Positions 1 to 64,000 of a DNA stretch of 64,000 nt are shown piece after piece. Under the pieces are notes generated by a model. It made no database searches and was not told where the DNA came from. It worked only from the letters and a program-made list of their open reading frames with translations. A program made the translations under genes and the position numbers. Source of the stretch: Cypionkella sp. (GTDB taxonomy: Bacteria; Pseudomonadota; Alphaproteobacteria; Rhodobacterales; Rhodobacteraceae); assembly GCA_025458525.1 (NCBI GenBank), contig JALOSF010000021.1:25751-89750 (forward strand). The letters run 5' to 3'. Position 1 is the stretch's first letter; every line of letters begins with the position of its first letter.

Positions 1-1004
1 CCGCGGAATCCGTGGCCGATCTGGCCGCTGTCACGGCGCGCATTCCGCGGCTGTTGGTGCACCTTGTGGCCGGGAACAACGCGCATGAGGTGGTCACGCG
101 CCTGATCACGGATATCGCCGACACCGTCACCCGCCGCCTGCTGGCGATGGCCGAGGCCGAGCTTGGCCCAAGCCCGGTGCCCTATCTTTGGTTGGCCTGC
201 GGCAGCCAAGGGCGGCAGGAACAGACGGGTGTGTCGGATCAGGACAATTGCCTGATGATCGATGACGCGGCGACGGATGCGGATATGGACTGGTTCCGCG
301 CGCTGGCACGCAAGGTCTGTGACGGGCTGGATGCCTGCGGCTATGTCTATTGCCCGGGCGACATGATGGCGACCAATCCACAGTGGTGCCAACCGATGCG
401 GGTCTGGCGCGACTATTTCCGCAAATGGGTGCAGGCCCCCGATCCGATGGCGCAGATGCTGGCCTCGGTGATGTTCGACCTGCGGCCGATCGGCGGGCAG
501 GCACGGCTGTTCAGCGACCTGCACCGCGAAACGCTGGATATGGCCGCGCGCAATTCGATCTTTGTCGCCCATATGATTGGCAACAGCCTGAAACATGCGC
601 CGCCCCTTGGCCTGTTGCGTGGATTTGCCACCATTCGGTCGGGCGAGCACAAGAACCACATCGACATGAAACTGAATGGTGTGGTGCCGGTCGTCGATCT
701 GGGCCGCATCTACGCGCTGATTGGCCAGCTGGAGCAGGTGAACACCCGTGCCCGGCTGGAAGCCGCCGAAGCCGCCGGCGTGATCAGCGTGGCAGGCGCG
801 CGCGATCTGATCGAGGCCTATGATCTGATCGCGCAGACCCGGCTTGAAAACCAGGCGCGGCTGGTCCGGTCTGGCCGGCGGCCCGATAACTTCCTTGCGC
901 CTTCCGACATGTCGGATTTCGAACGGAGTCACCTGCGCGACGCCTTTGTCGTCGTGCGCACCATGCAATCGGCCGTCGGGCAATCCCGCGGCACCCGGAG
1001 TTGA
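1..1004 (+). CDS. DUF294-type nucleotidyltransferase-like signalling protein, C-terminal part
   Basis: The reading frame is open to the left edge, so this is the C-terminal part of a longer protein; the GTG at 12 is only the first start inside the window. The core motif CGSQGRQEQTGVSDQDN matches the G-S-x-x-R-x-E...SD-x-D signature of GlnD-like (DUF294) nucleotidyltransferase domains, and the helical remainder fits the substrate-binding domain that normally follows. In this family cyclic-nucleotide-binding and CBS domains usually lie N-terminal, off the window here. It ends 3 bp before the next gene and heads a four-gene operon with a receiver and a PAS-exonuclease fusion. Relatives often sit beside sodium/solute symporters; that this one does is inference. 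The substrate is unknown. Confidence 0.8.
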   Translation, partial: AESVADLAAVTARIPRLLVHLVAGNNAHEVVTRLITDIADTVTRRLLAMAEAELGPSPVPYLWLACGSQGRQEQTGVSDQDNCLMIDDAATDADMDWFRALARKVCDGLDACGYVYCPGDMMATNPQWCQPMRVWRDYFRKWVQAPDPMAQMLASVMFDLRPIGGQARLFSDLHRETLDMAARNSIFVAHMIGNSLKHAPPLGLLRGFATIRSGEHKNHIDMKLNGVVPVVDLGRIYALIGQLEQVNTRARLEAAEAAGVISVAGARDLIEAYDLIAQTRLENQARLVRSGRRPDNFLAPSDMSDFERSHLRDAFVVVRTMQSAVGQSRGTRS

Positions 1005-1007
1005 CGA

Positions 1008-1529
1008 ATGGCCTTTGAACTTGTCGCTGCGATCATCGCCGCATTTGCCTTTGGGGGCATGGCGCATCTGCTGCGCCGCCTCGCGGGCCGTCGCCTTCCG
1101 GTCTGGACCGTGACGGCGGCCGCGGCGGTCGGGCTGATCGGCACCACGGTCTATCTTGAATACAACTGGTTCACCCGTGTCAGCGCCGAATTGCCCGAAG
1201 GGGTGAAGGTGGTTTGGCAGTCGGACGAAGTCTCGGCGCTGCGCCCATGGACGATGGTGGCCCCGATGACCACCCGCTTTGTGGCGATGGACACCCGCGA
1301 CATCGCGCAACACCCGAACAACGCCGCGCTGCGGATGGCAAAGCTGTTCAATTTCGCGCGGTGGCAGCCTGTGGGCGACACGCTGATGGTGTTCGATTGC
1401 GCGGGCCGGCGCCAAGTGCTTGTCACCGAAGGGATAGAGATCACCGAAGACGGAGAGCTCCGGGGCGGCACCTGGGTCGATGCCCCGGAAGGCGACGGAT
1501 TTCAGACAGCGGCTTGTGAGACGACCTGA
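1008..1529 (+). CDS. Two-TM membrane protein of signalling operon, unknown function
   Basis: This 173-aa protein has two hydrophobic segments at about residues 3-20 and 33-50 separated by a short basic loop (RRLAGRR). A soluble domain of about 120 residues follows (for example FNFARWQPVGDTLMVFDC). I do not recognise a family. The ATG lies 3 bp after the stop of the nucleotidyltransferase-like gene, and the receiver gene begins 14 bp downstream after a GGGAGG ribosome site, so it is almost certainly co-transcribed. It may anchor or sense for the cassette, but the sequence shows no catalytic motif. Confidence 0.75.
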   Translation: MAFELVAAIIAAFAFGGMAHLLRRLAGRRLPVWTVTAAAAVGLIGTTVYLEYNWFTRVSAELPEGVKVVWQSDEVSALRPWTMVAPMTTRFVAMDTRDIAQHPNNAALRMAKLFNFARWQPVGDTLMVFDCAGRRQVLVTEGIEITEDGELRGGTWVDAPEGDGFQTAACETT

Positions 1530-1543
1530 CAAGGGAGGCAGGG

Positions 1544-1942
1544 ATGACAACCCAAAAGGGAAGACGCCACCGCGTCCTGGTGGTCGAGGACGAGGACAAC
1601 ATCGCCCTTGCGCTGGATTATCTGATGACGCGCGAAGGCTATGACCATGACCGGATCGCCAACGGGGCCGACGCGCTTGCCCGCATCCGTGACACACGGC
1701 CTGACCTTGTCTTGCTGGATGTGATGCTGCCCGAAGTCTCTGGCTACGAGATCTGTCAGGGCGTGCGGATGGACCCGGCGCTGGCCGATGTGAAGATCCT
1801 GATGATGACGGCGCGCGGATCGTCCATCGAACGGCGCAAGGGTCTTGCGCTGGGGGCAGACGGGTTCATCTCGAAACCGTTCGAGCTGCGCGAACTGCGC
1901 GAGGAAGTGCGCAGGCTGCTCATCGCGGAGGGGCATGCGTGA
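1544..1942 (+). CDS. Stand-alone response regulator receiver protein
   Basis: A single receiver domain of 132 aa with no output domain. The acidic pair is in VVEDEDN (residues 13-19), the phospho-acceptor is D59 in LVLLDVMLP, and the conserved lysine is in the late motif FISKPF. All residues for phosphorylation are therefore present. Its TGA overlaps the GTG start of the downstream exonuclease fusion by 4 bp (GTGA), which points to translational coupling. The neighbouring kinase-like protein lacks a phosphorylatable histidine, so the phosphodonor must be elsewhere or the receiver acts through protein contact; that is inference. Confidence 0.9.
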   Translation: MTTQKGRRHRVLVVEDEDNIALALDYLMTREGYDHDRIANGADALARIRDTRPDLVLLDVMLPEVSGYEICQGVRMDPALADVKILMMTARGSSIERRKGLALGADGFISKPFELRELREEVRRLLIAEGHA

Positions 1943-4014
1943 TCGACGCCCTGTCGCTGCGCCTTCGGATTTTTCTGATCTTTGCCGGTCTGGCCGCGGC
2001 CGCGCTTTTTGCGCTGGCCGTGGGGCTTTGGCTTGGCTATCGGCGGCTGGGGGTGCCGGATCAGGCAGAGGCCTTTGTGCAGGGCGGCATCATTGCCGCC
2101 TTTGTCATTCTTGGGGTGGTGGCTTGGGTCTGGTATCTGTTCGACCTGAACGTGGCCAAACCCATCGACACGCTGGCCGGGGCCTTGCGTGCCCGCGCCC
2201 ATGCTGACGTCACGGGCGAGATCGACGCCCGCATTGCGCAGTATCTGGGCGATCTTGCCCCCGCGGCGATGGCCGCAGCCAGCAGCCTTGCCCAGACACG
2301 CAATGCGCTGGCCGAGGTGGTCGCGCGCGAGACGACGCGGCTCTCGGCGGAAAAGGCGCGGCTGGAGGCGCTGCTTTCGGATGTGCCGGTGGGGGTGCTT
2401 TTGTGCTCGGGCGATCACGCATTGGCCTTTTACAACGCCCAGGCCGTGGATCTGATGGCCGCTGGTCCGCAAAGCCCAGGCCTTGACCGGAACCTGTTCG
2501 ATTACCTGCGCGAGGGGCCGATCCGGCTTGCGCATGAGCGCCTCAGGGCCACCGGCGACCCGGAGGCGGCGTCCGATCTGCTTTGTTCGACGTTGCAGGG
2601 GGCGCGGGTTTTGGCTGCGCGGATGCGGTTGATCGGGGGGGGCGAGGCGGCGGTGCCGGGCTATGTGCTGACCTTGCGGGATGTGACCGCCGATCTTGCC
2701 GCCCAGTCCCGGCGCGAGGCCTTGCTGAGCGATGTGTTCGACCGTCTGCGCAGGCCCGCGGCCAATCTGTCCACCATTCTGGCCGCGATCCCCGAAGGCG
2801 TTCCGGTCCCCGACCGGCTGAATACCGCGCTGCACGAGGAAGTTCGGGCGTTGACCGCGGCAATCACCGATCTGTCGCGCCGCCACGAAGACGGGCGCGG
2901 CGATGGCTGGCCACTTGCGATGACGCGAGCCTCGGACCTTCTTGACGGCTTGCGCGCCCGGATGGAGGCCGAGGGGCAGACCGCGCAGGTCGAGGCGGCG
3001 GAACTCTTGTTGCGGTGCAACGGGTTCGAGATGATCGCCCTTCTTGCCGGGTTGACCGAGGCCATGGCCCGCGAGGGCATGGCCCGCGACTTTCGGCTGC
3101 GGGTCGAGGAGGAAGGCGGTGGCGCGCTGATCCGGGTGCTGTGGGACGGCCCCCCGCTTGCCATGCGGCGGCTGGAGGCCTGGCTGGACCAGCCGCTGGA
3201 ACCGGGGCTGGCCGATGTGCGCCGTCGGTCGGTTCTGGCGACCCATGCGACGGAAATCTGGCCGGAACCGGCGGGGCCGGGGGGGAACTGTCTTTGCCTG
3301 CCCATTCCACAGGCGCGCCGGGTGGTCCGCCGCCCGACCCCCATCGCGCGCCCCGTGGTCTATGACTTTGACCTGCTGTCCAAAACCCGCAACGCCGCCG
3401 TGCAGGACGCGCGCCTTCAGGATCTGACCTATGTGGTGTTTGATACCGAAACCACCGGCCTGCTGCCCGCACAGGGTGACGAGATTGTGCAGATTGCTGC
3501 CGTTCGCATCGTCAATGGGCGCCGAATCGAAGGCGAGGTTTTTGACACCCTGGTCAATCCCCGCAGGCCCATCCCGCTGTCATCGACCGAGGTGCATGGC
3601 ATCACCGGCGCGATGGTGGCCGATGCGCCGATGATCGAGGAGGTGGCGGCGCGCTTTCACCGATTCGCGCAAGGCGCGGTTCTGGTGGCCCATAACGCGC
3701 CCTTCGACATGGAATTTCTGCGCCGCGTCGAACCCGCGCTTGGGCTGCGTTTTGACAATCCGATTCTGGACACTGTGTTGCTCTCGGCCGTGGTCTATGG
3801 GCAGCATGAGGTGCACAGTCTTGATGCCCTGACCCATCGTCTGGGCATCACCATTCCCGAAGAAGCCCGCCATACCGCGATCGGCGATACAATCGCCACC
3901 GCCGAAGCCTTTTTGAAGCTGATGCCGATGTTGCAGGGGCGCGGGCTGCCCACCTTTGGCGCCGTGCTGACCGAGGTGCGCCGTCATGGCCGGTTGCTCA
4001 GGGATCTGAACTGA
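1939..4014 (+). CDS. Membrane PAS / degenerate histidine kinase / DEDDh 3'-5' exonuclease fusion
   Basis: This 691-aa protein starts at a GTG overlapping the receiver gene. Two TM helices (about residues 8-30 and 48-72) are followed by a HAMP-like linker and a PAS-like domain (about 145-255). A DHp-like helix follows in which the usual H-E/D-L-R-x-P reads DRLRRP (residues 268-273), so the phospho-histidine is absent. The ATPase-like stretch (about 345-470) lacks a clear N-box asparagine and G boxes. The C-terminus (about 495-680) is a DnaQ-type exonuclease with D502 and E504 in FDTETTG, D590 in HNAPFD and H645/D650 in HTAIGD, so all five DEDDh residues are present. A terminator follows. Such exonucleases are known near DUF294 proteins and symporters, but their role is not established. 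Confidence 0.85.
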   Translation: MIDALSLRLRIFLIFAGLAAAALFALAVGLWLGYRRLGVPDQAEAFVQGGIIAAFVILGVVAWVWYLFDLNVAKPIDTLAGALRARAHADVTGEIDARIAQYLGDLAPAAMAAASSLAQTRNALAEVVARETTRLSAEKARLEALLSDVPVGVLLCSGDHALAFYNAQAVDLMAAGPQSPGLDRNLFDYLREGPIRLAHERLRATGDPEAASDLLCSTLQGARVLAARMRLIGGGEAAVPGYVLTLRDVTADLAAQSRREALLSDVFDRLRRPAANLSTILAAIPEGVPVPDRLNTALHEEVRALTAAITDLSRRHEDGRGDGWPLAMTRASDLLDGLRARMEAEGQTAQVEAAELLLRCNGFEMIALLAGLTEAMAREGMARDFRLRVEEEGGGALIRVLWDGPPLAMRRLEAWLDQPLEPGLADVRRRSVLATHATEIWPEPAGPGGNCLCLPIPQARRVVRRPTPIARPVVYDFDLLSKTRNAAVQDARLQDLTYVVFDTETTGLLPAQGDEIVQIAAVRIVNGRRIEGEVFDTLVNPRRPIPLSSTEVHGITGAMVADAPMIEEVAARFHRFAQGAVLVAHNAPFDMEFLRRVEPALGLRFDNPILDTVLLSAVVYGQHEVHSLDALTHRLGITIPEEARHTAIGDTIATAEAFLKLMPMLQGRGLPTFGAVLTEVRRHGRLLRDLN

Positions 4015-4030
4015 TCCAAAACCTTGTATC

Positions 4031-4066
4031 AAAAACAAAAAGGCCGCCCGAAGGCGGCCGTTTTTG
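4031..4066. terminator. Bidirectional intrinsic terminator
   Basis: A perfect GGCCGCC/GGCGGCC stem with a CGAA loop is flanked by an A-run on the left and TTTTT on the right. It can end both the signalling operon (+) and tRNA-Ala transcription (-). Confidence 0.85.
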
Positions 4067-4069
4067 TAT

Positions 4070-4145
<76 letters not shown>

Positions 4146-4263
4146 ACCGGGTTTCGTCACGTTTCCGTTTCGATGGGCGGTATTTAGGCGAGGGCGTGGG
4201 GGGGTGCAAGTGGTATTTTGCGGCTTTTCCCACGCCCCGACAAAATCTCATGCCGGGTCGATG

Positions 4264-4596
4264 TCAGACTTCGTCGTCTTCGCCGGCGACATCTGCCAGT
4301 TCGTCAAGCGAGACGTTGTCATCCGCATCGTCTTCCAACAGATCATCGTCCAGTTCCGCATCATCGGGTGCGGTTTCCAGCAGATCATCATCGGCTTCCA
4401 GATCATCGACCAGCACCTCGTCGTCCTTTTCAGGGACGGCTCGGGCAATGACCGATGCTGCCATCTTGCGGCGAGCAGATTCGATATCCACGACCTCGCC
4501 CGTGTAGGGGCTGACGATCGGGCTGCGGTTCAGGTCATAAAAGCGTTTGCCGGTTGTCGGGCAAATACGCTTTGTACCCCATTCTTCCTTGGGCAT
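4264..4596 (-). CDS. FYDLN-type acidic protein (TIGR02300 family)
   Basis: A 110-aa protein starting MPKEEWGTKRICPTTGKRFY, followed by DLN. This is the hallmark of the alphaproteobacterial FYDLN acid family, with a short zinc-ribbon-like N-terminal part (CPTTG) and a C-terminal half made mostly of Asp and Glu (for example LEADDDLLETAPDD). The ORF track starts 44 codons upstream; ATG 4596 is preferred because AAGGGAA lies just upstream and family members start there. The function is not established. It lies downstream of nothing on its strand except the tRNA, so it is probably monocistronic. Confidence 0.9.
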   Translation of the reverse strand: MPKEEWGTKRICPTTGKRFYDLNRSPIVSPYTGEVVDIESARRKMAASVIARAVPEKDDEVLVDDLEADDDLLETAPDDAELDDDLLEDDADDNVSLDELADVAGEDDEV

Positions 4597-4731
4597 GGTG
4601 GTTCCCTTAAGGCTGCGAAAAATCAGATCAGGCCGCGCTTGCCACATGGGCTGGCCTCTGTCAAAGGCTTTTGGCCCCATTGCAGCCTTTGTCAAGGTGG
4701 CTATGCTGGTTTCGCTGTTCAAGAGCAAAAG

Positions 4732-5454
4732 ATGCCCATTCTTCCCGGTTCTCCGCCTGTCGAAATCACCCTGCGCCGGTCTGCCCGGACGCGGCGGTTT
4801 TCGTTGCGCGTGTCGCGGCTTGACGGTCGGGTGACGCTGTCGATGCCGCAGCGCGCGCGTGAGTCGGAGGCCTTGCGCTTTGCGGCCGAGCAGGAGGGCT
4901 GGATCCGCCAGACGCTGGCCCAGATGCTCGCCCGTCGCGCGATCGGGCTGGGCGATGCCATCCCGGTCGAGGGCACGATGCGGCGTCTGGTGCCCGGCAG
5001 CGGGCGGGTGGTGCGGTTGGAGGCCGACACGCTGCTCGTTCCGGGCGATCCGGCACAGGCCGGGGCGCGCGTTGGCGCCTTTCTAAAGGTCATGGCCCGA
5101 GAGCGGCTTGCCGCTGCCTGCGACCATTACGCCGCCCGGCTTGGCCTGCCCTACAGCCGCCTGACCCTGCGTGACACCCGTTCGCGCTGGGGCTCTTGCG
5201 CGCAGGATGGCGCCTTGATGTTTTCGTGGCGGCTGGTCATGGCACCGCCTTCGGTGCTGGCCTATGTCGCCGCGCATGAGGTGGCCCATCTGGCCGAGAT
5301 GAACCATTCGCCTGACTTTTGGGCGGTGGTCGATCGGCTCTATCCACGCTGGCAAGCGCAACGCCGGTGGCTGCACGCCGAAGGCGCTGCGCTGCACGGC
5401 TATAGCTTTGGCGCCCAAGGGTGCGCCGACCGCCAAGATGCCGACAAGGATTGA
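4732..5454 (+). CDS. YgjP/M48-type zinc metallopeptidase-like protein
   Basis: A 240-aa protein of the YgjP-like (DUF45) family. The zinc motif is HEVAH (H182, E183, H186) followed by LAEMNHSPDFW, as in SprT/YgjP-type peptidases, preceded by the family stretch RDTRSRWGSC. The ATG at 4732 is taken as start because the longer track ORF (from 4138) would run through the tRNA promoter and the antisense FYDLN gene. Substrates of this family are not known. The start lies opposite the start of the FYDLN gene, giving a divergent pair with about 135 bp between them. Confidence 0.88.
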   Translation: MPILPGSPPVEITLRRSARTRRFSLRVSRLDGRVTLSMPQRARESEALRFAAEQEGWIRQTLAQMLARRAIGLGDAIPVEGTMRRLVPGSGRVVRLEADTLLVPGDPAQAGARVGAFLKVMARERLAAACDHYAARLGLPYSRLTLRDTRSRWGSCAQDGALMFSWRLVMAPPSVLAYVAAHEVAHLAEMNHSPDFWAVVDRLYPRWQAQRRWLHAEGAALHGYSFGAQGCADRQDADKD

Positions 5455-5487
5455 CCGCAGCGCAAAAGCGGTGCTTGGCTGGTGATC

Positions 5488-6138
5488 ATGCCGATCACGC
5501 CCCGCCCGACCGACCCGAACGCCGCCGCCCATGAGCGTCTCTATCGCAGCCTGCGCCAGCAGGTGATGCATGGCGAGGTGCCGCCCGGCCAGCCGCTGAC
5601 CTTGCGCGGTCTGGCCAAGGACCATGGCGTGTCGATGACCCCCGCGCGTGAGGCGATCCGCCGTCTGGTGGCCGAGGGCGCGTTGACCATTTCCAGCTCG
5701 GGTCGGGTGTCCACGCCCGAACTTACCCCGGAACGGATCGAGGAGCTGGCCGCGATCCGCGCCCTGCTGGAGCCAGAGATGGCCGCCCGTGCGCTGCCCC
5801 GCGCCCATTTCGCGCTGATCGAACGCTTGGCCGCGATCAACGCCCTGAACGCCGAAGCGGTGCTACGGCAAGATGCCGTCGCCTATGTGCGCACCAACCT
5901 TGAATTCCACCGCACGCTCTATCTTCGGGCGCAGGCCCCTGCGATGTTGGCGATGTGCGAGACGGTCTGGCTGCAACTGGGGCCGACGATGCGCGCGCTT
6001 TATTCGCGCCTGCGCCGCAAGGAACCGCCGCAACACCACCGCATGATCCTTGCCGCGCTCAAGGCGGGGGACGAGCCGGGGTTGCGGCTGGCGGTGCGCA
6101 CAGATGTGACACAGGGGCTGCGTCACCTTGCGGGATAG
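5488..6138 (+). CDS. GntR-family regulator with FCD-type effector domain
   Basis: A 216-aa DNA-binding regulator. The N-terminal winged helix (about residues 15-75) contains RSLRQQVMHGEVPPGQPL, then LAKDHGVSMTPAREAIRRL, a typical GntR recognition helix. The C-terminal domain is all-helical with the FCD pattern (LEFHRTLYLRAQAP). A GTG two codons upstream (5482) is an alternative start. The effector is unknown; FCD regulators usually sense small organic acids. It lies 33 bp after the metallopeptidase gene and may share its transcript. It is not obviously linked to the downstream glycosyltransferase. Confidence 0.85.
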   Translation: MPITPRPTDPNAAAHERLYRSLRQQVMHGEVPPGQPLTLRGLAKDHGVSMTPAREAIRRLVAEGALTISSSGRVSTPELTPERIEELAAIRALLEPEMAARALPRAHFALIERLAAINALNAEAVLRQDAVAYVRTNLEFHRTLYLRAQAPAMLAMCETVWLQLGPTMRALYSRLRRKEPPQHHRMILAALKAGDEPGLRLAVRTDVTQGLRHLAG

Positions 6139-6186
6139 CCGCGAAACCGGTTGAGCTGTGGTAAGGATTAGGCGTTACTGTTGCGC

Positions 6187-7290
6187 ATGACGAAACAATT
6201 GGCCACCATGCCCGCATATCGACATGCCTTTCTGCACCCGGGTGAGCGGATCGATCGCCGCACCACCAGCCTTGGCCTTTACGGGCCAGAGGGTGGCGTT
6301 CTGCCTGATACGGCCATCGTTACCTCGTCCTGGACCACGCGGCCACAGGGCCTTGTCGCTGTCCCGGGGGGGGTGCCGCTTCTCTTTGGTCCGGCCCTGT
6401 TTGCGGGCAGCGTGGACAAGCAATTCGGCTTTGTGCTGCTCAACTCCCTCGGTCGGCTTTGGGCGCTTGACGGCTTGCCCGTGCAGACGACGCTGGTGTT
6501 CGCGGCCAAGCCGCAGGCCAAACCGCCAGACCATGCGATTGTCGCGGCCATCCTGCGCGCCCTGGGCCTGCATCACCCGATCCTGATCACCGAAACGGCG
6601 ATGCGCTTTGAAAGCCTTCACACCGCAGAGGAGCGTTTCGGCGAATGTCGCGGCGGCACTGGAACGGCGCAATTCTATGACTGGATCGACAGCCGCTGGC
6701 CCGCGCCCACCAAGCCGGACCCGGAGCGCAAGATTTACGTCACCCGCACCGGGCTTGGCCCGCAGGCCGGACGCTATGCTTGCGAAGATCATCTGGAGGC
6801 GCTGTTGCAGGCCGAAGGATATACGATCTATCGCCCCGAGGCGCATGACATCCGCCATCAGGTGCAGACCTTTCAGACGGCGGGAAAACTGATCTTTGCC
6901 GAGGGTTCTGCGCTGCATCTCTTTGCGCTGATCCGCAGGCCAGGCCAGATATCTGCCGTGATCCAACGCCGGACGGCCGTGCCTGCTGTGATGAGCGCGC
7001 AAATGGCGGACCGGGCAGGGGCGGCCACGGTTGCGATCAATGTCGTAAGCGCCGAATGGTGGCCGCCGCGGCGGGGCGATCATCTTGGTCTGTCGGTGCT
7101 GGATTTCCCCCATCTGCGCGACCGGCTGGCCGATCTGGGCTTGATCCGCGGCACGAACTGGATCACGCCGACCGAGGCGCAGGTGCAGGCTTCGCTTGCT
7201 GCCGGGCTGGCACCGGGCGACACATTGATGACAACAGGCCAGCGGGCAAACTGGTTGAAGACACAGCGCGAGGCGCGTCGAAAGGGATGA
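6187..7290 (+). CDS. Glycosyltransferase family 61-like protein
   Basis: About 367 aa, resembling DUF563/GT61 proteins. The C-terminal half carries KIYVTRTGLG, then CEDHLEALLQAEGYTIYRPE and LIFAEGSALHLFALIRRPG, the order typical of the family (a strand with an Arg, an E-x-x-L helix, and a G-S-A-L/x-H loop). No TM segment or signal peptide is seen, so it should be cytoplasmic. TTG at 6181 is an alternative start. Its TGA overlaps the ATG of a methyltransferase gene (ATGA), so the two are coupled and probably modify the same glycan. A second GT61-like gene lies at 28264. Acceptor and donor sugar are unknown. Confidence 0.72.
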   Translation: MTKQLATMPAYRHAFLHPGERIDRRTTSLGLYGPEGGVLPDTAIVTSSWTTRPQGLVAVPGGVPLLFGPALFAGSVDKQFGFVLLNSLGRLWALDGLPVQTTLVFAAKPQAKPPDHAIVAAILRALGLHHPILITETAMRFESLHTAEERFGECRGGTGTAQFYDWIDSRWPAPTKPDPERKIYVTRTGLGPQAGRYACEDHLEALLQAEGYTIYRPEAHDIRHQVQTFQTAGKLIFAEGSALHLFALIRRPGQISAVIQRRTAVPAVMSAQMADRAGAATVAINVVSAEWWPPRRGDHLGLSVLDFPHLRDRLADLGLIRGTNWITPTEAQVQASLAAGLAPGDTLMTTGQRANWLKTQREARRKG

Positions 7291-8042
7291 GTGCGATGTT
7301 CAAACAAGCCAAGGGCATGAAATATGTAACCTTCATGGCGGGGCTGCATCGAGAGAGGTTGTTCGACTGGTATCTGGAGGTCGGATGCCGCACCGGACGC
7401 ATCTTTGCCAATGCGCGCGGCAAGACAATTGCCGTCGATCCCTTTTTCCGGGCCGAGGCCAATATCATCGGCTCCAAGCCTGCCTTGCATGTGTTCCAGC
7501 AAACCAGCGACGATTTCTTTGCCAGCGATTTTCTCAAGGCAATGAAGGCGAAACTGTCCTTCAGCTTTCTGGACGGCATGCACCTGTTCGAATTCCTGCT
7601 GCGCGACTTTATCGCGGCGGAACGGGCAAGCGACCCAAAGGGCGTGATCGCCTTGCATGACTGCTGTCCGTTTGACCATCCGATGACCACACGCGACCTG
7701 AGCGCCATTCCAAAACAGGCCTGGACCGGGGATGTGTGGAAGCTCATTCCGATTCTGATGGAATATCGCCCCGATCTTCGCATCACCGTGCTTGATGCCG
7801 CGCCGACCGGCCTCGTGCTGGTCAGCGGCCTCGATCCGAAGTCGCGGGTTCTGGAAAAGAACTATGCCGACATCGTCGCGCTTTACACCGACATGACGCT
7901 GGAAGCCTTCGGGCTTGACGCGTTCAATGCCCTGTTCGATTACGAAGACACGGCCGCCTTTGCCGCAGCAGGCTATCCGCTGTTTGCGGGCGTGACCTTG
8001 GCCGAAACGGCCGCCTTGAAGCCCGAGAAGGTCACGCCCTGA
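7287..8042 (+). CDS. Class I SAM-dependent methyltransferase-like protein
   Basis: A 251-aa protein with a short Rossmann signature LEVGCRTGRIFANARG (E-x-G-x-x-x-G) near residues 33-48, then KTIAVDPFF, LSFSFLDGMHLFEFLLRDF and GVIALHDCCP, as in Methyltransf_24-type enzymes. The start is the ATG overlapping the glycosyltransferase stop; the ORF track began 77 codons too early. Coupling to a GT61-like gene suggests methylation of a polysaccharide or glycoconjugate, which is inference. A strong terminator follows. Confidence 0.75.
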   Translation: MSAMFKQAKGMKYVTFMAGLHRERLFDWYLEVGCRTGRIFANARGKTIAVDPFFRAEANIIGSKPALHVFQQTSDDFFASDFLKAMKAKLSFSFLDGMHLFEFLLRDFIAAERASDPKGVIALHDCCPFDHPMTTRDLSAIPKQAWTGDVWKLIPILMEYRPDLRITVLDAAPTGLVLVSGLDPKSRVLEKNYADIVALYTDMTLEAFGLDAFNALFDYEDTAAFAAAGYPLFAGVTLAETAALKPEKVTP

Positions 8043-8044
8043 CA

Positions 8045-8079
8045 AGGCAAACGGGGGGCCGACCGGCCCCCCTTTGCCT
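8045..8079. terminator. Bidirectional terminator between convergent genes
   Basis: A GGGGGGCC-GACC-GGCCCCCC hairpin, extended by the complementary flanks GGCAAA and TTTGCC, lies between the methyltransferase stop (+) and the lpd stop (-). Confidence 0.75.
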
Positions 8080-8083
8080 CCGA

Positions 8084-9472
8084 TCAGGCGTGAATGGCAC
8101 CATCGCCGCAAGCCAGGGCGGCTTCGCGCACCGCCTCGCTATAGGTGGGGTGCGCGTGGCAGGTCAGCGCAAGGTCTTGCGCGCTTGCCCCGAATTCCAT
8201 TGCCACGCAGACCTCATGGATCAGATCGCCTGCGGCCGGGCCGATGATATGCGCGCCAAGGATGCGGTCGGTTTCCTTGTCGGCCAGGATTTTCACGAAG
8301 CCTTCGGCCTGGAACACGGCCTTGGCGCGTGCGTTGCCCATGAAGCTGAACTTGCCGACCTTGTAGGCGCGGCCCTGTTCCTTGAGCTGTTCTTCGGTCG
8401 CCCCGATATTGGCCACTTCCGGCGTTGTGTAGATCACGCCGGGGATGACGCCATAATTCACATGGCCATGCTTGCCCGCCATGATCTCGGCCAGCGCCAT
8501 GCCTTCGTCTTCGGCCTTGTGGGCCAGCATCGGGCCGGGGATCGCATCGCCGATGGCATAGATCCCCTTGACCGATGTGGAAAAGTGATCGTCGGTCTTG
8601 ATTTGGCCGCGCGGCAACATCTCGACCCCAAGCGCCTCCAGCCCAAGGCCGGCGGTATAGGGTTTGCGCCCGGTTGCCACCAGCACGACTTCGGCGTCGA
8701 TCGCATGGGCCGAGTCGTCCTTGCGCAGCTTGTAGCTGACCTTCGCCCCGGTTTTCGTCACTTCGGCCGCCTGAACCGCGGCACCCAACACGAATTTCAG
8801 CCCCTGCTTGGCAAGAATGCGCTGGAAGGCTTTTGCAACTTCGGCGTCCATGCCCGGCGTGATCGCATCAAGATATTCGACCACCGTCACCTGCGCACCC
8901 AGCCGCGCATAGACCGAGCCCATTTCCAGGCCGATCACACCGGCGCCGATCACCACCATCGATTTCGGGATTTTCCCCAGCGCCAGCGCGCCGGTCGAGG
9001 TGACGATGGTCGTTTCGTCCACCGTCACACCCGGCAGCGATGCGGGTTCAGACCCGGTCGCGATCACGATGTGCTTGGCGGTGTGAACCTCGTCCCCGAC
9101 CTTGACCTGCCCCGGTGCGGGGATGCTGCCCCAGCCCTTGAGCCATGTGACCTTGTTCTTCTTGAACAGAAACTCGATGCCCTTGGTATTGCCGGCGATC
9201 ACATCGTCCTTATAGGCCAGCATCTTGGCCCAATCGACGGTCGGATGCGCGCCCATGAGGCCCATCTTTTCAAAGTTTTCATGCACTTCATGCAATTGGT
9301 GCGTCGCATTCAGCAGTGCCTTTGACGGGATGCAGCCGACGTTCAGGCAAGTTCCGCCCAATGTTTCGCGCCCTTCGACACAGGCCACCTTAAGGCCGAG
9401 CTGGGCCGCGCGGATCGCGCAGACATAGCCACCGGGGCCACCGCCGATGATGATTGCATCAAATTCTGCCAT
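8084..9472 (-). CDS. lpdA: Dihydrolipoyl dehydrogenase (E3)
   Basis: A 462-aa flavoprotein that reoxidises dihydrolipoamide using NAD+ in the 2-oxoglutarate dehydrogenase complex. The FAD-binding motif is [17 protein letters not shown] (residues 7-23), the redox-active disulfide is C42/C47 in [13 protein letters not shown], a second nucleotide-binding motif is [15 protein letters not shown], and the catalytic His-Glu region is [11 protein letters not shown] near the C-terminus. Length matches the family. It is the last gene of the suc operon, 77 bp after the MAPEG gene, so it is most likely dedicated to the SucAB complex; a pyruvate dehydrogenase E3 may be encoded elsewhere. Confidence 0.97.
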
Positions 9473-9549
9473 GGTCGTCTCCTTGACTGGGGCGGCAAGG
9501 CGGGAGCATTGCCCCGGACCCCAGGATGGTTGTGATCAGATGAAGGCGG

Positions 9550-9945
9550 TCAGAGCAAGGCGGCCACAATCATCGTAAGGGTTGCAAGAAAGCCGATGCC
9601 CCAGATGACCGAACGCCAGGGACGCAAGCCAAGTGCATAAGCGGGTATATAGAGAACGCGCGCCACAAGGTAGGCCCAAGCGGCGGTCTGGGTCACGGCG
9701 GTGGATTGCTGGCCCAGCGTGACCACCACCACGGCAAGGGTGAACAGGATCAACCCTTCGAAATGGTTGTTCAGCGCCCGTTGCAGCCGCGCCGTGCGAA
9801 GGGACAGTTGCCGCGAGGGCGGTTTGTCGCGGGCCGAGGAGGTGTAGCCCACTCCCAGTTCGCGGTTGGCGGGAACGGCGAAAAGCACGAACTGGAGGGC
9901 TTGCAACAGCCCGGCAAGGGCGAGGGTGGTCAGTTCAGGGGTCAT
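9550..9945 (-). CDS. MAPEG-family membrane protein
   Basis: A 131-aa protein with four hydrophobic segments (about residues 5-25, 57-75, 85-100, 108-130). It contains RLQRALNNHFEGLILF, the conserved N-H-x-E region of MAPEG proteins (glutathione transferase/eicosanoid-type membrane enzymes). The start is ATG 9945, 18 codons inside the track ORF; it begins MTPELTTLALAG as in family members. It sits between sucB and lpd in the same direction. A role in the 2-oxoglutarate dehydrogenase complex is not known, and the position may simply be conserved in Rhodobacteraceae. Confidence 0.85.
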   Translation of the reverse strand: MTPELTTLALAGLLQALQFVLFAVPANRELGVGYTSSARDKPPSRQLSLRTARLQRALNNHFEGLILFTLAVVVVTLGQQSTAVTQTAAWAYLVARVLYIPAYALGLRPWRSVIWGIGFLATLTMIVAALL

Positions 9946-10004
9946 GGGGCGGACCTGCACAAAGGATTGCACCTGGCACAGCCGTGCCGGGGCCAGCATC
10001 CGCC

Positions 10005-10058
10005 AAGGCGCGCGCGGTGTGCCGGGCCCGTCAGGCCCGGCGCGGCAAGATGCGCCTT
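10005..10058. other. Long imperfect hairpin between sucB and MAPEG gene
   Basis: AAGGCGC and GCGCCTT bracket an inner perfect GCCGGGCC-CGTCA-GGCCCGGC stem. There is no T-run on either strand, so it is not a classical terminator. It could be an mRNA processing or stability element that sets sucB against lpd expression; that is inference. Confidence 0.45.
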
Positions 10059-10070
10059 GGACGGCATGGA

Positions 10071-11306
10071 TTACAGATCCAGAAGCAACCGCTGCGGATC
10101 TTCCAGCGCCTCTTTCACCCGCACGAGGAAGGTCACGGCGCCCTTGCCGTCCACGATCCGGTGGTCATAGGACAGCGCAAGATACATCATCGGACGGATG
10201 ACGATCTGGCCGTTCACGACCACGGGGCGGTCCTGGATCTTGTGCATGCCAAGGATGCCCGATTGCGGCGGGTTCAGAATGGGCGAGGACATCAGCGAGC
10301 CATAGACACCGCCATTCGAGATGGTGAACGAGCCGCCCTGCATCTCTGCCATCGACAGCTTGCCGTCACGGGCGCGCAGGCCCAGTTCGGCGATCTTCTT
10401 CTCGATCTGGGCGAAACCCATCTGATCGGCGTCGCGCACCACCGGCACCACAAGACCGGAGGGCGTGCCGACCGCCACGCCCATATGGACGTAATGCTTG
10501 TAGATGATGTCACCGCCGTCGATTTCGGCGTTCACCTCGGGCACTTCCTTCAGCGCATGGGTGCAGGCCTTCACGAAGAAGGACATGAAACCCATCTTCA
10601 CGCCGTGCTTCTTTTCAAAGCTGTCCTTGTAGGTGTTGCGCAGCGCCATGATGCCGGACATATCCACCTCGTTATAGGTGGTCAGCATCGCCGCGGTGTT
10701 CTGCGCATCTTTCAGGCGGCGGGCGATGGTCGCGCGCAGGCGGGTCATCTTGACCCGTTCCTCGCGGCTGGCGTCATCGGCGCTGACCGGGCCACGCGGA
10801 ACTGCCGCCGGGGCAGGTGCCAGGGTGGGCATGGGCGCCGGGGCAGGGACGGCAGAGGCTGCGCGGGCCACGTCTTCCTTCATGATGCGGCCATCGCGGC
10901 CCGAGCCCTGAACCTGATCGCGCGACAGGCCGCTTTCGGCCAGCGCCTTCTTTGCTGCGGGTGCATCTTCCACGTCCTTGCGCGGCGTCACGGTTTCCGG
11001 CCCGGCACCGGGCGACGCAACCGCGGCGGCGGCTTCGGCCTTTGGTTCGTCCTTGCCGGCGGGCGCGGCAGCCGCTTCGGAAATGATCCCAAGGCGGGCA
11101 TTGGCGGCGACGGTCGCACCTTCGGGCGCAAGAATTTCGGCCAAGATGCCCGAGGCCGGGGCGGGCACTTCGACCGACACCTTGTCGGTTTCAAGTTCGC
11201 ACAACATCTCGTCCTGCTTGACCACATCGCCGACCTTCTTGAACCAGGTCGAGACAGTGGCTTCGGACACCGATTCACCAAGGGCGGGAACCATAACGTC
11301 GGTCAT
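10071..11306 (-). CDS. sucB: Dihydrolipoyllysine succinyltransferase, 2-OGDH E2
   Basis: A 411-aa E2 component that transfers the succinyl group to CoA. An N-terminal lipoyl domain (residues 1-78) has the lipoylated K42 in [11 protein letters not shown]. An Ala/Pro-rich linker leads to the E3-binding domain (about 120-157, [19 protein letters not shown]), followed by the catalytic acetyltransferase-fold domain ending in [13 protein letters not shown], which holds the active-site His and Asp. ATG 11306 is chosen over the track start because GGAGGAAG lies about 5 bp upstream and [13 protein letters not shown] is the usual N-terminus. It lies 68 bp after sucA. Confidence 0.97.
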
Positions 11307-11374
11307 TTTTTCTTCCTCCACGCCCCTTTGGGCGGTTTAGACTTGGGGTGGCAGGGCCGCATGGCCCCGCGGGA

Positions 11375-14332
11375 TCAGAATGTCAGGGCTTCGGACACCA
11401 GCGCGTCCTGCTCCATCTTGTGCCGGCTGGCCAGACCCGTGGCGGGCGAGGCCGAGGCCGCCCGGCCCACATAGCGGGGGCGCGACTGCGCAGCGCCGAT
11501 CTTGGTCAGCACCCATTCGATGTTGGGTTCGACAAACGACCAGTAGCCTTGGTTTTTCGGCTCCTCCTGGCACCAGATGATTTCGGCGCCCTTGAACCGT
11601 TCCAGCTCCTGGCTCAGCGACTGCACCGGGAAGGGGTAGAACTGTTCCAGCCGCAGCAGATAGATGTCGTCCGCCCCGCGCTTGTCGCGCTCGGCCAGAA
11701 GGTCGTAATAGACCTTGCCCGAGCACAGCACGACGCGGCGGATCTGCGCGTCGGGTTTCAGCACCAGTTCTGAATGGCCCTTCTGCGCGTCATCCCACAG
11801 CACGCGGTGGAACTGGCTGCCGGTGGTGAAATCGGCCGCGTCCGAAACGCACATCGGATGGCGCAGCAGCGATTTCGGCGTCATCAGGATCAGCGGCTTG
11901 CGGAAGCTGCGATGAATCTGGCGGCGCAGGATGTGGAAATAGTTGGCGGGCGTCGAGACGTTCGCCACGATCCAGTTGTCATTTGCCGACATCTGCAAGA
12001 ACCGCTCGGGCCGGGCCGAGGAATGTTCCGGCCCCTGACCTTCATAGCCATGCGGCAGCAGGCACACGAGGCCCGACATCCGCAACCACTTGGACTCGCC
12101 CGAGTTGATGAACTGGTCGAACATGATCTGCGCACCGTTGGCGAAATCGCCGAACTGTGCTTCCCAAAGGGTCAGCGCGTTGGGTTCGGACAGCGAATAG
12201 CCGTATTCGAACCCAAGCACCGCATATTCCGACAGCATCGAGTCGATCACCTCATACCGCGCCTGACCGGCGCGGATGTGGTTGAGCGGGTAATAGCGAT
12301 CCTCGGTGGTCTGATCGACAAGGCCCGAATGGCGGTGGCTGAACGTGCCGCGGGTGCAGTCCTGCCCGGCCAGACGCACGGGCTTTCCTTCGGTCACAAG
12401 GCTGCCAAAGGCCAGTGCTTCGGCCGTGGCCCAGTCAAAGCCCTTGCCTTCGGCAAACATCTTGGACTTGTTTTCCAACAGGCGCGCAACCGTCTTGTGC
12501 AGATCAAAACCATCCGGCGCACGGCACAGCGCCGCGCCGACTTCGGCCATGGTTTCCGGTTTGATCGCGGTATCGCCCGGCTGATACTCCTCGCGCTCGC
12601 GCTCCAGCCCCGACCAGCGGCCATCCAGCCAGTCGGCCTTGTTCGGCTTGAACGCCTTGCCGGCCTCGAACTCCTCGTTCAGGCGGGCCTGGAACGCGGC
12701 CTTCATATCCTCGATCTCGCCTTCGGGGATCAGACCGTCCTTCACCAGACGCTCGGTGTAAAGCTGCAAGGTGGTCTTGTGCTTCTTGATCGCGGTATAC
12801 ATCGCCGGGTTGGTGAACATCGGCTCGTCGCCTTCGTTGTGACCGAAGCGGCGGTAGCAGAAGATGTCCAGAACCACGTCCTTGTGGAACTTCTGGCGGA
12901 ATTCGATGGCAACCTTGGCGGCATGCACCACCGCCTCGGGGTCGTCACCGTTGACGTGGAAGATCGGCGCCTCGACCATCAGCGCGATGTCGGTCGGATA
13001 GGGCGAGGACCGGCTGAACGACGGCGCGGTGGTGAACCCGATCTGGTTGTTGACCACGATGTGGATGGTGCCGCCGGTGCGATGACCCTTCAGCCCAGAC
13101 AGGCCAAAGCATTCCGCGACCACGCCCTGACCGGCAAAGGCCGCATCGCCGTGCAGCAGCACGGGCAGCACCATGGTGCGTTCGGTGTCGTTATACTGAT
13201 CCTGCTTGGCGCGGACCTTGCCAAGGACAACCGGGTTCACCGCTTCAAGGTGGCTGGGGTTGGCCGTCAGCGACAAGTGGACCCTGTTGCCGTCAAACTC
13301 GCGGTCGCTGGAGGCGCCAAGGTGATATTTCACGTCGCCCGACCCGTCCACATCCTCGGGCTTGTAGCTGCCGCCCTGGAATTCGTGGAAGATCGCGCGA
13401 TAGGGCTTGCCCATGACATTGGCCAGCACCGACAGACGCCCGCGGTGGGGCATGCCGATCACGATCTCTTTCAGGCCCAGCTGGCCGCCGCGCTTGATGA
13501 TCGCTTCCATGGCGGGGATCAGCGCCTCACCGCCGTCCAGCCCGAAGCGTTTGGTTCCCATGTATTTGACATGCAGGAACTTCTCAAAGCCCTCGGCCTC
13601 GACCAGCTTGTTCAGGATCGCCCGGCGCCCCTCGCGGGTGAAGGCGATTTCCTTGCCATAGCCTTCGATCCGCTCTTTCAGCCAGCTGGCCTGTTCCGGG
13701 TCCGAGATATGCATGTATTGCAGCGCGAATGTGCCGCAATAGGTGCGCTTTACGATATCCATGATCTGCCGCATCGAGGCGACTTCAAGACCCAGAACCT
13801 TGTCGATAAAGATCGGGCGGTCCATGTCGGCATCGGTGAAGCCGTAAGAGCGCGGGTCAAGCTCGGGGTGCGGGGTCTTGTCGCGCATGCCAAGCGGATC
13901 GACATCGGCGATCAGATGGCCGCGAATCCGGTAGGCGCGGATGATCATCAGCGCGCGGATGCTGTCCAGCACGGCGCGTTGCACCTGGGTGTCTGACAGC
14001 GACACGCCCTTTTCCTCGGCCTTGGCCGCGATCTTGGCGGCGGCGGCGCGCACTTCCTTGACCGGCGCCACGGGCCATTCGCCGGTCAGGGCGGCGGTCA
14101 GGTCATCTGCCGGCGCAAGCGGCCAGTCGGACCGCGCCCAGCTTGGCCCTTCGGCGGCGCGCTTGGCGGTGACTTCGCTTTCGCCAAGGCTGCGAAAGAA
14201 CTCGGCCCATTGCGCATCGACCGAGGCAGGATCAGCGGCAAAGCGGGCCTGAAGCTGATCAATATACTCGGCGTTGGCCCCATCAAGAAAAGAGCCTGCG
14301 CGGAATTGGCTGTTTGGGGATTGCTCGGTCAT
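11375..14332 (-). CDS. sucA: 2-oxoglutarate dehydrogenase E1
   Basis: A 985-aa thiamine-diphosphate enzyme that decarboxylates 2-oxoglutarate. Visible family stretches are the N-terminal SFLDGANAEYIDQLQARF, GMPHRGRLSVLANVMGKP, the TPP region YRRFGHNEGDEP, and LPHGYEGQGPEHSSARPERF in the C-terminal transketolase-like domain. Length matches E1o. ATG 14332 is preferred over the GTG three codons upstream because GAGGAGAGG is spaced correctly only for the ATG. It is the central gene of the suc operon and is preceded by a 53-aa peptide gene. Confidence 0.97.
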   Translation of the reverse strand: MTEQSPNSQFRAGSFLDGANAEYIDQLQARFAADPASVDAQWAEFFRSLGESEVTAKRAAEGPSWARSDWPLAPADDLTAALTGEWPVAPVKEVRAAAAKIAAKAEEKGVSLSDTQVQRAVLDSIRALMIIRAYRIRGHLIADVDPLGMRDKTPHPELDPRSYGFTDADMDRPIFIDKVLGLEVASMRQIMDIVKRTYCGTFALQYMHISDPEQASWLKERIEGYGKEIAFTREGRRAILNKLVEAEGFEKFLHVKYMGTKRFGLDGGEALIPAMEAIIKRGGQLGLKEIVIGMPHRGRLSVLANVMGKPYRAIFHEFQGGSYKPEDVDGSGDVKYHLGASSDREFDGNRVHLSLTANPSHLEAVNPVVLGKVRAKQDQYNDTERTMVLPVLLHGDAAFAGQGVVAECFGLSGLKGHRTGGTIHIVVNNQIGFTTAPSFSRSSPYPTDIALMVEAPIFHVNGDDPEAVVHAAKVAIEFRQKFHKDVVLDIFCYRRFGHNEGDEPMFTNPAMYTAIKKHKTTLQLYTERLVKDGLIPEGEIEDMKAAFQARLNEEFEAGKAFKPNKADWLDGRWSGLEREREEYQPGDTAIKPETMAEVGAALCRAPDGFDLHKTVARLLENKSKMFAEGKGFDWATAEALAFGSLVTEGKPVRLAGQDCTRGTFSHRHSGLVDQTTEDRYYPLNHIRAGQARYEVIDSMLSEYAVLGFEYGYSLSEPNALTLWEAQFGDFANGAQIMFDQFINSGESKWLRMSGLVCLLPHGYEGQGPEHSSARPERFLQMSANDNWIVANVSTPANYFHILRRQIHRSFRKPLILMTPKSLLRHPMCVSDAADFTTGSQFHRVLWDDAQKGHSELVLKPDAQIRRVVLCSGKVYYDLLAERDKRGADDIYLLRLEQFYPFPVQSLSQELERFKGAEIIWCQEEPKNQGYWSFVEPNIEWVLTKIGAAQSRPRYVGRAASASPATGLASRHKMEQDALVSEALTF

Positions 14333-14413
14333 ATCTTGCACCTCTCCTCGGTGGCGCGAATGGCTTTGGGGGCGCGAATTTTCTGCGAAAATTCACCGCC
14401 CCCTTCGTGTGTT

Positions 14414-14575
14414 TCAGAACAGCAGGCGCAGGAGCGCCTGGGTCAAAGGGTCATTGGCCCGGGCATGCTGCACCGAAAACGGAACGGCTGCGGCCAAGAG
14501 CAGGGTCAGGGACGCAAAGCACAGCATGACCATTCGGGTCGGCTTTTCCAGCGCATGCTCGGCCCTCTGACGCAT
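14414..14575 (-). CDS. 53-aa single-TM peptide between sucD and sucA
   Basis: This ORF is too short for the supplied track. It begins MRQRAEHALEKPTRMVMLC, contains a hydrophobic helix (about residues 15-36, MLCFASLTLLLAAAVPFSV) and ends QALLRLLF. The ATG lies 3 bp after the sucD stop and the stop is about 80 bp before sucA, so it sits in the operon with tight coupling to sucD. It could be a small membrane protein linked to the dehydrogenase complex or a leader-like peptide; the function is unknown. Support is positional and compositional only. Confidence 0.6.
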   Translation of the reverse strand: MRQRAEHALEKPTRMVMLCFASLTLLLAAAVPFSVQHARANDPLTQALLRLLF

Positions 14576-14578
14576 GTG

Positions 14579-15463
<885 letters not shown>

Positions 15464-15558
15464 CGGGGCCTCCTGAAAAAACAAAATTTCGGATCAGGCG
15501 GCGTGGACGCCGCCTTGCTGTGGGTGCCTGTCCCGGTTGCGGTGGCGAAACGACGGCC

Positions 15559-15762
15559 TTAGCGGCCGTAGTCGCCGATCCCGTGGTCGGGGCAGGAAAT
15601 CGCGATCTCGCCCGTGGGGACCTTGCCCAAACGCGCCAGGTCGGACTGCTCTTGGCAGACTTCGACGTGGTCGTCATCTCCGCGGACCTGGCTGCCCGCG
15701 CCACCGCCGCAGGCCGCAAGGACCGACAGGCTGACAAGGCCGAAGACGAGAGATATGCGCAT
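15559..15762 (-). CDS. Small lipoprotein between sucC and sucD
   Basis: A 67-aa protein with a signal peptide [18 protein letters not shown]; the lipobox LAAC predicts lipidation at C18. The mature part is acidic ([12 protein letters not shown]) with two further cysteines, which could form a disulfide in the periplasm. It starts 5 bp after the sucC stop in the same direction. No family function is known to me. Its place inside a cytoplasmic-enzyme operon is odd for an envelope protein. Confidence 0.8.
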
Positions 15763-15767
15763 GAAGT

Positions 15768-16961
15768 TTACCCTTTCACCGCTTTGACAATTTTCTGCGC
15801 CGCATCCGACAGGTTGTCTGCTGCGATCACATTCAGGCCGGAGTTGCGGATGATGTCCTTCCCAAGCTCCACATTCGTTCCCTCAAGGCGCACCACCAGC
15901 GGCACCTTCAGCCCGACTTCCTTCACCGCTGCGATCACGCCTTCGGCGATGATGTCGCAGCGCATGATGCCGCCGAAGATGTTCACCAGGATGCCTTTGA
16001 CATTGGGGTCAGAGGTGATGATCTTGAACGCCTCTGTCACCTTTTCTTTCGTGGCGCCGCCGCCCACGTCCAGAAAGTTGGCAGGCTCTGCCCCATAAAG
16101 TTTGATGATGTCCATGGTGGCCATGGCAAGGCCCGCGCCGTTGACCATGCAGCCGATTTCACCATCCAGCGCGATGTAGTTCAGATCGAACTTCGACGCG
16201 GCCAGTTCCTTTGGGTCTTCTTCGGTTTCGTCGCGCAGCGCGGCAATATCGGGGTGGCGATACATCGCGTTGCCGTCAAAGCCCATCTTTGCATCGAGCA
16301 GCTTCATGTTGCCGTCCTTCATGACGACAAGCGGGTTTATTTCCAGCATGTCCATGTCCTTGTCCACGAACAGCCGATAGAGGTTTTTCACGATCGCACA
16401 GCACTGCTTGATCTGGTTGCCCTGCAAGCCAAGACCAAAGGCGACACGGCGGCCATGGTAATCGGAATAGCCCGCCGCCGGATCGATGGTGAAGGAAAGG
16501 ATCTTTTCTGGCGTGTCATGCGCCACATCCTCGATGCTCATCCCACCTTCGGTCGAGCAGACGATGGAAATCCGGCTGCTTGCGCGGTCGATGAGAAGGG
16601 CGAGATAGAGTTCACGCTCGATGTCGCTGCCGTCTTCGATGTAGATGCGGTTGACCTGCTTGCCCGCCTCGCCCGTCTGGACAGTGACCAGCGTGCGGCC
16701 CAGCATCTGGCGCGCAAACTCTGCCGCTTCCTCGACCGAACGGGCCAGACGCACGCCGCCCTTTTCGCCGGCTTCCGGTTCCTTGAAGCTACCCTTGCCG
16801 CGGCCGCCGGCATGGATCTGTGCCTTTACAACCCAAAGCGGGCCGTCCAGCTCTCCGGCTGCGGTCTTGGCGTCCTCGGCCTTCAGGACAACGCGTCCGT
16901 CTGACACAGGAACCCCGTAAGACCGCAAGAGAGCCTTGGCCTGATATTCGTGGATGTTCAT
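15768..16961 (-). CDS. sucC: Succinyl-CoA synthetase beta subunit
   Basis: A 397-aa nucleotide-binding beta subunit. It starts [19 protein letters not shown] and has the ATP-grasp stretch [25 protein letters not shown] (metal-binding N-P), and [21 protein letters not shown] with [18 protein letters not shown], all typical. It is the first gene of the suc operon. Its upstream region carries four GTGATCAC palindromes and a TGTTAGCGC...GCGGTAAAA element, probably the operon's control region. Confidence 0.97.
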
Positions 16962-17035
16962 CGATCGCGTCCTCTGGGTCGTGAATTTTGGGCTTCATGC
17001 CATGAAAACGGGCAGTAACCAAACGAGTTTGTGCC

Positions 17036-17060
17036 TGTTAGCGCAAAAGCGCGGTAAAAT
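17036..17060. promoter_or_regulatory. TTAGCGC/GCGCGGTAA element upstream of sucC
   Basis: TGTTAGCGCAAAAGCGCGGTAAAAT is an imperfect inverted repeat (TTAGCGC ... GCGCGGTAA) between the GTGATCAC array and sucC. The sdh promoter carries the related GTTAGCGGTAAAA. LacI-family regulators often bind TTA-CG-TAA-like palindromes; a CceR-type carbon regulator is a candidate, which is inference. Confidence 0.5.
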
Positions 17061-17069
17061 CTGACCTTT

Positions 17070-17145
17070 GTGATCACGGCCTGAAAATCCGTGATCACGG
17101 CCGCAAATTTTGTGATCACGAGCCTGGATTTCTGGCTGTGATCAC
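17070..17145. promoter_or_regulatory. Array of four GTGATCAC palindromes upstream of sucC
   Basis: Exact 8-bp palindromes start at 17070, 17091, 17112 and 17138. The first three are spaced exactly 21 bp (two helical turns) with an AAAAT-like block between copies; the fourth is 26 bp on. The array lies in the 225-bp gap between the methyltransferase stop and sucC and most likely controls the suc operon. The sdh promoter has the same unit and spacing. Confidence 0.7.
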
Positions 17146-17186
17146 GGGTTGCGGGGCCTGCGTCGGCGATGATTCGGCGCGCTTGT

Positions 17187-17849
17187 TCAGGCCGGTGTGG
17201 CACGGATCAGCACCTGACCGCGCGGCAGCATCACATCGCAAAACTCGGGCTCCCATCCGTGATCCGTGCAGGCCAAATGCAGCTTGTGACGGTCGAAATG
17301 ATAGGGGGGGCGATCGGCATGGGTTACAACGCCATCGGCCTGTCGATAGGCGCCCGGCTGCGCAGGACCAAGGAACACCGTGAAGAACAGCTGCGTCACG
17401 CGGCCAAGACGCGGGCGCATCCGGCCAAGTGCCTGGACCAGCGTGACAAAGGGCAGATGGGTGAACACACCGAAGGCGATCGCATAGTCGATCGCCTCTG
17501 GCACACCGGGCAGGGAAAAATCGCTGTCCTCGATCAGTTGCGCCTCGGGCAGGCGCGCGGGATCTGGCACCTCCAGCTCGCGCCCGCGCAGCATCAGCGC
17601 CCGGCTGGCATCTGTCGCCCAATACTGGCCGGGATGCAGGTAGGGCACGGCCTTGCACCCCAGCCGCAGGCTGCCTGCCCCGATGTCAAGCAGGCGGTGA
17701 TGCGGCAACATGCCCGCGTCGCGCAGGATCTGCATCTGGATGCGCCCGGTTTCATCCCAGCGCCCGCCCACGATGTCGCGGTGACGCCCGTTGGCCAGTG
17801 CGCTGTCGTAAAACCCGGGCGCAAGATAGGGCGACACCGGGGCGGTCAT
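17187..17849 (-). CDS. Class I SAM-dependent methyltransferase
   Basis: A 220-aa protein with motif I LLDIGAGSLRLGCKAVPYL (D-x-G-x-G), YWATDASRALM as the acidic motif II region, and IAFGVFTHLPF as the later motif. The ATG overlaps the stop of pepT (ATGA), so the two are co-translated. The track ORF extends 111 codons upstream into pepT; the start here follows from the overlap. The substrate is unknown. Confidence 0.8.
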   Translation of the reverse strand: MTAPVSPYLAPGFYDSALANGRHRDIVGGRWDETGRIQMQILRDAGMLPHHRLLDIGAGSLRLGCKAVPYLHPGQYWATDASRALMLRGRELEVPDPARLPEAQLIEDSDFSLPGVPEAIDYAIAFGVFTHLPFVTLVQALGRMRPRLGRVTQLFFTVFLGPAQPGAYRQADGVVTHADRPPYHFDRHKLHLACTDHGWEPEFCDVMLPRGQVLIRATPA

Positions 17850-19087
17850 GGGGTCGTCTCGACCGCTTCCTGCACCAGCGCGAGGCAAAGCTCTGTCGCC
17901 AGCGCCATGTCCTGCGCCGACACCCATTCCAGCGGGCCGTGGATGTTCTGCATGCCGGTGAACAGGTTGGGGCAGGGCACGCCCATTTCGGTCAGCCGCG
18001 ACCCGTCGGTGCCGCCCCGGATCGGCACGCTGATCGGCTCTACCCCGATCCGGGCACAGGCGCGGCGGGCCAGATCGACGGGGGTCATGTCCGTTTCCAG
18101 CCAATAGCGCATGTTGCGGTATTGCGGGGTGATGGTGCAGGTGATCTCGGCGCGCGGTTCGGTGGCTTGCACGGCCTCGCACACCCGGCGCAGGATCTCG
18201 CCCTTCTGCGCCAGCCCCTCGCGTTCGAAATCGCGCAGGATGAAATGGATCGTCATCTCGGACGAGCCGCCTGCCATGTCGGTGGCATGGATGAACCCGT
18301 CGCGGCCCGATGTGGTTTCAGGGGTCATCGTGGCTTGCGGCAGCGCCGCGATGATCCTGGAGGCGAGGGTGATGGCGTTCACCATCTTGCCGGTGGCATA
18401 GCCGGGGTGGATGCTGACGCCCTTCACCGTCACAACCGCGCCATCGGCCGAGAAACTTTCATATTCCACCTCGCCCACCGCGCCCCCGTCGAAGGTATAG
18501 GCGAAATCGGCGGCCAGATCGGCGGGCAGCCGCTTGTCCACGCCGCGCCCGATTTCCTCATCAGGGGTAAAGGCGATGCGGATGGGGCCATGGGGGATGG
18601 CGGGGTTGGCAAGCAGATGGCGGGCGGCGGTCATGATGATGGCGACGCCGGCCTTGTCATCGGCGCCCAGCAGGGTGGTGCCGGAGGCGGTGATGATGGT
18701 ATGGCCCTGCTTGGTCGCAAGATAGGGAAACTCGGCCGGCGAGAGCACGAGGCCGGGCGCGTCGGGAAAGGTGATGTCGCCCCCGTTATACCCGTCGATC
18801 ACCCGAGGCTTGACCCCGGTCGCGTTGAACTGGGGGGCGGTATCGACATGGGCGAGAAGGCCGATCGTGAGGCCCGGCGCGGTGCCGGGGATGGTGGCCA
18901 GCACCGTGCCATAGTCGGTCAGCCGCACATCGGCAGCGCCGATCTGGGTCAGCTCATCGGCCAGAAGGCGCAGGATTTGCCACTGCACCTGCGTCGAGGG
19001 GCCGGTTGGCGACGCGGGGTCGCTTTGACTGTCAAGGGCCGCATAGCGGGTCAGGCGGTCGGTCAACTCGGCGGTGAAGGGGGTCAT
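17846..19087 (-). CDS. pepT: Peptidase T (tripeptide aminopeptidase)
   Basis: A 413-aa M20 zinc aminopeptidase that removes N-terminal residues from tripeptides. Metal-binding stretches are GLLAHVDTAP (H and D), LGADDKAGVAIIM (bridging D), FTPDEEIGRGVD (E-E) and FDGGAVGEVE. The C-terminal metal ligand region is NLFTGMQNIHGPLEWV. ATG 19087 is chosen because AGAGG lies about 9 bp upstream and length then matches the E. coli enzyme; ATG 19096 is an alternative. It is coupled to a downstream methyltransferase gene. Confidence 0.92.
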   Translation of the reverse strand: MTPFTAELTDRLTRYAALDSQSDPASPTGPSTQVQWQILRLLADELTQIGAADVRLTDYGTVLATIPGTAPGLTIGLLAHVDTAPQFNATGVKPRVIDGYNGGDITFPDAPGLVLSPAEFPYLATKQGHTIITASGTTLLGADDKAGVAIIMTAARHLLANPAIPHGPIRIAFTPDEEIGRGVDKRLPADLAADFAYTFDGGAVGEVEYESFSADGAVVTVKGVSIHPGYATGKMVNAITLASRIIAALPQATMTPETTSGRDGFIHATDMAGGSSEMTIHFILRDFEREGLAQKGEILRRVCEAVQATEPRAEITCTITPQYRNMRYWLETDMTPVDLARRACARIGVEPISVPIRGGTDGSRLTEMGVPCPNLFTGMQNIHGPLEWVSAQDMALATELCLALVQEAVETTP

Positions 19088-19251
19088 GGCGCGCATCCTC
19101 TGGCTGCCCCGAGGGTGGGCCTGTGCGGGCGGGAGAGTCAAGGGCGCGAGCAACACGCTTGCCGACAGAGCGGCAGATTTTGATAGCAAACCAAAGGCTT
19201 GATCGGGGATTTGCCGGGTGTTCCCATGCGCGACACAGCATCAGGCACAGC

Positions 19252-19279
19252 AAAACGCGCGCCCGGTTTGGGGCGCGCG
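19252..19279 (-). terminator. Intrinsic terminator of mdh
   Basis: On the minus strand CGCGCGCCC-CAAACC-GGGCGCGCG is followed by TTTT, starting 24 bp after the mdh stop. Confidence 0.8.
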
Positions 19280-19303
19280 CTTGATCCGTCCGGGTCGGGG
19301 GCG

Positions 19304-21458
<2,155 letters not shown>

Positions 21459-21548
21459 GGGATGTTCCTTCCATAAGGTGACGTTGTATGCAGGAACAAC
21501 GTCAACCGGACTGCGAAGGTTCCTTGGGCCGACCGGTTTCTTTCGCGG

Positions 21549-21857
21549 TCAGATCTTTTCCCCCTTGGCGGGGAGTTCCTCGCTCATCGCTTCAAAGCCC
21601 TGACCCGAGGCGATGAGGCACATCATCCCGTCGGGCAGCGTGACGGTGATGGTCCAACTGCCGCTGGCAGAGGCATAAAGTTCCATCACCGCATTGTTGT
21701 TGGCGATGCCCATGCCACGGCGGGTTTCGCTGTAGCGTTCCGAGAGTTGCGACACCACCAGATCGCGCTTGCCGCATTGGGTTGCGGCCTCACCTGGGGT
21801 GATGGCAAGGATCAGTCCGGCAAAGCCGAGCGAAAGGGCGAACATCATCTGGGTCAT
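21549..21857 (-). CDS. Small secreted protein, unknown function
   Basis: A 102-aa protein with an N-terminal signal peptide (MTQMMFALSLGFAGLILAI, cleavage probably after GEA). The mature part has two cysteines (TQCGKRD and MMCLIASG) and the stretch SWTITVTLPDGMMCLIASGQ, which resembles short periplasmic proteins common in Rhodobacteraceae. I do not recognise a named family. The gene stands alone between csbD and mcl2. Confidence 0.75.
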   Translation of the reverse strand: MTQMMFALSLGFAGLILAITPGEAATQCGKRDLVVSQLSERYSETRRGMGIANNNAVMELYASASGSWTITVTLPDGMMCLIASGQGFEAMSEELPAKGEKI

Positions 21858-22091
21858 GGCGAGCCTTTCCGGGGCAGGGGCCCCCTATGGGTGAAACGGG
21901 TCGATCCTCCTGTCGGGGTGGGTGGGTGTTTGCCCTTGGCCTCTTGCGCAAAGACTGCGCCGCGAATCCCTAGAATCGGTTAAGGCGACGGACGCAAAAG
22001 CGCCGCATGCTGCGTTGCGGCAAAAATGCCCTTGCGGTTTGTGGCAAAATCGGGGCTTCTGGCGCAAGAATATTGCTAAAGGTCGAATCAA

Positions 22092-22946
22092 ATGGCAAAG
22101 CCCGCACGGCCCTTCCGGTCTGTTCTTTATATTCCCGGGTCCAACGCGCGGGCCTTGGAAAAGGCGCAGGAGCTTGCGGCCGATGCGATCATCTTCGATC
22201 TGGAAGATGCTGTCGCGCCCGAAGAAAAGCCGCGGGCGCGCGGGCTTCTGGCCGAGGCTTTGCGCGCCGATTACGGACCGCGGGCGCGGATCGTGCGGAT
22301 CAACGGGTTGGACACCGACTGGGGGCGCGAGGATGCTGCCACCTTTGCCGGGCATCCGGGTGTCGATGCGATCCTGGTGCCGAAGGTCAGCACCGCCGCC
22401 GATCTGGACGCCGTGGCAAAGCTGGCACCCGACAAGCCGCTGTGGGCGATGATGGAAACCGCGCTGGGCATGTTGAATGCCGCGGCCATAGCGGCGCATC
22501 CCGCAATGCAAGGCATGGTGATGGGCACGAACGATCTTGCCAAAGAGCTTGGCAGTCGGTTTCGCGCCGATCGTCTGCCGATGATGGCGGGTCTTGGACT
22601 GTGCCTTCTGGCCGCGCGCGCGCGGGATCTTGTGATTGTTGACGGGGTGTTCAACGCGTTCAAGGACGAGAACGGCTTGCGCGCCGAATGTGAGCAAGGC
22701 CGCGACATGGGGTTCGACGGCAAGACGTTGATCCACCCGGCCCAGCTTGACGTGGCCAATACGGTCTTTGCCCCCAGTGCGGCCGAGATCGATCTTGCCC
22801 GTCGCCAGATCGAGGCGTTTGACGCGGCCCTTGCCGCGGGGCAGGCGGTGGCGGTGGTCGATGGCAAGATTGTCGAAAACCTGCACATCGTGACGGCAAG
22901 GGCCACTTTGGCGCGGGCAGAGGCGATTGCGGCCTGCGGCGTTTGA
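22092..22946 (+). CDS. mcl2: CitE-like CoA-ester lyase/thioesterase, probable (3S)-malyl-CoA thioesterase
   Basis: A 284-aa HpcH/HpaI-family TIM-barrel protein. Key stretches are RSVLYIPGSNARALEKA at the N-terminus, IIFDLEDAVAPEEK (metal-site acid), LWAMMETALGMLNAAAI with the conserved Glu, and GKTLIHPAQLDVAN. The length fits the shorter Mcl2 type, which in R. sphaeroides hydrolyses malyl-CoA to malate, rather than the roughly 318-aa Mcl1 lyase; the assignment to Mcl2 rests on length and on the neighbours mch and sdh. Together with malyl-CoA lyase it yields malate from glyoxylate and acetyl-CoA. Confidence 0.8.
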   Translation: MAKPARPFRSVLYIPGSNARALEKAQELAADAIIFDLEDAVAPEEKPRARGLLAEALRADYGPRARIVRINGLDTDWGREDAATFAGHPGVDAILVPKVSTAADLDAVAKLAPDKPLWAMMETALGMLNAAAIAAHPAMQGMVMGTNDLAKELGSRFRADRLPMMAGLGLCLLAARARDLVIVDGVFNAFKDENGLRAECEQGRDMGFDGKTLIHPAQLDVANTVFAPSAAEIDLARRQIEAFDAALAAGQAVAVVDGKIVENLHIVTARATLARAEAIAACGV

Positions 22947-22982
22947 GGCCATGGTGCCGCAAGGCAGCCAAAGGTGGGCACT

Positions 22983-23528
22983 ATGGTATATCTGATCCTG
23001 GGTGTGGGATTGTGGTGGGGCGCGCATGCGTTCAAGCGCATCGCCCCGGCGGCGCGCGCGCAGATGGGCAACGCGGGCAAGGGTCTTGTGACCGCCCTTC
23101 TGCTGATCGCGGTTGCGCTGATGTATTGGGGCTATGGTCAGGCGCAGGGGCCGGTCTGGTGGGGGCGGCATCCCGCGCTGGTCGGGATCAACAACCTGCT
23201 GATGCTGTTTGCCTTTTATCTTTACGCCGCTTCGGGGGCGAAAACCTGGATCACACGCAAGATCCGCCATCCGCAATTGACGGCGGTCAAGGTCTGGGCG
23301 CTGGCGCATCTTCTGGTCAATGGCGACTTGCGCAGTTTGATCCTGTTCGGTGGTTTGCTGGCCTGGGCCGTGGTGTCGGTGATTGTGATCAACCGCGCGC
23401 AGCCGGTCTGGGAACCCCCAAGCCCGCGCCCCGTGGCCAAGGAATTCGTCGCCATCGGCGCGACGCTGGGGGTAACGGTTGTGGTCATGGTGATCCACAA
23501 CTGGCTGGGCGTGCAGCCCTGGGGCTGA
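22983..23528 (+). CDS. nnrU: NnrU-family membrane protein
   Basis: A 181-aa protein with five or six hydrophobic segments and the NnrU signature NLLMLFAFYLYAASG, then TAVKVWALAHLLVNGDLRSLILFGG. NnrU was named in denitrifying Rhodobacter but occurs widely without denitrification genes; its role is unclear and some members are methyltransferase-like. ATG 22983 is chosen over the GTG three codons upstream. It is followed closely by DUF1737 and mch genes, so the run mcl2-nnrU-DUF1737-mch is probably one transcript. Confidence 0.85.
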   Translation: MVYLILGVGLWWGAHAFKRIAPAARAQMGNAGKGLVTALLLIAVALMYWGYGQAQGPVWWGRHPALVGINNLLMLFAFYLYAASGAKTWITRKIRHPQLTAVKVWALAHLLVNGDLRSLILFGGLLAWAVVSVIVINRAQPVWEPPSPRPVAKEFVAIGATLGVTVVVMVIHNWLGVQPWG

Positions 23529-23542
23529 GAAAGGATCTGGCG

Positions 23543-23746
23543 ATGAAACTCTATCGCTTTCTGACCGAAGACGACACTTCGGCTTTTTGTCACAAGGTGA
23601 CGGCCGCGCTGAACAAGGGCTGGGTGTTGCAGGGGCCGCCCACCTATGCCTTTGACGGGGCGCGCGGCGTGATGCGCTGCGGTCAGGCCGTGACCAAGGA
23701 AGTGCTGGGCGAATATACGCCCGATACCAAGCTGGGTGATTACTGA
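23543..23746 (+). CDS. DUF1737 small protein
   Basis: A 67-aa protein beginning MKLYRFLTEDDTSAFCHKVT and containing ALNKGWVLQGPPTYAFD, which matches the DUF1737 family of small soluble proteins of unknown function. It lies 14 bp after nnrU and 33 bp before mch in the same direction. Confidence 0.85.
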   Translation: MKLYRFLTEDDTSAFCHKVTAALNKGWVLQGPPTYAFDGARGVMRCGQAVTKEVLGEYTPDTKLGDY

Positions 23747-23779
23747 GCGCCGCAGCGGCAGGTGGGGGAAAGGATGGCG

Positions 23780-24805
23780 ATGAAAACCAATCCGGGGCGG
23801 TTCTTTGAGGAGTATCGGCTGGGCGAGACCATCGTCCACGCGGTGCCGCGCACGCTTTCGGGTGGCGAGCGGGCGCTTTATCATGCGCTCTATCCGGCGC
23901 GCCATGCGATCTATTCCTCTGATCCCTTCGCACAGGGCTGCGGCCTGCCCGGCGCGCCGCTGGATGATCTGGTGGCCTTTCATACCGTGTTCGGCAAGAC
24001 GGTCCCCGATGTGAGCCTGAACGCGGTGGCCAATCTTGGCTATGCCGAAGGCCGCTGGTTGCAGCCTGTCTATCCCGGCGACACGCTGCGGGCGGAAAGC
24101 ACGGTGATCGGTCTGCGCGAGACGTCGAACGGCGAGGCCGGGGTGGTCTATGTCCGCACGCGCGGGTTCAATCAGGATGACGAGCCGGTGTTGGAATATG
24201 TGCGCTGGGTCATGGTGCGCAAGAACCGGCGGGACGCGCCTGCGCCAGCGGCCGTTGTGCCACAACTCGCGCCGGTGGTGGTGCCAGAGGCGCTTGTCGT
24301 GCCCAAGCGGCTGGATTTCACCCGCTATGACTTTGCGCTTGCGGGGGATCGGCATCGCTGGGGTGATTATGCGATCGGCGAGCAGATCGACCACGTCGAT
24401 GGCGTCACGATCGAGGAAGCCGAGCATATGTTGGCAACCCGGCTGTGGCAGAACACGGCCAAGGTGCATTTCGATGCCAGTGCCCGCGCGGATGGGCGAC
24501 GGCTTATCTATGGCGGTCACGTCATCAGTCTGGCGCGGGCCTTGTCGTTCAATGGTCTGGCCAATGCGCAGATGATCGTGGCGCTGAACGCGGGCGCCCA
24601 TGCCAACCCTTGTTTCGCCGGCGATACCGTGCGGGCCTGGTCCGAAGTGCTGGACCGGGCCGAGACGGGGGCGCCCGGGGTGGGGGCGATCCGGCTGCGC
24701 CTGGTCGCGACCCGTGGCGCGGCGTTTGACTTGCGCGGCGCGGATGGCAAATACCTGCCCGAGGTTTTGCTGGATCTCGATTACTGGGCCTTGATGCCGA
24801 TCTGA
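23780..24805 (+). CDS. mch: Mesaconyl-CoA hydratase (beta-methylmalyl-CoA dehydratase)
   Basis: A 341-aa double MaoC-like (hot-dog) hydratase that interconverts mesaconyl-CoA and beta-methylmalyl-CoA in the ethylmalonyl-CoA pathway. It begins MKTNPGRFFEEYRLGETI and has RTLSGGERALYHALYPARHA, then NPCFAGDTVRAWSEVLDRAE in the second fold. ATG 23780 has GGGGGAAAGG at correct spacing; ATG 23774 and GTG 23762 are less likely. Length and neighbourhood (mcl2 upstream, sdh downstream) match the R. sphaeroides enzyme. Confidence 0.93.
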   Translation: MKTNPGRFFEEYRLGETIVHAVPRTLSGGERALYHALYPARHAIYSSDPFAQGCGLPGAPLDDLVAFHTVFGKTVPDVSLNAVANLGYAEGRWLQPVYPGDTLRAESTVIGLRETSNGEAGVVYVRTRGFNQDDEPVLEYVRWVMVRKNRRDAPAPAAVVPQLAPVVVPEALVVPKRLDFTRYDFALAGDRHRWGDYAIGEQIDHVDGVTIEEAEHMLATRLWQNTAKVHFDASARADGRRLIYGGHVISLARALSFNGLANAQMIVALNAGAHANPCFAGDTVRAWSEVLDRAETGAPGVGAIRLRLVATRGAAFDLRGADGKYLPEVLLDLDYWALMPI

Positions 24806-24811
24806 GGGGAC

Positions 24812-25576
24812 ATGATGCGTGCGGGTTTTGTGGGGTCTTTTCTGGCTGTTCTTGTGGCTGGCGGCAGCCCTGCGCTGGGCGAGGAGCTTTCGCCAGACGC
24901 TCAGCGATTTGTCGAAGGCAATCTGATCGGCACGTTCTATCACGAGCTGGGTCACGCGCTGATCGATGTGCTGCAACTGCCCGTGCTGGGGCAGGAGGAG
25001 GATGCAGCCGATACCTTGGCGGTCGTCCTCATCACCGATCTGTGGGAAAAGGATGACGCCGAGTGGCTGGGCCGGGCAACGGCGGATTACTACTATTACA
25101 CGGTGGACTGGTCGGGCGCGGCGGCGGATGAAACCGCCTGGTGGGGCGTGCACGGCCCCGACGAGCAGCGCTATTACAACCATGTCTGTCTGCTCTATGG
25201 CAGCGATCCCGAGGGCTTGGCGGATCTTGCGACCGAATATGAACTGCCCGAACAACGGGCCGCGGGCTGTCCGGAGGAATTTACCCTGGCGCAGCAATCC
25301 TGGGGGGTGTTTCTGGATGAGATCACGCTTCAGCCGGGGCAGCGGGCCGAACATGGCTTGATCCTGAAGGCGCCAAAGTCCGCACCCTATTACGACCTTC
25401 TGGCCGAGGAGGTGCGGGTCTGGAACGAGACCTTCACGCTGCCTCGTGACGTGACGGTGCACATCGACGCCTGCGGCGAGGCGAATGCCTACTACTATCC
25501 GGCCGAGTCTTCGATCACGATGTGCAGCGAATATGCCGAATGGCTGATCGCGGTTGCGCAGGCGGCCGAGTTGTGA
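24812..25576 (+). CDS. DUF4344 secreted metallopeptidase-like protein
   Basis: A 254-aa protein with a signal peptide (MMRAGFVGSFLAVLVAGGSPALG). The mature part has a zinc motif HELGHALIDVLQLPVLGQEE followed by DAADTLAVVL (H-E-x-x-H with a downstream acidic ligand), as in DUF4344 proteins. Three cysteines occur in the C-terminal half (NHVCLLYG, AAGCPEE, DACGEA) and one near MCSEYA. It starts 6 bp after mch. Its stop codon lies inside the first GTGATCAC operator of the sdh promoter. The substrate is unknown. Confidence 0.85.
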   Translation: MMRAGFVGSFLAVLVAGGSPALGEELSPDAQRFVEGNLIGTFYHELGHALIDVLQLPVLGQEEDAADTLAVVLITDLWEKDDAEWLGRATADYYYYTVDWSGAAADETAWWGVHGPDEQRYYNHVCLLYGSDPEGLADLATEYELPEQRAAGCPEEFTLAQQSWGVFLDEITLQPGQRAEHGLILKAPKSAPYYDLLAEEVRVWNETFTLPRDVTVHIDACGEANAYYYPAESSITMCSEYAEWLIAVAQAAEL

Positions 25577-25601
25577 TCACGGGCCGAAAATTCGTGATCA
25601 C
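25573..25601. promoter_or_regulatory. Two GTGATCAC palindromes at 21-bp spacing upstream of sdhC
   Basis: Copies start at 25573 and 25594, exactly 21 bp apart, in the unit GTGATCACGGGCCGAAAATTC. The first overlaps the stop codon of the DUF4344 gene. The unit and spacing repeat those upstream of sucC, suggesting one regulator for suc and sdh. Confidence 0.7.
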
Positions 25602-25621
25602 AAACCGGAAAATTCTGGAAA

Positions 25622-25634
25622 GTTAGCGGTAAAA
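25622..25634. promoter_or_regulatory. GTTAGCGGTAAAA operator-like element of sdh promoter
   Basis: GTTAGCGGTAAAA lies 20 bp after the second GTGATCAC copy. Its halves GTTAGCG and GGTAAAA occur in the same order in the sucC promoter, separated by extra bases. It is LacI-family-like; the regulator is not identified. Confidence 0.5.
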
Positions 25635-25639
25635 TGCTG

Positions 25640-25662
25640 CACCTGCGCCATTGCCGCAGGTG
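25640..25662. promoter_or_regulatory. CACCTGC-N9-GCAGGTG inverted repeat
   Basis: A perfect 7-bp inverted repeat with a 9-bp spacer between the sdh operator elements and sdhC. It could be an operator or a 5'-leader hairpin. No T-run follows, so it is not a terminator. Confidence 0.4.
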
Positions 25663-25767
25663 ACAGGCCCAAAAAATGCGCTATTCAGAGATGCAATAAT
25701 CGAAGCGCGCCCCGCACTGGCCAACGGTTGACCTGGTCGGGACAAGCCAGCGACGAAGGGAACCGAA

Positions 25768-26154
25768 ATGGGACACGTCAAAAAGGTCGAACGGCCTTTG
25801 TCACCGCATTTGCAGATTTATCGCCCGCAACTGACCTCGATCACGTCGATCCTCACGCGGATCACCGGAAATGCTTTGATTGTCGGGGTGCTTCTGGCGG
25901 TGTGGTGGCTGTTGGCGGCCGCGACCTCGCCCGCGTATTTCGCAACAGCCAATACGGTCGCGACCAGCTGGTTTGGCGATCTGGTCTTTGCCGGATCGGC
26001 CTGGGCGGTGTGGTATCACTATCTTGCCGGGCTGCGGCATCTGTATTTCGACGCGGGCAAGGGTCTGGATGTGCCCACCGCCGAAAAGCTCGGCTGGGGC
26101 ATCATCGGCGGGTCGGTGATCCTGACCGTGATCACAATTCTTCTGGTGCAATAG
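25768..26154 (+). CDS. sdhC: Succinate dehydrogenase cytochrome b556 subunit
   Basis: A 128-aa membrane anchor with three TM helices (about residues 30-52, 67-90, 106-127). It contains RPLSPHLQIYRPQLTSITSI (quinone-site region S-x-x-x-Y-R) and WYHYLAGLRHLYFDAGKG, whose histidine is the haem b ligand. It opens the sdhCDAB operon after a 190-bp control region. With SdhD it anchors SdhAB and delivers electrons to ubiquinone. Confidence 0.95.
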   Translation: MGHVKKVERPLSPHLQIYRPQLTSITSILTRITGNALIVGVLLAVWWLLAAATSPAYFATANTVATSWFGDLVFAGSAWAVWYHYLAGLRHLYFDAGKGLDVPTAEKLGWGIIGGSVILTVITILLVQ

Positions 26155-26164
26155 GGGGATGGCC

Positions 26165-26536
26165 ATGCGGTATCTGACCGATCGTAAGCGCGCGGCGGGC
26201 AAAGGGGCATCCGGCACCGGAACCGAGCATCACTGGCACATGCAGCTGTCCTCGGTGGCACTGGCTTTCCTTGTGCCGGTCTGGCTTTACATCTTTGGCT
26301 CGGCACTGGGCAGCACGCAGGACGAGGTGGTCGCGATCTTTGGCCAGCCGTTTCCGGCGATCCTGACAGCGCTCTTGCTTGTGGTGGGGATGCGGCACTT
26401 TGCCAGCGGTGCCACGATGATGATCGAAGATTACGCCCGTGGCGGCACGCGCAAGGTGGCGGTCATTTTCGTGACCTGCCTGTCGTGGGTCATCGCGGCG
26501 ACCGGGCTGTTTGCCTTGGCGCGCATGGCGTTGTGA
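26165..26536 (+). CDS. sdhD: Succinate dehydrogenase membrane anchor subunit
   Basis: A 123-aa protein with three hydrophobic segments. It contains HHWHMQLSSVALAFLVPVWL and MRHFASGATMMIEDYARGGT, typical of the alphaproteobacterial SdhD with its conserved His and Asp-Tyr near the quinone site. ATG 26165 is preferred because GGGGG lies 6 bp upstream; ATG 26159 directly abuts it. It lies 10 bp after sdhC. Confidence 0.93.
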   Translation: MRYLTDRKRAAGKGASGTGTEHHWHMQLSSVALAFLVPVWLYIFGSALGSTQDEVVAIFGQPFPAILTALLLVVGMRHFASGATMMIEDYARGGTRKVAVIFVTCLSWVIAATGLFALARMAL

Positions 26537-26546
26537 AGGAAAGAAC

Positions 26547-28258
26547 ATGAACGCTTATCCTTATGAAGTGCATGACTATGACGTGGTACCCGCAGCCACA
26601 CCGTGGCGGCCCAGGGCGGCATCGCGGCCAGCCTTGGCAACATGGGCCCCGACAGCTGGCAGTGGCATATGTATGACACCGTCAAGGGGTCCGACTGGCT
26701 GGGCGATACCGACGCGATGGAATACCTTGCGCGCGAGGCGCCCAAGGCGGTGTATGAGCTCGATCACTACGGCGTGCCCTTCAGCCGCACCGAGGAAGGC
26801 AAGATCTATCAGCGCCCCTTTGGCGGCCACACGACCGAATTTGGCGAAGGCCCGCCGGTGCAGCGCACCTGTGCCGCCGCCGACCGCACCGGGCATGCCA
26901 TCTTGCACACGCTTTACGGCCAAAGCCTGAAGAACAACGCGGAATTCTATATCGAGTATTTCGCGCTCGACCTGATAATCACCGATGGGGTCTGCACCGG
27001 GGTGGTGGCGTGGAAGCTGGATGACGGCACCCTGCATGTGTTCAACGCCAAGATGGTGGTGCTGGCCACGGGCGGCTATGGCCGTGCCTATTTCAGCGCG
27101 ACCTCGGCCCATACCTGCACCGGCGATGGTGGCGGCATGGTGGCGCGCGCCGGTCTTCCCCTTCAGGACATGGAATTCGTGCAGTTCCACCCGACCGGGA
27201 TTTACGGCTCTGGCTGCCTGATCACCGAAGGCGCGCGGGGCGAGGGCGGTTACCTCACCAACGCCAATGGCGAGCGGTTCATGGAGCGTTATGCGCCCCA
27301 TTACAAGGATCTGGCGCCGCGCGACTATGTCAGCCGCTGCATGACGATGGAAATCCGCGAAGGCCGCGGCGTGGGCGCCAATGGCGACCATATCCACCTG
27401 CACCTCAACCATCTGCCGAAAGAGACGCTCGACCTGCGCCTGCCGGGGATTTCGGAAAGCGCCCGCATCTTTGCCGGCGTCGACCTGACCAAAGAGCCGA
27501 TCCCGGTTCTGCCGACGGTGCATTACAACATGGGCGGCATTCCGACAAACTACTGGGGCGAAGTGCTTGCCCCCACGGCGGATGATCCCGACCGCGTCTT
27601 CCCCGGCTTGATGGCGGTGGGCGAGGCGGGCTGTGCCTCGGTGCATGGCGCGAACCGGCTTGGCTCCAACTCGTTGATCGACCTTGTGGTTTTCGGCCGC
27701 GCCGCCGCGATCCGCGCAGGCAAGGTGGTGGACCGCGACGCCGCGACCCCTGCCACCAACAAGGCCGAGGTGGACCGGGCGCTGGCACGGTTCGACGGGC
27801 TGCGCCATGCCAACGGGGCGATCCCGACCGCCGATCTGCGGCTTGAGATGCAAAAGACCATGCAGGCCGATGCTGCGGTGTTCCGCACCGAAAAGACGCT
27901 GGCCGAGGGCGAGCGCAAGATGACCGAAATCGCGGGCCGCGTGGCCGACCTGAAGGTCACCGATCGCAGCCTTGTCTGGAACAGCGACCTGATGGAAACG
28001 CTGGAACTGACCAACCTGATGCCCAATGCGCTGGCCACGATTTACGGGGCCCATGCCCGCACCGAGAGCCGTGGCGCCCACGCGCATGAGGATTATCCGA
28101 CCCGCGATGATGTCAACTGGCGCAAGCATTCGCTGGCCTATGTCGATGGGGCGTCGGTCACGCTGTCCTACCGGGCGGTGCATACCGAACCGCTGACGAC
28201 CGAGGCCGAGGGTGGCATCAGCCTGAAGAAAATCGCCCCCGCAGAGCGCAAGTTCTAA
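26547..28258 (+). pseudogene. sdhA: Succinate dehydrogenase flavoprotein subunit, broken by internal deletion
   Basis: The gene starts at ATG 26547 with [13 protein letters not shown], then jumps after GTGGT to ACCCGCAGCCACACC, the family stretch [15 protein letters not shown] in another frame. About 30 residues normally found here (VVGAGGAGLRATLGMAEQGL and the next dozen, including the FAD dinucleotide-binding loop) are missing, and the frame shifts. From 26588 the rest is intact to the end, with [29 protein letters not shown] and the catalytic Arg region. Translation from 26547 would stop early (frame ORF ends at 26930); translation from GTG 26603 would lack the FAD loop. This is a true inactivating mutation or, quite possibly, an assembly gap in a GC-rich stretch. 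Confidence 0.88.
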
Positions 28259-28263
28259 GGGGC

Positions 28264-29436
28264 ATGTCCTTCGAGGGGGCAGGGCCGCGCCTTGCCCCCT
28301 TCGAGCGGATCAAGGGTATCATGGAACAGGTCGCGCGCTTTCAAGATGTTCTGATCGAGCCATGGCTGGCGCGCGGTCAGCCTTGCGTGCATTGGCCGGA
28401 CTTTGACGCCCAAACCTTCGTTCGGTTCAGTCGGAACGGCAAACTGGTGGATCAGGCGCCAATCGAACGCCCCGGCCCGGTTGCAGAGCTTGATGCAGAC
28501 TGCGTCTGGATCGGCAGCTATGACCGCCATTACGGGCATTTCATCTCGGAAGCGGTCAGCCGTGTTCCGGTGGCTGCCGCGCGTTTTCCCCATCTGAAAC
28601 AGCTGTTCAATGTCTATGCCGGGTTCGGCGGCGCACAGTTGGAGCCGCATTTCCGGGCGATCCTTGACTGGTTTCGCGTGCCGCCGAACCATGTGCACCT
28701 CGTGACGCAAAAAACGCGCGTCAAAAGCCTGACCGCGTTTTCCGAACCCGAGCCGGTTGGCATGCGTGGGGTCAGTGCCGATTACCTTGATATTCTCGAT
28801 GCAAATGACGCCGCGCATGGCGTGCAGAAATCGGGCGGCGGGATTGTCTATGTTTCTCGCGGAAAGTTCGACCTGGCCCGCGGGCGGCATGCCGGGGAAA
28901 ACTACATGGTCAAGCTGTTGATGCAGCTTGGCGTCAAGGTCATCTGGCCCGAGTTGATGAGCGTCGAGGAGCAGATTCGCGAAATGACCAAGGCAGACAA
29001 TCTGGTCTTTGCCGAAGGCTCTGCGGTCTATTCGCGCCAGCTTGCAGGCCGGTCGGGCCAGCGCGCCTTTGTGCTGCGGCGCAGGCCCGGGTCCGGGATC
29101 GGGCACGCGCTGCTTGCGTCGCGCGTGGCGCATGTCCGTTTTATCGAAGCGGTAAGCACCAACATTGCCTTCCGGACCCTTGATGGCAACATCCTGCTGT
29201 CCGAAGGCATGGCGCTCTATGATCTTGACGAAGTGTTTGGCCTGTGGCGCGCTCTTGGGATACCCTTGGCCGATGTTTGGGATAACGAGGCTTATGTGGC
29301 AGAGCGCAACGCCGACATGACAGGCTGGCTTGCGGTGACGCACCGGGCTGGACAGCCGCGGTGGCGCGCGCCGGAACCATCGCGTGCCCATGTTCGTGAA
29401 CGCTTTGTCGAGGCCGGACTGGGGGATTTGCTGTGA
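28264..29436 (+). CDS. Glycosyltransferase family 61-like protein inside sdh operon
   Basis: A 390-aa protein like DUF563/GT61, with an early motif GSYDRHYGHFISEAVSRVPV (the H-F-x-x-E helix of the family), GIVYVSRGKFDLARGRH, and LVFAEGSAVYSRQLAGRSG. No signal peptide or TM segment is visible. It starts 5 bp after the sdhA stop and is followed directly by the lipoprotein genes and sdhB, so it is transcribed with sdh. A glycosyltransferase between sdhA and sdhB is unusual; it shares its family with the gene at 6187 but is only distantly similar. Acceptor unknown. Confidence 0.72.
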   Translation: MSFEGAGPRLAPFERIKGIMEQVARFQDVLIEPWLARGQPCVHWPDFDAQTFVRFSRNGKLVDQAPIERPGPVAELDADCVWIGSYDRHYGHFISEAVSRVPVAAARFPHLKQLFNVYAGFGGAQLEPHFRAILDWFRVPPNHVHLVTQKTRVKSLTAFSEPEPVGMRGVSADYLDILDANDAAHGVQKSGGGIVYVSRGKFDLARGRHAGENYMVKLLMQLGVKVIWPELMSVEEQIREMTKADNLVFAEGSAVYSRQLAGRSGQRAFVLRRRPGSGIGHALLASRVAHVRFIEAVSTNIAFRTLDGNILLSEGMALYDLDEVFGLWRALGIPLADVWDNEAYVAERNADMTGWLAVTHRAGQPRWRAPEPSRAHVRERFVEAGLGDLL

Positions 29437-29453
29437 GGGTAAGAACGACGTTG

Positions 29454-29798
29454 ATGGCGGGGAACGGGCTGACAAGACCAAAGCTAGCCGGTGGCGCGGT
29501 GCTGATGGTTCTTGCGCTTGCCGCCTGCGATCCGCAGCAGGTGGCGGATCAGGCGGGGCGTCGTGTTGCGGCCAGCGTGGTCTTGCCGGTCGTGCAGATC
29601 GACCTGCCGACACCGCTCGCGCAGAAGGCGACCGATTGCATCGTGCAGAACGCAACCGCGGCCGAGGTGCAGGCGCTGGCCCGTGATGTGGCCGTTGTGG
29701 CGGGATCGTCAACCAAGGCCACCATCCGGGGCATCGCCACGCGCCCAGAGGCGGCGGCCTGTTTTACCGCCAACGGCGTGCCACAGGTGCGGCCATGA
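29454..29798 (+). CDS. Lipoprotein of the sdh operon
   Basis: A roughly 114-aa protein starting MAGNGLTRPKLAGGAVLMVL, with lipobox LALAAC. A GTG at 29433 overlapping the previous stop is an alternative start. The mature part (QQVADQAGRRVAASVVLPVV, then a Cys pair at TDCIV and AACFTANG) has no family I know. It ends in an ATGA overlap with the next lipoprotein gene. Envelope lipoproteins between sdhA and sdhB are seen in relatives as small hypotheticals; a role in complex II is unproven. Confidence 0.78.
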   Translation: MAGNGLTRPKLAGGAVLMVLALAACDPQQVADQAGRRVAASVVLPVVQIDLPTPLAQKATDCIVQNATAAEVQALARDVAVVAGSSTKATIRGIATRPEAAACFTANGVPQVRP

Positions 29799-30091
29799 TG
29801 CGGTTTGTCGTGCTTGCCCTGCCGATGTTGCTTTTGGCTTGCGGTCCAATCCCACTGGCGCAGGCCGAGCGTCAGTGTTTCGAGCGCGCCCGTCTGGCGC
29901 AGCAACCGCGCGGCGAGATCGGCGTGGGTGTTGCGTCCGATGGTCGGGCGCGGTCCAGTCTCAAGCTGGAGGTCACGTCCGACTATATCATGGGGCGCGA
30001 TCCTTCGGCTGTTTACGATTCTTGCGTGTTACAGAAATCCGGGCAGGCCCCAAGCCGCCCACTGTATTCATTCCCGGAATGGAGGGGATAA
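29795..30091 (+). CDS. Small lipoprotein preceding sdhB
   Basis: A 98-aa protein with signal peptide MMRFVVLALPMLLLAC (lipobox LLAC). The mature part has two further cysteines (ERQCFERARL, YDSCVLQKSG) and the motif TSDYIMGRDPSAVYDSC. It overlaps the upstream lipoprotein gene by 4 bp and ends 3 bp before sdhB, so it is tightly coupled. Function unknown. Confidence 0.8.
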   Translation: MMRFVVLALPMLLLACGPIPLAQAERQCFERARLAQQPRGEIGVGVASDGRARSSLKLEVTSDYIMGRDPSAVYDSCVLQKSGQAPSRPLYSFPEWRG

Positions 30092-30094
30092 TCG

Positions 30095-30871
30095 ATGGTC
30101 CAGTTCACACTTCCCAAAAACAGCACCATCCGCACCGGCAAGACCTGGCCGAAACCGGATGGAAAGAATGTGCGCAAGTTCCAGATCTATCGCTGGAACC
30201 CCGATGACGGGAAGAACCCGCAGGTCGATACCTATTTCGTCGATATGGACAAATGCGGCCCGATGGTTCTGGACGCGCTGATCAAGATCAAGAACGAGAT
30301 CGACCCCACGCTGACCTTCCGCCGGTCCTGCCGCGAGGGGATTTGCGGATCTTGCGCCATGAACATCGACGGGATCAACACGCTGGCCTGCATCTACGGG
30401 CTGGACGAGGTGAAGGGCGATGTGAAGATCTACCCGCTGCCGCATATGCCGGTCATCAAGGATCTGATCCCGGATCTGACGCATTTCTACGCCCAGCACG
30501 CCAGCATCATGCCCTGGCTTGAGACAAAGACCAACCGCCCGGCCAAGGAATGGCGCCAGTCGATCGAGGACCGTGCCAAGCTGGACGGGCTTTATGAATG
30601 CGTGATGTGCGCGTCGTGCAGCACGTCTTGCCCAAGCTATTGGTGGAACGGCGACAAATATCTTGGGCCGGCCGCCTTGCTGCATGCCTATCGCTGGATC
30701 ATCGACAGCCGGGATGAGGCAACCGGCGAGCGGCTTGACGATCTGGAAGACCCGTTCAAGCTCTACCGTTGCCACACGATCATGAACTGCGCCAAGACCT
30801 GCCCCAAGGGGCTGAACCCGGCCAAGGCGATTGCCGAGATCAAGAAGATGATGGTCGAGCGCGTGGTCTGA
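30095..30871 (+). CDS. sdhB: Succinate dehydrogenase iron-sulfur subunit
   Basis: A 258-aa subunit that carries electrons from SdhA to the membrane. The [2Fe-2S] cysteines are in [18 protein letters not shown] and TLACIYG, the [4Fe-4S] ligands in [18 protein letters not shown], and the [3Fe-4S] ligands in [17 protein letters not shown]. All clusters appear intact, in contrast to sdhA. The final Cys near CPKG matches the family. A strong terminator follows, closing the operon. Confidence 0.97.
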
Positions 30872-30896
30872 CATCGGATTGCGCCGCTTTGCACAA

Positions 30897-30922
30897 GGCC
30901 CCGGGGCGACCCGGGGCCTTTT
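30897..30922 (+). terminator. Intrinsic terminator of sdh operon
   Basis: A perfect GGCCCCGGG-GCGA-CCCGGGGCC stem is followed by TTTT, 25 bp after the sdhB stop. Confidence 0.85.
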
Positions 30923-31019
30923 GCCATGGTGGCTGGTCATCCGGCACGGTTCAGCATAGGTTTCTTCGGCGTTCCCCGTGCCGCGCAGAACCCGGCCGGG
31001 ATCAATAAGGAACGGCCCC

Positions 31020-31427
31020 ATGTCCTTGCTGCAACTTGTCTATGCCTCGCGTCCCTTTGGCTTTGACGGGGCGATGCTGAACGCGATCCTGTTTGACGCC
31101 CGGCGCTGCAACACCCGCGACGGGATCACCGGGGCGCTGATCTGCCGCGACGATCTGTTCCTGCAATTGCTCGAAGGCCCCGAGGCAGCGGTGGAGGCGG
31201 CCTATGGGCGCATCCTGCGTGACGACCGGCATGTCGAGGTGCGCGCGCTGTCGCGGCGTGTGCTGCCCGATGACGGGCGGATGTTCGGCGCCTGGGCGAT
31301 GCGTGACGACCCGGCCGACAGCCTGATCTGGTCGCGCGAAGATGTGGCGGCGGGCGTGCCAGAGGCGGCGGGCGAGGCGGCGGTCCTTGCAATGTTCGAG
31401 CGCCTTGCCGCAACACCGGCAGGCTGA
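31020..31427 (+). CDS. BLUF-domain blue-light sensor
   Basis: A 135-aa single-domain BLUF protein (FAD photoreceptor). The core residues are present: Y8 in LVYASR, N31 in RRCNTRDGITGALI, and Q49 in FLQLLEGPEAAVEAAYG, corresponding to the Tyr/Asn/Gln of AppA-type BLUF domains. A tryptophan-containing stretch MFGAWAMRD occurs in the C-terminal part. There is no output domain, so it must signal through partners. ATG 31020 is chosen over the GTG track start. It overlaps by 1 bp the small protein that follows. Confidence 0.9.
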   Translation: MSLLQLVYASRPFGFDGAMLNAILFDARRCNTRDGITGALICRDDLFLQLLEGPEAAVEAAYGRILRDDRHVEVRALSRRVLPDDGRMFGAWAMRDDPADSLIWSREDVAAGVPEAAGEAAVLAMFERLAATPAG

Positions 31428-31618
31428 TGCCGGTTCTGCTTGCCCTGCTGTTGGTCTGCGTCCTGCTTTACATGTGGTTTGACAGGCGCGGCTCCACCTT
31501 GACGCGCGCCTGCATGTGGCGACAAGAGCGTGCCGCCGCCCAATGGCGCTGCGTCGCGTGCGGCGCGGTGCGGGCGGGTGGCGTTTCGCCCCGCGACTGT
31601 CTGCGCCCGCGCGATTGA
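31427..31618 (+). CDS. Small membrane protein with zinc-ribbon-like cysteines
   Basis: A 63-aa protein with one N-terminal TM helix (MPVLLALLLVCVLLYMWF) followed by a basic Cys-containing tail (WRCVACGAVRAGGVSPRDCL). The C-x-x-C plus a third Cys suggests a metal or redox site. The ATG overlaps the BLUF stop, so it is translationally coupled to the light sensor. I do not know the family. Confidence 0.7.
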   Translation: MPVLLALLLVCVLLYMWFDRRGSTLTRACMWRQERAAAQWRCVACGAVRAGGVSPRDCLRPRD

Positions 31619-31728
31619 AACAGGATCACAGGTCACTTCTGTGCGGTGGCGCAGAGGTCTTGATCGGAAACGGCGTGGTCGCGCGCCGGCGCAGGCATTA
31701 GCTTTGGGTCAATACAAAGGAGGGTCCG

Positions 31729-32703
31729 ATGGGACAACTGGTGGACGGCACCTGGCACGATGTCTGGTATGACACCGCATCGACCGGCGGCGCGTTCGAG
31801 CGCAAGGCGGCTCGGTTTCGCAACTGGGTGACGCGCGATGGCGCGGCGGGCCCGACGGGCCGTGGCGGCTACAAGGCGGAAAGCGGTCGCTACCACCTTT
31901 ATGTCTCCTACGCTTGCCCGTGGGCGCATCGCACGCTGATCTTTCGCGCGCTCAAGGGGCTTGCGGCCCATATCGACATTTCGGTGGTGCATCCCGACAT
32001 GTTGTCGGACGGCTGGACCTTTTCCACCGATTTTCCGGGCGCGACCGGGGATCTTCAGTTTGGCCTGCCGTTCCTGCGCGACCTCTATCTGTGCGACACG
32101 CCCGATATGTCGGGCCGGGTGACGGTGCCGGTCCTGTGGGACAAGGCCACCGGCACGATTGTCAGCAACGAATCTTCCGAAATCATCCGCATGTTCAATG
32201 CGGCCTTTGACGGGGTGACGGGCAACACCGATGACTATTGGCCCGAGGCGTTGCGCCCAGAGATCGAGGCATTCAACAGCCGGATTTATGACAGCGTGAA
32301 CAACGGGGTTTACAAGGCCGGCTTTGCCACAAGCCAGACGGCCTATGATGCGGCCGTCCTGGCGCTGTTTGACAGTCTGGACTGGCTGGAGGCGCATCTG
32401 GCCGACAATCGCTATCTGCTGGGTGCGCGCCTGACCGAAGCCGATTGGCGGCTGTTCCCGACGCTGATCCGCTTTGATCCGGTGTATCATCTGCATTTCA
32501 AATGCAATCGCCGCCGGATCGTCGATTACCCAAACCTCTGGGCCTATACCCGGGAGCTTTATCAATGGCCGGGTGTGGCCGAAACGGTGAAAGTCGATCA
32601 TTTCGTGCGCCATTATCACTATAGCCACGCAACGATTAACCCGCATCGCATCCTTCCGATCAATCCGGTGCTGGACTACACGGCCCCCCACGGGCGCGAT
32701 TGA
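31729..32703 (+). CDS. Glutathionyl-hydroquinone reductase (GST, Ecm4/YqjG type)
   Basis: A 324-aa Xi-class glutathione transferase that reduces glutathionyl-hydroquinones using GSH. The catalytic cysteine is in YACPWAHRTLIFRALKGL (C-P-W-A-H-R), then VPVLWDKATGTIVSNESSEI (cis-Pro and GSH-binding N-E-S-S), and the C-terminal helical domain ends LTEADWRLFPTLIRFDPVYH. Length and motifs match YqjG. AAGGAGG precedes the ATG. It faces the aldo/keto reductase convergently. Confidence 0.93.
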   Translation: MGQLVDGTWHDVWYDTASTGGAFERKAARFRNWVTRDGAAGPTGRGGYKAESGRYHLYVSYACPWAHRTLIFRALKGLAAHIDISVVHPDMLSDGWTFSTDFPGATGDLQFGLPFLRDLYLCDTPDMSGRVTVPVLWDKATGTIVSNESSEIIRMFNAAFDGVTGNTDDYWPEALRPEIEAFNSRIYDSVNNGVYKAGFATSQTAYDAAVLALFDSLDWLEAHLADNRYLLGARLTEADWRLFPTLIRFDPVYHLHFKCNRRRIVDYPNLWAYTRELYQWPGVAETVKVDHFVRHYHYSHATINPHRILPINPVLDYTAPHGRD

Positions 32704-32725
32704 ACCTGGGCGAAACCGCGCCGGT

Positions 32726-33709
32726 TCAGCAGTAGCGCTCGACCGAGGCGGCCATGGCATCGTTATATCGATCACCAAAAGCCCAGCCCACCGGCAAGGC
32801 GGCCTCGATCTGTGCCAACGCCTCGGCCGACAGGCGGATTTCGGTGGCATTGGCCCAAGCCGCCAGATGCGCCGCGCTGCGGGTGCCCGGAATCGGGATC
32901 AGGTGATCGCCGCGGTGCAGGCACCAGGCAAGCGCAAGGGCCGCCGGGTGATGGCCCATCTCGGCCGCGAGCCGGTGATAGGCAAGCAGACGCGGCTTGT
33001 TATGACGCCAGTTTTCGGGCGAAAACCGCGGGATCTGCGCGCGAAACGGGCCAAGATCGTCGGTGTCGGGGTCAAGCATCGGCTGGCCAAAGATGCCACG
33101 CGCCAGCGGAGAGAAGGGCACGAAGGCGACGCCAAGCTCGGCACAGGTCTGGATCAGGCCAAGCTCTGGCTGGCGGCTGGCCAAAGAATATTCGTTCTGC
33201 ACCGCCGTGACGGGATGCACCGCATGGGCACGCCGCAGGGTTCCGGGCCCGATTTCTGACAGGCCATAGCCGCCGATCTTGCCTTCGGCCGTCAACTCGG
33301 CCATCAGCGCGGCCACGTCCTCGATCGGTTGGGCCGGGTCGTGGCGATGCAGATAGAACAGATCGACGTGGTCGCAGCGCAGCCGCCGCAGCGAGCCTTC
33401 AAGTTCGGCGCGCAGATAGGCCGCGTCATTGTTCACCCCGCGCGCGGCGCCCTGAACGATGCCGGCCTTGGTGGCGATCACCGGGCGGTGGCCGCGGCTG
33501 GCGCACCAGGCGCCGATCACCCGTTCCGACTGGCCGCTGCCATAGACATTGGCCACATCCAGAAAGCGGATGCCGTGATCCCATGCGGCATCGAGACAGG
33601 CCAGCGACGTGTTCTCGTCGGTTGCGCCGAACAAGCCGCCGAACGACAGGCAGCCAAGGCCAAGGGACGATACCTGTGGCCCGTGCGTTCCAAGGCGGCG
33701 GTGCTGCAT
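32726..33709 (-). CDS. Aldo/keto reductase
   Basis: A 327-aa TIM-barrel NADPH oxidoreductase. The catalytic tetrad appears as D/Y in FLDVANVYGSGQSE, K in VIATKAGIV, and H in FYLHRHDPAQPIEDV. The C-terminal cofactor region is LIPIPGTRSAAHLAAWANAT. The substrate is unknown; it resembles the AKR11/13-type general stress or pyridoxal-type enzymes. Its start is 10 bp after the deoD stop region on the opposite side, and it may be co-transcribed with deoD upstream on the minus strand. Confidence 0.88.
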   Translation of the reverse strand: MQHRRLGTHGPQVSSLGLGCLSFGGLFGATDENTSLACLDAAWDHGIRFLDVANVYGSGQSERVIGAWCASRGHRPVIATKAGIVQGAARGVNNDAAYLRAELEGSLRRLRCDHVDLFYLHRHDPAQPIEDVAALMAELTAEGKIGGYGLSEIGPGTLRRAHAVHPVTAVQNEYSLASRQPELGLIQTCAELGVAFVPFSPLARGIFGQPMLDPDTDDLGPFRAQIPRFSPENWRHNKPRLLAYHRLAAEMGHHPAALALAWCLHRGDHLIPIPGTRSAAHLAAWANATEIRLSAEALAQIEAALPVGWAFGDRYNDAMAASVERYC

Positions 33710-33719
33710 GGCGGCTCTC

Positions 33720-34415
33720 CTAGCTGAAGGCGGCGGCCAGCGCGACCTCGACCATCGCCGAGAAGCTGGTTTCGCGGTCGGCGGCGGGCAGGGACTCTTG
33801 CGTCAGGATATGGTCCGAAACGGTCAGCACCGAAAGGGCGCGAACCCCATAGCGGGCGGCGACTGTGTAAAGTTCTGCCGTTTCCATCTCGACCGCAAGG
33901 CAGCCATGGCGCCGCAATTGATCGGTCAAATCCTGCCGTTCGTCATAGAACGTGTCCGAGGTGAAGATGCCCCCGACATGGGCCTTTTGCCCGGAGGCCG
34001 CGTAGGCCCGCGACAAAAGGTTGAAATCGGCAATCGGAGCAAAGGAAACCTCGCGGAAGATGGCGGCAGAGGGCGAGCCGATGGTCGAGGCGGATTGCGC
34101 CAGAACCAGATCACGCAGGTTGATATCGGGTTGCAGCGCGCCGCAGGATCCGATGCGGATCAGGGTTTTGGCGCCGTAGTCGCGGATCAGTTCATTGGCA
34201 TAGATCGAGAGCGAGGGCATGCCCATCCCGGTGCCGTGAAACGTGACCGGATGGCCGTGCCATGTGCCGGTATAGGCCAACATGCCGCGCGTTTCACTGA
34301 CCAGTTCGGCGCCGGTCAAAAAGCGTTCGGCGGCCCAGCGGGCGCGATAGGGATCGCCGGGAAGCAGGCAAGTCGGCGCGATCTGGCCTGGTTGTGCGCC
34401 AATGTGAAATGTCAT
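33720..34415 (-). CDS. deoD: Purine-nucleoside phosphorylase
   Basis: A 231-aa hexameric PNP that cleaves purine (deoxy)nucleosides with phosphate. It begins [20 protein letters not shown] (phosphate loop LLPGDPYRA), has [15 protein letters not shown], and the substrate region [20 protein letters not shown] with SVSDHIL-like LTVSDHIL (catalytic Asp). The start at ATG 34415 agrees with family length; the track ORF starts more than 230 codons too far upstream. The aldo/keto reductase gene follows 10 bp downstream. Confidence 0.92.
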
Positions 34416-34540
34416 GTCCGGCCCCGTGCAAGTGTTTGCCGGAGTAGTGCGTGCTTCGCGCCGCAAGGACAAGTGCAATTCCGCAGCCCGCCCCATCGGC
34501 CCCTGCGCGCGCCCGGGTGATCCGCAGCGTGATCGGCGGC

Positions 34541-36511
34541 CTATTCGGCGGCAAGGGGCGACTGATCGACCAGCGCCACGATATCCATCATGATGCGGTT
34601 CAGCTCGAAATCCTTGGGCGTATAGACCGCGGCCACCCCCAGCGCGCGCAACTGTGCCGCGTCCGCCTCGGGGATGATGCCGCCCACCACCAGCGGGATG
34701 TGCCCCAGCCCGGCCTCGCGCATCAGCGTCAGGGTTTCGGTGATCAGCGGAATATGGCTGCCCGACAGGATCGACAGGCCGATGACATGGGCCTGCTGAT
34801 CGCTGGCTGCGGTCACGATCTCGGACGGGGTCAGGCGGATGCCTTCGTAATGGATGTCCATGCCGCAATCGCGGGCGCGGGCGGCGATCTGTTCGGCGCC
34901 GTTGGAATGGCCATCCAGCCCCGGCTTGCCCACCAGGAATTTCAGCGGCCGCCCCAGTTTCGACGACACGCTCGCCACCGCCTCGCGGATGGGGTCCAGC
35001 CCTTCGGTGCGGTTGGACGGGTTGCGCGACACGCCCGTGGGTGCGCGGTATTCGCCAAAGGCGCGGCGCACGACGGCGCCCCATTCGCCAGTGGTGACGC
35101 CAGCCCGCGCGCACAGGATCGAGGCCGGCATGACATTGCTGCCATCAGCGCAGGCCTGCGCAAGGGCACCCAGCGCCGCCTTGACCGCGCCCGCATCGCG
35201 CGCGGCGCGCCAGGCGGTCAGGCGGGCGATCTGGTCGGCCTCTGCCTCGGGGTCGGCCAGCATGATGCTACCCTCGCCGGTGGTCAGGGGCGAGGGTTCG
35301 GTGGTGGTGAAGCGGTTGACGCCGACGACGGTGGTTTCCTTCGTTTCGATCCGCGACAGGCGGTCGGCATTGGCCTCGACCAGACGGCCCTTCATGTAGT
35401 CGATGGCCGCCACGGCGCCGCCCATGGCGTCGATCTGCGCCAGTTCCGCCCGCGCGCCGTCCTTCAGCTGTGCCACCTTGCGCTCGATCGCCGGGTTGCC
35501 ATCGAACAGGTCGTCGTATTCCAGAAGGTCGGTCTCATAGGCCAGCACCTGCTGCATCCGCAGTGACCATTGCTGATCCCAGGGGCGCGGCAGGCCCAGC
35601 GCCTCGTTCCAGGCGGGAAGCTGCACGGCGCGGGCGCGGGCGTTTTTCGACAGCGTCACCGCCAGCATCTCGATCAGGATGCGATAGACGTTGTTTTCGG
35701 GCTGCTGTTCGGTCAGGCCGAGCGAGTTCACCTGCACCCCATAGCGGAAGCGGCGGTATTTCGCATCGGTGATGCCATAGCGGGTGGCGGTGATCTCGTC
35801 CCACAGATCGACAAAGGCGCGCATCTTGCACAGCTCGGTCACGAAGCGGATACCGGCATTGACGAAAAACGATATCCGTCCGACCATGTTGGGAAATTCG
35901 GCCGGGGAAACTTTCCCTTTCAGATCATCCAGCACCGCGCAGGCGGTGGCGAGCGCGAAGGCCAGTTCCTGTTCCGGCGTCGCCCCCGCCTCTTGCAGGT
36001 GGTAGGAACAGACGTTCATCGGGTTCCACTTGGGCAGGTGGCGCTGGGTATAGGCCGCGACATCGGTGATCATGCGCAAGCTGGGTTTGGGCGGGCAGAT
36101 ATAGGTGCCGCGGGACAGGTATTCCTTGATCAGGTCGTTCTGCACCGTGCCGTTGAGCTTTGACACATCGGCCCCCTGCTCCTCGGCCACCGCGATGTAA
36201 AGCGCGAGCAGCCACGGCGCGGTGGCGTTGATCGTCATCGAGGTGTTCATCTGTTCAAGCGGGATCTGGTCAAACAGGGCCCGCATGTCGCCCAGATGCG
36301 CGACCGGCACGCCGACCTTGCCCACCTCGCCGCGCGCCAGTTGGTGATCGCTGTCATAGCCGGTCTGGGTCGGCAGATCGAAGGCGACCGAAAGCCCGGT
36401 CTGCCCCTTGGACAGGTTGGTGCGATAAAGCGCGTTGGAGGCCGCGGCAGTAGAATGGCCAGCATAGGTGCGAAAGAGCCAAGGCGCGTCTTTTACGGGG
36501 GATGCGGACAT
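34541..36511 (-). CDS. ecm: Ethylmalonyl-CoA mutase (B12-dependent)
   Basis: A 656-aa adenosylcobalamin mutase that converts (2R)-ethylmalonyl-CoA to methylsuccinyl-CoA in the ethylmalonyl-CoA pathway. The N-terminal barrel has [20 protein letters not shown] (the Ecm-type substrate loop rather than the MCM sequence) and [15 protein letters not shown]. The C-terminal domain carries the base-off/His-on cobalamin motif [11 protein letters not shown] (D-x-H-x-x-G) with [11 protein letters not shown] 36511 gives the expected length; the track start is 57 codons earlier. ccr lies nearby on the opposite strand. Confidence 0.93.
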
Positions 36512-36720
36512 TTCAGCCTCCAGCCTGCGACTCGCGGTGCGCAAGATTGTTTCATTGATTGCCAGATAGACGTAACAATATGGCGTTGTCAATTCGCTGC
36601 GTTGCGGCATTTGTCGGACCTTGCACAAAGCCCGCCGCCCCTGCGCCACGCGCGCCACCCGGTTGACCGCGAAAAGGTGCAAATGGATTGCGAACGGGTC
36701 GGCTTTGGTTAGGGTGGGGC

Positions 36721-38052
36721 ATGTTTCAAACGGTCGAACTTCCGGTCTGGTTTGTGGTCCTGCTGTTTGCGCTGCCCGGAGTTGCGGCGCTTGACCGCAT
36801 CATCGGGCCGGGCGTGCGCTGGTTCTTTCGCAGGCGGTTGGAACGGGTGCTGGGGCGGGTCAATGCGCGGCTGGAGCGCAAGATCGAGCCGTTCAAACTG
36901 ATGCGGCGGCAGGATATGGTCGTGCGGCTTCTGTATGATCCGGCGGTGCTGGAGGCCGTGGCCGATCATGCCGCGACGACCGGCGTGCCCGGCGAGGTGG
37001 CGCTGGAGGAAGCGCGGGACTACGCGCGCGAGATCGTGCCAGCCTTTTCGGCGCTGTTCTATTTCGGGTTTGCGACCCGGGCGGCAAAGGCGCTGTCAGC
37101 GGTGTTCTTTCGCGTGCGGGTTGGCCTGGTGGCCGAGGAGTTGCGTCGCATCGACCCCAAGGCCACCGTGGTCTTTGTGATGAACCATCGCAGCAACATG
37201 GATTATGTGCTGGTCACATGGTTGGTGTCCGGGCGGGCCGCGATTTCCTATGCGGTCGGCGAATGGGCGCGCGTTTGGCCGCTGAGCCGGCTGATCCGCG
37301 CGATGGGCGCCTATTTCATCCGACGTGGCAGTCACAACCCGCTCTATCGGCGGGTTTTGTCGCGCTATGTGCAGATGGCCACCGCCGAAGGCACGACCCA
37401 GGCGGTCTTCCCCGAGGGCGGGTTGAGCCTTGATGGACGGGTGGGGACGGCCCGCATGGGCATTCTATCCTATATCTGGGCGGGGTTCGATCCGGCGGGG
37501 CGCGACGTGGTGTTCGTGCCGGTGGGTCTTGCCTATGACCGGGTGCTGGAAGACGGGTTGCTGGTCAAGGCGGCCCAAAGCGGCAACCGACGGTTCCGGG
37601 CACCGCTGTTGCGGGTGATGTGGGAGGCGATCCGGGTGGCGCTCAAACGGGCCGGGGGGCGGCGGCATCTGTTCGGCACGGCGGCAGCCGGGTTCGGAGC
37701 GCCGATCTCGCTGCGCGCCCATCACGCGGCGGGTGGCGATCTCGACGCTCTGGCCACTCGGGTGATGGGAGAGGTGGAGCGCGTGGTTCCGGTGCTTGCC
37801 GTGCCGCTTGTCGCGGCCTCGGTGGCGATGAACGTGCCGGTGGCCGATCTGGTCGCGCGGCTGGAGGCGGCGCGCGCGGTCATGAAGCTGCCGCCGCGCG
37901 GTCTTGCACAGGCCGAGGCCGAGGGACGCGCCATGCTGCGGGCGCGCGGTATTCTGGACGACACGGGTGCGGTGCGGCCAGAGATGCAGGATTTGCTGGC
38001 ATTTTACGCGGCCCCTGTGCGGCAAAGGCTGTCAGGATCTGCCATGGACTGA
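36721..38052 (+). CDS. PlsB-like glycerophospholipid acyltransferase
   Basis: A 443-aa protein with an N-terminal TM helix (FVVLLFALPGVAAL). The acyltransferase block is FVMNHRSNMDYVLVTWLV (H-x4-D catalytic), then GAYFIRRGSHNPLYRRVL and AVFPEGGLSLDGR, in the order and spacing of PlsB-type glycerol-3-phosphate acyltransferases. It is about half the length of E. coli PlsB and could instead be a related lysophospholipid acyltransferase. ATG 36721 is preferred to the in-frame start at 36688. It lies between divergent ecm and co-directional ccr. Confidence 0.8.
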   Translation: MFQTVELPVWFVVLLFALPGVAALDRIIGPGVRWFFRRRLERVLGRVNARLERKIEPFKLMRRQDMVVRLLYDPAVLEAVADHAATTGVPGEVALEEARDYAREIVPAFSALFYFGFATRAAKALSAVFFRVRVGLVAEELRRIDPKATVVFVMNHRSNMDYVLVTWLVSGRAAISYAVGEWARVWPLSRLIRAMGAYFIRRGSHNPLYRRVLSRYVQMATAEGTTQAVFPEGGLSLDGRVGTARMGILSYIWAGFDPAGRDVVFVPVGLAYDRVLEDGLLVKAAQSGNRRFRAPLLRVMWEAIRVALKRAGGRRHLFGTAAAGFGAPISLRAHHAAGGDLDALATRVMGEVERVVPVLAVPLVAASVAMNVPVADLVARLEAARAVMKLPPRGLAQAEAEGRAMLRARGILDDTGAVRPEMQDLLAFYAAPVRQRLSGSAMD

Positions 38053-38056
38053 TTTT

Positions 38057-38166
38057 TTCTGCGGCGCGGCAGACATAAAATTACAAAATACAGCATTCTT
38101 CTATTGCATTATTGCGCGCCGATTCATAATCCTTGGGCTATTCCGCGCCGATTCTGCGGCGCGGCA
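38057..38166. repeat. Short repeats in ccr promoter region
   Basis: A 15-bp direct repeat TTCTGCGGCGCGGCA occurs at 38057-38071 and 38152-38166. GCGCCGATTC also occurs twice (in GCGCGCCGATTCATA and CCGCGCCGATTCTGC), and CCGCGCC/GGCGCGG forms an inverted repeat around the second copy. The 110-bp stretch is otherwise AT-rich. It probably holds ccr control sites. Confidence 0.5.
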
Positions 38167-38193
38167 TCGTTTGACCCGAGGATGGAGGCCCAG

Positions 38194-39486
38194 ATGGCTC
38201 TGGACACGCAACTTGCGATCGCTGCCTATGACGCGCCGGTGAAGGACTTGTACGAGATTGGCGAGATGCCGCCCTTGGGGCATGTGCCAAAACAGATGTA
38301 TTCCTGGGCCATTCGGCGCGAGCGGCATGGCGAGCCGGAAGTGGCCATGCAGCAGGAGGTGGTGGACACCTGGACCATCGACAGCAACGAGGTGCTGGTG
38401 ATGGTGATGGCGGCGGGGGTCAATTACAATGGTGTCTGGGCGGCGCTGGGGCAGCCCATCAGCCCGTTTGACAATTGCAAGTCGCCCTATTTCATCGTGG
38501 GGTCCGATGCCGCCGGGATCGTCTGGGCGGTGGGCGACAAGGTGCGCCGTTGGAAGGTGGGCGACGAGGTCGTGATCCACTGCAACCAGGATGACGGCGA
38601 CGACGAGGAGTGCAATGGCGGCGATCCGATGTTCAGCCCGTCGCAGCGTATCTGGGGCTATGAAACGCCGGACGGGTCTTTTGCCCAATTCACCCGGGTG
38701 CAGGCACAGCAGCTGATGCCGCGGCCCAAGCACCTGACGTGGGAGGAGTCTGCCTGCTATACGCTGACGCTGGCCACCGCTTATCGGATGCTGTTCGGGC
38801 ATGAACCGCATGACCTCAAGCCCGGGCAGAACGTGCTGGTCTGGGGGGCGTCGGGGGGCCTTGGCTCTTATGCGATCCAGCTTATCAACACGGCGGGGGC
38901 CAATGCGATTGGCGTGATCAGCGACGAAAGCAAGCGCGACTTCGTGATGTCGATGGGCGCCAAGGGCGTGATCAATCGCAATGATTTCAAGTGCTGGGGC
39001 CAGTTGCCCAAAGTGAACACGCCTGAATATGCCGAATGGCTCAAGGAAGCGCGCAAGTTTGGCAAGGCGATCTGGGACATCACCGGCAAGGGCGTGAACG
39101 TTGACATGGTGTTCGAGCATCCGGGCGAGGCGACCTTTCCGGTCAGCAGCCTGGTGTGCAAGAAGGGCGGCATGGTGGTGATCTGCGCGGGCACCTCGGG
39201 CTTCAACTGCACCTTCGACGTGCGCTATATGTGGATGCATCAAAAGCGCCTTCAGGGCAGCCATTTCGCGCATCTCAAACAGGCCAGTGCCGCCAACAAG
39301 CTGATGGTGGAACGCCGTCTGGACCCGTGCATGTCAGAGGTGTTTCCATGGGCCGACATTCCCAAGGCGCATACCAAGATGCTGCGCAACCAGCACAAGC
39401 CGGGCAATATGGCGGTTCTGGTGCAAGCCCCCGTCAGCGGCCTGCGCACCTTTGACGATACGCTGGAGGCGAGCCAGCGGCGCTAA
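38194..39486 (+). CDS. ccr: Crotonyl-CoA carboxylase/reductase
   Basis: A 430-aa medium-chain dehydrogenase that reductively carboxylates crotonyl-CoA to ethylmalonyl-CoA with NADPH and CO2, the key step of the ethylmalonyl-CoA pathway. It begins MALDTQLAIAAYDAPVKDLY and has the cofactor motif VLVWGASGGLGSYAIQLINT, the CCR-type insertion CNQDDGDDEECNGGDPMFSP, and the C-terminal FPWADIPKAHTKMLRNQHKP. ATG 38194 is chosen for the GGAGG about 5 bp upstream; ATG 38182 is an alternative. Presence of ccr with ecm, mch and mcl2 shows the pathway is complete enough to assimilate acetyl-CoA. Confidence 0.96.
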   Translation: MALDTQLAIAAYDAPVKDLYEIGEMPPLGHVPKQMYSWAIRRERHGEPEVAMQQEVVDTWTIDSNEVLVMVMAAGVNYNGVWAALGQPISPFDNCKSPYFIVGSDAAGIVWAVGDKVRRWKVGDEVVIHCNQDDGDDEECNGGDPMFSPSQRIWGYETPDGSFAQFTRVQAQQLMPRPKHLTWEESACYTLTLATAYRMLFGHEPHDLKPGQNVLVWGASGGLGSYAIQLINTAGANAIGVISDESKRDFVMSMGAKGVINRNDFKCWGQLPKVNTPEYAEWLKEARKFGKAIWDITGKGVNVDMVFEHPGEATFPVSSLVCKKGGMVVICAGTSGFNCTFDVRYMWMHQKRLQGSHFAHLKQASAANKLMVERRLDPCMSEVFPWADIPKAHTKMLRNQHKPGNMAVLVQAPVSGLRTFDDTLEASQRR

Positions 39487-39519
39487 GCGCTTCGGGCGCC
39501 TTGCCGGACTTCGGCAGAT

Positions 39520-39553
39520 TGCCGCCGGAAGTGCAGACTTTCGGCGGCATTTC
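39520..39553 (+). terminator. Probable ccr terminator hairpin
   Basis: TGCCGCCGGAA...TTTCGGCGGCA forms a stem of eight or more pairs, followed by TTTCC. The T-run is short, so termination efficiency is uncertain. Confidence 0.5.
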
Positions 39554-39651
39554 CATGCGGGGTCGATTCCGCTGATGACGCCTGCGCCGCAGAGGCGCAT
39601 ATAGTTTGTCAGGGCAGGCGCTTTGAGTCAGAGGGAATCGGTCGGATTTCT

Positions 39652-39846
39652 GCGGATGGCATCATTCACCACGACTGGATCTTCGATGTGCTGGAAGATC
39701 TTCGGTCCTATGCGATCCAGAATGGGCTGCCGGCCACGGCCGCCCAGGCAGAGGAGGCTTTGCGCGTCGCCCGGGCGGAACTTGCGGCCGGCAACTCTGC
39801 GCTGAGCGTGACCGGCGTTTTCCCCGCGACGGGACGGCAGAACTAA
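39652..39846 (+). CDS. Possible small protein without a clear start
   Basis: The 39487-39909 gap holds a frame reading ADGIIHHDWIFDVLEDLRSY, then AIQNGLPATAAQAEEALRVA, ending TAA at 39846. The composition (amphipathic, balanced charges) looks like a real 60-70-aa protein of a type seen in Rhodobacteraceae, unlike the low-quality frame in the ORF track (39623). No ATG, GTG or TTG lies upstream in this frame within the gap. A TTG at 39623 in the neighbouring frame would join it after a one-base shift. It may be a small pseudogene, a sequencing slip, or an unusual start. Confidence 0.4.
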   Translation, partial: ADGIIHHDWIFDVLEDLRSYAIQNGLPATAAQAEEALRVARAELAAGNSALSVTGVFPATGRQN

Positions 39847-39909
39847 AGGCGGCACCACGGGTCGGGCTTCACTCTGGTGCTGGCCGTGGCTTGGGCTTAT
39901 GGTCGCGCC

Positions 39910-41454
39910 ATGACCACACTTGCGCGCGCCACGGCTGTCTTGACCCTTTCCGACGATCAGGCCGAAGCGCATGACCGCGTGGCGGCCGACCTGCTGGCCG
40001 CGGGCATCGATCTCGACTCGGGCGGGCTTGGGCCGCCGGGCGAAGGAAAATCCACAGTTCTTGCGGTGATGGGCAAGGCAGGGTCGGGCAAGACCATGCT
40101 GCTGGCGCAATTGACCCGCGCCATGGTGGAGGCCGGGGTCGAAATCGTGTCGGGTGATTACGAGGGCAAGCGGCGCAAGGAACGGCGCACGCTTGCGGTT
40201 CTGGCGCCCACCAACAAGGCCGCTTCGGTGCTGCGGATGCGGGGTGTTCCGGCCACAACCATTCACCGCATCCTCTATACGCCGGTTTACGACCCGCAAT
40301 ATGAAAAGATCGCCGAATGGCTGACCGGCACAGGCGACCGCCCGGTGATCGATGATCTGCCCGATCTGGCGCTGGACCGGGCTTTCGCGTTTTTTCAGCA
40401 GGTGGCCTCGATCCCGGGCGCCCTTGCGGCGGCAGGGCTGCGCGGGTCGGATTTCATCAAGGGCTGGAAACGGCGCGAGGAGCCGCTGGATGTGGGGTTC
40501 ATTGACGAATCCTCGATGCTGGACGAACGACAGTTTGACGACCTGCGCGAGATTTTTCCAACGCTCGTGCTGTTTGGCGATCCGGCGCAATTGGCGCCGG
40601 TCGGACAATCGGGCAGCATGGTGTTTGACCGGCTGGGCGACAGCAAGAAGCTGATGCTGAGCCGCATCCACCGTCAGGCGCAGGACAACCCCATCCTCGA
40701 TCTGGCCCATGCGCTGGCCGACGACAGGCTTGGCTTTGACCAGTTCGAGCGGATGGTCGAAGACGCGGCGCGGCGCGACGACCGTGTGGTCTGGGCCGAG
40801 CGGGTGGATGCCGATCTGATGGCGCGCAGTCCGGCGCTGGTGTGGCGCAACGCAACGCGCATCCGGCTGATCACCGCGTTCCGGGCGGCGCATGGCGCGC
40901 CCGACGACGCGCTGTTGCCGGGCGAGCCGTTGATCTGCGACGGGATCGAACTGCCGTTGAAGCACCGAAAGAAGCGCATCGATCTGGAGGCGCGGGGCCT
41001 GATCAAGGGCGCGCAGGTGATCTACCTTGGCCCCGGCAACCGCGACGGCTTTGCCAAGCTGCATGTGGTGGGGGCCGAAGACCCGCAGGTTTCGGCCGCC
41101 AGCATCATCAAGATCGAAAAGCCGGATGAGGACGAGCCGTTCATCCCCTCGGCGGCCAAGATGGGGGCGGCCTTCCTGCACGGGGCGGCGGTGACGATCC
41201 ACAAGGCGCAAGGCAGCCAGTGGGAAAACGTGCAGGTCTTTGCCCCCGATCTGTTTGCCGCCGCGCAGGCGGGGCGGACCGAGGCGGGATTGCCGCTGTG
41301 GAAGCGGCTGGCCTATGTTGCGATCACGCGGGCGGAAAAGCGGCTGCTGTGGGTGGTGCGGGCGCGGCTTGCGCGGCCCAAGGGGGTGCTGGCGGTGGAT
41401 GATCTGAAGCCCACGACCGTGCCCCTGACCCTGAGCGCGCAGACCGAGGCGTGA
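39910..41454 (+). CDS. RecD-like ATP-dependent DNA helicase (AAA_30 type)
   Basis: A 514-aa superfamily 1B helicase. The Walker A motif is VMGKAGSGKTMLLAQLTRAM, motif Ia LAPTNKAASVLRMRG, Walker B VGFIDESSMLDERQFDDL, motif III LFGDPAQLAPVGQSGSM, and the C-terminal UvrD_C_2 stretch is GAAVTIHKAQGSQWENV with YVAITRAEKRLLWVVRARL. It is shorter than RecD/RecD2 and is a stand-alone type found in alphaproteobacteria; the likely role is in DNA repair or end processing. ATG 39910 is the start; the track start is 11 codons earlier. Confidence 0.88.
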   Translation: MTTLARATAVLTLSDDQAEAHDRVAADLLAAGIDLDSGGLGPPGEGKSTVLAVMGKAGSGKTMLLAQLTRAMVEAGVEIVSGDYEGKRRKERRTLAVLAPTNKAASVLRMRGVPATTIHRILYTPVYDPQYEKIAEWLTGTGDRPVIDDLPDLALDRAFAFFQQVASIPGALAAAGLRGSDFIKGWKRREEPLDVGFIDESSMLDERQFDDLREIFPTLVLFGDPAQLAPVGQSGSMVFDRLGDSKKLMLSRIHRQAQDNPILDLAHALADDRLGFDQFERMVEDAARRDDRVVWAERVDADLMARSPALVWRNATRIRLITAFRAAHGAPDDALLPGEPLICDGIELPLKHRKKRIDLEARGLIKGAQVIYLGPGNRDGFAKLHVVGAEDPQVSAASIIKIEKPDEDEPFIPSAAKMGAAFLHGAAVTIHKAQGSQWENVQVFAPDLFAAAQAGRTEAGLPLWKRLAYVAITRAEKRLLWVVRARLARPKGVLAVDDLKPTTVPLTLSAQTEA

Positions 41455-41518
41455 AGCCAACCCTTTTCCCGCCGCGCCCTGCGGGTTAGGGTGCACCTCA
41501 AGGACAGGAGGCCCCCAG

Positions 41519-41755
41519 ATGCGCTGCGTTTTCGTTCAATTCCGCTGCACCCCCGGCAAGACCTATGAGGTGGCAAATGCCATCTGGGACCGTGAGGTGG
41601 TGTCAGAGATGTATTCCACCAGCGGCGAATATGATCTGATGGCCAAGGTCTATATCCCGGACGATCAGGATGTGGGGCAGTTCCTGAATGCGGCGCTGTT
41701 CGACATTCCCGGCATCAGCCGGACGCTGACGACGATGACCTTCCGCACCTTTTGA
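41519..41755 (+). CDS. Stand-alone Lrp/AsnC ligand-binding (RAM) domain protein
   Basis: A 78-aa protein corresponding to the C-terminal ligand-binding domain of Lrp/AsnC regulators without the helix-turn-helix part. It reads MRCVFVQFRCTPGKTYEVAN and has SEMYSTSGEYDLMAKVYI and GISRTLTTMTF, which match the RAM beta-alpha-beta fold. Such SIRA-type proteins bind amino acids or form mixed oligomers. It is expressed with the RecD-like gene upstream or alone. Confidence 0.88.
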   Translation: MRCVFVQFRCTPGKTYEVANAIWDREVVSEMYSTSGEYDLMAKVYIPDDQDVGQFLNAALFDIPGISRTLTTMTFRTF

Positions 41756-41761
41756 CCCGAT

Positions 41762-41794
41762 TGCCCCGGCGCCGCGCGGCGCCGATCCGGGGCA
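41762..41794. other. GC-rich hairpin between two genes
   Basis: TGCCCCGGCGCC-GCGC-GGCGCC-GAT-CCGGGGCA forms a long stem with a three-base bulge. There is no T-run, so it may be an mRNA structure rather than a terminator. Confidence 0.4.
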
Positions 41795-41809
41795 GCACAG
41801 GAGTAAGAC

Positions 41810-42991
41810 TTGGACCGGATTTCCCTGCCCGAACGTCCCGATTGGCGCGCAAAGGCCGATGAGCTTGGCTTTACCTTTGCCGATATGCATGGCGCACCCT
41901 ATTGGGACGAAAGCTCGGCCTATGCCTTCACGCTGGCAGAGGTAGAGGGCCGGATCGAAGATCCTTGCACCGAACTTCACGCGATGTGCCGCGAGGCGGT
42001 GGCGCGCATTCTGGCCGATGAGGCGCTGATGCTGCGCATGGGTTTGCCGCGTCTGCGTTGGGACTTCATCCGCGACAGTTGGGCAGCGGCAGAGCCGGAG
42101 GTTTATGGTCGGTTCGACCTTGCCTATGATGGCAAGGGGCCGGCCAAGCTGTTGGAATATAACGCTGATACCCCCACGTCGCTTTATGAAAGCGCCTCGT
42201 TTCAATGGCTGTGGTATGAAGATCAGCTGGCGGCGCGGGTGCTGCCCGAAGGCAGCGACCAGTTCAACCGCATCCATGAGGCGCTGGTCGAACGGTTTGC
42301 CGAAATCTTTCCGCCCGACACCGATCTGCATTTTGCCGCCATCGCGGGCGCGCCCGAAGATTACGCGACGGTGGAAACCATGGCCTGGGCCGCGCGCGAG
42401 GCGGGGATGGGCGCGCATTACACCGATATCGAAAAGATCGGGATCAGCGACATGGGCCAGTTCACCGATGCCGAGGACCGGGTGATCGGAACGCTGTTCA
42501 AACTCTACCCATGGGAAGACCTGTTCGCCGATGACTTTTCGGCGCATCTGGCCACTTCGCAGTGCCGGTTCATCGAACCTGCGTGGAAGGCCTTGTTGTC
42601 GAACAAGGCGATCCTGCCGGTGTTGTGGCAGATGTATCCGGGCCACCCCAATCTGCTGCCCGCCTTCTTTGCCGATGACCAACAGGGCTTGGCCGATGCG
42701 GCCCATCTGATGCTGGCGGGCCATGTGACCAAGCCCCTGTTTTCGCGCGAGGGCGCCTCTGTCACGATCACGGCGCAGGGCCGCGTTCTGGAACGCGCGG
42801 CCAACCGCGACTACGACCGCCATCCGATGATCGTGCAAGCCTATCACCCTTTGCCCGTCATGGGCGGCATGCGCCCGGTGATCGGGGCTTGGGTGGTGGG
42901 GGAAACCTGTGTCGGCATGGGCGTGCGCGAAGACCGCGCGCTCATCACGCAAGACCTGTCGCGGTTCAAGCCGCATTTCATCGAAGGGTAA
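41810..42991 (+). CDS. Glutathionylspermidine synthase-family protein (YgiC-like)
   Basis: A 393-aa ATP-grasp amide ligase-like protein. The family stretch YGRFDLAYDGKGPAKLLEYN, then ADTPTSLYESASFQWLWYED, is clear, and EDLFADDFSAHLATSQCRF with MIVQAYHPLPVMGGMRPVIG follows. The start is TTG 41810 after CAGGAG (spacing 7). E. coli YgiC and YjfC are homologues whose substrates are not settled; no amidase domain is present, so it is unlike GspSA. It is followed by a DUF1190 lipoprotein gene as in the ygiB-ygiC pair. Confidence 0.88.
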   Translation: MDRISLPERPDWRAKADELGFTFADMHGAPYWDESSAYAFTLAEVEGRIEDPCTELHAMCREAVARILADEALMLRMGLPRLRWDFIRDSWAAAEPEVYGRFDLAYDGKGPAKLLEYNADTPTSLYESASFQWLWYEDQLAARVLPEGSDQFNRIHEALVERFAEIFPPDTDLHFAAIAGAPEDYATVETMAWAAREAGMGAHYTDIEKIGISDMGQFTDAEDRVIGTLFKLYPWEDLFADDFSAHLATSQCRFIEPAWKALLSNKAILPVLWQMYPGHPNLLPAFFADDQQGLADAAHLMLAGHVTKPLFSREGASVTITAQGRVLERAANRDYDRHPMIVQAYHPLPVMGGMRPVIGAWVVGETCVGMGVREDRALITQDLSRFKPHFIEG

Positions 42992-42995
42992 CGCC

Positions 42996-43565
42996 ATGAA
43001 ACGATCGCGCGCTGTGTCGCTTGGTATTTTGGGGGCGGCTGCCTTTGGGCTTGCCGCTTGCCAACAGGAAGAACAGACCGAGGCGGCCGCCTTTCCAGAC
43101 GAGGCGTCCTGCGTCGCAGCGGCGGCGCAAAGCGGCTGGTTCACGCGCGAGGATTGCGCGGCCACCTTTGCCGAGGCACAGGCGCTGCACGCCGAAACCG
43201 CCCCGCGCTATGAAAGCCAGGAGCTGTGCGAGCAGGAGCATGGCGCGGGCAATTGTGGCGGCGATACCGTGGCCGGATCCGGCGGGGGCAGCATCTTCAT
43301 GCCACTTCTGGCCGGTTATCTGATCGGACAGGCGCTGGGCGGTGGGCGCGCGATGGCGCAGCCCGTCGTGCCAAAGGCGGGGGGCGGCTACGCCACGCCA
43401 TCGGGCGGCACGCAATTGTCGCGGCTGAACACGGGCGGCAAGATGGGAACGGCGGCCTTTGCCAAGGCCCCCACCACCGCGGGCCAGCCACCGATGACCC
43501 GGGCCGCCGTGCAAAGCCGGGGCGGATTTGGCACCTCGGCTGCCAGCCGGTCGGTCGGCGGCTAA
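42996..43565 (+). CDS. DUF1190 (YgiB-like) lipoprotein
   Basis: A 189-aa lipoprotein with signal peptide and lipobox (AAAFGLAAC). The mature part shows paired Cys (DEASCVAAAAQSG, REDCAATF) and ELCEQEHGAGNCGGDT, then a Gly-rich tail (SGGGSIFMPLLAGYLIGQAL), the DUF1190 arrangement. The ATG lies 4 bp after the YgiC-like stop, so the pair is coupled, as in E. coli ygiB/ygiC. A bidirectional terminator follows. Confidence 0.88.
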   Translation: MKRSRAVSLGILGAAAFGLAACQQEEQTEAAAFPDEASCVAAAAQSGWFTREDCAATFAEAQALHAETAPRYESQELCEQEHGAGNCGGDTVAGSGGGSIFMPLLAGYLIGQALGGGRAMAQPVVPKAGGGYATPSGGTQLSRLNTGGKMGTAAFAKAPTTAGQPPMTRAAVQSRGGFGTSAASRSVGG

Positions 43566-43592
43566 AAAAGGGGACGCGCGCGCCCCTTTTTT
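43564..43592. terminator. Bidirectional terminator
   Basis: AAAAAAGGGG...CCCCTTTTTT lies between the DUF1190 gene (+) and gabD (-), with runs on both sides. Confidence 0.75.
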
Positions 43593-43642
43593 CCCCATGC
43601 GATCCGCGCCGCAAACCTTGCGCAACGCGGATGGTCGGCCTG

Positions 43643-45121
43643 TCAGATCGACAGGCAGACGTATTTCATTTCCAGATAGTCTTCCATCCCGTGATGGCTG
43701 CCCTCGCGGCCAAGGCCGGATTGCTTGACCCCGCCAAAGGGGGCGACCTCGGTCGAGATGATGCCGGTGTTGACGCCGACGATGCCATATTCCAGCGCCT
43801 CTTGCACACGGGTGATGCGCCCGATGTCGCGGCTGTAGAAATAGCTGGCAAGACCGAAGATCGTGTTGTTGGCGGCGGCGACCACCTCTTGCTCTGTTTC
43901 GAACTTGAACAGCGGGGCAAGCGGGCCAAAGGTTTCCTCGGTCGTGACCAGCATCTGATCGGTCACGCCGGTCAGGATGGTGGGTTCAAAGAAATTGCCC
44001 CCCAAAGCGTGGCGCTTGCCGCCGGTTTCAACCTTGGCGCCCTTTGCCTTGGCGTCGGCGATGTGTTCTTCGACCTTCTCTAGCGCCGCCTCGTTGATCA
44101 GCGGGCCGAACTGCACATCTTCGGACAGGCCGTCCCCGACCCGGGTTTTCGCGACCGCGGCTTGCAGCTTTTCGGCAAACGCATCGTAAACGCCCGCTTG
44201 CACATAGATGCGGTTGGCACAGACGCAGGTCTGACCGTTGTTGCGGAACTTGCTCATCATCGCGCCGGCGACGGCTGCATCCAGATCGGCATCGTCAAAC
44301 ACGATGAACGGCGCATTGCCGCCCAGTTCCATCGAGCATTTCATCACCTGATCGGCAGCCTGACGCAGCAGGATGCGACCGACCTCGGTCGAGCCGGTAA
44401 AGGTCAGTTTGCGCACGATCGGATTTTCGCAGAACTCCTTGCCGATGTCCGAGGATTTCTTTGATGTGATCACCGACAAGATCCCCTTCGGCAGGCCGGC
44501 ACGTTCGCCAAGCACCGCCATGGCCAGGGCAGAGAGCGGGGTTTCCGCCGCGGGGCGGGCGACAAAGCCGCAACCAGCGGCCAAGGCAGGGCCGGCCTTG
44601 CGCGCGATCATCGCATTGGGAAAGTTCCAAGGCGTGATCGAACCCACAACCCCGATGGGTTGTTTCAGCACGGTGATGCGCTTGTCGCGCTGATGGCCCG
44701 GGATGGTTTCGCCGTAAACGCGCTTTGCCTCCTCGCCGAACCATTCGATGAAACTGGCGCCATAGGCGATTTCGCCCTTTGCCTCGGCCAGGGGCTTGCC
44801 CATTTCGGCCGTCAGGATTTTGCCAAGGTCATCCTGATGATCCATCATCAGCTCGAACCATTTGCGCATCACCTGGCTGCGTTCCTTGCCGGTGCGGGCG
44901 GCCCAATCCTTCATCGCGGTGTTCGCCGCCGCGATGGCGCGCGCGGTTTCAGCCCGGCCAAGGTTGGGCACACGGGCGATTTCGTCGCCACGGGCCGGGT
45001 TCACCACGGCAAATGTGTCGCCATCATCGGCATCGATCCACTCTCCCGCCACATAAGCGCGGGTCGCAAGCAGCAACGGGTCCTTGAGCAGCGACGCAAG
45101 ATCGGTCACGGAATCGAGCAT
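43643..45121 (-). CDS. gabD: NAD(P)-dependent succinate-semialdehyde dehydrogenase
   Basis: A 492-aa aldehyde dehydrogenase that oxidises succinic semialdehyde to succinate. Substrate and cofactor stretches are GVVGSITPWNFPNAMIARK, TGSTEVGRILLRQAADQVMK, the catalytic Glu in MELGGNAPFIVFDDADLD, and the catalytic Cys in NNGQTCVCANRIYVQ. ATG 45121 follows GGGAGG; the track start is 11 codons upstream. It resembles GabD more than betaine or other aldehyde dehydrogenases; other short-chain semialdehydes remain possible. Confidence 0.85.
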   Translation of the reverse strand: MLDSVTDLASLLKDPLLLATRAYVAGEWIDADDGDTFAVVNPARGDEIARVPNLGRAETARAIAAANTAMKDWAARTGKERSQVMRKWFELMMDHQDDLGKILTAEMGKPLAEAKGEIAYGASFIEWFGEEAKRVYGETIPGHQRDKRITVLKQPIGVVGSITPWNFPNAMIARKAGPALAAGCGFVARPAAETPLSALAMAVLGERAGLPKGILSVITSKKSSDIGKEFCENPIVRKLTFTGSTEVGRILLRQAADQVMKCSMELGGNAPFIVFDDADLDAAVAGAMMSKFRNNGQTCVCANRIYVQAGVYDAFAEKLQAAVAKTRVGDGLSEDVQFGPLINEAALEKVEEHIADAKAKGAKVETGGKRHALGGNFFEPTILTGVTDQMLVTTEETFGPLAPLFKFETEQEVVAAANNTIFGLASYFYSRDIGRITRVQEALEYGIVGVNTGIISTEVAPFGGVKQSGLGREGSHHGMEDYLEMKYVCLSI

Positions 45122-45239
45122 TTGGGGCCTCCCATTTCGGTTTGGACCATGCAAAGCATGGGGCGGCCGGGCTGTCCAGTTCTGACGATGCGCTGCGGCG
45201 GGATAGTGCCAGATTTTTGATCAAATCAGGATCACGTGG

Positions 45240-46019
45240 ATGGATTTTGCAAGCGAGGCCGACCGCGCCTATGCCAATGGCGCCTTCATTCCGCAGGCGG
45301 ATGCCTTTGTGCCGAAATGGCGGGCGGCCGCGGCGGCCTATCGCGCCACGACCCTGGCAAGGCTGGGGGTGAGCTATGGCGCGACAGAGCGGCACAGGTT
45401 CGATCTGTTCCTGCCACCAGACACACCGCGCGGGGTGATGGTGTTTGTGCATGGCGGCTATTGGATGGCCTTCGACCGTCAGGATTGGTCGCATCTGGCC
45501 GCCGGGGCCGTGTCGCGGGGATGGGCTTTTGCGGTGCCGTCCTACAGGCTCGCGCCCGCCGCGCGGGTGCATCAGATCACCGAAGATATCGGTCTTGCGG
45601 TGCGTGCGGCGGCGGCGCAGGTTGCAGGGCCGGTGGTGGTGACGGGCCATTCGGCAGGCGGCCATCTGGCGGCGCGCATGGCCTGCGACGGCGGGCCGGA
45701 GGTGGCGCGGGTGGTGCCGATCTCGCCCTTGGCCGATCTGCGGCCGCTGATGGCGACCGAAATGAACACGACCCTGCGCCTTGATGCGACAGAGGCGGCG
45801 GCGGAAAGTCCTGCCCTGTTGCGCCCGCGCGCCGGAGTGGGCTGCCATGTCTGGGTGGGGGGGCAAGAACGGCCTGCGTTCTTGTGGCAAGCGCGGATGT
45901 TGTCCGAGGAATGGGCCTGCCCCTGGACGGTAGAGCCGGGGCGGCACCATTTTGATGTCATCGACGGGCTGACCGATCCGGCCAGCCCGTTGATGGCGGC
46001 CTGTCTTGACGGGCTGTAA
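45240..46019 (+). CDS. Alpha/beta hydrolase (HSL/kynurenine-formamidase-like)
   Basis: A 259-aa hydrolase. The oxyanion-hole motif is VFVHGGYWMAFDRQDW (H-G-G-x-W), the nucleophile is in VVVTGHSAGGHLAARMA (G-x-S-x-G), and the late His is in PGRHHFDVIDGLTDP, with an Asp candidate upstream. HGGYW and GHSAGG together resemble arylformamidase (KynB-like) and hormone-sensitive-lipase-type esterases. There are no kyn genes nearby, so the substrate is uncertain. Confidence 0.82.
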   Translation: MDFASEADRAYANGAFIPQADAFVPKWRAAAAAYRATTLARLGVSYGATERHRFDLFLPPDTPRGVMVFVHGGYWMAFDRQDWSHLAAGAVSRGWAFAVPSYRLAPAARVHQITEDIGLAVRAAAAQVAGPVVVTGHSAGGHLAARMACDGGPEVARVVPISPLADLRPLMATEMNTTLRLDATEAAAESPALLRPRAGVGCHVWVGGQERPAFLWQARMLSEEWACPWTVEPGRHHFDVIDGLTDPASPLMAACLDGL

Positions 46020-46027
46020 CTGTCAGA

Positions 46028-46597
46028 TCAGGGTGCGGTGTCAAAAGCGGCGAGCTTTTCAAAGTCGATCTGTTCGACGAAAGGCATCATCTGATCGACC
46101 GGCAGGCCACTGATGTTGACCAGAATGCGCTGATCGACCAGCGTCATCAGGGTGTTGTCCTGTTCAAGCAATTTGGCGCCCGGCACCTCGATCAGCTTGC
46201 CCATCATGGCCAGCATCTGTTCGTTCATGAACATGCCCGCCATGCCGCCCGTCATCATGGGGCTGTCTGCGGTGATGGAAAGGGTCATGGTGTTGCCCGA
46301 GGCGTCGGAATAACTGGCCTCGGTCCCGGCGCCGCCGCCGACCATGGCAAGATTTGCGGTGTAGTCTTCGTTGACAGACAAGGTCCAGCCGTCGGGCGCA
46401 GGGGGCAGCATGGCGATGATGCGGGCCTGCTTTTGCTGGGCCAGCGCGCCGGAGGCCATGGCCATGTCAAGCGTGGTGGTCTTGAGATCGCCGCGCGCAT
46501 AGGCATCGAGTGCGGATTGCAGCTTGTCGCTGACGTCATCTGCAAGGGCGGCGAGGGGCAGGGCACAGAGGGAGAGAGACGCAAGGAACAGGCGCAT
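46028..46597 (-). CDS. Secreted protein, unknown function
   Basis: A 189-aa protein with a signal peptide (MRLFLASLSLCALPLAALA). The mature part is Ala/Met-rich and mildly acidic, with LDMAMASGALAQQKQARIIA and a Met-rich segment (MMTGGMAGMFMNEQMLAMM). No cysteine or catalytic motif stands out and I do not recognise a family. It precedes no other gene on its strand; the next minus-strand gene upstream is the coiled-coil membrane protein. Confidence 0.72.
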   Translation of the reverse strand: MRLFLASLSLCALPLAALADDVSDKLQSALDAYARGDLKTTTLDMAMASGALAQQKQARIIAMLPPAPDGWTLSVNEDYTANLAMVGGGAGTEASYSDASGNTMTLSITADSPMMTGGMAGMFMNEQMLAMMGKLIEVPGAKLLEQDNTLMTLVDQRILVNISGLPVDQMMPFVEQIDFEKLAAFDTAP

Positions 46598-46678
46598 GGG
46601 AAGGCTCCAGGTTGAACTGGGCCGAGTATGGCGGGTTTTGACCTTGGGGCAAGCGCGCGGGCGGTATGGAATACCTGA

Positions 46679-47008
46679 TCAGGAATTGGCGTGCATACGC
46701 TCGATATAGGCGCGCATTTCCTCGGCTTCGTGCCGGGCGTCGCGCAGACCCCCCATGGCGGCACGCAGTTCCGCCTCGGTCTGGGCGATCTGGTTCATCA
46801 GTTCCGCTTCGCGCTGTTCCAGATAGATGATGGCCTGATCGCGGGTTTCCTCGGCCTCGTGCAACAAGGTGGAGAGCCGGTCCATCTCGCCCATGTCGCC
46901 CCCTGCGACGCGGGCGAAACGGTGCATGACCCAATGCGCGAACCATCCCATGGCAAAGGCAGCCATCAGGATGATTGCGGTCACGATGATGAATTCGGTG
47001 CGGTTCAT
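46679..47008 (-). CDS. Membrane-anchored coiled-coil protein
   Basis: A 109-aa protein with one TM helix (residues 5-26, EFIIVTAIILMAAFAMGWFAH) and a cytoplasmic or periplasmic coiled coil after it (STLLHEAEETRDQAIIYLEQ, then REAELMNQIAQTEAELRAAM). No family name is evident. It lies 30 bp after the OmpA-family gene and is probably co-transcribed with it. Confidence 0.78.
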   Translation of the reverse strand: MNRTEFIIVTAIILMAAFAMGWFAHWVMHRFARVAGGDMGEMDRLSTLLHEAEETRDQAIIYLEQREAELMNQIAQTEAELRAAMGGLRDARHEAEEMRAYIERMHANS

Positions 47009-47037
47009 GAGGCCATCGGTTTGACGCTTGCCATGGC

Positions 47038-49047
47038 CTAGCCGTCACGCGCCGGGCGCGCAAGGGGGCGGCGGGTCTTTTCTGTCGGCGCGACCGAAGG
47101 GCTGGTGTCGCCCGAGAAGTCGGGGGCAGCGCCATCCTGGGCGGCTGTTTGCGTCGCGGTCGTGCCGGCGCCCGAGGCTTCGGCCTCTGCCGCGACAGCG
47201 GGTTGATCCAGCAGCACGAATTCGATGCGCCGATTCGCCTCACGCCCGTCCTCGGTGGCGTTGTCGGCGATCGGATTGGCCTCGCCATAGCCCGTGGCCT
47301 TAAGGGCGCCGACTTCGATACCGCGGCCTTGCAAGGCCAGAAGCACGGCATCCGCCCGCGCCTGGCTGAGCGCGCGATTGCCCGACTCCGACCCCTGGCT
47401 GTCGGTATAGCCTGCGATTTCCATGCGGACCGTGGGGCATTGCGCAAGGATTTCCGCCAGAGCATCCATGATCCCGACCGTCTGGCCGTCGATTTCGGCA
47501 GAGCCGGGGGGGAAGGTGATCTTGCGCTGGGCCAGAACCGCAGTCACGTCTGCCGCACATTCCTGCGGCGTCGGCATGGCGGCCAGCGGGTCCAGCTTTT
47601 CGTCATAGCGGACCGATACCTTGAAGGTCTGGCCCTGACCCAACTTGTCCGACAGGACCTGCGAAATCCGGTTGCGCGCGGTTTGCGATCCGGTGACGCC
47701 CTCGACCTCGACCGTATCGATGCGCACCAGCAGGCGACCTTCGGTCAACTCGCCCAGCGCCTCCAACCCGGCCAGAACCCGCACCGGCCAGCCATCGGGC
47801 AGATCGTCGTCAAGCCGGGTCGCGGAATAGACATTGCCCACACCAAACCGGGCCTTGGCAAAGCTGGAGGCCGCTTCGCGCAGCAATTCGTCGGTGACGC
47901 GGCCGCGCAATTCCACCTTGCCCTCGGCGGACAGCACGGCGGTAAATTCGGCGGGGCCTTGCGCGGCATCGGCCTTGCGCTCCAGCGTGGCGGTCAGCGA
48001 AAACACATCCGGCAAGGCGGCATCCAGTTCGCCCACCACACGGTCGAAATCAGCCTGCGAAACGCTGTCTGCGGCCACGAGCGAGACATCGGCATCGGAA
48101 AAGGTCACGGTGCCCGCGCCCAATGTCTTGACCGCCGCGATGGCCGAGGCAACGGCGTCCGCCCAGCTTGCGGTGGGAACCCCAAGGCCGACGATGCAAT
48201 TGGGCCGTCCGGCCACCCCGGCAGAGGCGCCTGCGGCAAGGATGCGGATGCGGGCGCGTTCGGTATCGGCGGCGCAGGCGTCAAAGCGCGCGCCTTGCGC
48301 GTCCAGCACGAAGCGCAGCGTGAACGGGGTCAGCACCGGGCGCGGGGCCGAGATATCGATGGCGACGGCAAGGCCTTCGGGTCTTGTGCTGTTCAATTCG
48401 GCCGTCAGGCGGCGCTGCTCTTCGGCGCTGGCGGCGATGGCCGTGATGGCCACCCGCCCTGCCGAGATCGATACCTTGGACCGGGGCAGGCGCTTGATCG
48501 CATCGACACCATAGGCAAAGGCGGCATCCCATCCTTCGGGGGCGGGGTAATCGGCGGTTTCCAGCATGTCGGAAATCGCGTTGTCGGTGCGCAGCGCCTG
48601 TGCTTCGGCCAGCAGCGCCTCGGCCGCTTCGCTGGCGGGAAGCAGCCCGATCAGCTGAATCCCGTCATCATTGCGCAACATCTCGACCGAGAATTTGGGC
48701 GCCTCGATCGCCTTGACCGGGGTCACATCCAGCATGTCGCGCACGCGCGAAGCGTCGATCACCGACCCGGCCAGATTGACGGCGCGAAACCGCGCGGCCT
48801 CATTCGGGGCGGTGCCCAGAAGATGGAGTTGCAAACCATCGGACTCGACCGTGGCCCAGGTGATGCCGGCATCCAGCAGCCGCGAGGTGACAGCCTGTTC
48901 CGAGCGCGATTCGATCACAAGGGCCGAGGCCCATGCAGCCAGCACCGCCACGACACCCGCCCCGGAAAACGCGGCCAGCGCCAGAACGCTGCGCGGCAAG
49001 CTGCCGCTTTGGAGCTTTGGAGCAAGGGAAAGCAAGCGTTTGGGCAA
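47038..49047 (-). CDS. Long OmpA-family protein with repeated BON-like domains
   Basis: A 669-aa protein with an N-terminal TM segment (residues 20-42) and a long periplasmic part. Several units near residues 50-420 resemble BON-type folds (VESDGLQLHLLGTAPNEAAR, AEGKVELRGRVTDELLREAA). The C-terminus is an OmpA peptidoglycan-binding domain with ITFPPGSAEIDGQTVGIMDA, MEIAGYTDSQGSESGNRALS and GYGEANPIADNATEDGREAN, followed by an Ala/Pro tail. The OmpA domain would bind the cell wall. BON repeats are inferred from pattern only. Confidence 0.8.
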   Translation of the reverse strand: MPKRLLSLAPKLQSGSLPRSVLALAAFSGAGVVAVLAAWASALVIESRSEQAVTSRLLDAGITWATVESDGLQLHLLGTAPNEAARFRAVNLAGSVIDASRVRDMLDVTPVKAIEAPKFSVEMLRNDDGIQLIGLLPASEAAEALLAEAQALRTDNAISDMLETADYPAPEGWDAAFAYGVDAIKRLPRSKVSISAGRVAITAIAASAEEQRRLTAELNSTRPEGLAVAIDISAPRPVLTPFTLRFVLDAQGARFDACAADTERARIRILAAGASAGVAGRPNCIVGLGVPTASWADAVASAIAAVKTLGAGTVTFSDADVSLVAADSVSQADFDRVVGELDAALPDVFSLTATLERKADAAQGPAEFTAVLSAEGKVELRGRVTDELLREAASSFAKARFGVGNVYSATRLDDDLPDGWPVRVLAGLEALGELTEGRLLVRIDTVEVEGVTGSQTARNRISQVLSDKLGQGQTFKVSVRYDEKLDPLAAMPTPQECAADVTAVLAQRKITFPPGSAEIDGQTVGIMDALAEILAQCPTVRMEIAGYTDSQGSESGNRALSQARADAVLLALQGRGIEVGALKATGYGEANPIADNATEDGREANRRIEFVLLDQPAVAAEAEASGAGTTATQTAAQDGAAPDFSGDTSPSVAPTEKTRRPLARPARDG

Positions 49048-49147
49048 GGTGTGTTCCTGTCAAAGCCGGGCATGTGCGGCCCGCAAAAGGCGGCAGACGA
49101 GCCACCGACGTGAGCGAAGTCTTAAAAGCCCGAGCTGTCGGGATCAA

Positions 49148-50116
49148 TCAAAGCGATGCCGCACTGGCAAGAAACAGCGCAGCGATCAGGCCTGCATCGC
49201 GGTTGGACCGGAACACCAGAAGGCAAGAGGCAGGGTCATCCATATCCAACCGCGCGAGTTGCCGTGCCATGTGCAGACCAAAGGCCCAGACCCCGCCCAG
49301 CGCCACCGCCAGCTGCAAGGGGTCACGCGCGGGCAAAAGCGCAAGCAGCACCGCAAGCCCCATCAGGCCGGCGGCAGCGATCAGGAAGACGCGCAGCCAC
49401 AGACGGCTCTGTGCGCCAAACAGGCGGGCCGTGGATTTGACACCGATCATCGCATCATCCTCGCGGTCCTGATGGGCATAGATCGTGTCGTAAAACAGGG
49501 TCCAGGCGATCCCCGCGCCATAAAGCGCAACCGCTGCGGGCGGCACCGAGCCTGCATGTGCGGCCCAGGCCAGCAGCGCGCCCCAGTTGAAGGCAAGCCC
49601 AAGAAACATCTGCGGCCACCAGGTAAAGCGTTTGGCGAAAGGATAAATCGCCACCAGCGCAAGCGAGGCGATGCCCAAGCCGATCGCAAGCCAGTTATAG
49701 CTGAACAGGATCAGGGCGGCCGCCAGCGCCTGCACCGCCATCCAGGCCAGCGCCTGACGGACCGTCACCTGACCCGAAGGCAAAGGCCGCGAACGGGTGC
49801 GCGTGACTTGCGCGTCGATCTTGCGGTCGGTGATGTCGTTCCAGGTGCAGCCCGCGCCGCGCATCAGGAATGCCCCAAGCCCGCAACTTGCCGCAAGCCA
49901 CAGATCATGCAGGCGAAACCCATCCACCGCCGCGGCAAGGGCGATGGCCCACAGGCACGGGATCAGCAACAGCCAGGTGCCGATCGGCCGGTCGGCACGG
50001 CTGAGTCGCAGATAGGGACGGGTGGCGGCGGGGGCAAAGCGGTCCACCCAATTGCCCACGGGCGCATCCAGCACGCTGCCATGCGCAGGCTCTGGCATTT
50101 CCGGAATTTGGGTCAT
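49148..50116 (-). CDS. ubiA: 4-hydroxybenzoate polyprenyltransferase
   Basis: A 322-aa integral membrane prenyltransferase of ubiquinone synthesis. The two Asp-rich motifs are GAGCTWNDITDRKIDAQVTR (first) and FYDTIYAHQDREDDAMIGVK (second), with RSRPLPSG after the first, as in UbiA. The start is ATG 50116; the track ORF begins 329 codons upstream across rsmE. It is divergent from rsmE with only 12 bp between the two start codons. Confidence 0.93.
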   Translation of the reverse strand: MTQIPEMPEPAHGSVLDAPVGNWVDRFAPAATRPYLRLSRADRPIGTWLLLIPCLWAIALAAAVDGFRLHDLWLAASCGLGAFLMRGAGCTWNDITDRKIDAQVTRTRSRPLPSGQVTVRQALAWMAVQALAAALILFSYNWLAIGLGIASLALVAIYPFAKRFTWWPQMFLGLAFNWGALLAWAAHAGSVPPAAVALYGAGIAWTLFYDTIYAHQDREDDAMIGVKSTARLFGAQSRLWLRVFLIAAAGLMGLAVLLALLPARDPLQLAVALGGVWAFGLHMARQLARLDMDDPASCLLVFRSNRDAGLIAALFLASAASL

Positions 50117-50128
50117 AGCGTGGCGCCT

Positions 50129-50857
50129 ATGGATACAAAGGTCAGACTCTATGTAGATCAGCCCTTGGGCGAGGGGCAAGCCGTGGCGCTGGGCCCGGAT
50201 CAGGCCAATTACCTGTTCGCGGTGATGCGTCAGGCGGTCGGCGCGGCGGTGTTGGTGTTCAACGGGCGCGATGGCGAATGGCGGGCATCGGTGCAAGATG
50301 CCGGCAAACGCCGTGGCCTGCTGTGCTGCGAGCAGCAGACAGCCCCGCAGCGCAGGCCCCCGGACCTGTGGCTGGTCTTTTCGCCGGTGCGCAAGGAACG
50401 GACCAATTTCATCGTGGAAAAGGCGGTGGAACTGGGCGTGGCGCGCGTCCTGCCCGTCACAACGCGCTTTACCCAGTCCGAGCGCTGGCGGCAGGACAAG
50501 CAACTGGCCCATGCCATCGAGGCGGCCGAGCAATGCGGTGCGACCTTTGTGCCAGAGTTGACAGAGGTGCAGCCGCTTGACCGTCTGCTGGCCGATTGGC
50601 CTTTGGATCGAACCTTGCTCTGGGCTGATGAGGCGTTGGCAGGGCAGGCCGCCGGGCTTGGGCACGGGGGGGCGCCTGCGGGCCCTTGCGCGATTCTGGT
50701 GGGCCCGGAAGGTGGCTTTTCTAACGAGGAAAAGACCCGCCTGCGCAGCCTTCCCTTCGTGCGTGCCTTCAGCCTTGGCCCGCGCATCCTGCGCGCCGAA
50801 ACGGCGGCGGTGGCGGCGATCGTGCTGTGGCAGGCTGCCGCCGGGGATTGGCGATGA
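50129..50857 (+). CDS. rsmE: 16S rRNA (uracil-1498-N3)-methyltransferase
   Basis: A 242-aa SPOUT-class methyltransferase that methylates U1498 of 16S rRNA. It has an N-terminal PUA-like domain (GPDQANYLFAVMRQAVGAAV), the mid stretch LVFSPVRKERTNFIVEKAVEL, and the SAM-binding knot LVGPEGGFSNEEKTRLRS with FSLGPRILRAETAAVAAI. ATG 50129 gives family length. Its stop overlaps the next membrane-protein gene by ATGA. Confidence 0.94.
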   Translation: MDTKVRLYVDQPLGEGQAVALGPDQANYLFAVMRQAVGAAVLVFNGRDGEWRASVQDAGKRRGLLCCEQQTAPQRRPPDLWLVFSPVRKERTNFIVEKAVELGVARVLPVTTRFTQSERWRQDKQLAHAIEAAEQCGATFVPELTEVQPLDRLLADWPLDRTLLWADEALAGQAAGLGHGGAPAGPCAILVGPEGGFSNEEKTRLRSLPFVRAFSLGPRILRAETAAVAAIVLWQAAAGDWR

Positions 50858-51402
50858 TCCGGCCCGAAGTCGCAGCCGCCCTTTGGCACTGGCGCGAGGT
50901 CGCGGCCGGTGGCGGCGTGCTGGCGGCCGGGCTGTGGCTGATCTGGCTGGGCGGCTATCTGTTGGTGCCGTTGGGCGTGCTTGTGGCACTTGGCGGCGCG
51001 GCGCTGGCACTTTTGGCCTGGCGCCGGTTGCGCTTTGCCCCCAAGGGCGAGGCGCCGGGCGTCGTGCAGATCGACGAGGGTCAGATTTCCTATATGGGGC
51101 CACAGCTTGGCGGCTTTATCAGCCTGCGGGATCTGGCCGAAGTGCGGCTGATCTCCTTACGCGGGCGCAGGCTTTGGCGGCTCAAGCAAACCGACGGTCA
51201 GGCCCTGCTGATTCCCATCGATGCCGCGGGGTCGGAACGTCTGTTCGATGCCTTTTCGGCCTTGCCGGGCCTGTCCAGCGCCGATCTGCTGGCTGCACTG
51301 GCCCCGCCCCGCGGTGCCGACAGCCGGGCGGTGATGGCAGGGGGCGAAAACCGGCTGGTCTGGCGGCGCGCGGGGCGGGGCATTCTGTCGGCGCAGGATT
51401 GA
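50854..51402 (+). CDS. Membrane protein downstream of rsmE, unknown function
   Basis: A 182-aa protein with two adjacent TM helices (about residues 20-38 and 40-58, GVLAAGLWLIWLGGYLLVPL) followed by a soluble domain (GVVQIDEGQISYMGPQLGGF, then SLRDLAEVRLISLRGRRLWR). The pattern fits small bPH-like or DUF proteins common in Rhodobacteraceae. It overlaps the rsmE stop by 4 bp. gshA follows after a 115-bp gap. Confidence 0.75.
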   Translation: MIRPEVAAALWHWREVAAGGGVLAAGLWLIWLGGYLLVPLGVLVALGGAALALLAWRRLRFAPKGEAPGVVQIDEGQISYMGPQLGGFISLRDLAEVRLISLRGRRLWRLKQTDGQALLIPIDAAGSERLFDAFSALPGLSSADLLAALAPPRGADSRAVMAGGENRLVWRRAGRGILSAQD

Positions 51403-51517
51403 CCAATAACCTTTTGTGATATGTCCGCAGAACCGCATCGCGCCGTCTTGACTTGGCGCGCGGCGCAAGACACCTGTAGTCGCCCACGAAACCTGCCCAA
51501 GCCGGAGCTTGTCTGTC

Positions 51518-52864
51518 ATGTCCATCCCTCAGTCCGGCGGCGGTTTGATCGAGCATTTTGACGACCTCGCGGGGCTGATGGAATCGGGCAACAAGCCCAG
51601 ATCAGACTGGCGCATCGGCACCGAGCATGAAAAGTTCGGTTGGCTGGAGGGCAGCCACGCCCCGTTGCCCTATGCGGGCGAGCGGTCGATTTCGGCGCTG
51701 TTCGAGGGGCTTGAGGCCCGCTTTGGCTGGACCCCGGTGCGGGAAGGCGACAATGTCATCGGCCTGACCCGCAACGGCGCCAACATCAGTCTGGAACCCG
51801 GCGGGCAGTTCGAGCTGTCGGGCGGCATGATGGCGAACCTGCACCAGACGGCGGCAGAATTGCGCAGCCATCTGGAGGAGGTGGCCGCCATAGCCGATCC
51901 GATGGGCGTGCGATTCATGGGAATCGGTGCCGCACCCGAATGGCGGCACGACCAGATGCCGGTCATGCCAAAGGGTCGTTACCGGCTGATGACCGATTAC
52001 ATGGGGCGCGTCGGCACGCATGGCACCCAGATGATGTATCGCACCTGCACCGTGCAGGTGAACCTCGACTACGCGTCCGAGGCCGATATGGTCAAGAAAC
52101 TGCGAGTGGCCTTGGCCTTGCAACCCGTGGCCACGGCGCTTTTTGCCTCCAGCCCGTTCTTTGACGGCAAGCCCAATGGCCATCGGTCCTGGCGCAGCCG
52201 CATCTGGCGCGGGCTGGATGACAGCCGCACCGGCATGCTGCCCTTCGCGTTCGAGGGCGACTTCGGATTTCAGGCCTATGTCGATTGGGTTCTGGATGTG
52301 CCGATGTATTTTGTTTACCGCGACGGCAAATACATCAACGCCCTGGGCCAGTCCTTTCGCGATTTCCTCAAGGGTGAATTGCCCGCCCTGCCCGGTGAAA
52401 AGCCGACGCTGAGCGATTGGGCCGATCACATGACGACGGTGTTCCCCGAAGCGCGCGTGAAGAAATACATCGAAATGCGCGGCGCCGATTGTGGGGACGA
52501 AGCGCATATCAACGCGCTGCCGGCGTTTTGGGTTGGTCTGATGTATGATCAGGGCGCGCTGGATGCGGCCTGGGATCTGGTCAAGGATCTGGATGCCCAG
52601 ACCCGCGAAGGGCTTCGCGTGGCGGCCTCTGTCTCGGCGCTGAAGGCCGAAGTGCAGGGCGTGAAACTGGCCGATCTTGCCCGGGCCGCCGTGGAGTTGT
52701 CGCATGCCGGGCTGGCCGCGCGCGGCCTGGGCGAGGAGCGCTATCTTGCCCCGCTTGCCGTGGCGGTGGAAAGCGGCCAAGTGCAGGCGGATCGCTGGCT
52801 TCAGCTTTACGAGACGGAATGGGGCCATGATCTGACCCCGATCTATCGGGCGGCCAGCCTGTAA
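51518..52864 (+). CDS. gshA: Glutamate-cysteine ligase
   Basis: A 448-aa plant/alphaproteobacterial-type GshA that makes gamma-glutamylcysteine in glutathione synthesis. Family stretches are WRIGTEHEKFGWLEG, NISLEPGGQFELSGGMMANL, and YMGRVGTHGTQMMYRTCTVQ, with MGIGAAPEWRHDQMPVMPKG. ATG 51518 is chosen over the TTG three codons upstream. With the MAPEG, glutathionyl-hydroquinone reductase and YgiC-like proteins it points to an active glutathione economy. Confidence 0.93.
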   Translation: MSIPQSGGGLIEHFDDLAGLMESGNKPRSDWRIGTEHEKFGWLEGSHAPLPYAGERSISALFEGLEARFGWTPVREGDNVIGLTRNGANISLEPGGQFELSGGMMANLHQTAAELRSHLEEVAAIADPMGVRFMGIGAAPEWRHDQMPVMPKGRYRLMTDYMGRVGTHGTQMMYRTCTVQVNLDYASEADMVKKLRVALALQPVATALFASSPFFDGKPNGHRSWRSRIWRGLDDSRTGMLPFAFEGDFGFQAYVDWVLDVPMYFVYRDGKYINALGQSFRDFLKGELPALPGEKPTLSDWADHMTTVFPEARVKKYIEMRGADCGDEAHINALPAFWVGLMYDQGALDAAWDLVKDLDAQTREGLRVAASVSALKAEVQGVKLADLARAAVELSHAGLAARGLGEERYLAPLAVAVESGQVQADRWLQLYETEWGHDLTPIYRAASL

Positions 52865-52881
52865 GCGGGGGGCGCTGCCCC

Positions 52882-53406
52882 TTAGGGCTCTGTCGCGGGG
52901 GGCGTGTCCGCGACGCCTTCGGGCGCGTAGTGGATCAGGCGCTCGCCATCCCAGCTTAGCGCGACAAGGCAGGGCGCGGCGCCAAAGCTGTCGCAGAACG
53001 CGCCATGCAGGCCAAGCAGCAGAACGCGCCGCGACGGCAGGTCTTCGCCGTCCAGCCGCAAGACAAGGTCCTGCACGTGCCACGCGCCGCCCAGCCAACT
53101 GGAGACGGTGCTGCCGATCACGGCATGCAGCATCGCGCCGCCCGACCCGCCCAGATAGCCAAGGTCGGGGCCACAAAAGGCGCCGCTTTCGGAGATGATC
53201 CAGTCATCGGCACTGCCATCGCCGGTCAGGTCAACCGAAGTGGCGGGCGATTCGGGGCGGCGCAGGGTGCCGCCTTGATCGGCGCACCATTTGGTGCTTT
53301 CGGCAAAGGCCAGATCTGTCGCCGCGTCCTGCGGCAGCGCGCCTTCGGTGGCAACGGCCGGTGCGGCCAGACAGGACAGGAGTGCAGCAAAAGCAAGGCA
53401 GCGCAT
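52882..53406 (-). CDS. Secreted Ca-motif-like protein A, unknown function
   Basis: A 174-aa protein with a signal peptide (MRCLAFAALLSCLAAPAVA). It contains SVDLTGDGSADDWIISESGA, an Asp-rich D-x-T/D-G-D-x-x-x-D-D loop like EF-hand or FG-GAP calcium sites, and LLLGLHGAFCDSFGAAPCLV with paired cysteines. It is clearly paralogous to the gene at 53426. ATG 53406 is 11 codons inside the track start. Confidence 0.75.
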   Translation of the reverse strand: MRCLAFAALLSCLAAPAVATEGALPQDAATDLAFAESTKWCADQGGTLRRPESPATSVDLTGDGSADDWIISESGAFCGPDLGYLGGSGGAMLHAVIGSTVSSWLGGAWHVQDLVLRLDGEDLPSRRVLLLGLHGAFCDSFGAAPCLVALSWDGERLIHYAPEGVADTPPATEP

Positions 53407-53425
53407 GATCGGGCCTTTCCTGGTT

Positions 53426-53917
53426 TCAGGGTTCGTCAATCACTCGGGCCCCCTCGGGGCCGAATGTCACCGCCATGATGCAACGTTCGGCGCCACTGCC
53501 GCCGCAGGCTGTGCCGTGGCGCTGCAACAGCAGCACCGGCCCTTCGCCATGCTGCACCACCTGCCAGCCCCAGCCGGTCCAGGCATGGTCGGTGCCGCTG
53601 TCCGAGGCGTCCATCAGGGCGTGAACCGGGGCGCCGCCGGTGCCGTGCCACAGCGTGCCGCTGATCGAGCAATAGATTGCGTTGAAATCGACGATGGCGT
53701 CGTCGCGCGCCTCATCGCCATCAAGGTCCACCCAGCTGACTGCATCGGGCGCGATGTCGAGCCGCGCCGGAGCATCGGGATCAAGGGCTTTGCACTCTGC
53801 CTCGGCCTGTGCAAGCAGGCTTGCCGCGCGGCTGCCTTCGGGCACGCTTTGCGCATGGGTTGCAGGCGCAAAAAGCGCCAGCGCACAGGACAGGAGCGGA
53901 AGGAGGGCGCGAGTCAT
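53426..53917 (-). CDS. Secreted Ca-motif-like protein B, unknown function
   Basis: A 163-aa protein with a signal peptide ([22 protein letters not shown]). It shares with the adjacent 52882 gene the loop [20 protein letters not shown] and the late stretch [20 protein letters not shown]. This indicates a tandem duplication. It overlaps the end of plsY by 4 bp (plsY stop at 53914), so it is transcribed from the plsY direction. Confidence 0.75.
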
Positions 53918-54519
53918 TTCTTGCCGATCCGTGGTTCGGTGCCGGCACGCAGCCGTGCGATGTTTGCGCTGTGGCGGATAAAGATCAATGCGGCCAGGGC
54001 GATGGCCAGCACCGTCATTTGCGGATAGCCCAAAAGCCAGAGCCAGACCGGCGACAAGGCCGCCGCCACGAGGGCGGAGAGCGAGGAAATCCGGCTGAGT
54101 GCCGCGGTCACGGCCCAGGTCGCGCAGGCGGCAAGTCCGGCGGGCCAGGCGAGCGCCAAAAGCGTGCCCAGAAACGTCGCCACGCCCTTGCCGCCCTTGA
54201 ACCCAAGCCAGACCGGGAACAGATGGCCAAGAAAAGAAAACAGCGCCGCAACCTGGGCCGCATCGGGGCCAATCAGCGCCCGCGCGGCCAAAACGGCGAT
54301 CCCGCCCTTGCCCGCGTCAAGCAGCAGCGTGGCCAGTGCTGCGCCCTTGTTCCCGGTGCGCAGCACATTGGTGGCGCCGATATTGCCAGAGCCGATCTTG
54401 CGCAGATCGCCAAGGCCAAGCGCGCGGGTGATGACAATCCCGAACGGCACCGAGCCCAGCAGATAAGACAGCGCCGCAGTCAGCAGCAAAAGCAGGGGCG
54501 CAGACGTCACATCCGGCAT
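53914..54519 (-). CDS. plsY: Acyl-phosphate glycerol-3-phosphate acyltransferase
   Basis: A 201-aa membrane protein with five TM helices that makes lysophosphatidic acid from acyl-phosphate. The catalytic motifs are [28 protein letters not shown], and [13 protein letters not shown], all intact. It ends one base after the pyrC' stop, and the downstream secreted-protein gene overlaps it by 4 bp, so the order pyrB, two membrane proteins, pyrC', plsY is one likely operon. Confidence 0.93.
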
Positions 54520-55797
54520 TCAGTCAGCCTTTCCATAGACCTGACGGCCCGCCACGAAGGTGGCCATAACCTTACCTTCCATCCGCGCGCCGTCAAAGGG
54601 GGTGTTCTTGGATTTCGACCGCAGCGTGAAACGGTCCAGCACATGGGGCGTGTCGGGGTTGAACAGCACAAGGTCGGCTGGCGCGCCTTCGGCCATCCGG
54701 CCTTGCGGCAGGCCAAGGCGGCGGGCGGGGTTCAGTGACAGCGCGCGGAACAGTTGCGGCAGATCGAGCTGCCCGGCATGCACCAGCCGCAGCGCCGCCG
54801 GAAGCAGGGTTTCCACCCCGACCGCGCCACTGGCCGCATCTTCGAACGGCAGGCGTTTGCTTTCCTCATCGGCTGGCGTGTGAAAGCTGCCGATCACATC
54901 GATCAGCCCGCTTGCCACCGCCTCGATCATCGCAAGGCGGTCGTCCTCGGCGCGCAGGGGCGGGGTCAGCTTGAAAAAGGTCCGGTAATCCCCGACATCG
55001 AATTCGTTCAGCGTCAGATGGTGGATCGAGACGCCTGCGGTCACATCGAGCCCGTTCTTCTTGGCCCGTTCCAGCGCAGGCAGGCTGCGGGCCGTGGTGA
55101 TCTGGTCGGCGTGATAGCGGGCGCCGGTCATCTCGATCAGGCCAAGGTCGCGGTCAAGGCCAATGCGCTCGGCCATCGGATGCACCGCCGGAATGCCGCG
55201 CAGCGAGGCGAACTTGCCGCTGGTCGCCGCCGCGCCGCGCGACAGCCCCGGTTCCTGCGGATGGCCGATCACCAGCGCGTTCAGGCTGCGGGCATAGGTC
55301 AGCGCGCGGGCCAGCACCTTGGTATCGGTGGTCACATGATCGGCATCGGTAAAGGCGATGGCGCCGGCATCCAGCAGAAAGCCGATCTCGGTCATCTCGC
55401 GGCCCGCGCGGGCCTTGGTCAGCGCGGCCATGTGGCGGATGCGCACCGGGCAGGCCTCGGCGGCGCGGCGGGTGACGAATTCCAGCACCTCGGGCGTGTC
55501 GATGGCGGGGCTGGTGTCGGGGCGCGCGATCAGGGTGGTCACACCGCCCGCCGCCGCCGCCAACCCGATCGAGCGGAAGGATTCGCGGTGGCGCTCGCCC
55601 GGCTCGCCCACCTTGACCCCCCAGTCGATGATGCCGGGCGCAAGACAGGCGCCGCCACACTCCATGATCTGCGCGCCCTTGGGCGGCGATCCCGCGCCAA
55701 GGGCTGCGATCTGGCCGTCGTGCAAGATGACATTGCCGGGGGTGATCGTGCCTGCCTCGGGGTCGATGATGCGGGCGTTTTCCAGAAACAGGGTCAT
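54520..55797 (-). CDS. pyrC': Pseudo-dihydroorotase PyrC' (no metal-site HxH)
   Basis: A 425-aa dihydroorotase-fold protein, but the catalytic H-x-H that follows the first strand (PGLIDMHVHLREPG) reads IIDWGVKVGEPGERHRE, so both histidines are gone. The late D-H-A-P-H motif is also replaced (SFHTPADEESKRLPFE). Some other ligands remain (SIHHLTLNEFD). It therefore should be inactive, as in the PyrC' partners of ATCase in Pseudomonas and known Rhodobacteraceae sequences. Presumably it is a structural partner of PyrB. Starts at 55797 (AAAGG nearby) or at 55827 (ATGA overlap with the PH-like gene). Confidence 0.85.
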   Translation of the reverse strand: MTLFLENARIIDPEAGTITPGNVILHDGQIAALGAGSPPKGAQIMECGGACLAPGIIDWGVKVGEPGERHRESFRSIGLAAAAGGVTTLIARPDTSPAIDTPEVLEFVTRRAAEACPVRIRHMAALTKARAGREMTEIGFLLDAGAIAFTDADHVTTDTKVLARALTYARSLNALVIGHPQEPGLSRGAAATSGKFASLRGIPAVHPMAERIGLDRDLGLIEMTGARYHADQITTARSLPALERAKKNGLDVTAGVSIHHLTLNEFDVGDYRTFFKLTPPLRAEDDRLAMIEAVASGLIDVIGSFHTPADEESKRLPFEDAASGAVGVETLLPAALRLVHAGQLDLPQLFRALSLNPARRLGLPQGRMAEGAPADLVLFNPDTPHVLDRFTLRSKSKNTPFDGARMEGKVMATFVAGRQVYGKAD

Positions 55798-55823
55798 CGC
55801 TTGGCCTTTGTAAAGCGTCAGGG

Positions 55824-56234
55824 TCATCGCGCGGCCGCAATACGGGCCGCATCGGCGGCGGGATCCGCAAGATATTTGATCAGGTGTCGGTCGCCCGTTG
55901 TGGTGGTGACTTGCACCGATCCGAGGAAGGGGCGCGCCGATCTGATCTGGGCGCGCGGCAGGGAAATCCCGCGTGGTCCGATCAGGCGACGGTCGGTCAG
56001 ATACCACAGGTCAGACAGCGCCTCGGACGCGACATACCCCGCACGCACCGCGATGGCGAGCGCGGCACCGATCGGCCCCATCACCGGATAGGGGTTGCCC
56101 TGCCACAGCAGGAAAAGCCCCACCGCCGCACCCAAGGCCACCGCCATGATGACATGCGCCCGCCAATAGGCGCCACGGTCCGGCGTGAAGGTGACATTCA
56201 CGCTTTCCCCTTCGGACAAGACCGGCGCGTTCAT
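55824..56234 (-). CDS. bPH-like membrane protein between pyrB and pyrC'
   Basis: A 136-aa protein with two TM helices (about residues 27-45 and 52-70) followed by a short PH-like soluble part (WYLTDRRLIGPRGISLPRAQ, then GSVQVTTTTGDRHLIKYLAD). It overlaps the neighbouring 56231 gene by 4 bp and the possible upstream start of pyrC' by 4 bp. Function unknown. Confidence 0.8.
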   Translation of the reverse strand: MNAPVLSEGESVNVTFTPDRGAYWRAHVIMAVALGAAVGLFLLWQGNPYPVMGPIGAALAIAVRAGYVASEALSDLWYLTDRRLIGPRGISLPRAQIRSARPFLGSVQVTTTTGDRHLIKYLADPAADAARIAAAR

Positions 56235-56755
56235 GATGCGCCCCAGACAAACAGCGTGACAAAGATCGCAAGCAGGATCAGCACCACCATCGCCACCCGG
56301 CCCGACATCGCCGCATCCGAGGGGCGCTTTTTCTGCGGCACCGCGATGCGGTCTGCCTCGGCGTCATAGATCGGCATCCCGATATGCGGCGGGGACGGGG
56401 TTTCGTCATAGCGACCGATCAGGCGCAGCGGCGGCTGCGGCGACAGCCGTCCCTGGCCAAGGCCGGGCCGAAACACCAGAAGGACAGGACCGCGCAGCGC
56501 ATCGAGCCGGGCGCTGTCATCCGCGACGGAGGCCTCGGCCACCCCCTGACCTTCGGTCAGATAATTGGCAAAGCCGTAATCGGTGAACAGATCGGCATCC
56601 AGAAATTCGGTCTGCGCGGCATCAAGCCTCTCTACCCCCAGCGCTGGGGCCAGCGGCCCTTTGGCAAAGGCTTCGGCCCGATCCTTGGGCAGATCGATGG
56701 CAAAGACCCAGACCGTGCGTTCGGGCCCAAGCGGAATGTCCAGCGGATCGGTCAT
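56231..56755 (-). CDS. Membrane-tailed protein between pyrB and pyrC'
   Basis: A 174-aa protein with a soluble N-terminal part ([19 protein letters not shown]) and a single C-terminal TM helix ([19 protein letters not shown]). It overlaps pyrB by 4 bp (pyrB stop at 56752). No family is recognised. Its place in the pyrimidine operon is probably conserved in the family but its role is unclear. Confidence 0.75.
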
Positions 56756-57711
56756 GCCATGACCCCCGCCGCCTTCATCCCCCGGTCCGCGCGCAGGTTG
56801 CGGGCGAGCAGGTCCATGCAGGCCATCCGCACCGCAACGCCCATTTCGACCTGTTCCTGGATCACGCTTCGGTTGATATCGTCGGCCAGATCGCCATCGA
56901 TTTCCACGCCGCGGTTCATCGGGCCGGGGTGCATGACGATGGCATCGGGCTTTGCATGGCTCAGCTTTTCGGCATCCAGCCCGTAGCGATGATAATATTC
57001 GCGCTCGGACGGGATGAAGCCGCCGTCCATGCGCTCCTTTTGCAGGCGCAGCATCATCACCACATCGGCGCCTTCCAGCCCCTTGCGCATGTCATCGAAC
57101 AGCTCGCAGCCGAATTCGCCCACGCCCGCCGGCATCAAGGTGGGCGGCGCGATCAGGCGGATGCGGTTTTCCATCTTGCCCAGCAAGATCAGGTTGCTGC
57201 GGGCGACGCGGGAATGGGCGATGTCGCCGCAAATCGCGATCGACAGCCGCTGGATCCGCCCCTTGGCGCGGCGGATGGTCAGCGCGTCGAGCAGCGCCTG
57301 TGTCGGGTGTTCATGCCGGCCGTCGCCCGCGTTCAGCACGGCGCAATTCACCTTTGACGCCAACAGGTTGACCGCCCCGGACGATCCGTGCCGCACCACC
57401 AGCAGATCGGGGTGCATGGCGTTCAGCGTCATCGCGGTGTCGATCAGGGTTTCGCCCTTTTTCACGCTTGATTGCGCGACCGACATGTTCATCACATCCG
57501 CGCCCAGCCGCTTGCCCGCCAATTCAAAGCTTGCTTGTGTGCGGGTGGAGTTTTCGAAAAACATGTTGATCTGGGTCAGCCCGGCCAAGGCATCAGATTG
57601 CTTGACCGTGCGTCGGTTCAGATCGACGTAGCGATCGGCCAGATCCAGAACGGTGACGATTTCCTGCGGCGACAGGTGTTCGATCCCAAGCAGATGGCGT
57701 GCGCGGAACAT
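56752..57711 (-). CDS. pyrB: Aspartate carbamoyltransferase catalytic subunit
   Basis: A 319-aa ATCase catalytic chain, the first committed step of pyrimidine synthesis. The carbamoyl-phosphate site is [19 protein letters not shown], and the aspartate region is [20 protein letters not shown], with [16 protein letters not shown] and [12 protein letters not shown]. The start ATG 57711 gives family length; the track ORF is 124 codons longer. No regulatory PyrI is seen; the PyrC' protein probably stabilises the complex. Confidence 0.95.
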
Positions 57712-57819
57712 CGGGGCTGTCTCCTTCTGCGGGTTTGGCTGCTTATGCCAAAGGGGGGCGCGATGGGCAACGGTGATCGGTGCCTTGCGGGCGGGGTCGG
57801 CCGGGCCTACCTTTGCGCC

Positions 57820-58644
57820 ATGGGAATCGCCGCGCATCTTCTGGACGACTGGCATGCCGCAGAGGCGGCCCTGATGTGGCAGATTGACCTTGGGGTCGAA
57901 GAATGGGTGCTGGACGCCCCGATCAACCGCTATGACCTGCCCGAGGCGGTCAAGACCGCGCCCGTAGCCGCACCCGCGGTTGCGGCGCCGCGGGGCGCCA
58001 GACCGGTTCCGCCCGCCCCGCCGCCGGACGTGCCAAAGATCGATACTGTGGCCGAGGGCCAGCGGCTTGCACAAGCCGCGCAAAGCCTTTCGACGTTACG
58101 CGATGCCTTGGCGGGGTTCGAGCATTGCGAGTTGAAGCGTGGCGCGCGCAATCTTGTCTTTTCGGATGGCCTGCCCGGGGCGCGGGTGATGATCCTGGGC
58201 GAGGCGCCCGATGCGGATGAAGACCGTGACGGGCGCCCCTGTGTGGGCAAGTCAGGGGCCTTGCTGGACGAGATGTTTGCTGCCATCGGCCTGTCGCGTC
58301 GCGCCGCCGAGCGCGCGTCAGCACTTTACATCGCCCCGGCGGTGCCATGGCGTGCGGTGGGCAATGGCGGCGAGCCGCAGGCCGAGGATATTGCCATGCT
58401 GCGCCCCTTTGTGATGCGCCATATCGAACTGGCGCAGCCAGAGGTGGTGATCGCCATGGGCGCCACGCCGTTCGAGGCGCTGACCGGCACAACCGGCATC
58501 GGCCGCGCGCGCGGGCGATGGTCGCAGGTGATGGGCCGGCCCCTGCTTCCCATGCTGCACCCCAATTACCTGTTGCGCACCCCGGCCGCCAAGCGCGAGG
58601 CCTGGGCCGATCTTCTGGCGCTGGAGGCGCGGTTGACGACATGA
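57820..58644 (+). CDS. Uracil-DNA glycosylase-family protein lacking iron-sulfur cysteines
   Basis: A 274-aa protein with a family 4/5 UDG fold: motif [21 protein letters not shown], and [20 protein letters not shown] as motif II. Only two cysteines occur in the whole protein (EHCELKRG and RPCVGK), so the four [4Fe-4S] ligands of family 4 are absent. A proline-rich linker (about residues 50-75) separates a short N-terminal part from the catalytic domain. ATG 57820 is the start; the track ORF starts 116 codons upstream on the antisense of pyrB. It overlaps moaB by 4 bp. Confidence 0.82.
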
Positions 58645-59183
58645 GCCGTATCGACGAAACCAAGGACTTCATCCCCGTCCGCATTGCGGTGTTGACGGTC
58701 AGTGACACGCGAACCGCGGCCGATGACAGATCGGGCGACACGCTGGTCGAGCGGCTGACAGCAGCGGGGCATGTGCTTGCGGCGCGGGGGATCGTGCCCG
58801 ATGACCGCGCCACGATCGCATCCCAGCTTCGCCAATGGATCGCCGACGACCAGATCGATGTGATCCTGACCACGGGCGGCACGGGCCTTACGGGTCGCGA
58901 TGTCACGGTCGAGGCGCATCGCGATGTCTATGAAAAGGAAATCGAGGCGTTCGGAACGGTGTTCACCATCGTCTCGATGCAAAAGATCGGCACATCTGCG
59001 GTGCAAAGCCGGGCCTGCGGGGGGGTGGCGGGGGGAACCTACCTGTTCGCGCTGCCCGGAAGCCCCGGCGCCTGCCGCGATGCCTGGGACGAGATCTTGC
59101 GCTGGCAACTGGATTTCCGGCACCGACCCTGCAATTTCGTCGAGATTTTTCCGCGGCTGGATGAACATCGGCGCAGAAAATAG
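58641..59183 (+). CDS. moaB: Molybdenum cofactor biosynthesis protein B
   Basis: A 180-aa MogA/MoaB-fold protein of molybdopterin synthesis. It contains VLTVSDTRTAADDRSGDTLV, the nucleotide-binding loop LTTGGTGLTGRDVTVEAHRD and ALPGSPGACRDAWDEIL. The ATG overlaps the UDG stop (ATGA). MoaB proteins can adenylylate molybdopterin or be inactive paralogs; here the GGTG loop is intact. Confidence 0.92.
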   Translation: MSRIDETKDFIPVRIAVLTVSDTRTAADDRSGDTLVERLTAAGHVLAARGIVPDDRATIASQLRQWIADDQIDVILTTGGTGLTGRDVTVEAHRDVYEKEIEAFGTVFTIVSMQKIGTSAVQSRACGGVAGGTYLFALPGSPGACRDAWDEILRWQLDFRHRPCNFVEIFPRLDEHRRRK

Positions 59184-59279
59184 CGACGGTATCCGGGCCC
59201 GCGCGCGTAACAGGCTTGTGGTTGGACGCAGGCGCGGCCAGCCTTACCATCGCCACTTGTCGTCCTGACCGGAGCTTTC

Positions 59280-60749
59280 ATGCGTTTCATGGCACGATCC
59301 CTTGCGGGACTGTTTCTGGCAGCCGTCACATTGGCCCTTCTGGCCTTTGCCGGGCTGTTGGTGGCTGGCGCGGTCGCCGATCGGCTGTCAACCGAACGGC
59401 CCGCGCAGCCGGCGCGTGAACGGGTGTTTGCCGCAACCGTCCGTCCGCTCACGCCGGGCGTGCTGACGCCGCAAACCGTGGCCTTTGGCGAGATCCGGTC
59501 GCGCCGCACGCTGGAACTGCGCGCGCCCCAAGGCGGGCGTGTGCTGGAGCTTGGCGAAGGGGTCGAGGACGGTGCCGCGGTGACCGAAGGGCAGGTTCTG
59601 GTGCGGCTTGACCCGGCCGAGGCCGAATCGGCGCGGAATATCGCGCGGGCCGGGCTGGCAGAGGCCGAGGCCGAGGAACGTGATGCAGGCCGAGGGCTGG
59701 TTCTTGCGCGCGACGATTTGGTGGCGGCGCAGGCGCAAGTCACCCTGCGCCAGCAAGCCTTGACCCGGCAAGAGGATTTGCAAACCCGCGGTGTCGGGTC
59801 GGCGGCTGCGGTGGAAACGGCGCAGCTTGCGCTGTCAACCGCGGAACAGTCGGTCCTGTCGCGCCGCTCGGCCCTTGCGCAGGCCGAGGCGCGGGTGGAC
59901 AGGGCCGCGACGGGTCTGTCGCGTGCCAGGATCGCGCTGGCCGAGGCCGAACGGGTGCTGGCCGATACCGAAATCCGCGCCAGCTTTACCGGGCGGCTCA
60001 GCGATGTGACGGTTGTTGCCGGCGGGCTTGTGGGCGCGAACGAGCGTTTGGCCGATTTGATCGATCCCGATCGGCTGGAAGTGGCGTTTCGTCTGTCCAC
60101 CGCGCAATTCGCCAGATTGCAGGATGACAGCGGCAGTCTGATCGCGGCGCCGGTTTCTGTGACGCTGGACGTGCTGGGCGCCGATATCCGAGCCCTTGGG
60201 CGGGTGGAACGGGTGGGCGCCGCGGTGGGTGAAGGCGCGACCGGGCGCGTCGTCTATGCTGCGCTGGAAGGTGCGCGCGGCTTTCGTCCCGGCGATTTCG
60301 TGACGGTGGCAATTTCAGAGCCGCCGCTTGACGGTGTCGCGCTGCTGCCTGCCACAGCGGTGGACAGCGCGGGCGGGGTGCTGGTGCTGGGCGCCGAGGA
60401 CCGGCTGGAGGCCGCAACCCTGCGGGTCCTGCGGCGGCAGGGCGACGATGTGATCGTCGAGGCAGGCGCACTTGCCGGGCGCGAGGTGGTTGTCGAACGC
60501 TCGCCTCTGCTTGGGGCGGGGATCAAGGTCAATCCGGTGCGACCCGAGGCGGCCGTCGCACCGGCAGCCGCCCCCTCCGAGGACGAGACGGTGACCCTGA
60601 GCCCCGAGCGGCGGGCGGAACTGATTGCTTTCGTCGAAAAGAGCACCCGGATGCCCGAGGAGGCAAAGGCCCGCCTGCTGGATCACCTTTCGCAGGACAG
60701 GGTGCCCGCGCAGGTGATCGCGCGGATTGAAGACCGGATGGGGGGCTGA
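59280..60749 (+). CDS. RND efflux periplasmic adaptor (HlyD/AcrA type)
   Basis: A 489-aa membrane-fusion protein with an N-terminal TM anchor (LAGLFLAAVTLALLAFAG). A barrel-sandwich/lipoyl half (RAPQGGRVLELGEGVEDGAA) precedes a long helical hairpin (about residues 120-220, SARNIARAGLAEAEAEERDA), then GRLSDVTVVAGGLVGANERL and beta-barrel and membrane-proximal domains. It ends 3 bp before the permease gene. The adaptor would link the permease below to an outer-membrane channel not seen in the window. Confidence 0.92.
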   Translation: MRFMARSLAGLFLAAVTLALLAFAGLLVAGAVADRLSTERPAQPARERVFAATVRPLTPGVLTPQTVAFGEIRSRRTLELRAPQGGRVLELGEGVEDGAAVTEGQVLVRLDPAEAESARNIARAGLAEAEAEERDAGRGLVLARDDLVAAQAQVTLRQQALTRQEDLQTRGVGSAAAVETAQLALSTAEQSVLSRRSALAQAEARVDRAATGLSRARIALAEAERVLADTEIRASFTGRLSDVTVVAGGLVGANERLADLIDPDRLEVAFRLSTAQFARLQDDSGSLIAAPVSVTLDVLGADIRALGRVERVGAAVGEGATGRVVYAALEGARGFRPGDFVTVAISEPPLDGVALLPATAVDSAGGVLVLGAEDRLEAATLRVLRRQGDDVIVEAGALAGREVVVERSPLLGAGIKVNPVRPEAAVAPAAAPSEDETVTLSPERRAELIAFVEKSTRMPEEAKARLLDHLSQDRVPAQVIARIEDRMGG

Positions 60750-60752
60750 CCC

Positions 60753-63700
60753 ATGGCCGCGTCGCGCCGACTGGGCCGGGTTGATGGGCTGATTTCCTAT
60801 TTCACGCGGCATCGCACCGTCGCCAACCTGTTGCTGGTGGTGATGATCGTCGCCGGCATCGTCGCCGCGTCCCGCATTCGCGCCCAGTATTTTCCCGATG
60901 TGATCGTGTCCGAGGTGCAGGTATCCGTGGCATGGACCGGGGCAGGGGCCGAGGATGTGGACCGCGCCATCGTGCAGGTGCTGGAACCTGCGCTGCTTGC
61001 CATCGACGGGGTCGAGGAGGCCACCTCGCGTGCAAGCGAGGGCAGCGCGCGGATCACCCTTGAATTCGAACCGGGCACCGATCTGACCCGCGCGACCGAA
61101 GACGTGCAGGCGGCGGTGGAGAGTGTGTCCAACCTGCCCGAGGAGGCCGAGGCCCCCGAAATCCGCCGCAGCCAGTGGCGCGATCAGGTGACGGATGTGG
61201 TCATCACCGGGCCGGTTGGCATCGACCAGCTTGGTCGCTTTGCCGATGAATTCGTGGCGCGCCTGTTTCAGGAAGGCGTGACGCGCACCACCATTCGCGG
61301 TCTGGTGGCGCCGGAAACCGTGGTCGAGGTGCCCTCGGTCGCGCTGATCCGGCATGACATAACCCTGCGCGAGATTGCCACGGCCATCGGGGCGGCGGTG
61401 CAGTCAACCCCGGCCGGGACTGTGGGCGACGGGTCGGCGCGGGTGCGGACCGGCACCGAGCGGCGCAGTGCCGCGCAGATCGAGGGGGTGGTGCTGCGCA
61501 GCCTGCCCGATGGCACTCAGCTGACGGTGGGCGATATCGGCACCGTCACGGTGACGGCGGCGGATTCGGGGCGTGCCAGCTTTGTCGGCGAAAACCCGGC
61601 CATGACGATCCGGGTGGAGCGCAACGCCGAAGGCGACGCGATCCGCATGCAGGCCAGTGTCGAGGCGGTGGCCGAGCAGTTGCAACTGACCTTGCCGCCG
61701 GGGGTGACGGTCGATCTGGTGCGGGCGCGGGCCGAGGAGATCACGGACCGGCTGTTCCTGCTGCTCGACAATGCGATCAGCGGGCTGGCGCTGGTTGTGG
61801 TGCTTTTGTTCCTGTTTCTCAACGCGCGCACGGCGCTTTGGGTCGCTGCCGGCATTCCGGTTGCCATGTTTGCCGCGGTGGCGGTGATGTATGCGGCGGG
61901 CCTGACGCTGAACATGATTTCGCTTTTTGCGCTGATCATCATGCTGGGGATCGTGGTTGATGATGCCATCGTGGTGGGCGAGCATGCCGATTTTCGCGGG
62001 CGAAAGATGGGCGAAGACCCGGTCACGGCGGCCGAACAGGGCGCGCTGCGCATGGCACAGCCGGTCATCGCCTCGACCCTGACAACGGTGATCGCGTTTT
62101 TCGGGCTGGTGGCGATTGGCGGGCGCTTTGGCGATCTGATCCGCGATATCCCCTTCACCGTGATCGCGGTGCTGCTGGCCAGCCTGGTCGAATGTTTTCT
62201 GATCCTTCCCAACCACATGGCCCATGCCATCGCGGCCGCGCGGGAAAATCGCTGGTATGACTGGCCGTCGCGGCAGGTCAATCGCGGCATGGCCTGGCTG
62301 ACGCGCGCGGTCATCAAGCCGGTCATGCGGCTGGTGATCCTTGCGCGCTATCCGGTTCTGGCAGCGGGTGTTCTGTTGCTTGCCTCCTCGGCGGCGCTGT
62401 TCATCCGGGGCGATCTGCCGTTCCGGTTTTTCAACGCCCCGGAACAGGCCTCTGTCACCGGCAATTTCGCCATGCTTGCGGGCGCCGATCGCAGCGACAC
62501 GATGGAGATGATGCGCGAAGTGCAGCGCGCCGCCGATGCGGTCGCAGCCCGGCTGGCGGCAGAGCATGGCACCAACCCAATCACCTTTGCGATGGCCGAG
62601 ATCGGCGGGTCGGCCGGGCGCGGGCTTGCCAGTGCCGAGGGCAAGGAGGAGGATCTGCTGGGCAGCATCCAGATCGAACTGATCAGCCCCGATGCGCGCC
62701 CCTATTCCAGCAATGTCTTTGTCTCTGCCCTGCAAGAGGAGGTGCGCGGTCATCCCTTGCTTGAGGAATTGTCATTCCGCGGTGGAAGGTTCGGGCCGGG
62801 GGGGGATGCGCTTTCGGTCGATCTTTACGGCCCGTCGGCCGAGGTGCTGAAGGCGGCGGCCGAGGCGCTCAAGGCGCGGCTGGCGGTGTATCCGGAGGTG
62901 TCGGCGCTGGAAGACAGCCTTGCCTATGACAAGGAGGAGCTGATCCTGAACCTGACGCCGCTCGGGCAATCCTTGGGCTTTGTGATCGACGATCTGGGGC
63001 GCAGCTTGCGCGACCGGCTGAGTGGGATCGAAGCCGCGAGCTTTCCCGACGGGCCGCGGTCTGCCACGATCCGGCTGCAACTGCCAAAGGACGAGTTGAC
63101 GGCCGATTTCCTCGACTCAACGCTGATGCGGACGGCCGACGGGGGCTATGTGCCGCTGGCCGATATCGTGACGATCGAACGCAGGGCGGGGTTTTCCACC
63201 ATTCTGCGGGAAAACGGGCTGCGCGTGGTCACGGTGTCAGGCGATCTGGCAGAGGACAACCCGACGCGGGCCGCCGAAATCCAGGCCATCTTGCGCGAAA
63301 CGATCCTGCCCGAAGTGGAGCAGCAATTTGGTGTCGAAACGCGCCAAGGCGGGTTGGTGGCGCAGCAGAGCGCGTTCCTGAGCGATGCGGGAACCGGGGC
63401 GATCCTGTGCCTGTTGGGCATCTACATGTGCCTTGCCTGGATCTTTGCCAGCTGGTCGCGCCCGCTTGTCGTCATGTCGGTGATCCCCTTTGGCCTGATC
63501 GGGGCGATGTGGGGGCATTTCCACTGGGGCGTGCCGCTGTCGCTGTTTTCCATCGTCGGTTTGATCGGGATGTCGGGCATCATCATCAACGACTCCATCG
63601 TGCTTGTGTCCACGATCGATGACTATGCGCGCACGCGCGGGATGTTTGCGGCCATTGTGGATGGCGTCGCCGACCGCTTTCGCGCCGTGCTTCTGACCAC

Positions 63701-64000
63701 GATGACCACGGTTTTTGGTCTGTCGCCCCTGCTGTTTGAAACCAGCAGTCAGGCAGAGTTCCTGAAGCCGACGGTGATCACGCTGGTCTACGGGCTTGGC
63801 TTTGGGATGTTCCTTGTTCTGGTGATGGTGCCGGCGCTGATTGCCGTGCAAGGCGATCTTGGCCGGATGGTCCGCGCCATGTCGCGCGGGCTGCGTCAGC
63901 GTCGGCAGAAACGGCCGAGGGCCGCCTTGATCGGCGCGGCGGCGGCGATGGCGGTCTTGTTTGCCGGGCTGATCGGGCCGGTCCTGATCGGCCACAGATC
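60753..64000 (+). CDS. RND-type efflux permease, C-terminus cut by window edge
   Basis: At least 1,082 residues, open to the right edge and hence missing from the ORF track. The AcrB fold is clear: an N-terminal TM helix (FTRHRTVANLLLVVMIVAG), then two periplasmic loops, a second set of TM helices near residues 345-440, a loop, and the final TM bundle (about 880-1080). The proton-relay acids are D403 and D404 in GIVVDDAIVVGEHADFRG. Substrate class cannot be told; the wide relatives include multidrug pumps. It follows the adaptor by 3 bp. Confidence 0.93.
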   Translation, partial: MAASRRLGRVDGLISYFTRHRTVANLLLVVMIVAGIVAASRIRAQYFPDVIVSEVQVSVAWTGAGAEDVDRAIVQVLEPALLAIDGVEEATSRASEGSARITLEFEPGTDLTRATEDVQAAVESVSNLPEEAEAPEIRRSQWRDQVTDVVITGPVGIDQLGRFADEFVARLFQEGVTRTTIRGLVAPETVVEVPSVALIRHDITLREIATAIGAAVQSTPAGTVGDGSARVRTGTERRSAAQIEGVVLRSLPDGTQLTVGDIGTVTVTAADSGRASFVGENPAMTIRVERNAEGDAIRMQASVEAVAEQLQLTLPPGVTVDLVRARAEEITDRLFLLLDNAISGLALVVVLLFLFLNARTALWVAAGIPVAMFAAVAVMYAAGLTLNMISLFALIIMLGIVVDDAIVVGEHADFRGRKMGEDPVTAAEQGALRMAQPVIASTLTTVIAFFGLVAIGGRFGDLIRDIPFTVIAVLLASLVECFLILPNHMAHAIAAARENRWYDWPSRQVNRGMAWLTRAVIKPVMRLVILARYPVLAAGVLLLASSAALFIRGDLPFRFFNAPEQASVTGNFAMLAGADRSDTMEMMREVQRAADAVAARLAAEHGTNPITFAMAEIGGSAGRGLASAEGKEEDLLGSIQIELISPDARPYSSNVFVSALQEEVRGHPLLEELSFRGGRFGPGGDALSVDLYGPSAEVLKAAAEALKARLAVYPEVSALEDSLAYDKEELILNLTPLGQSLGFVIDDLGRSLRDRLSGIEAASFPDGPRSATIRLQLPKDELTADFLDSTLMRTADGGYVPLADIVTIERRAGFSTILRENGLRVVTVSGDLAEDNPTRAAEIQAILRETILPEVEQQFGVETRQGGLVAQQSAFLSDAGTGAILCLLGIYMCLAWIFASWSRPLVVMSVIPFGLIGAMWGHFHWGVPLSLFSIVGLIGMSGIIINDSIVLVSTIDDYARTRGMFAAIVDGVADRFRAVLLTTMTTVFGLSPLLFETSSQAEFLKPTVITLVYGLGFGMFLVLVMVPALIAVQGDLGRMVRAMSRGLRQRRQKRPRAALIGAAAAMAVLFAGLIGPVLIGHR

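Follow-up and report, generated by a model that had tools for sequence, protein, structure and literature searches.

A catalytically dead histidine-kinase module fused to a DEDDh exonuclease is a candidate receptor for a neighboring response regulator

The first 4,014 positions of a 64,000-nucleotide stretch of Cypionkella sp. DNA (the window) encode a membrane protein with a histidine-kinase-like module and an exonuclease, next to a receiver that has kept its phospho-acceptor and a DUF294 nucleotidyltransferase. What does a kinase that has lost its active site do beside a response regulator (RR), and why is a nuclease attached to it? As a whole, the best explanation that we can offer (probability roughly 0.55) is a four-step mechanism in which the pseudokinase would act as receptor of the RR and gate the fused exonuclease. 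An earlier note on the window had described a nucleotidyltransferase next to a sensory membrane protein whose kinase module is dead and whose output is a nuclease; this description is supported here and holds across phyla.

The operon and its metabolic setting

The window carries the following genes and domains:

3-1004, plus strand, 3' part of the DUF294 gene (Pfam PF03445, E 5.8e-50; PF10335, DUF294_C)
1008-1529, plus strand, 173-aa protein, predicted to have two TM helices, plus a beta-rich domain; no family assigned
1544-1942, plus strand, single-domain RR (receiver; PF00072, E 1.2e-25), phospho-acceptor D59 at 1718-1720
1939-4014, plus strand, fusion protein of 691 aa: TM hairpin, HAMP-like, PAS, pseudo-histidine-kinase and DEDDh 3'-5' exonuclease
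2371-2682, plus strand, PAS region (about residues 145-248), from the pattern of strands and helices in the AF2 model; the best Foldseek matches are PAS-kinase structures
2686-2892, plus strand, pseudo-DHp hairpin (residues 250-318; AF2 helices 250-283 and 292-318)
2740-2742, plus strand, D268 at the histidine site, and 2749-2751, plus strand, R271 at +3, both from alignments
2917-3321, plus strand, degenerate CA (ATPase-like) domain (residues 327-461), N and G boxes missing
3394-4008, plus strand, DEDDh exonuclease domain (residues 486-690; D502, E504, D590, H645, D650; RNase_T, E 2e-38)

The four genes abut or overlap, as had been reported, and the RR and fusion genes share 4 bp. A tRNA-Ala lies on the opposite strand just 3' of the fusion gene (4070-4145). 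The fusion gene is full length in dozens of genomes and is not a truncation or sequencing artefact.

We found that positions 1-4014 hold the 3' half of an operon that is conserved in Rhodobacteraceae and has the order acs, adk, DUF4212, SSS symporter, DUF294, 173-aa 2-TM protein, RR and the TM-HAMP-PAS-kinase-like-DEDDh exonuclease fusion. The operon is cut by the window edge and its first four genes lie upstream, outside the window, which is why the earlier note missed the monocarboxylate setting. The full operon was read on contig locus L003 (G000:C7:14000-33000), where the first four genes below were named by family models:

6041-8005, acs, acetate-CoA ligase
8010-8693, adk, adenylate kinase
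8754-9011, DUF4212, symporter small subunit (TIGR03647)
9026-10873, SSS symporter, VC_2705-family (TIGR03648)
10932-12755, full-length DUF294 gene, 607 aa

The same gene order was found in nearly all of the 41 Rhodobacteraceae neighborhoods read. Taken with the named loci of the wider set described below, this shows that the arrangement of the four window genes is non-random and not a chance genomic distribution. In our main reading, the operon would serve to take up and activate acetate or a similar short monocarboxylate, and the window genes would form its regulatory end.

The full-length DUF294 protein matches family models for a cNMP-binding domain, two CBS domains, a nucleotidyltransferase and a substrate-binding domain. 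It contains the motif GS..R.E..D.D, whose G, S, R, D and D, and N, are present in 100/100 homologues and whose E is present in 99. By our count, about 21 of the 27 DUF294 loci from alphaproteobacteria have the exonuclease as a neighbor. The 173-aa protein has two invariant cysteines, C131 and C170 (alignment of 60), and an AF2 model with a mean pLDDT of 96.3; Pfam and a PDB fold search returned nothing confident on its identity.

A related pair is known from Pseudomonas. P. putida pp_0354/pp_0353, a DUF294-type CBS protein and an RNase_T exonuclease, is a target of MxtR/ErdR, and growth on pyruvate, though not on acetate, suffers when the exonuclease or actP-I is lost (PMC9927547). Pflu5625, a cNMP-CBS-nucleotidyltransferase, belongs to the CrbS/R regulon (PMC5715377). 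These regulon data tie the DUF294/exonuclease pair to monocarboxylate uptake. The window holds the same two-gene pair as P. putida, where it is linked to actP and monocarboxylate use; pp_0353, compared here by description and not by sequence, is presented only as an RNase_T-family protein, with no PAS, kinase-like or receiver partner (PMC9927547).

The kinase-like module and the exonuclease

As a single sequence, the fusion protein has no HisKA or HATPase_c match in Pfam. Its AF2 model (mean pLDDT 79.5; pTM 0.40, hence an unsure domain arrangement) contains a two-helix hairpin and a CA-like sandwich, and Foldseek matched this kinase-like part to WalK, a VicK-like kinase, ThkA and HK853. A profile built from 56 modules matched kinases among the PDB sequences, including DivL (E 2.8e-10), and was aligned by hhalign with the cores of active symporter-kinases (99.3%, E 1.7e-20); HATPase_c was weakly matched in 3/56 modules. 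By all three approaches the DHp-CA fold is present in the module.

A wider set of named alpha-, beta-, gamma- and deltaproteobacterial, Nitrospirota and Acidobacteriota genomes was covered, and 73 long forms were aligned. The loss of the phospho-histidine at the DRLRRP site, claimed from the window alone, is real and conserved: a histidine occurs at this position in 0/73 long forms from several phyla, which carry mostly Glu (42) or Asp (21; 63 together), and an intact DHp histidine was found in none of these relatives. The Arg at +3 is kept in 66/73. The N and G1/G2 boxes are likewise absent, both from the alignments and from the profile alignment with active kinases, as had been suspected. 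A class-wide search and the GTDB genome collection yielded no active kinase among the aligned long forms. We consider it well supported by alignment and structural modeling that the module is a genuine histidine-kinase fold that is catalytically dead; from its His site and its N and G boxes it is not predicted to be a functional histidine kinase.

The previously noted exonuclease pentad (D502, E504, D590, H645, D650) is present and is conserved in 50/51 Rhodobacteraceae proteins, the exception and the only case of loss among close homologues being one degenerate paralogue, L061. Among the wider 73 long forms the pentad is invariant except in a single sequence with gaps at three of the five positions. 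Foldseek matched the domain to the PolC, DnaQ and RNase T exonucleases (DnaQ-like fold). In our main reading, the fusion is predicted to be a membrane-bound 3'-5' exonuclease.

We weighed two accounts of the substrate. The first, proposed in the earlier note, is that a small nucleotide or oligonucleotide serves as a signal, made and broken by DUF294 and the exonuclease. The tight linkage of the two genes, the intact nucleotidyltransferase motif and DEDDh pentad, and the cNMP and CBS ligand domains of DUF294 are in its favor. On the other side, the cluster showed no receptor dedicated to it, it has no known product, and DEDDh enzymes usually act on the 3' ends of RNA or DNA. We hold this account improbable. 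The second account, in which the exonuclease trims or degrades specific carbon-metabolism mRNAs and is linked to DUF294 only by shared regulation, is possible though on balance doubtful. It agrees with the RNase_T-type domain and with the Foldseek matches to RNase T, and the same speculation was made by the authors of the pp_0353 study (PMC9927547). However, the protein has no RNA-binding domain and is anchored in the membrane, and the near-obligate DUF294 neighborhood would be left unexplained.

The response regulator and the dead-kinase hairpin

The claim that the receiver keeps its Asp extends to the whole family: the acidic pocket, D59 and the Lys are conserved in 72/72 RR sequences, and the Thr/Ser position is Thr in 65 and Ser in 7. 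Retention of the catalytic residues of the RR while the neighboring kinase is dead indicates that the RR needs a kinase in trans.

We found that the RR gene lies directly upstream of the fusion gene in 33/33 Rhodobacteraceae loci with a full hairpin and in 0/18 loci where the hairpin is shortened (4) or the kinase module is missing (14). In the four loci with a shortened hairpin the CA-like part remains and the RR is gone. A tree computed after removal of the kinase columns places about five hairpin losses, each accompanied by RR loss, of which only three contrasts fall on well-supported branches (sign test, p 0.25, underpowered). In the wider set the RR is adjacent in 43/51 loci with the hairpin and the Arg versus 1/7 without them (Fisher p 0.00045, kinship ignored), and four deltaproteobacterial forms with Gln replacing the +3 Arg have no RR. 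The remaining 8/51 loci, which have the hairpin and the Arg and no RR beside them, count against the mechanism. Conservation of the operon is excluded as the sole cause of this adjacency because in Rhodobacteraceae the loci with a shortened or missing hairpin are precisely those that lack the RR, and they keep the 173-aa protein, DUF294 and the SSS symporter.

What is new here is that the presence of the RR gene follows that of the putative docking hairpin. At the level of sequence, the joint loss of the RR and the dead-kinase hairpin is the strongest functional signal at the locus; the earlier note had treated the two as separate oddities. The pattern also bears on whether the kinase-like module is a relic in decay that has no part in signaling, next to a bystander RR lost by neutral deletion. 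Many Rhodobacteraceae have indeed lost the module and the RR and kept the rest of the operon, as such decay would produce. Yet the module is dead in the same way across phyla, Glu/Asp and Arg being conserved at fixed positions, the RR keeps its catalytic residues, and the RR is gone even from the four loci in which only the hairpin is shortened and the CA-like part is retained. We regard decay as very unlikely. The pseudokinase hairpin seems to have taken on a new role, as the place where the neighboring RR docks.

Comparison with DivL of Caulobacter supports this docking. In DivL, R553, an Arg three residues past the replaced His, is needed for binding of DivK∼P (PMC4211667), and R271 of the fusion is its equivalent. 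The likeness is that of a dead kinase serving as receptor of a single-domain RR phosphorylated by a separate kinase, RR binding by the fusion being putative; it includes PAS domain(s) ahead of DHp-CA, a conserved Arg at +3 and RR presence that tracks the receptor. Unlike the fusion, DivL has a Tyr at the site and passes its signal to another kinase, CckA, whereas the fusion has Glu/Asp, belongs to a metabolic operon and carries its exonuclease on the same chain. By this analogy DivL-DivK is the system that it would resemble most in its working, the fused nuclease being an addition.

A candidate kinase and a candidate pathway

Which kinase could act in trans? A CrbS-like symporter-histidine kinase with intact catalytic boxes was identified in 47/49 genomes checked, including that of the window, where it is divided between two contig ends. 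In other alpha-, beta- and gammaproteobacteria the RR and exonuclease are often clustered with such an active symporter-kinase. The symporter-kinase, the RR and the pseudokinase-exonuclease form one cluster in G186, G222, G367, G266 and G023, and in G214 the symporter-kinase with its RR lies a few kilobases from the pseudokinase-exonuclease. The order symporter-kinase, RR, exonuclease recurs in beta- and gammaproteobacteria, often with DUF294 next, and by our count the symporter-kinase stands beside the exonuclease in about 23/80 named loci.

In Rhodobacteraceae the symporter-kinase is encoded elsewhere in the genome and has its own single-domain RR in 12/12 loci read, as it does in the genome of the window. 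These RRs are the sister clade of the exonuclease-linked RRs (SH-aLRT 91), a relation that looks as after a duplication; rows L061 and L070 of the RR tree are not exonuclease-linked RRs and were ignored. We infer with moderate confidence that the symporter-kinase phosphorylates the exonuclease-linked RR. The same paralogues would be expected if the symporter-kinase used only its own RR, and the exonuclease-linked RR bound the pseudokinase regardless of its phosphorylation or drew on another kinase or a small phosphodonor. We consider this unlikely. Against it, other families have just one RR, placed between the symporter-kinase and the exonuclease, which the two would have to share if both make use of it.

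The symporter-kinase, with its intact catalytic boxes, resembles that of the acetate two-component system CrbS/CrbR (MxtR/ErdR), which acts on acs and actP and on the genes for DUF294 and the exonuclease, among others (PMC5715377, PMC8402216, PMC7918813). Unlike CrbR, a LuxR-type transcription factor, the RRs beside the exonuclease and the symporter-kinase are single-domain, and in the symporter-kinases read no further domain follows the CA domain, whereas MxtR (CrbS) carries a C-terminal receiver. By domain content, with a single-domain RR and no LuxR-type output, the system is not a CrbS/CrbR pair.

In the mechanism that we favor, the symporter-kinase encoded elsewhere would phosphorylate the RR (step 1), and RR∼P would dock on the pseudo-DHp hairpin, as DivK∼P does on DivL (step 2). 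Docking, together with input from the PAS and TM regions, may then alter exonuclease activity (step 3). Speculatively, the exonuclease and DUF294 could act in a common pathway by which the symporter or Acs is adjusted (step 4), for example if DUF294 nucleotidylated a target protein from which the DEDDh domain removed the NMP, or through turnover of particular RNAs. The dead site, the +3 Arg, the co-loss of RR and hairpin, the retained RR residues and the presence of the symporter-kinase in trans argue for the mechanism, as do the homology of the module to active kinases, the clustering of the symporter-kinase with RR and exonuclease in many genomes, the DUF294-exonuclease pairing across alphaproteobacteria and the acs, adk and VC_2705-type symporter genes in the operon. 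The P. putida data on MxtR/ErdR control and on pyruvate growth, and the role of DivL R553, point the same way. On the other side, the Rhodobacteraceae symporter-kinase, having its own RR, need not use the exonuclease-linked one. Short exonuclease forms that do without any kinase module count against the mechanism, and so does the normal growth of P. putida DUF294/exonuclease mutants on acetate (PMC9927547).

We found no description of the set of symporter-kinase, RR and pseudokinase-exonuclease in the open-access literature searched, outside which most subscription journals lie. If the mechanism is true, the DivL principle extends from one cell cycle protein to a widespread metabolic signaling family with an attached enzyme, and suggests an undescribed way of switching a nuclease on or off. 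It would supply testable partners for DUF294 and the RNase_T exonuclease, mechanism-less members of the pseudomonad acetate/pyruvate regulon, and propose what symporter-kinases might act on when their regulators lack a DNA-binding domain.

The most specific version, in which a symporter-kinase that senses nutrient flux generates RR∼P and the pseudokinase then gates an exonuclease that removes NMP from a DUF294-nucleotidylated protein, making the control of acetate/pyruvate uptake or activation reversible, is a long shot. We know of no target protein for DUF294, and DEDDh removal of protein-bound NMP would, to our knowledge, be new relative to GlnD/GlnE. DEDDh enzymes release 5'-NMP, and removal of NMP from a DUF294-modified protein is therefore chemically possible. 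As in GlnD/GlnE-type protein nucleotidylation, DUF294 has a Pol-beta-type nucleotidyltransferase motif, which makes such a writer/eraser logic conceivable.

Protein encoded between the DUF294 and response regulator genes

Window 1008-1529: two-TM protein of 173 aa, no known family

In this Rhodobacteraceae operon family the gene always lies with the DUF294 nucleotidyltransferase gene on one side and the response regulator/exonuclease genes on the other. Alignment of relatives shows two invariant Cys residues, and structure prediction confidently places a beta-rich domain in the protein, for which a comparison with PDB structures returned no confident match.

The symporter-kinase of the window genome

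L260 1475-1882 and L261 1-2367 (contigs G000:C125 and C67): CrbS-like symporter-histidine kinase with response regulator

This symporter-kinase is interrupted by two contig ends and has its own single-domain response regulator upstream.

Variant exonucleases in other genomes

L061 10995-12296 (genome G067): degenerate exonuclease paralogue
L094, L095 (genomes G321, G415): fusion proteins that combine a DEDDh exonuclease with a multi-TM part

Catalytic residues D502, D590, H645 and D650 are replaced in the G067 paralogue, which is immediately preceded by acs-adk and shares its contig with a symporter-kinase and that kinase's response regulator. The multi-TM part of the fusions looks, by eye, like an EamA/DMT transporter, and in G321 a DUF294 gene adjoins the fusion. 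Of four deltaproteobacterial exonucleases with a kinase-like module (L189, L191, L231, L232), none has an adjoining receiver gene, and Gln replaces the predicted docking Arg in 4/4.
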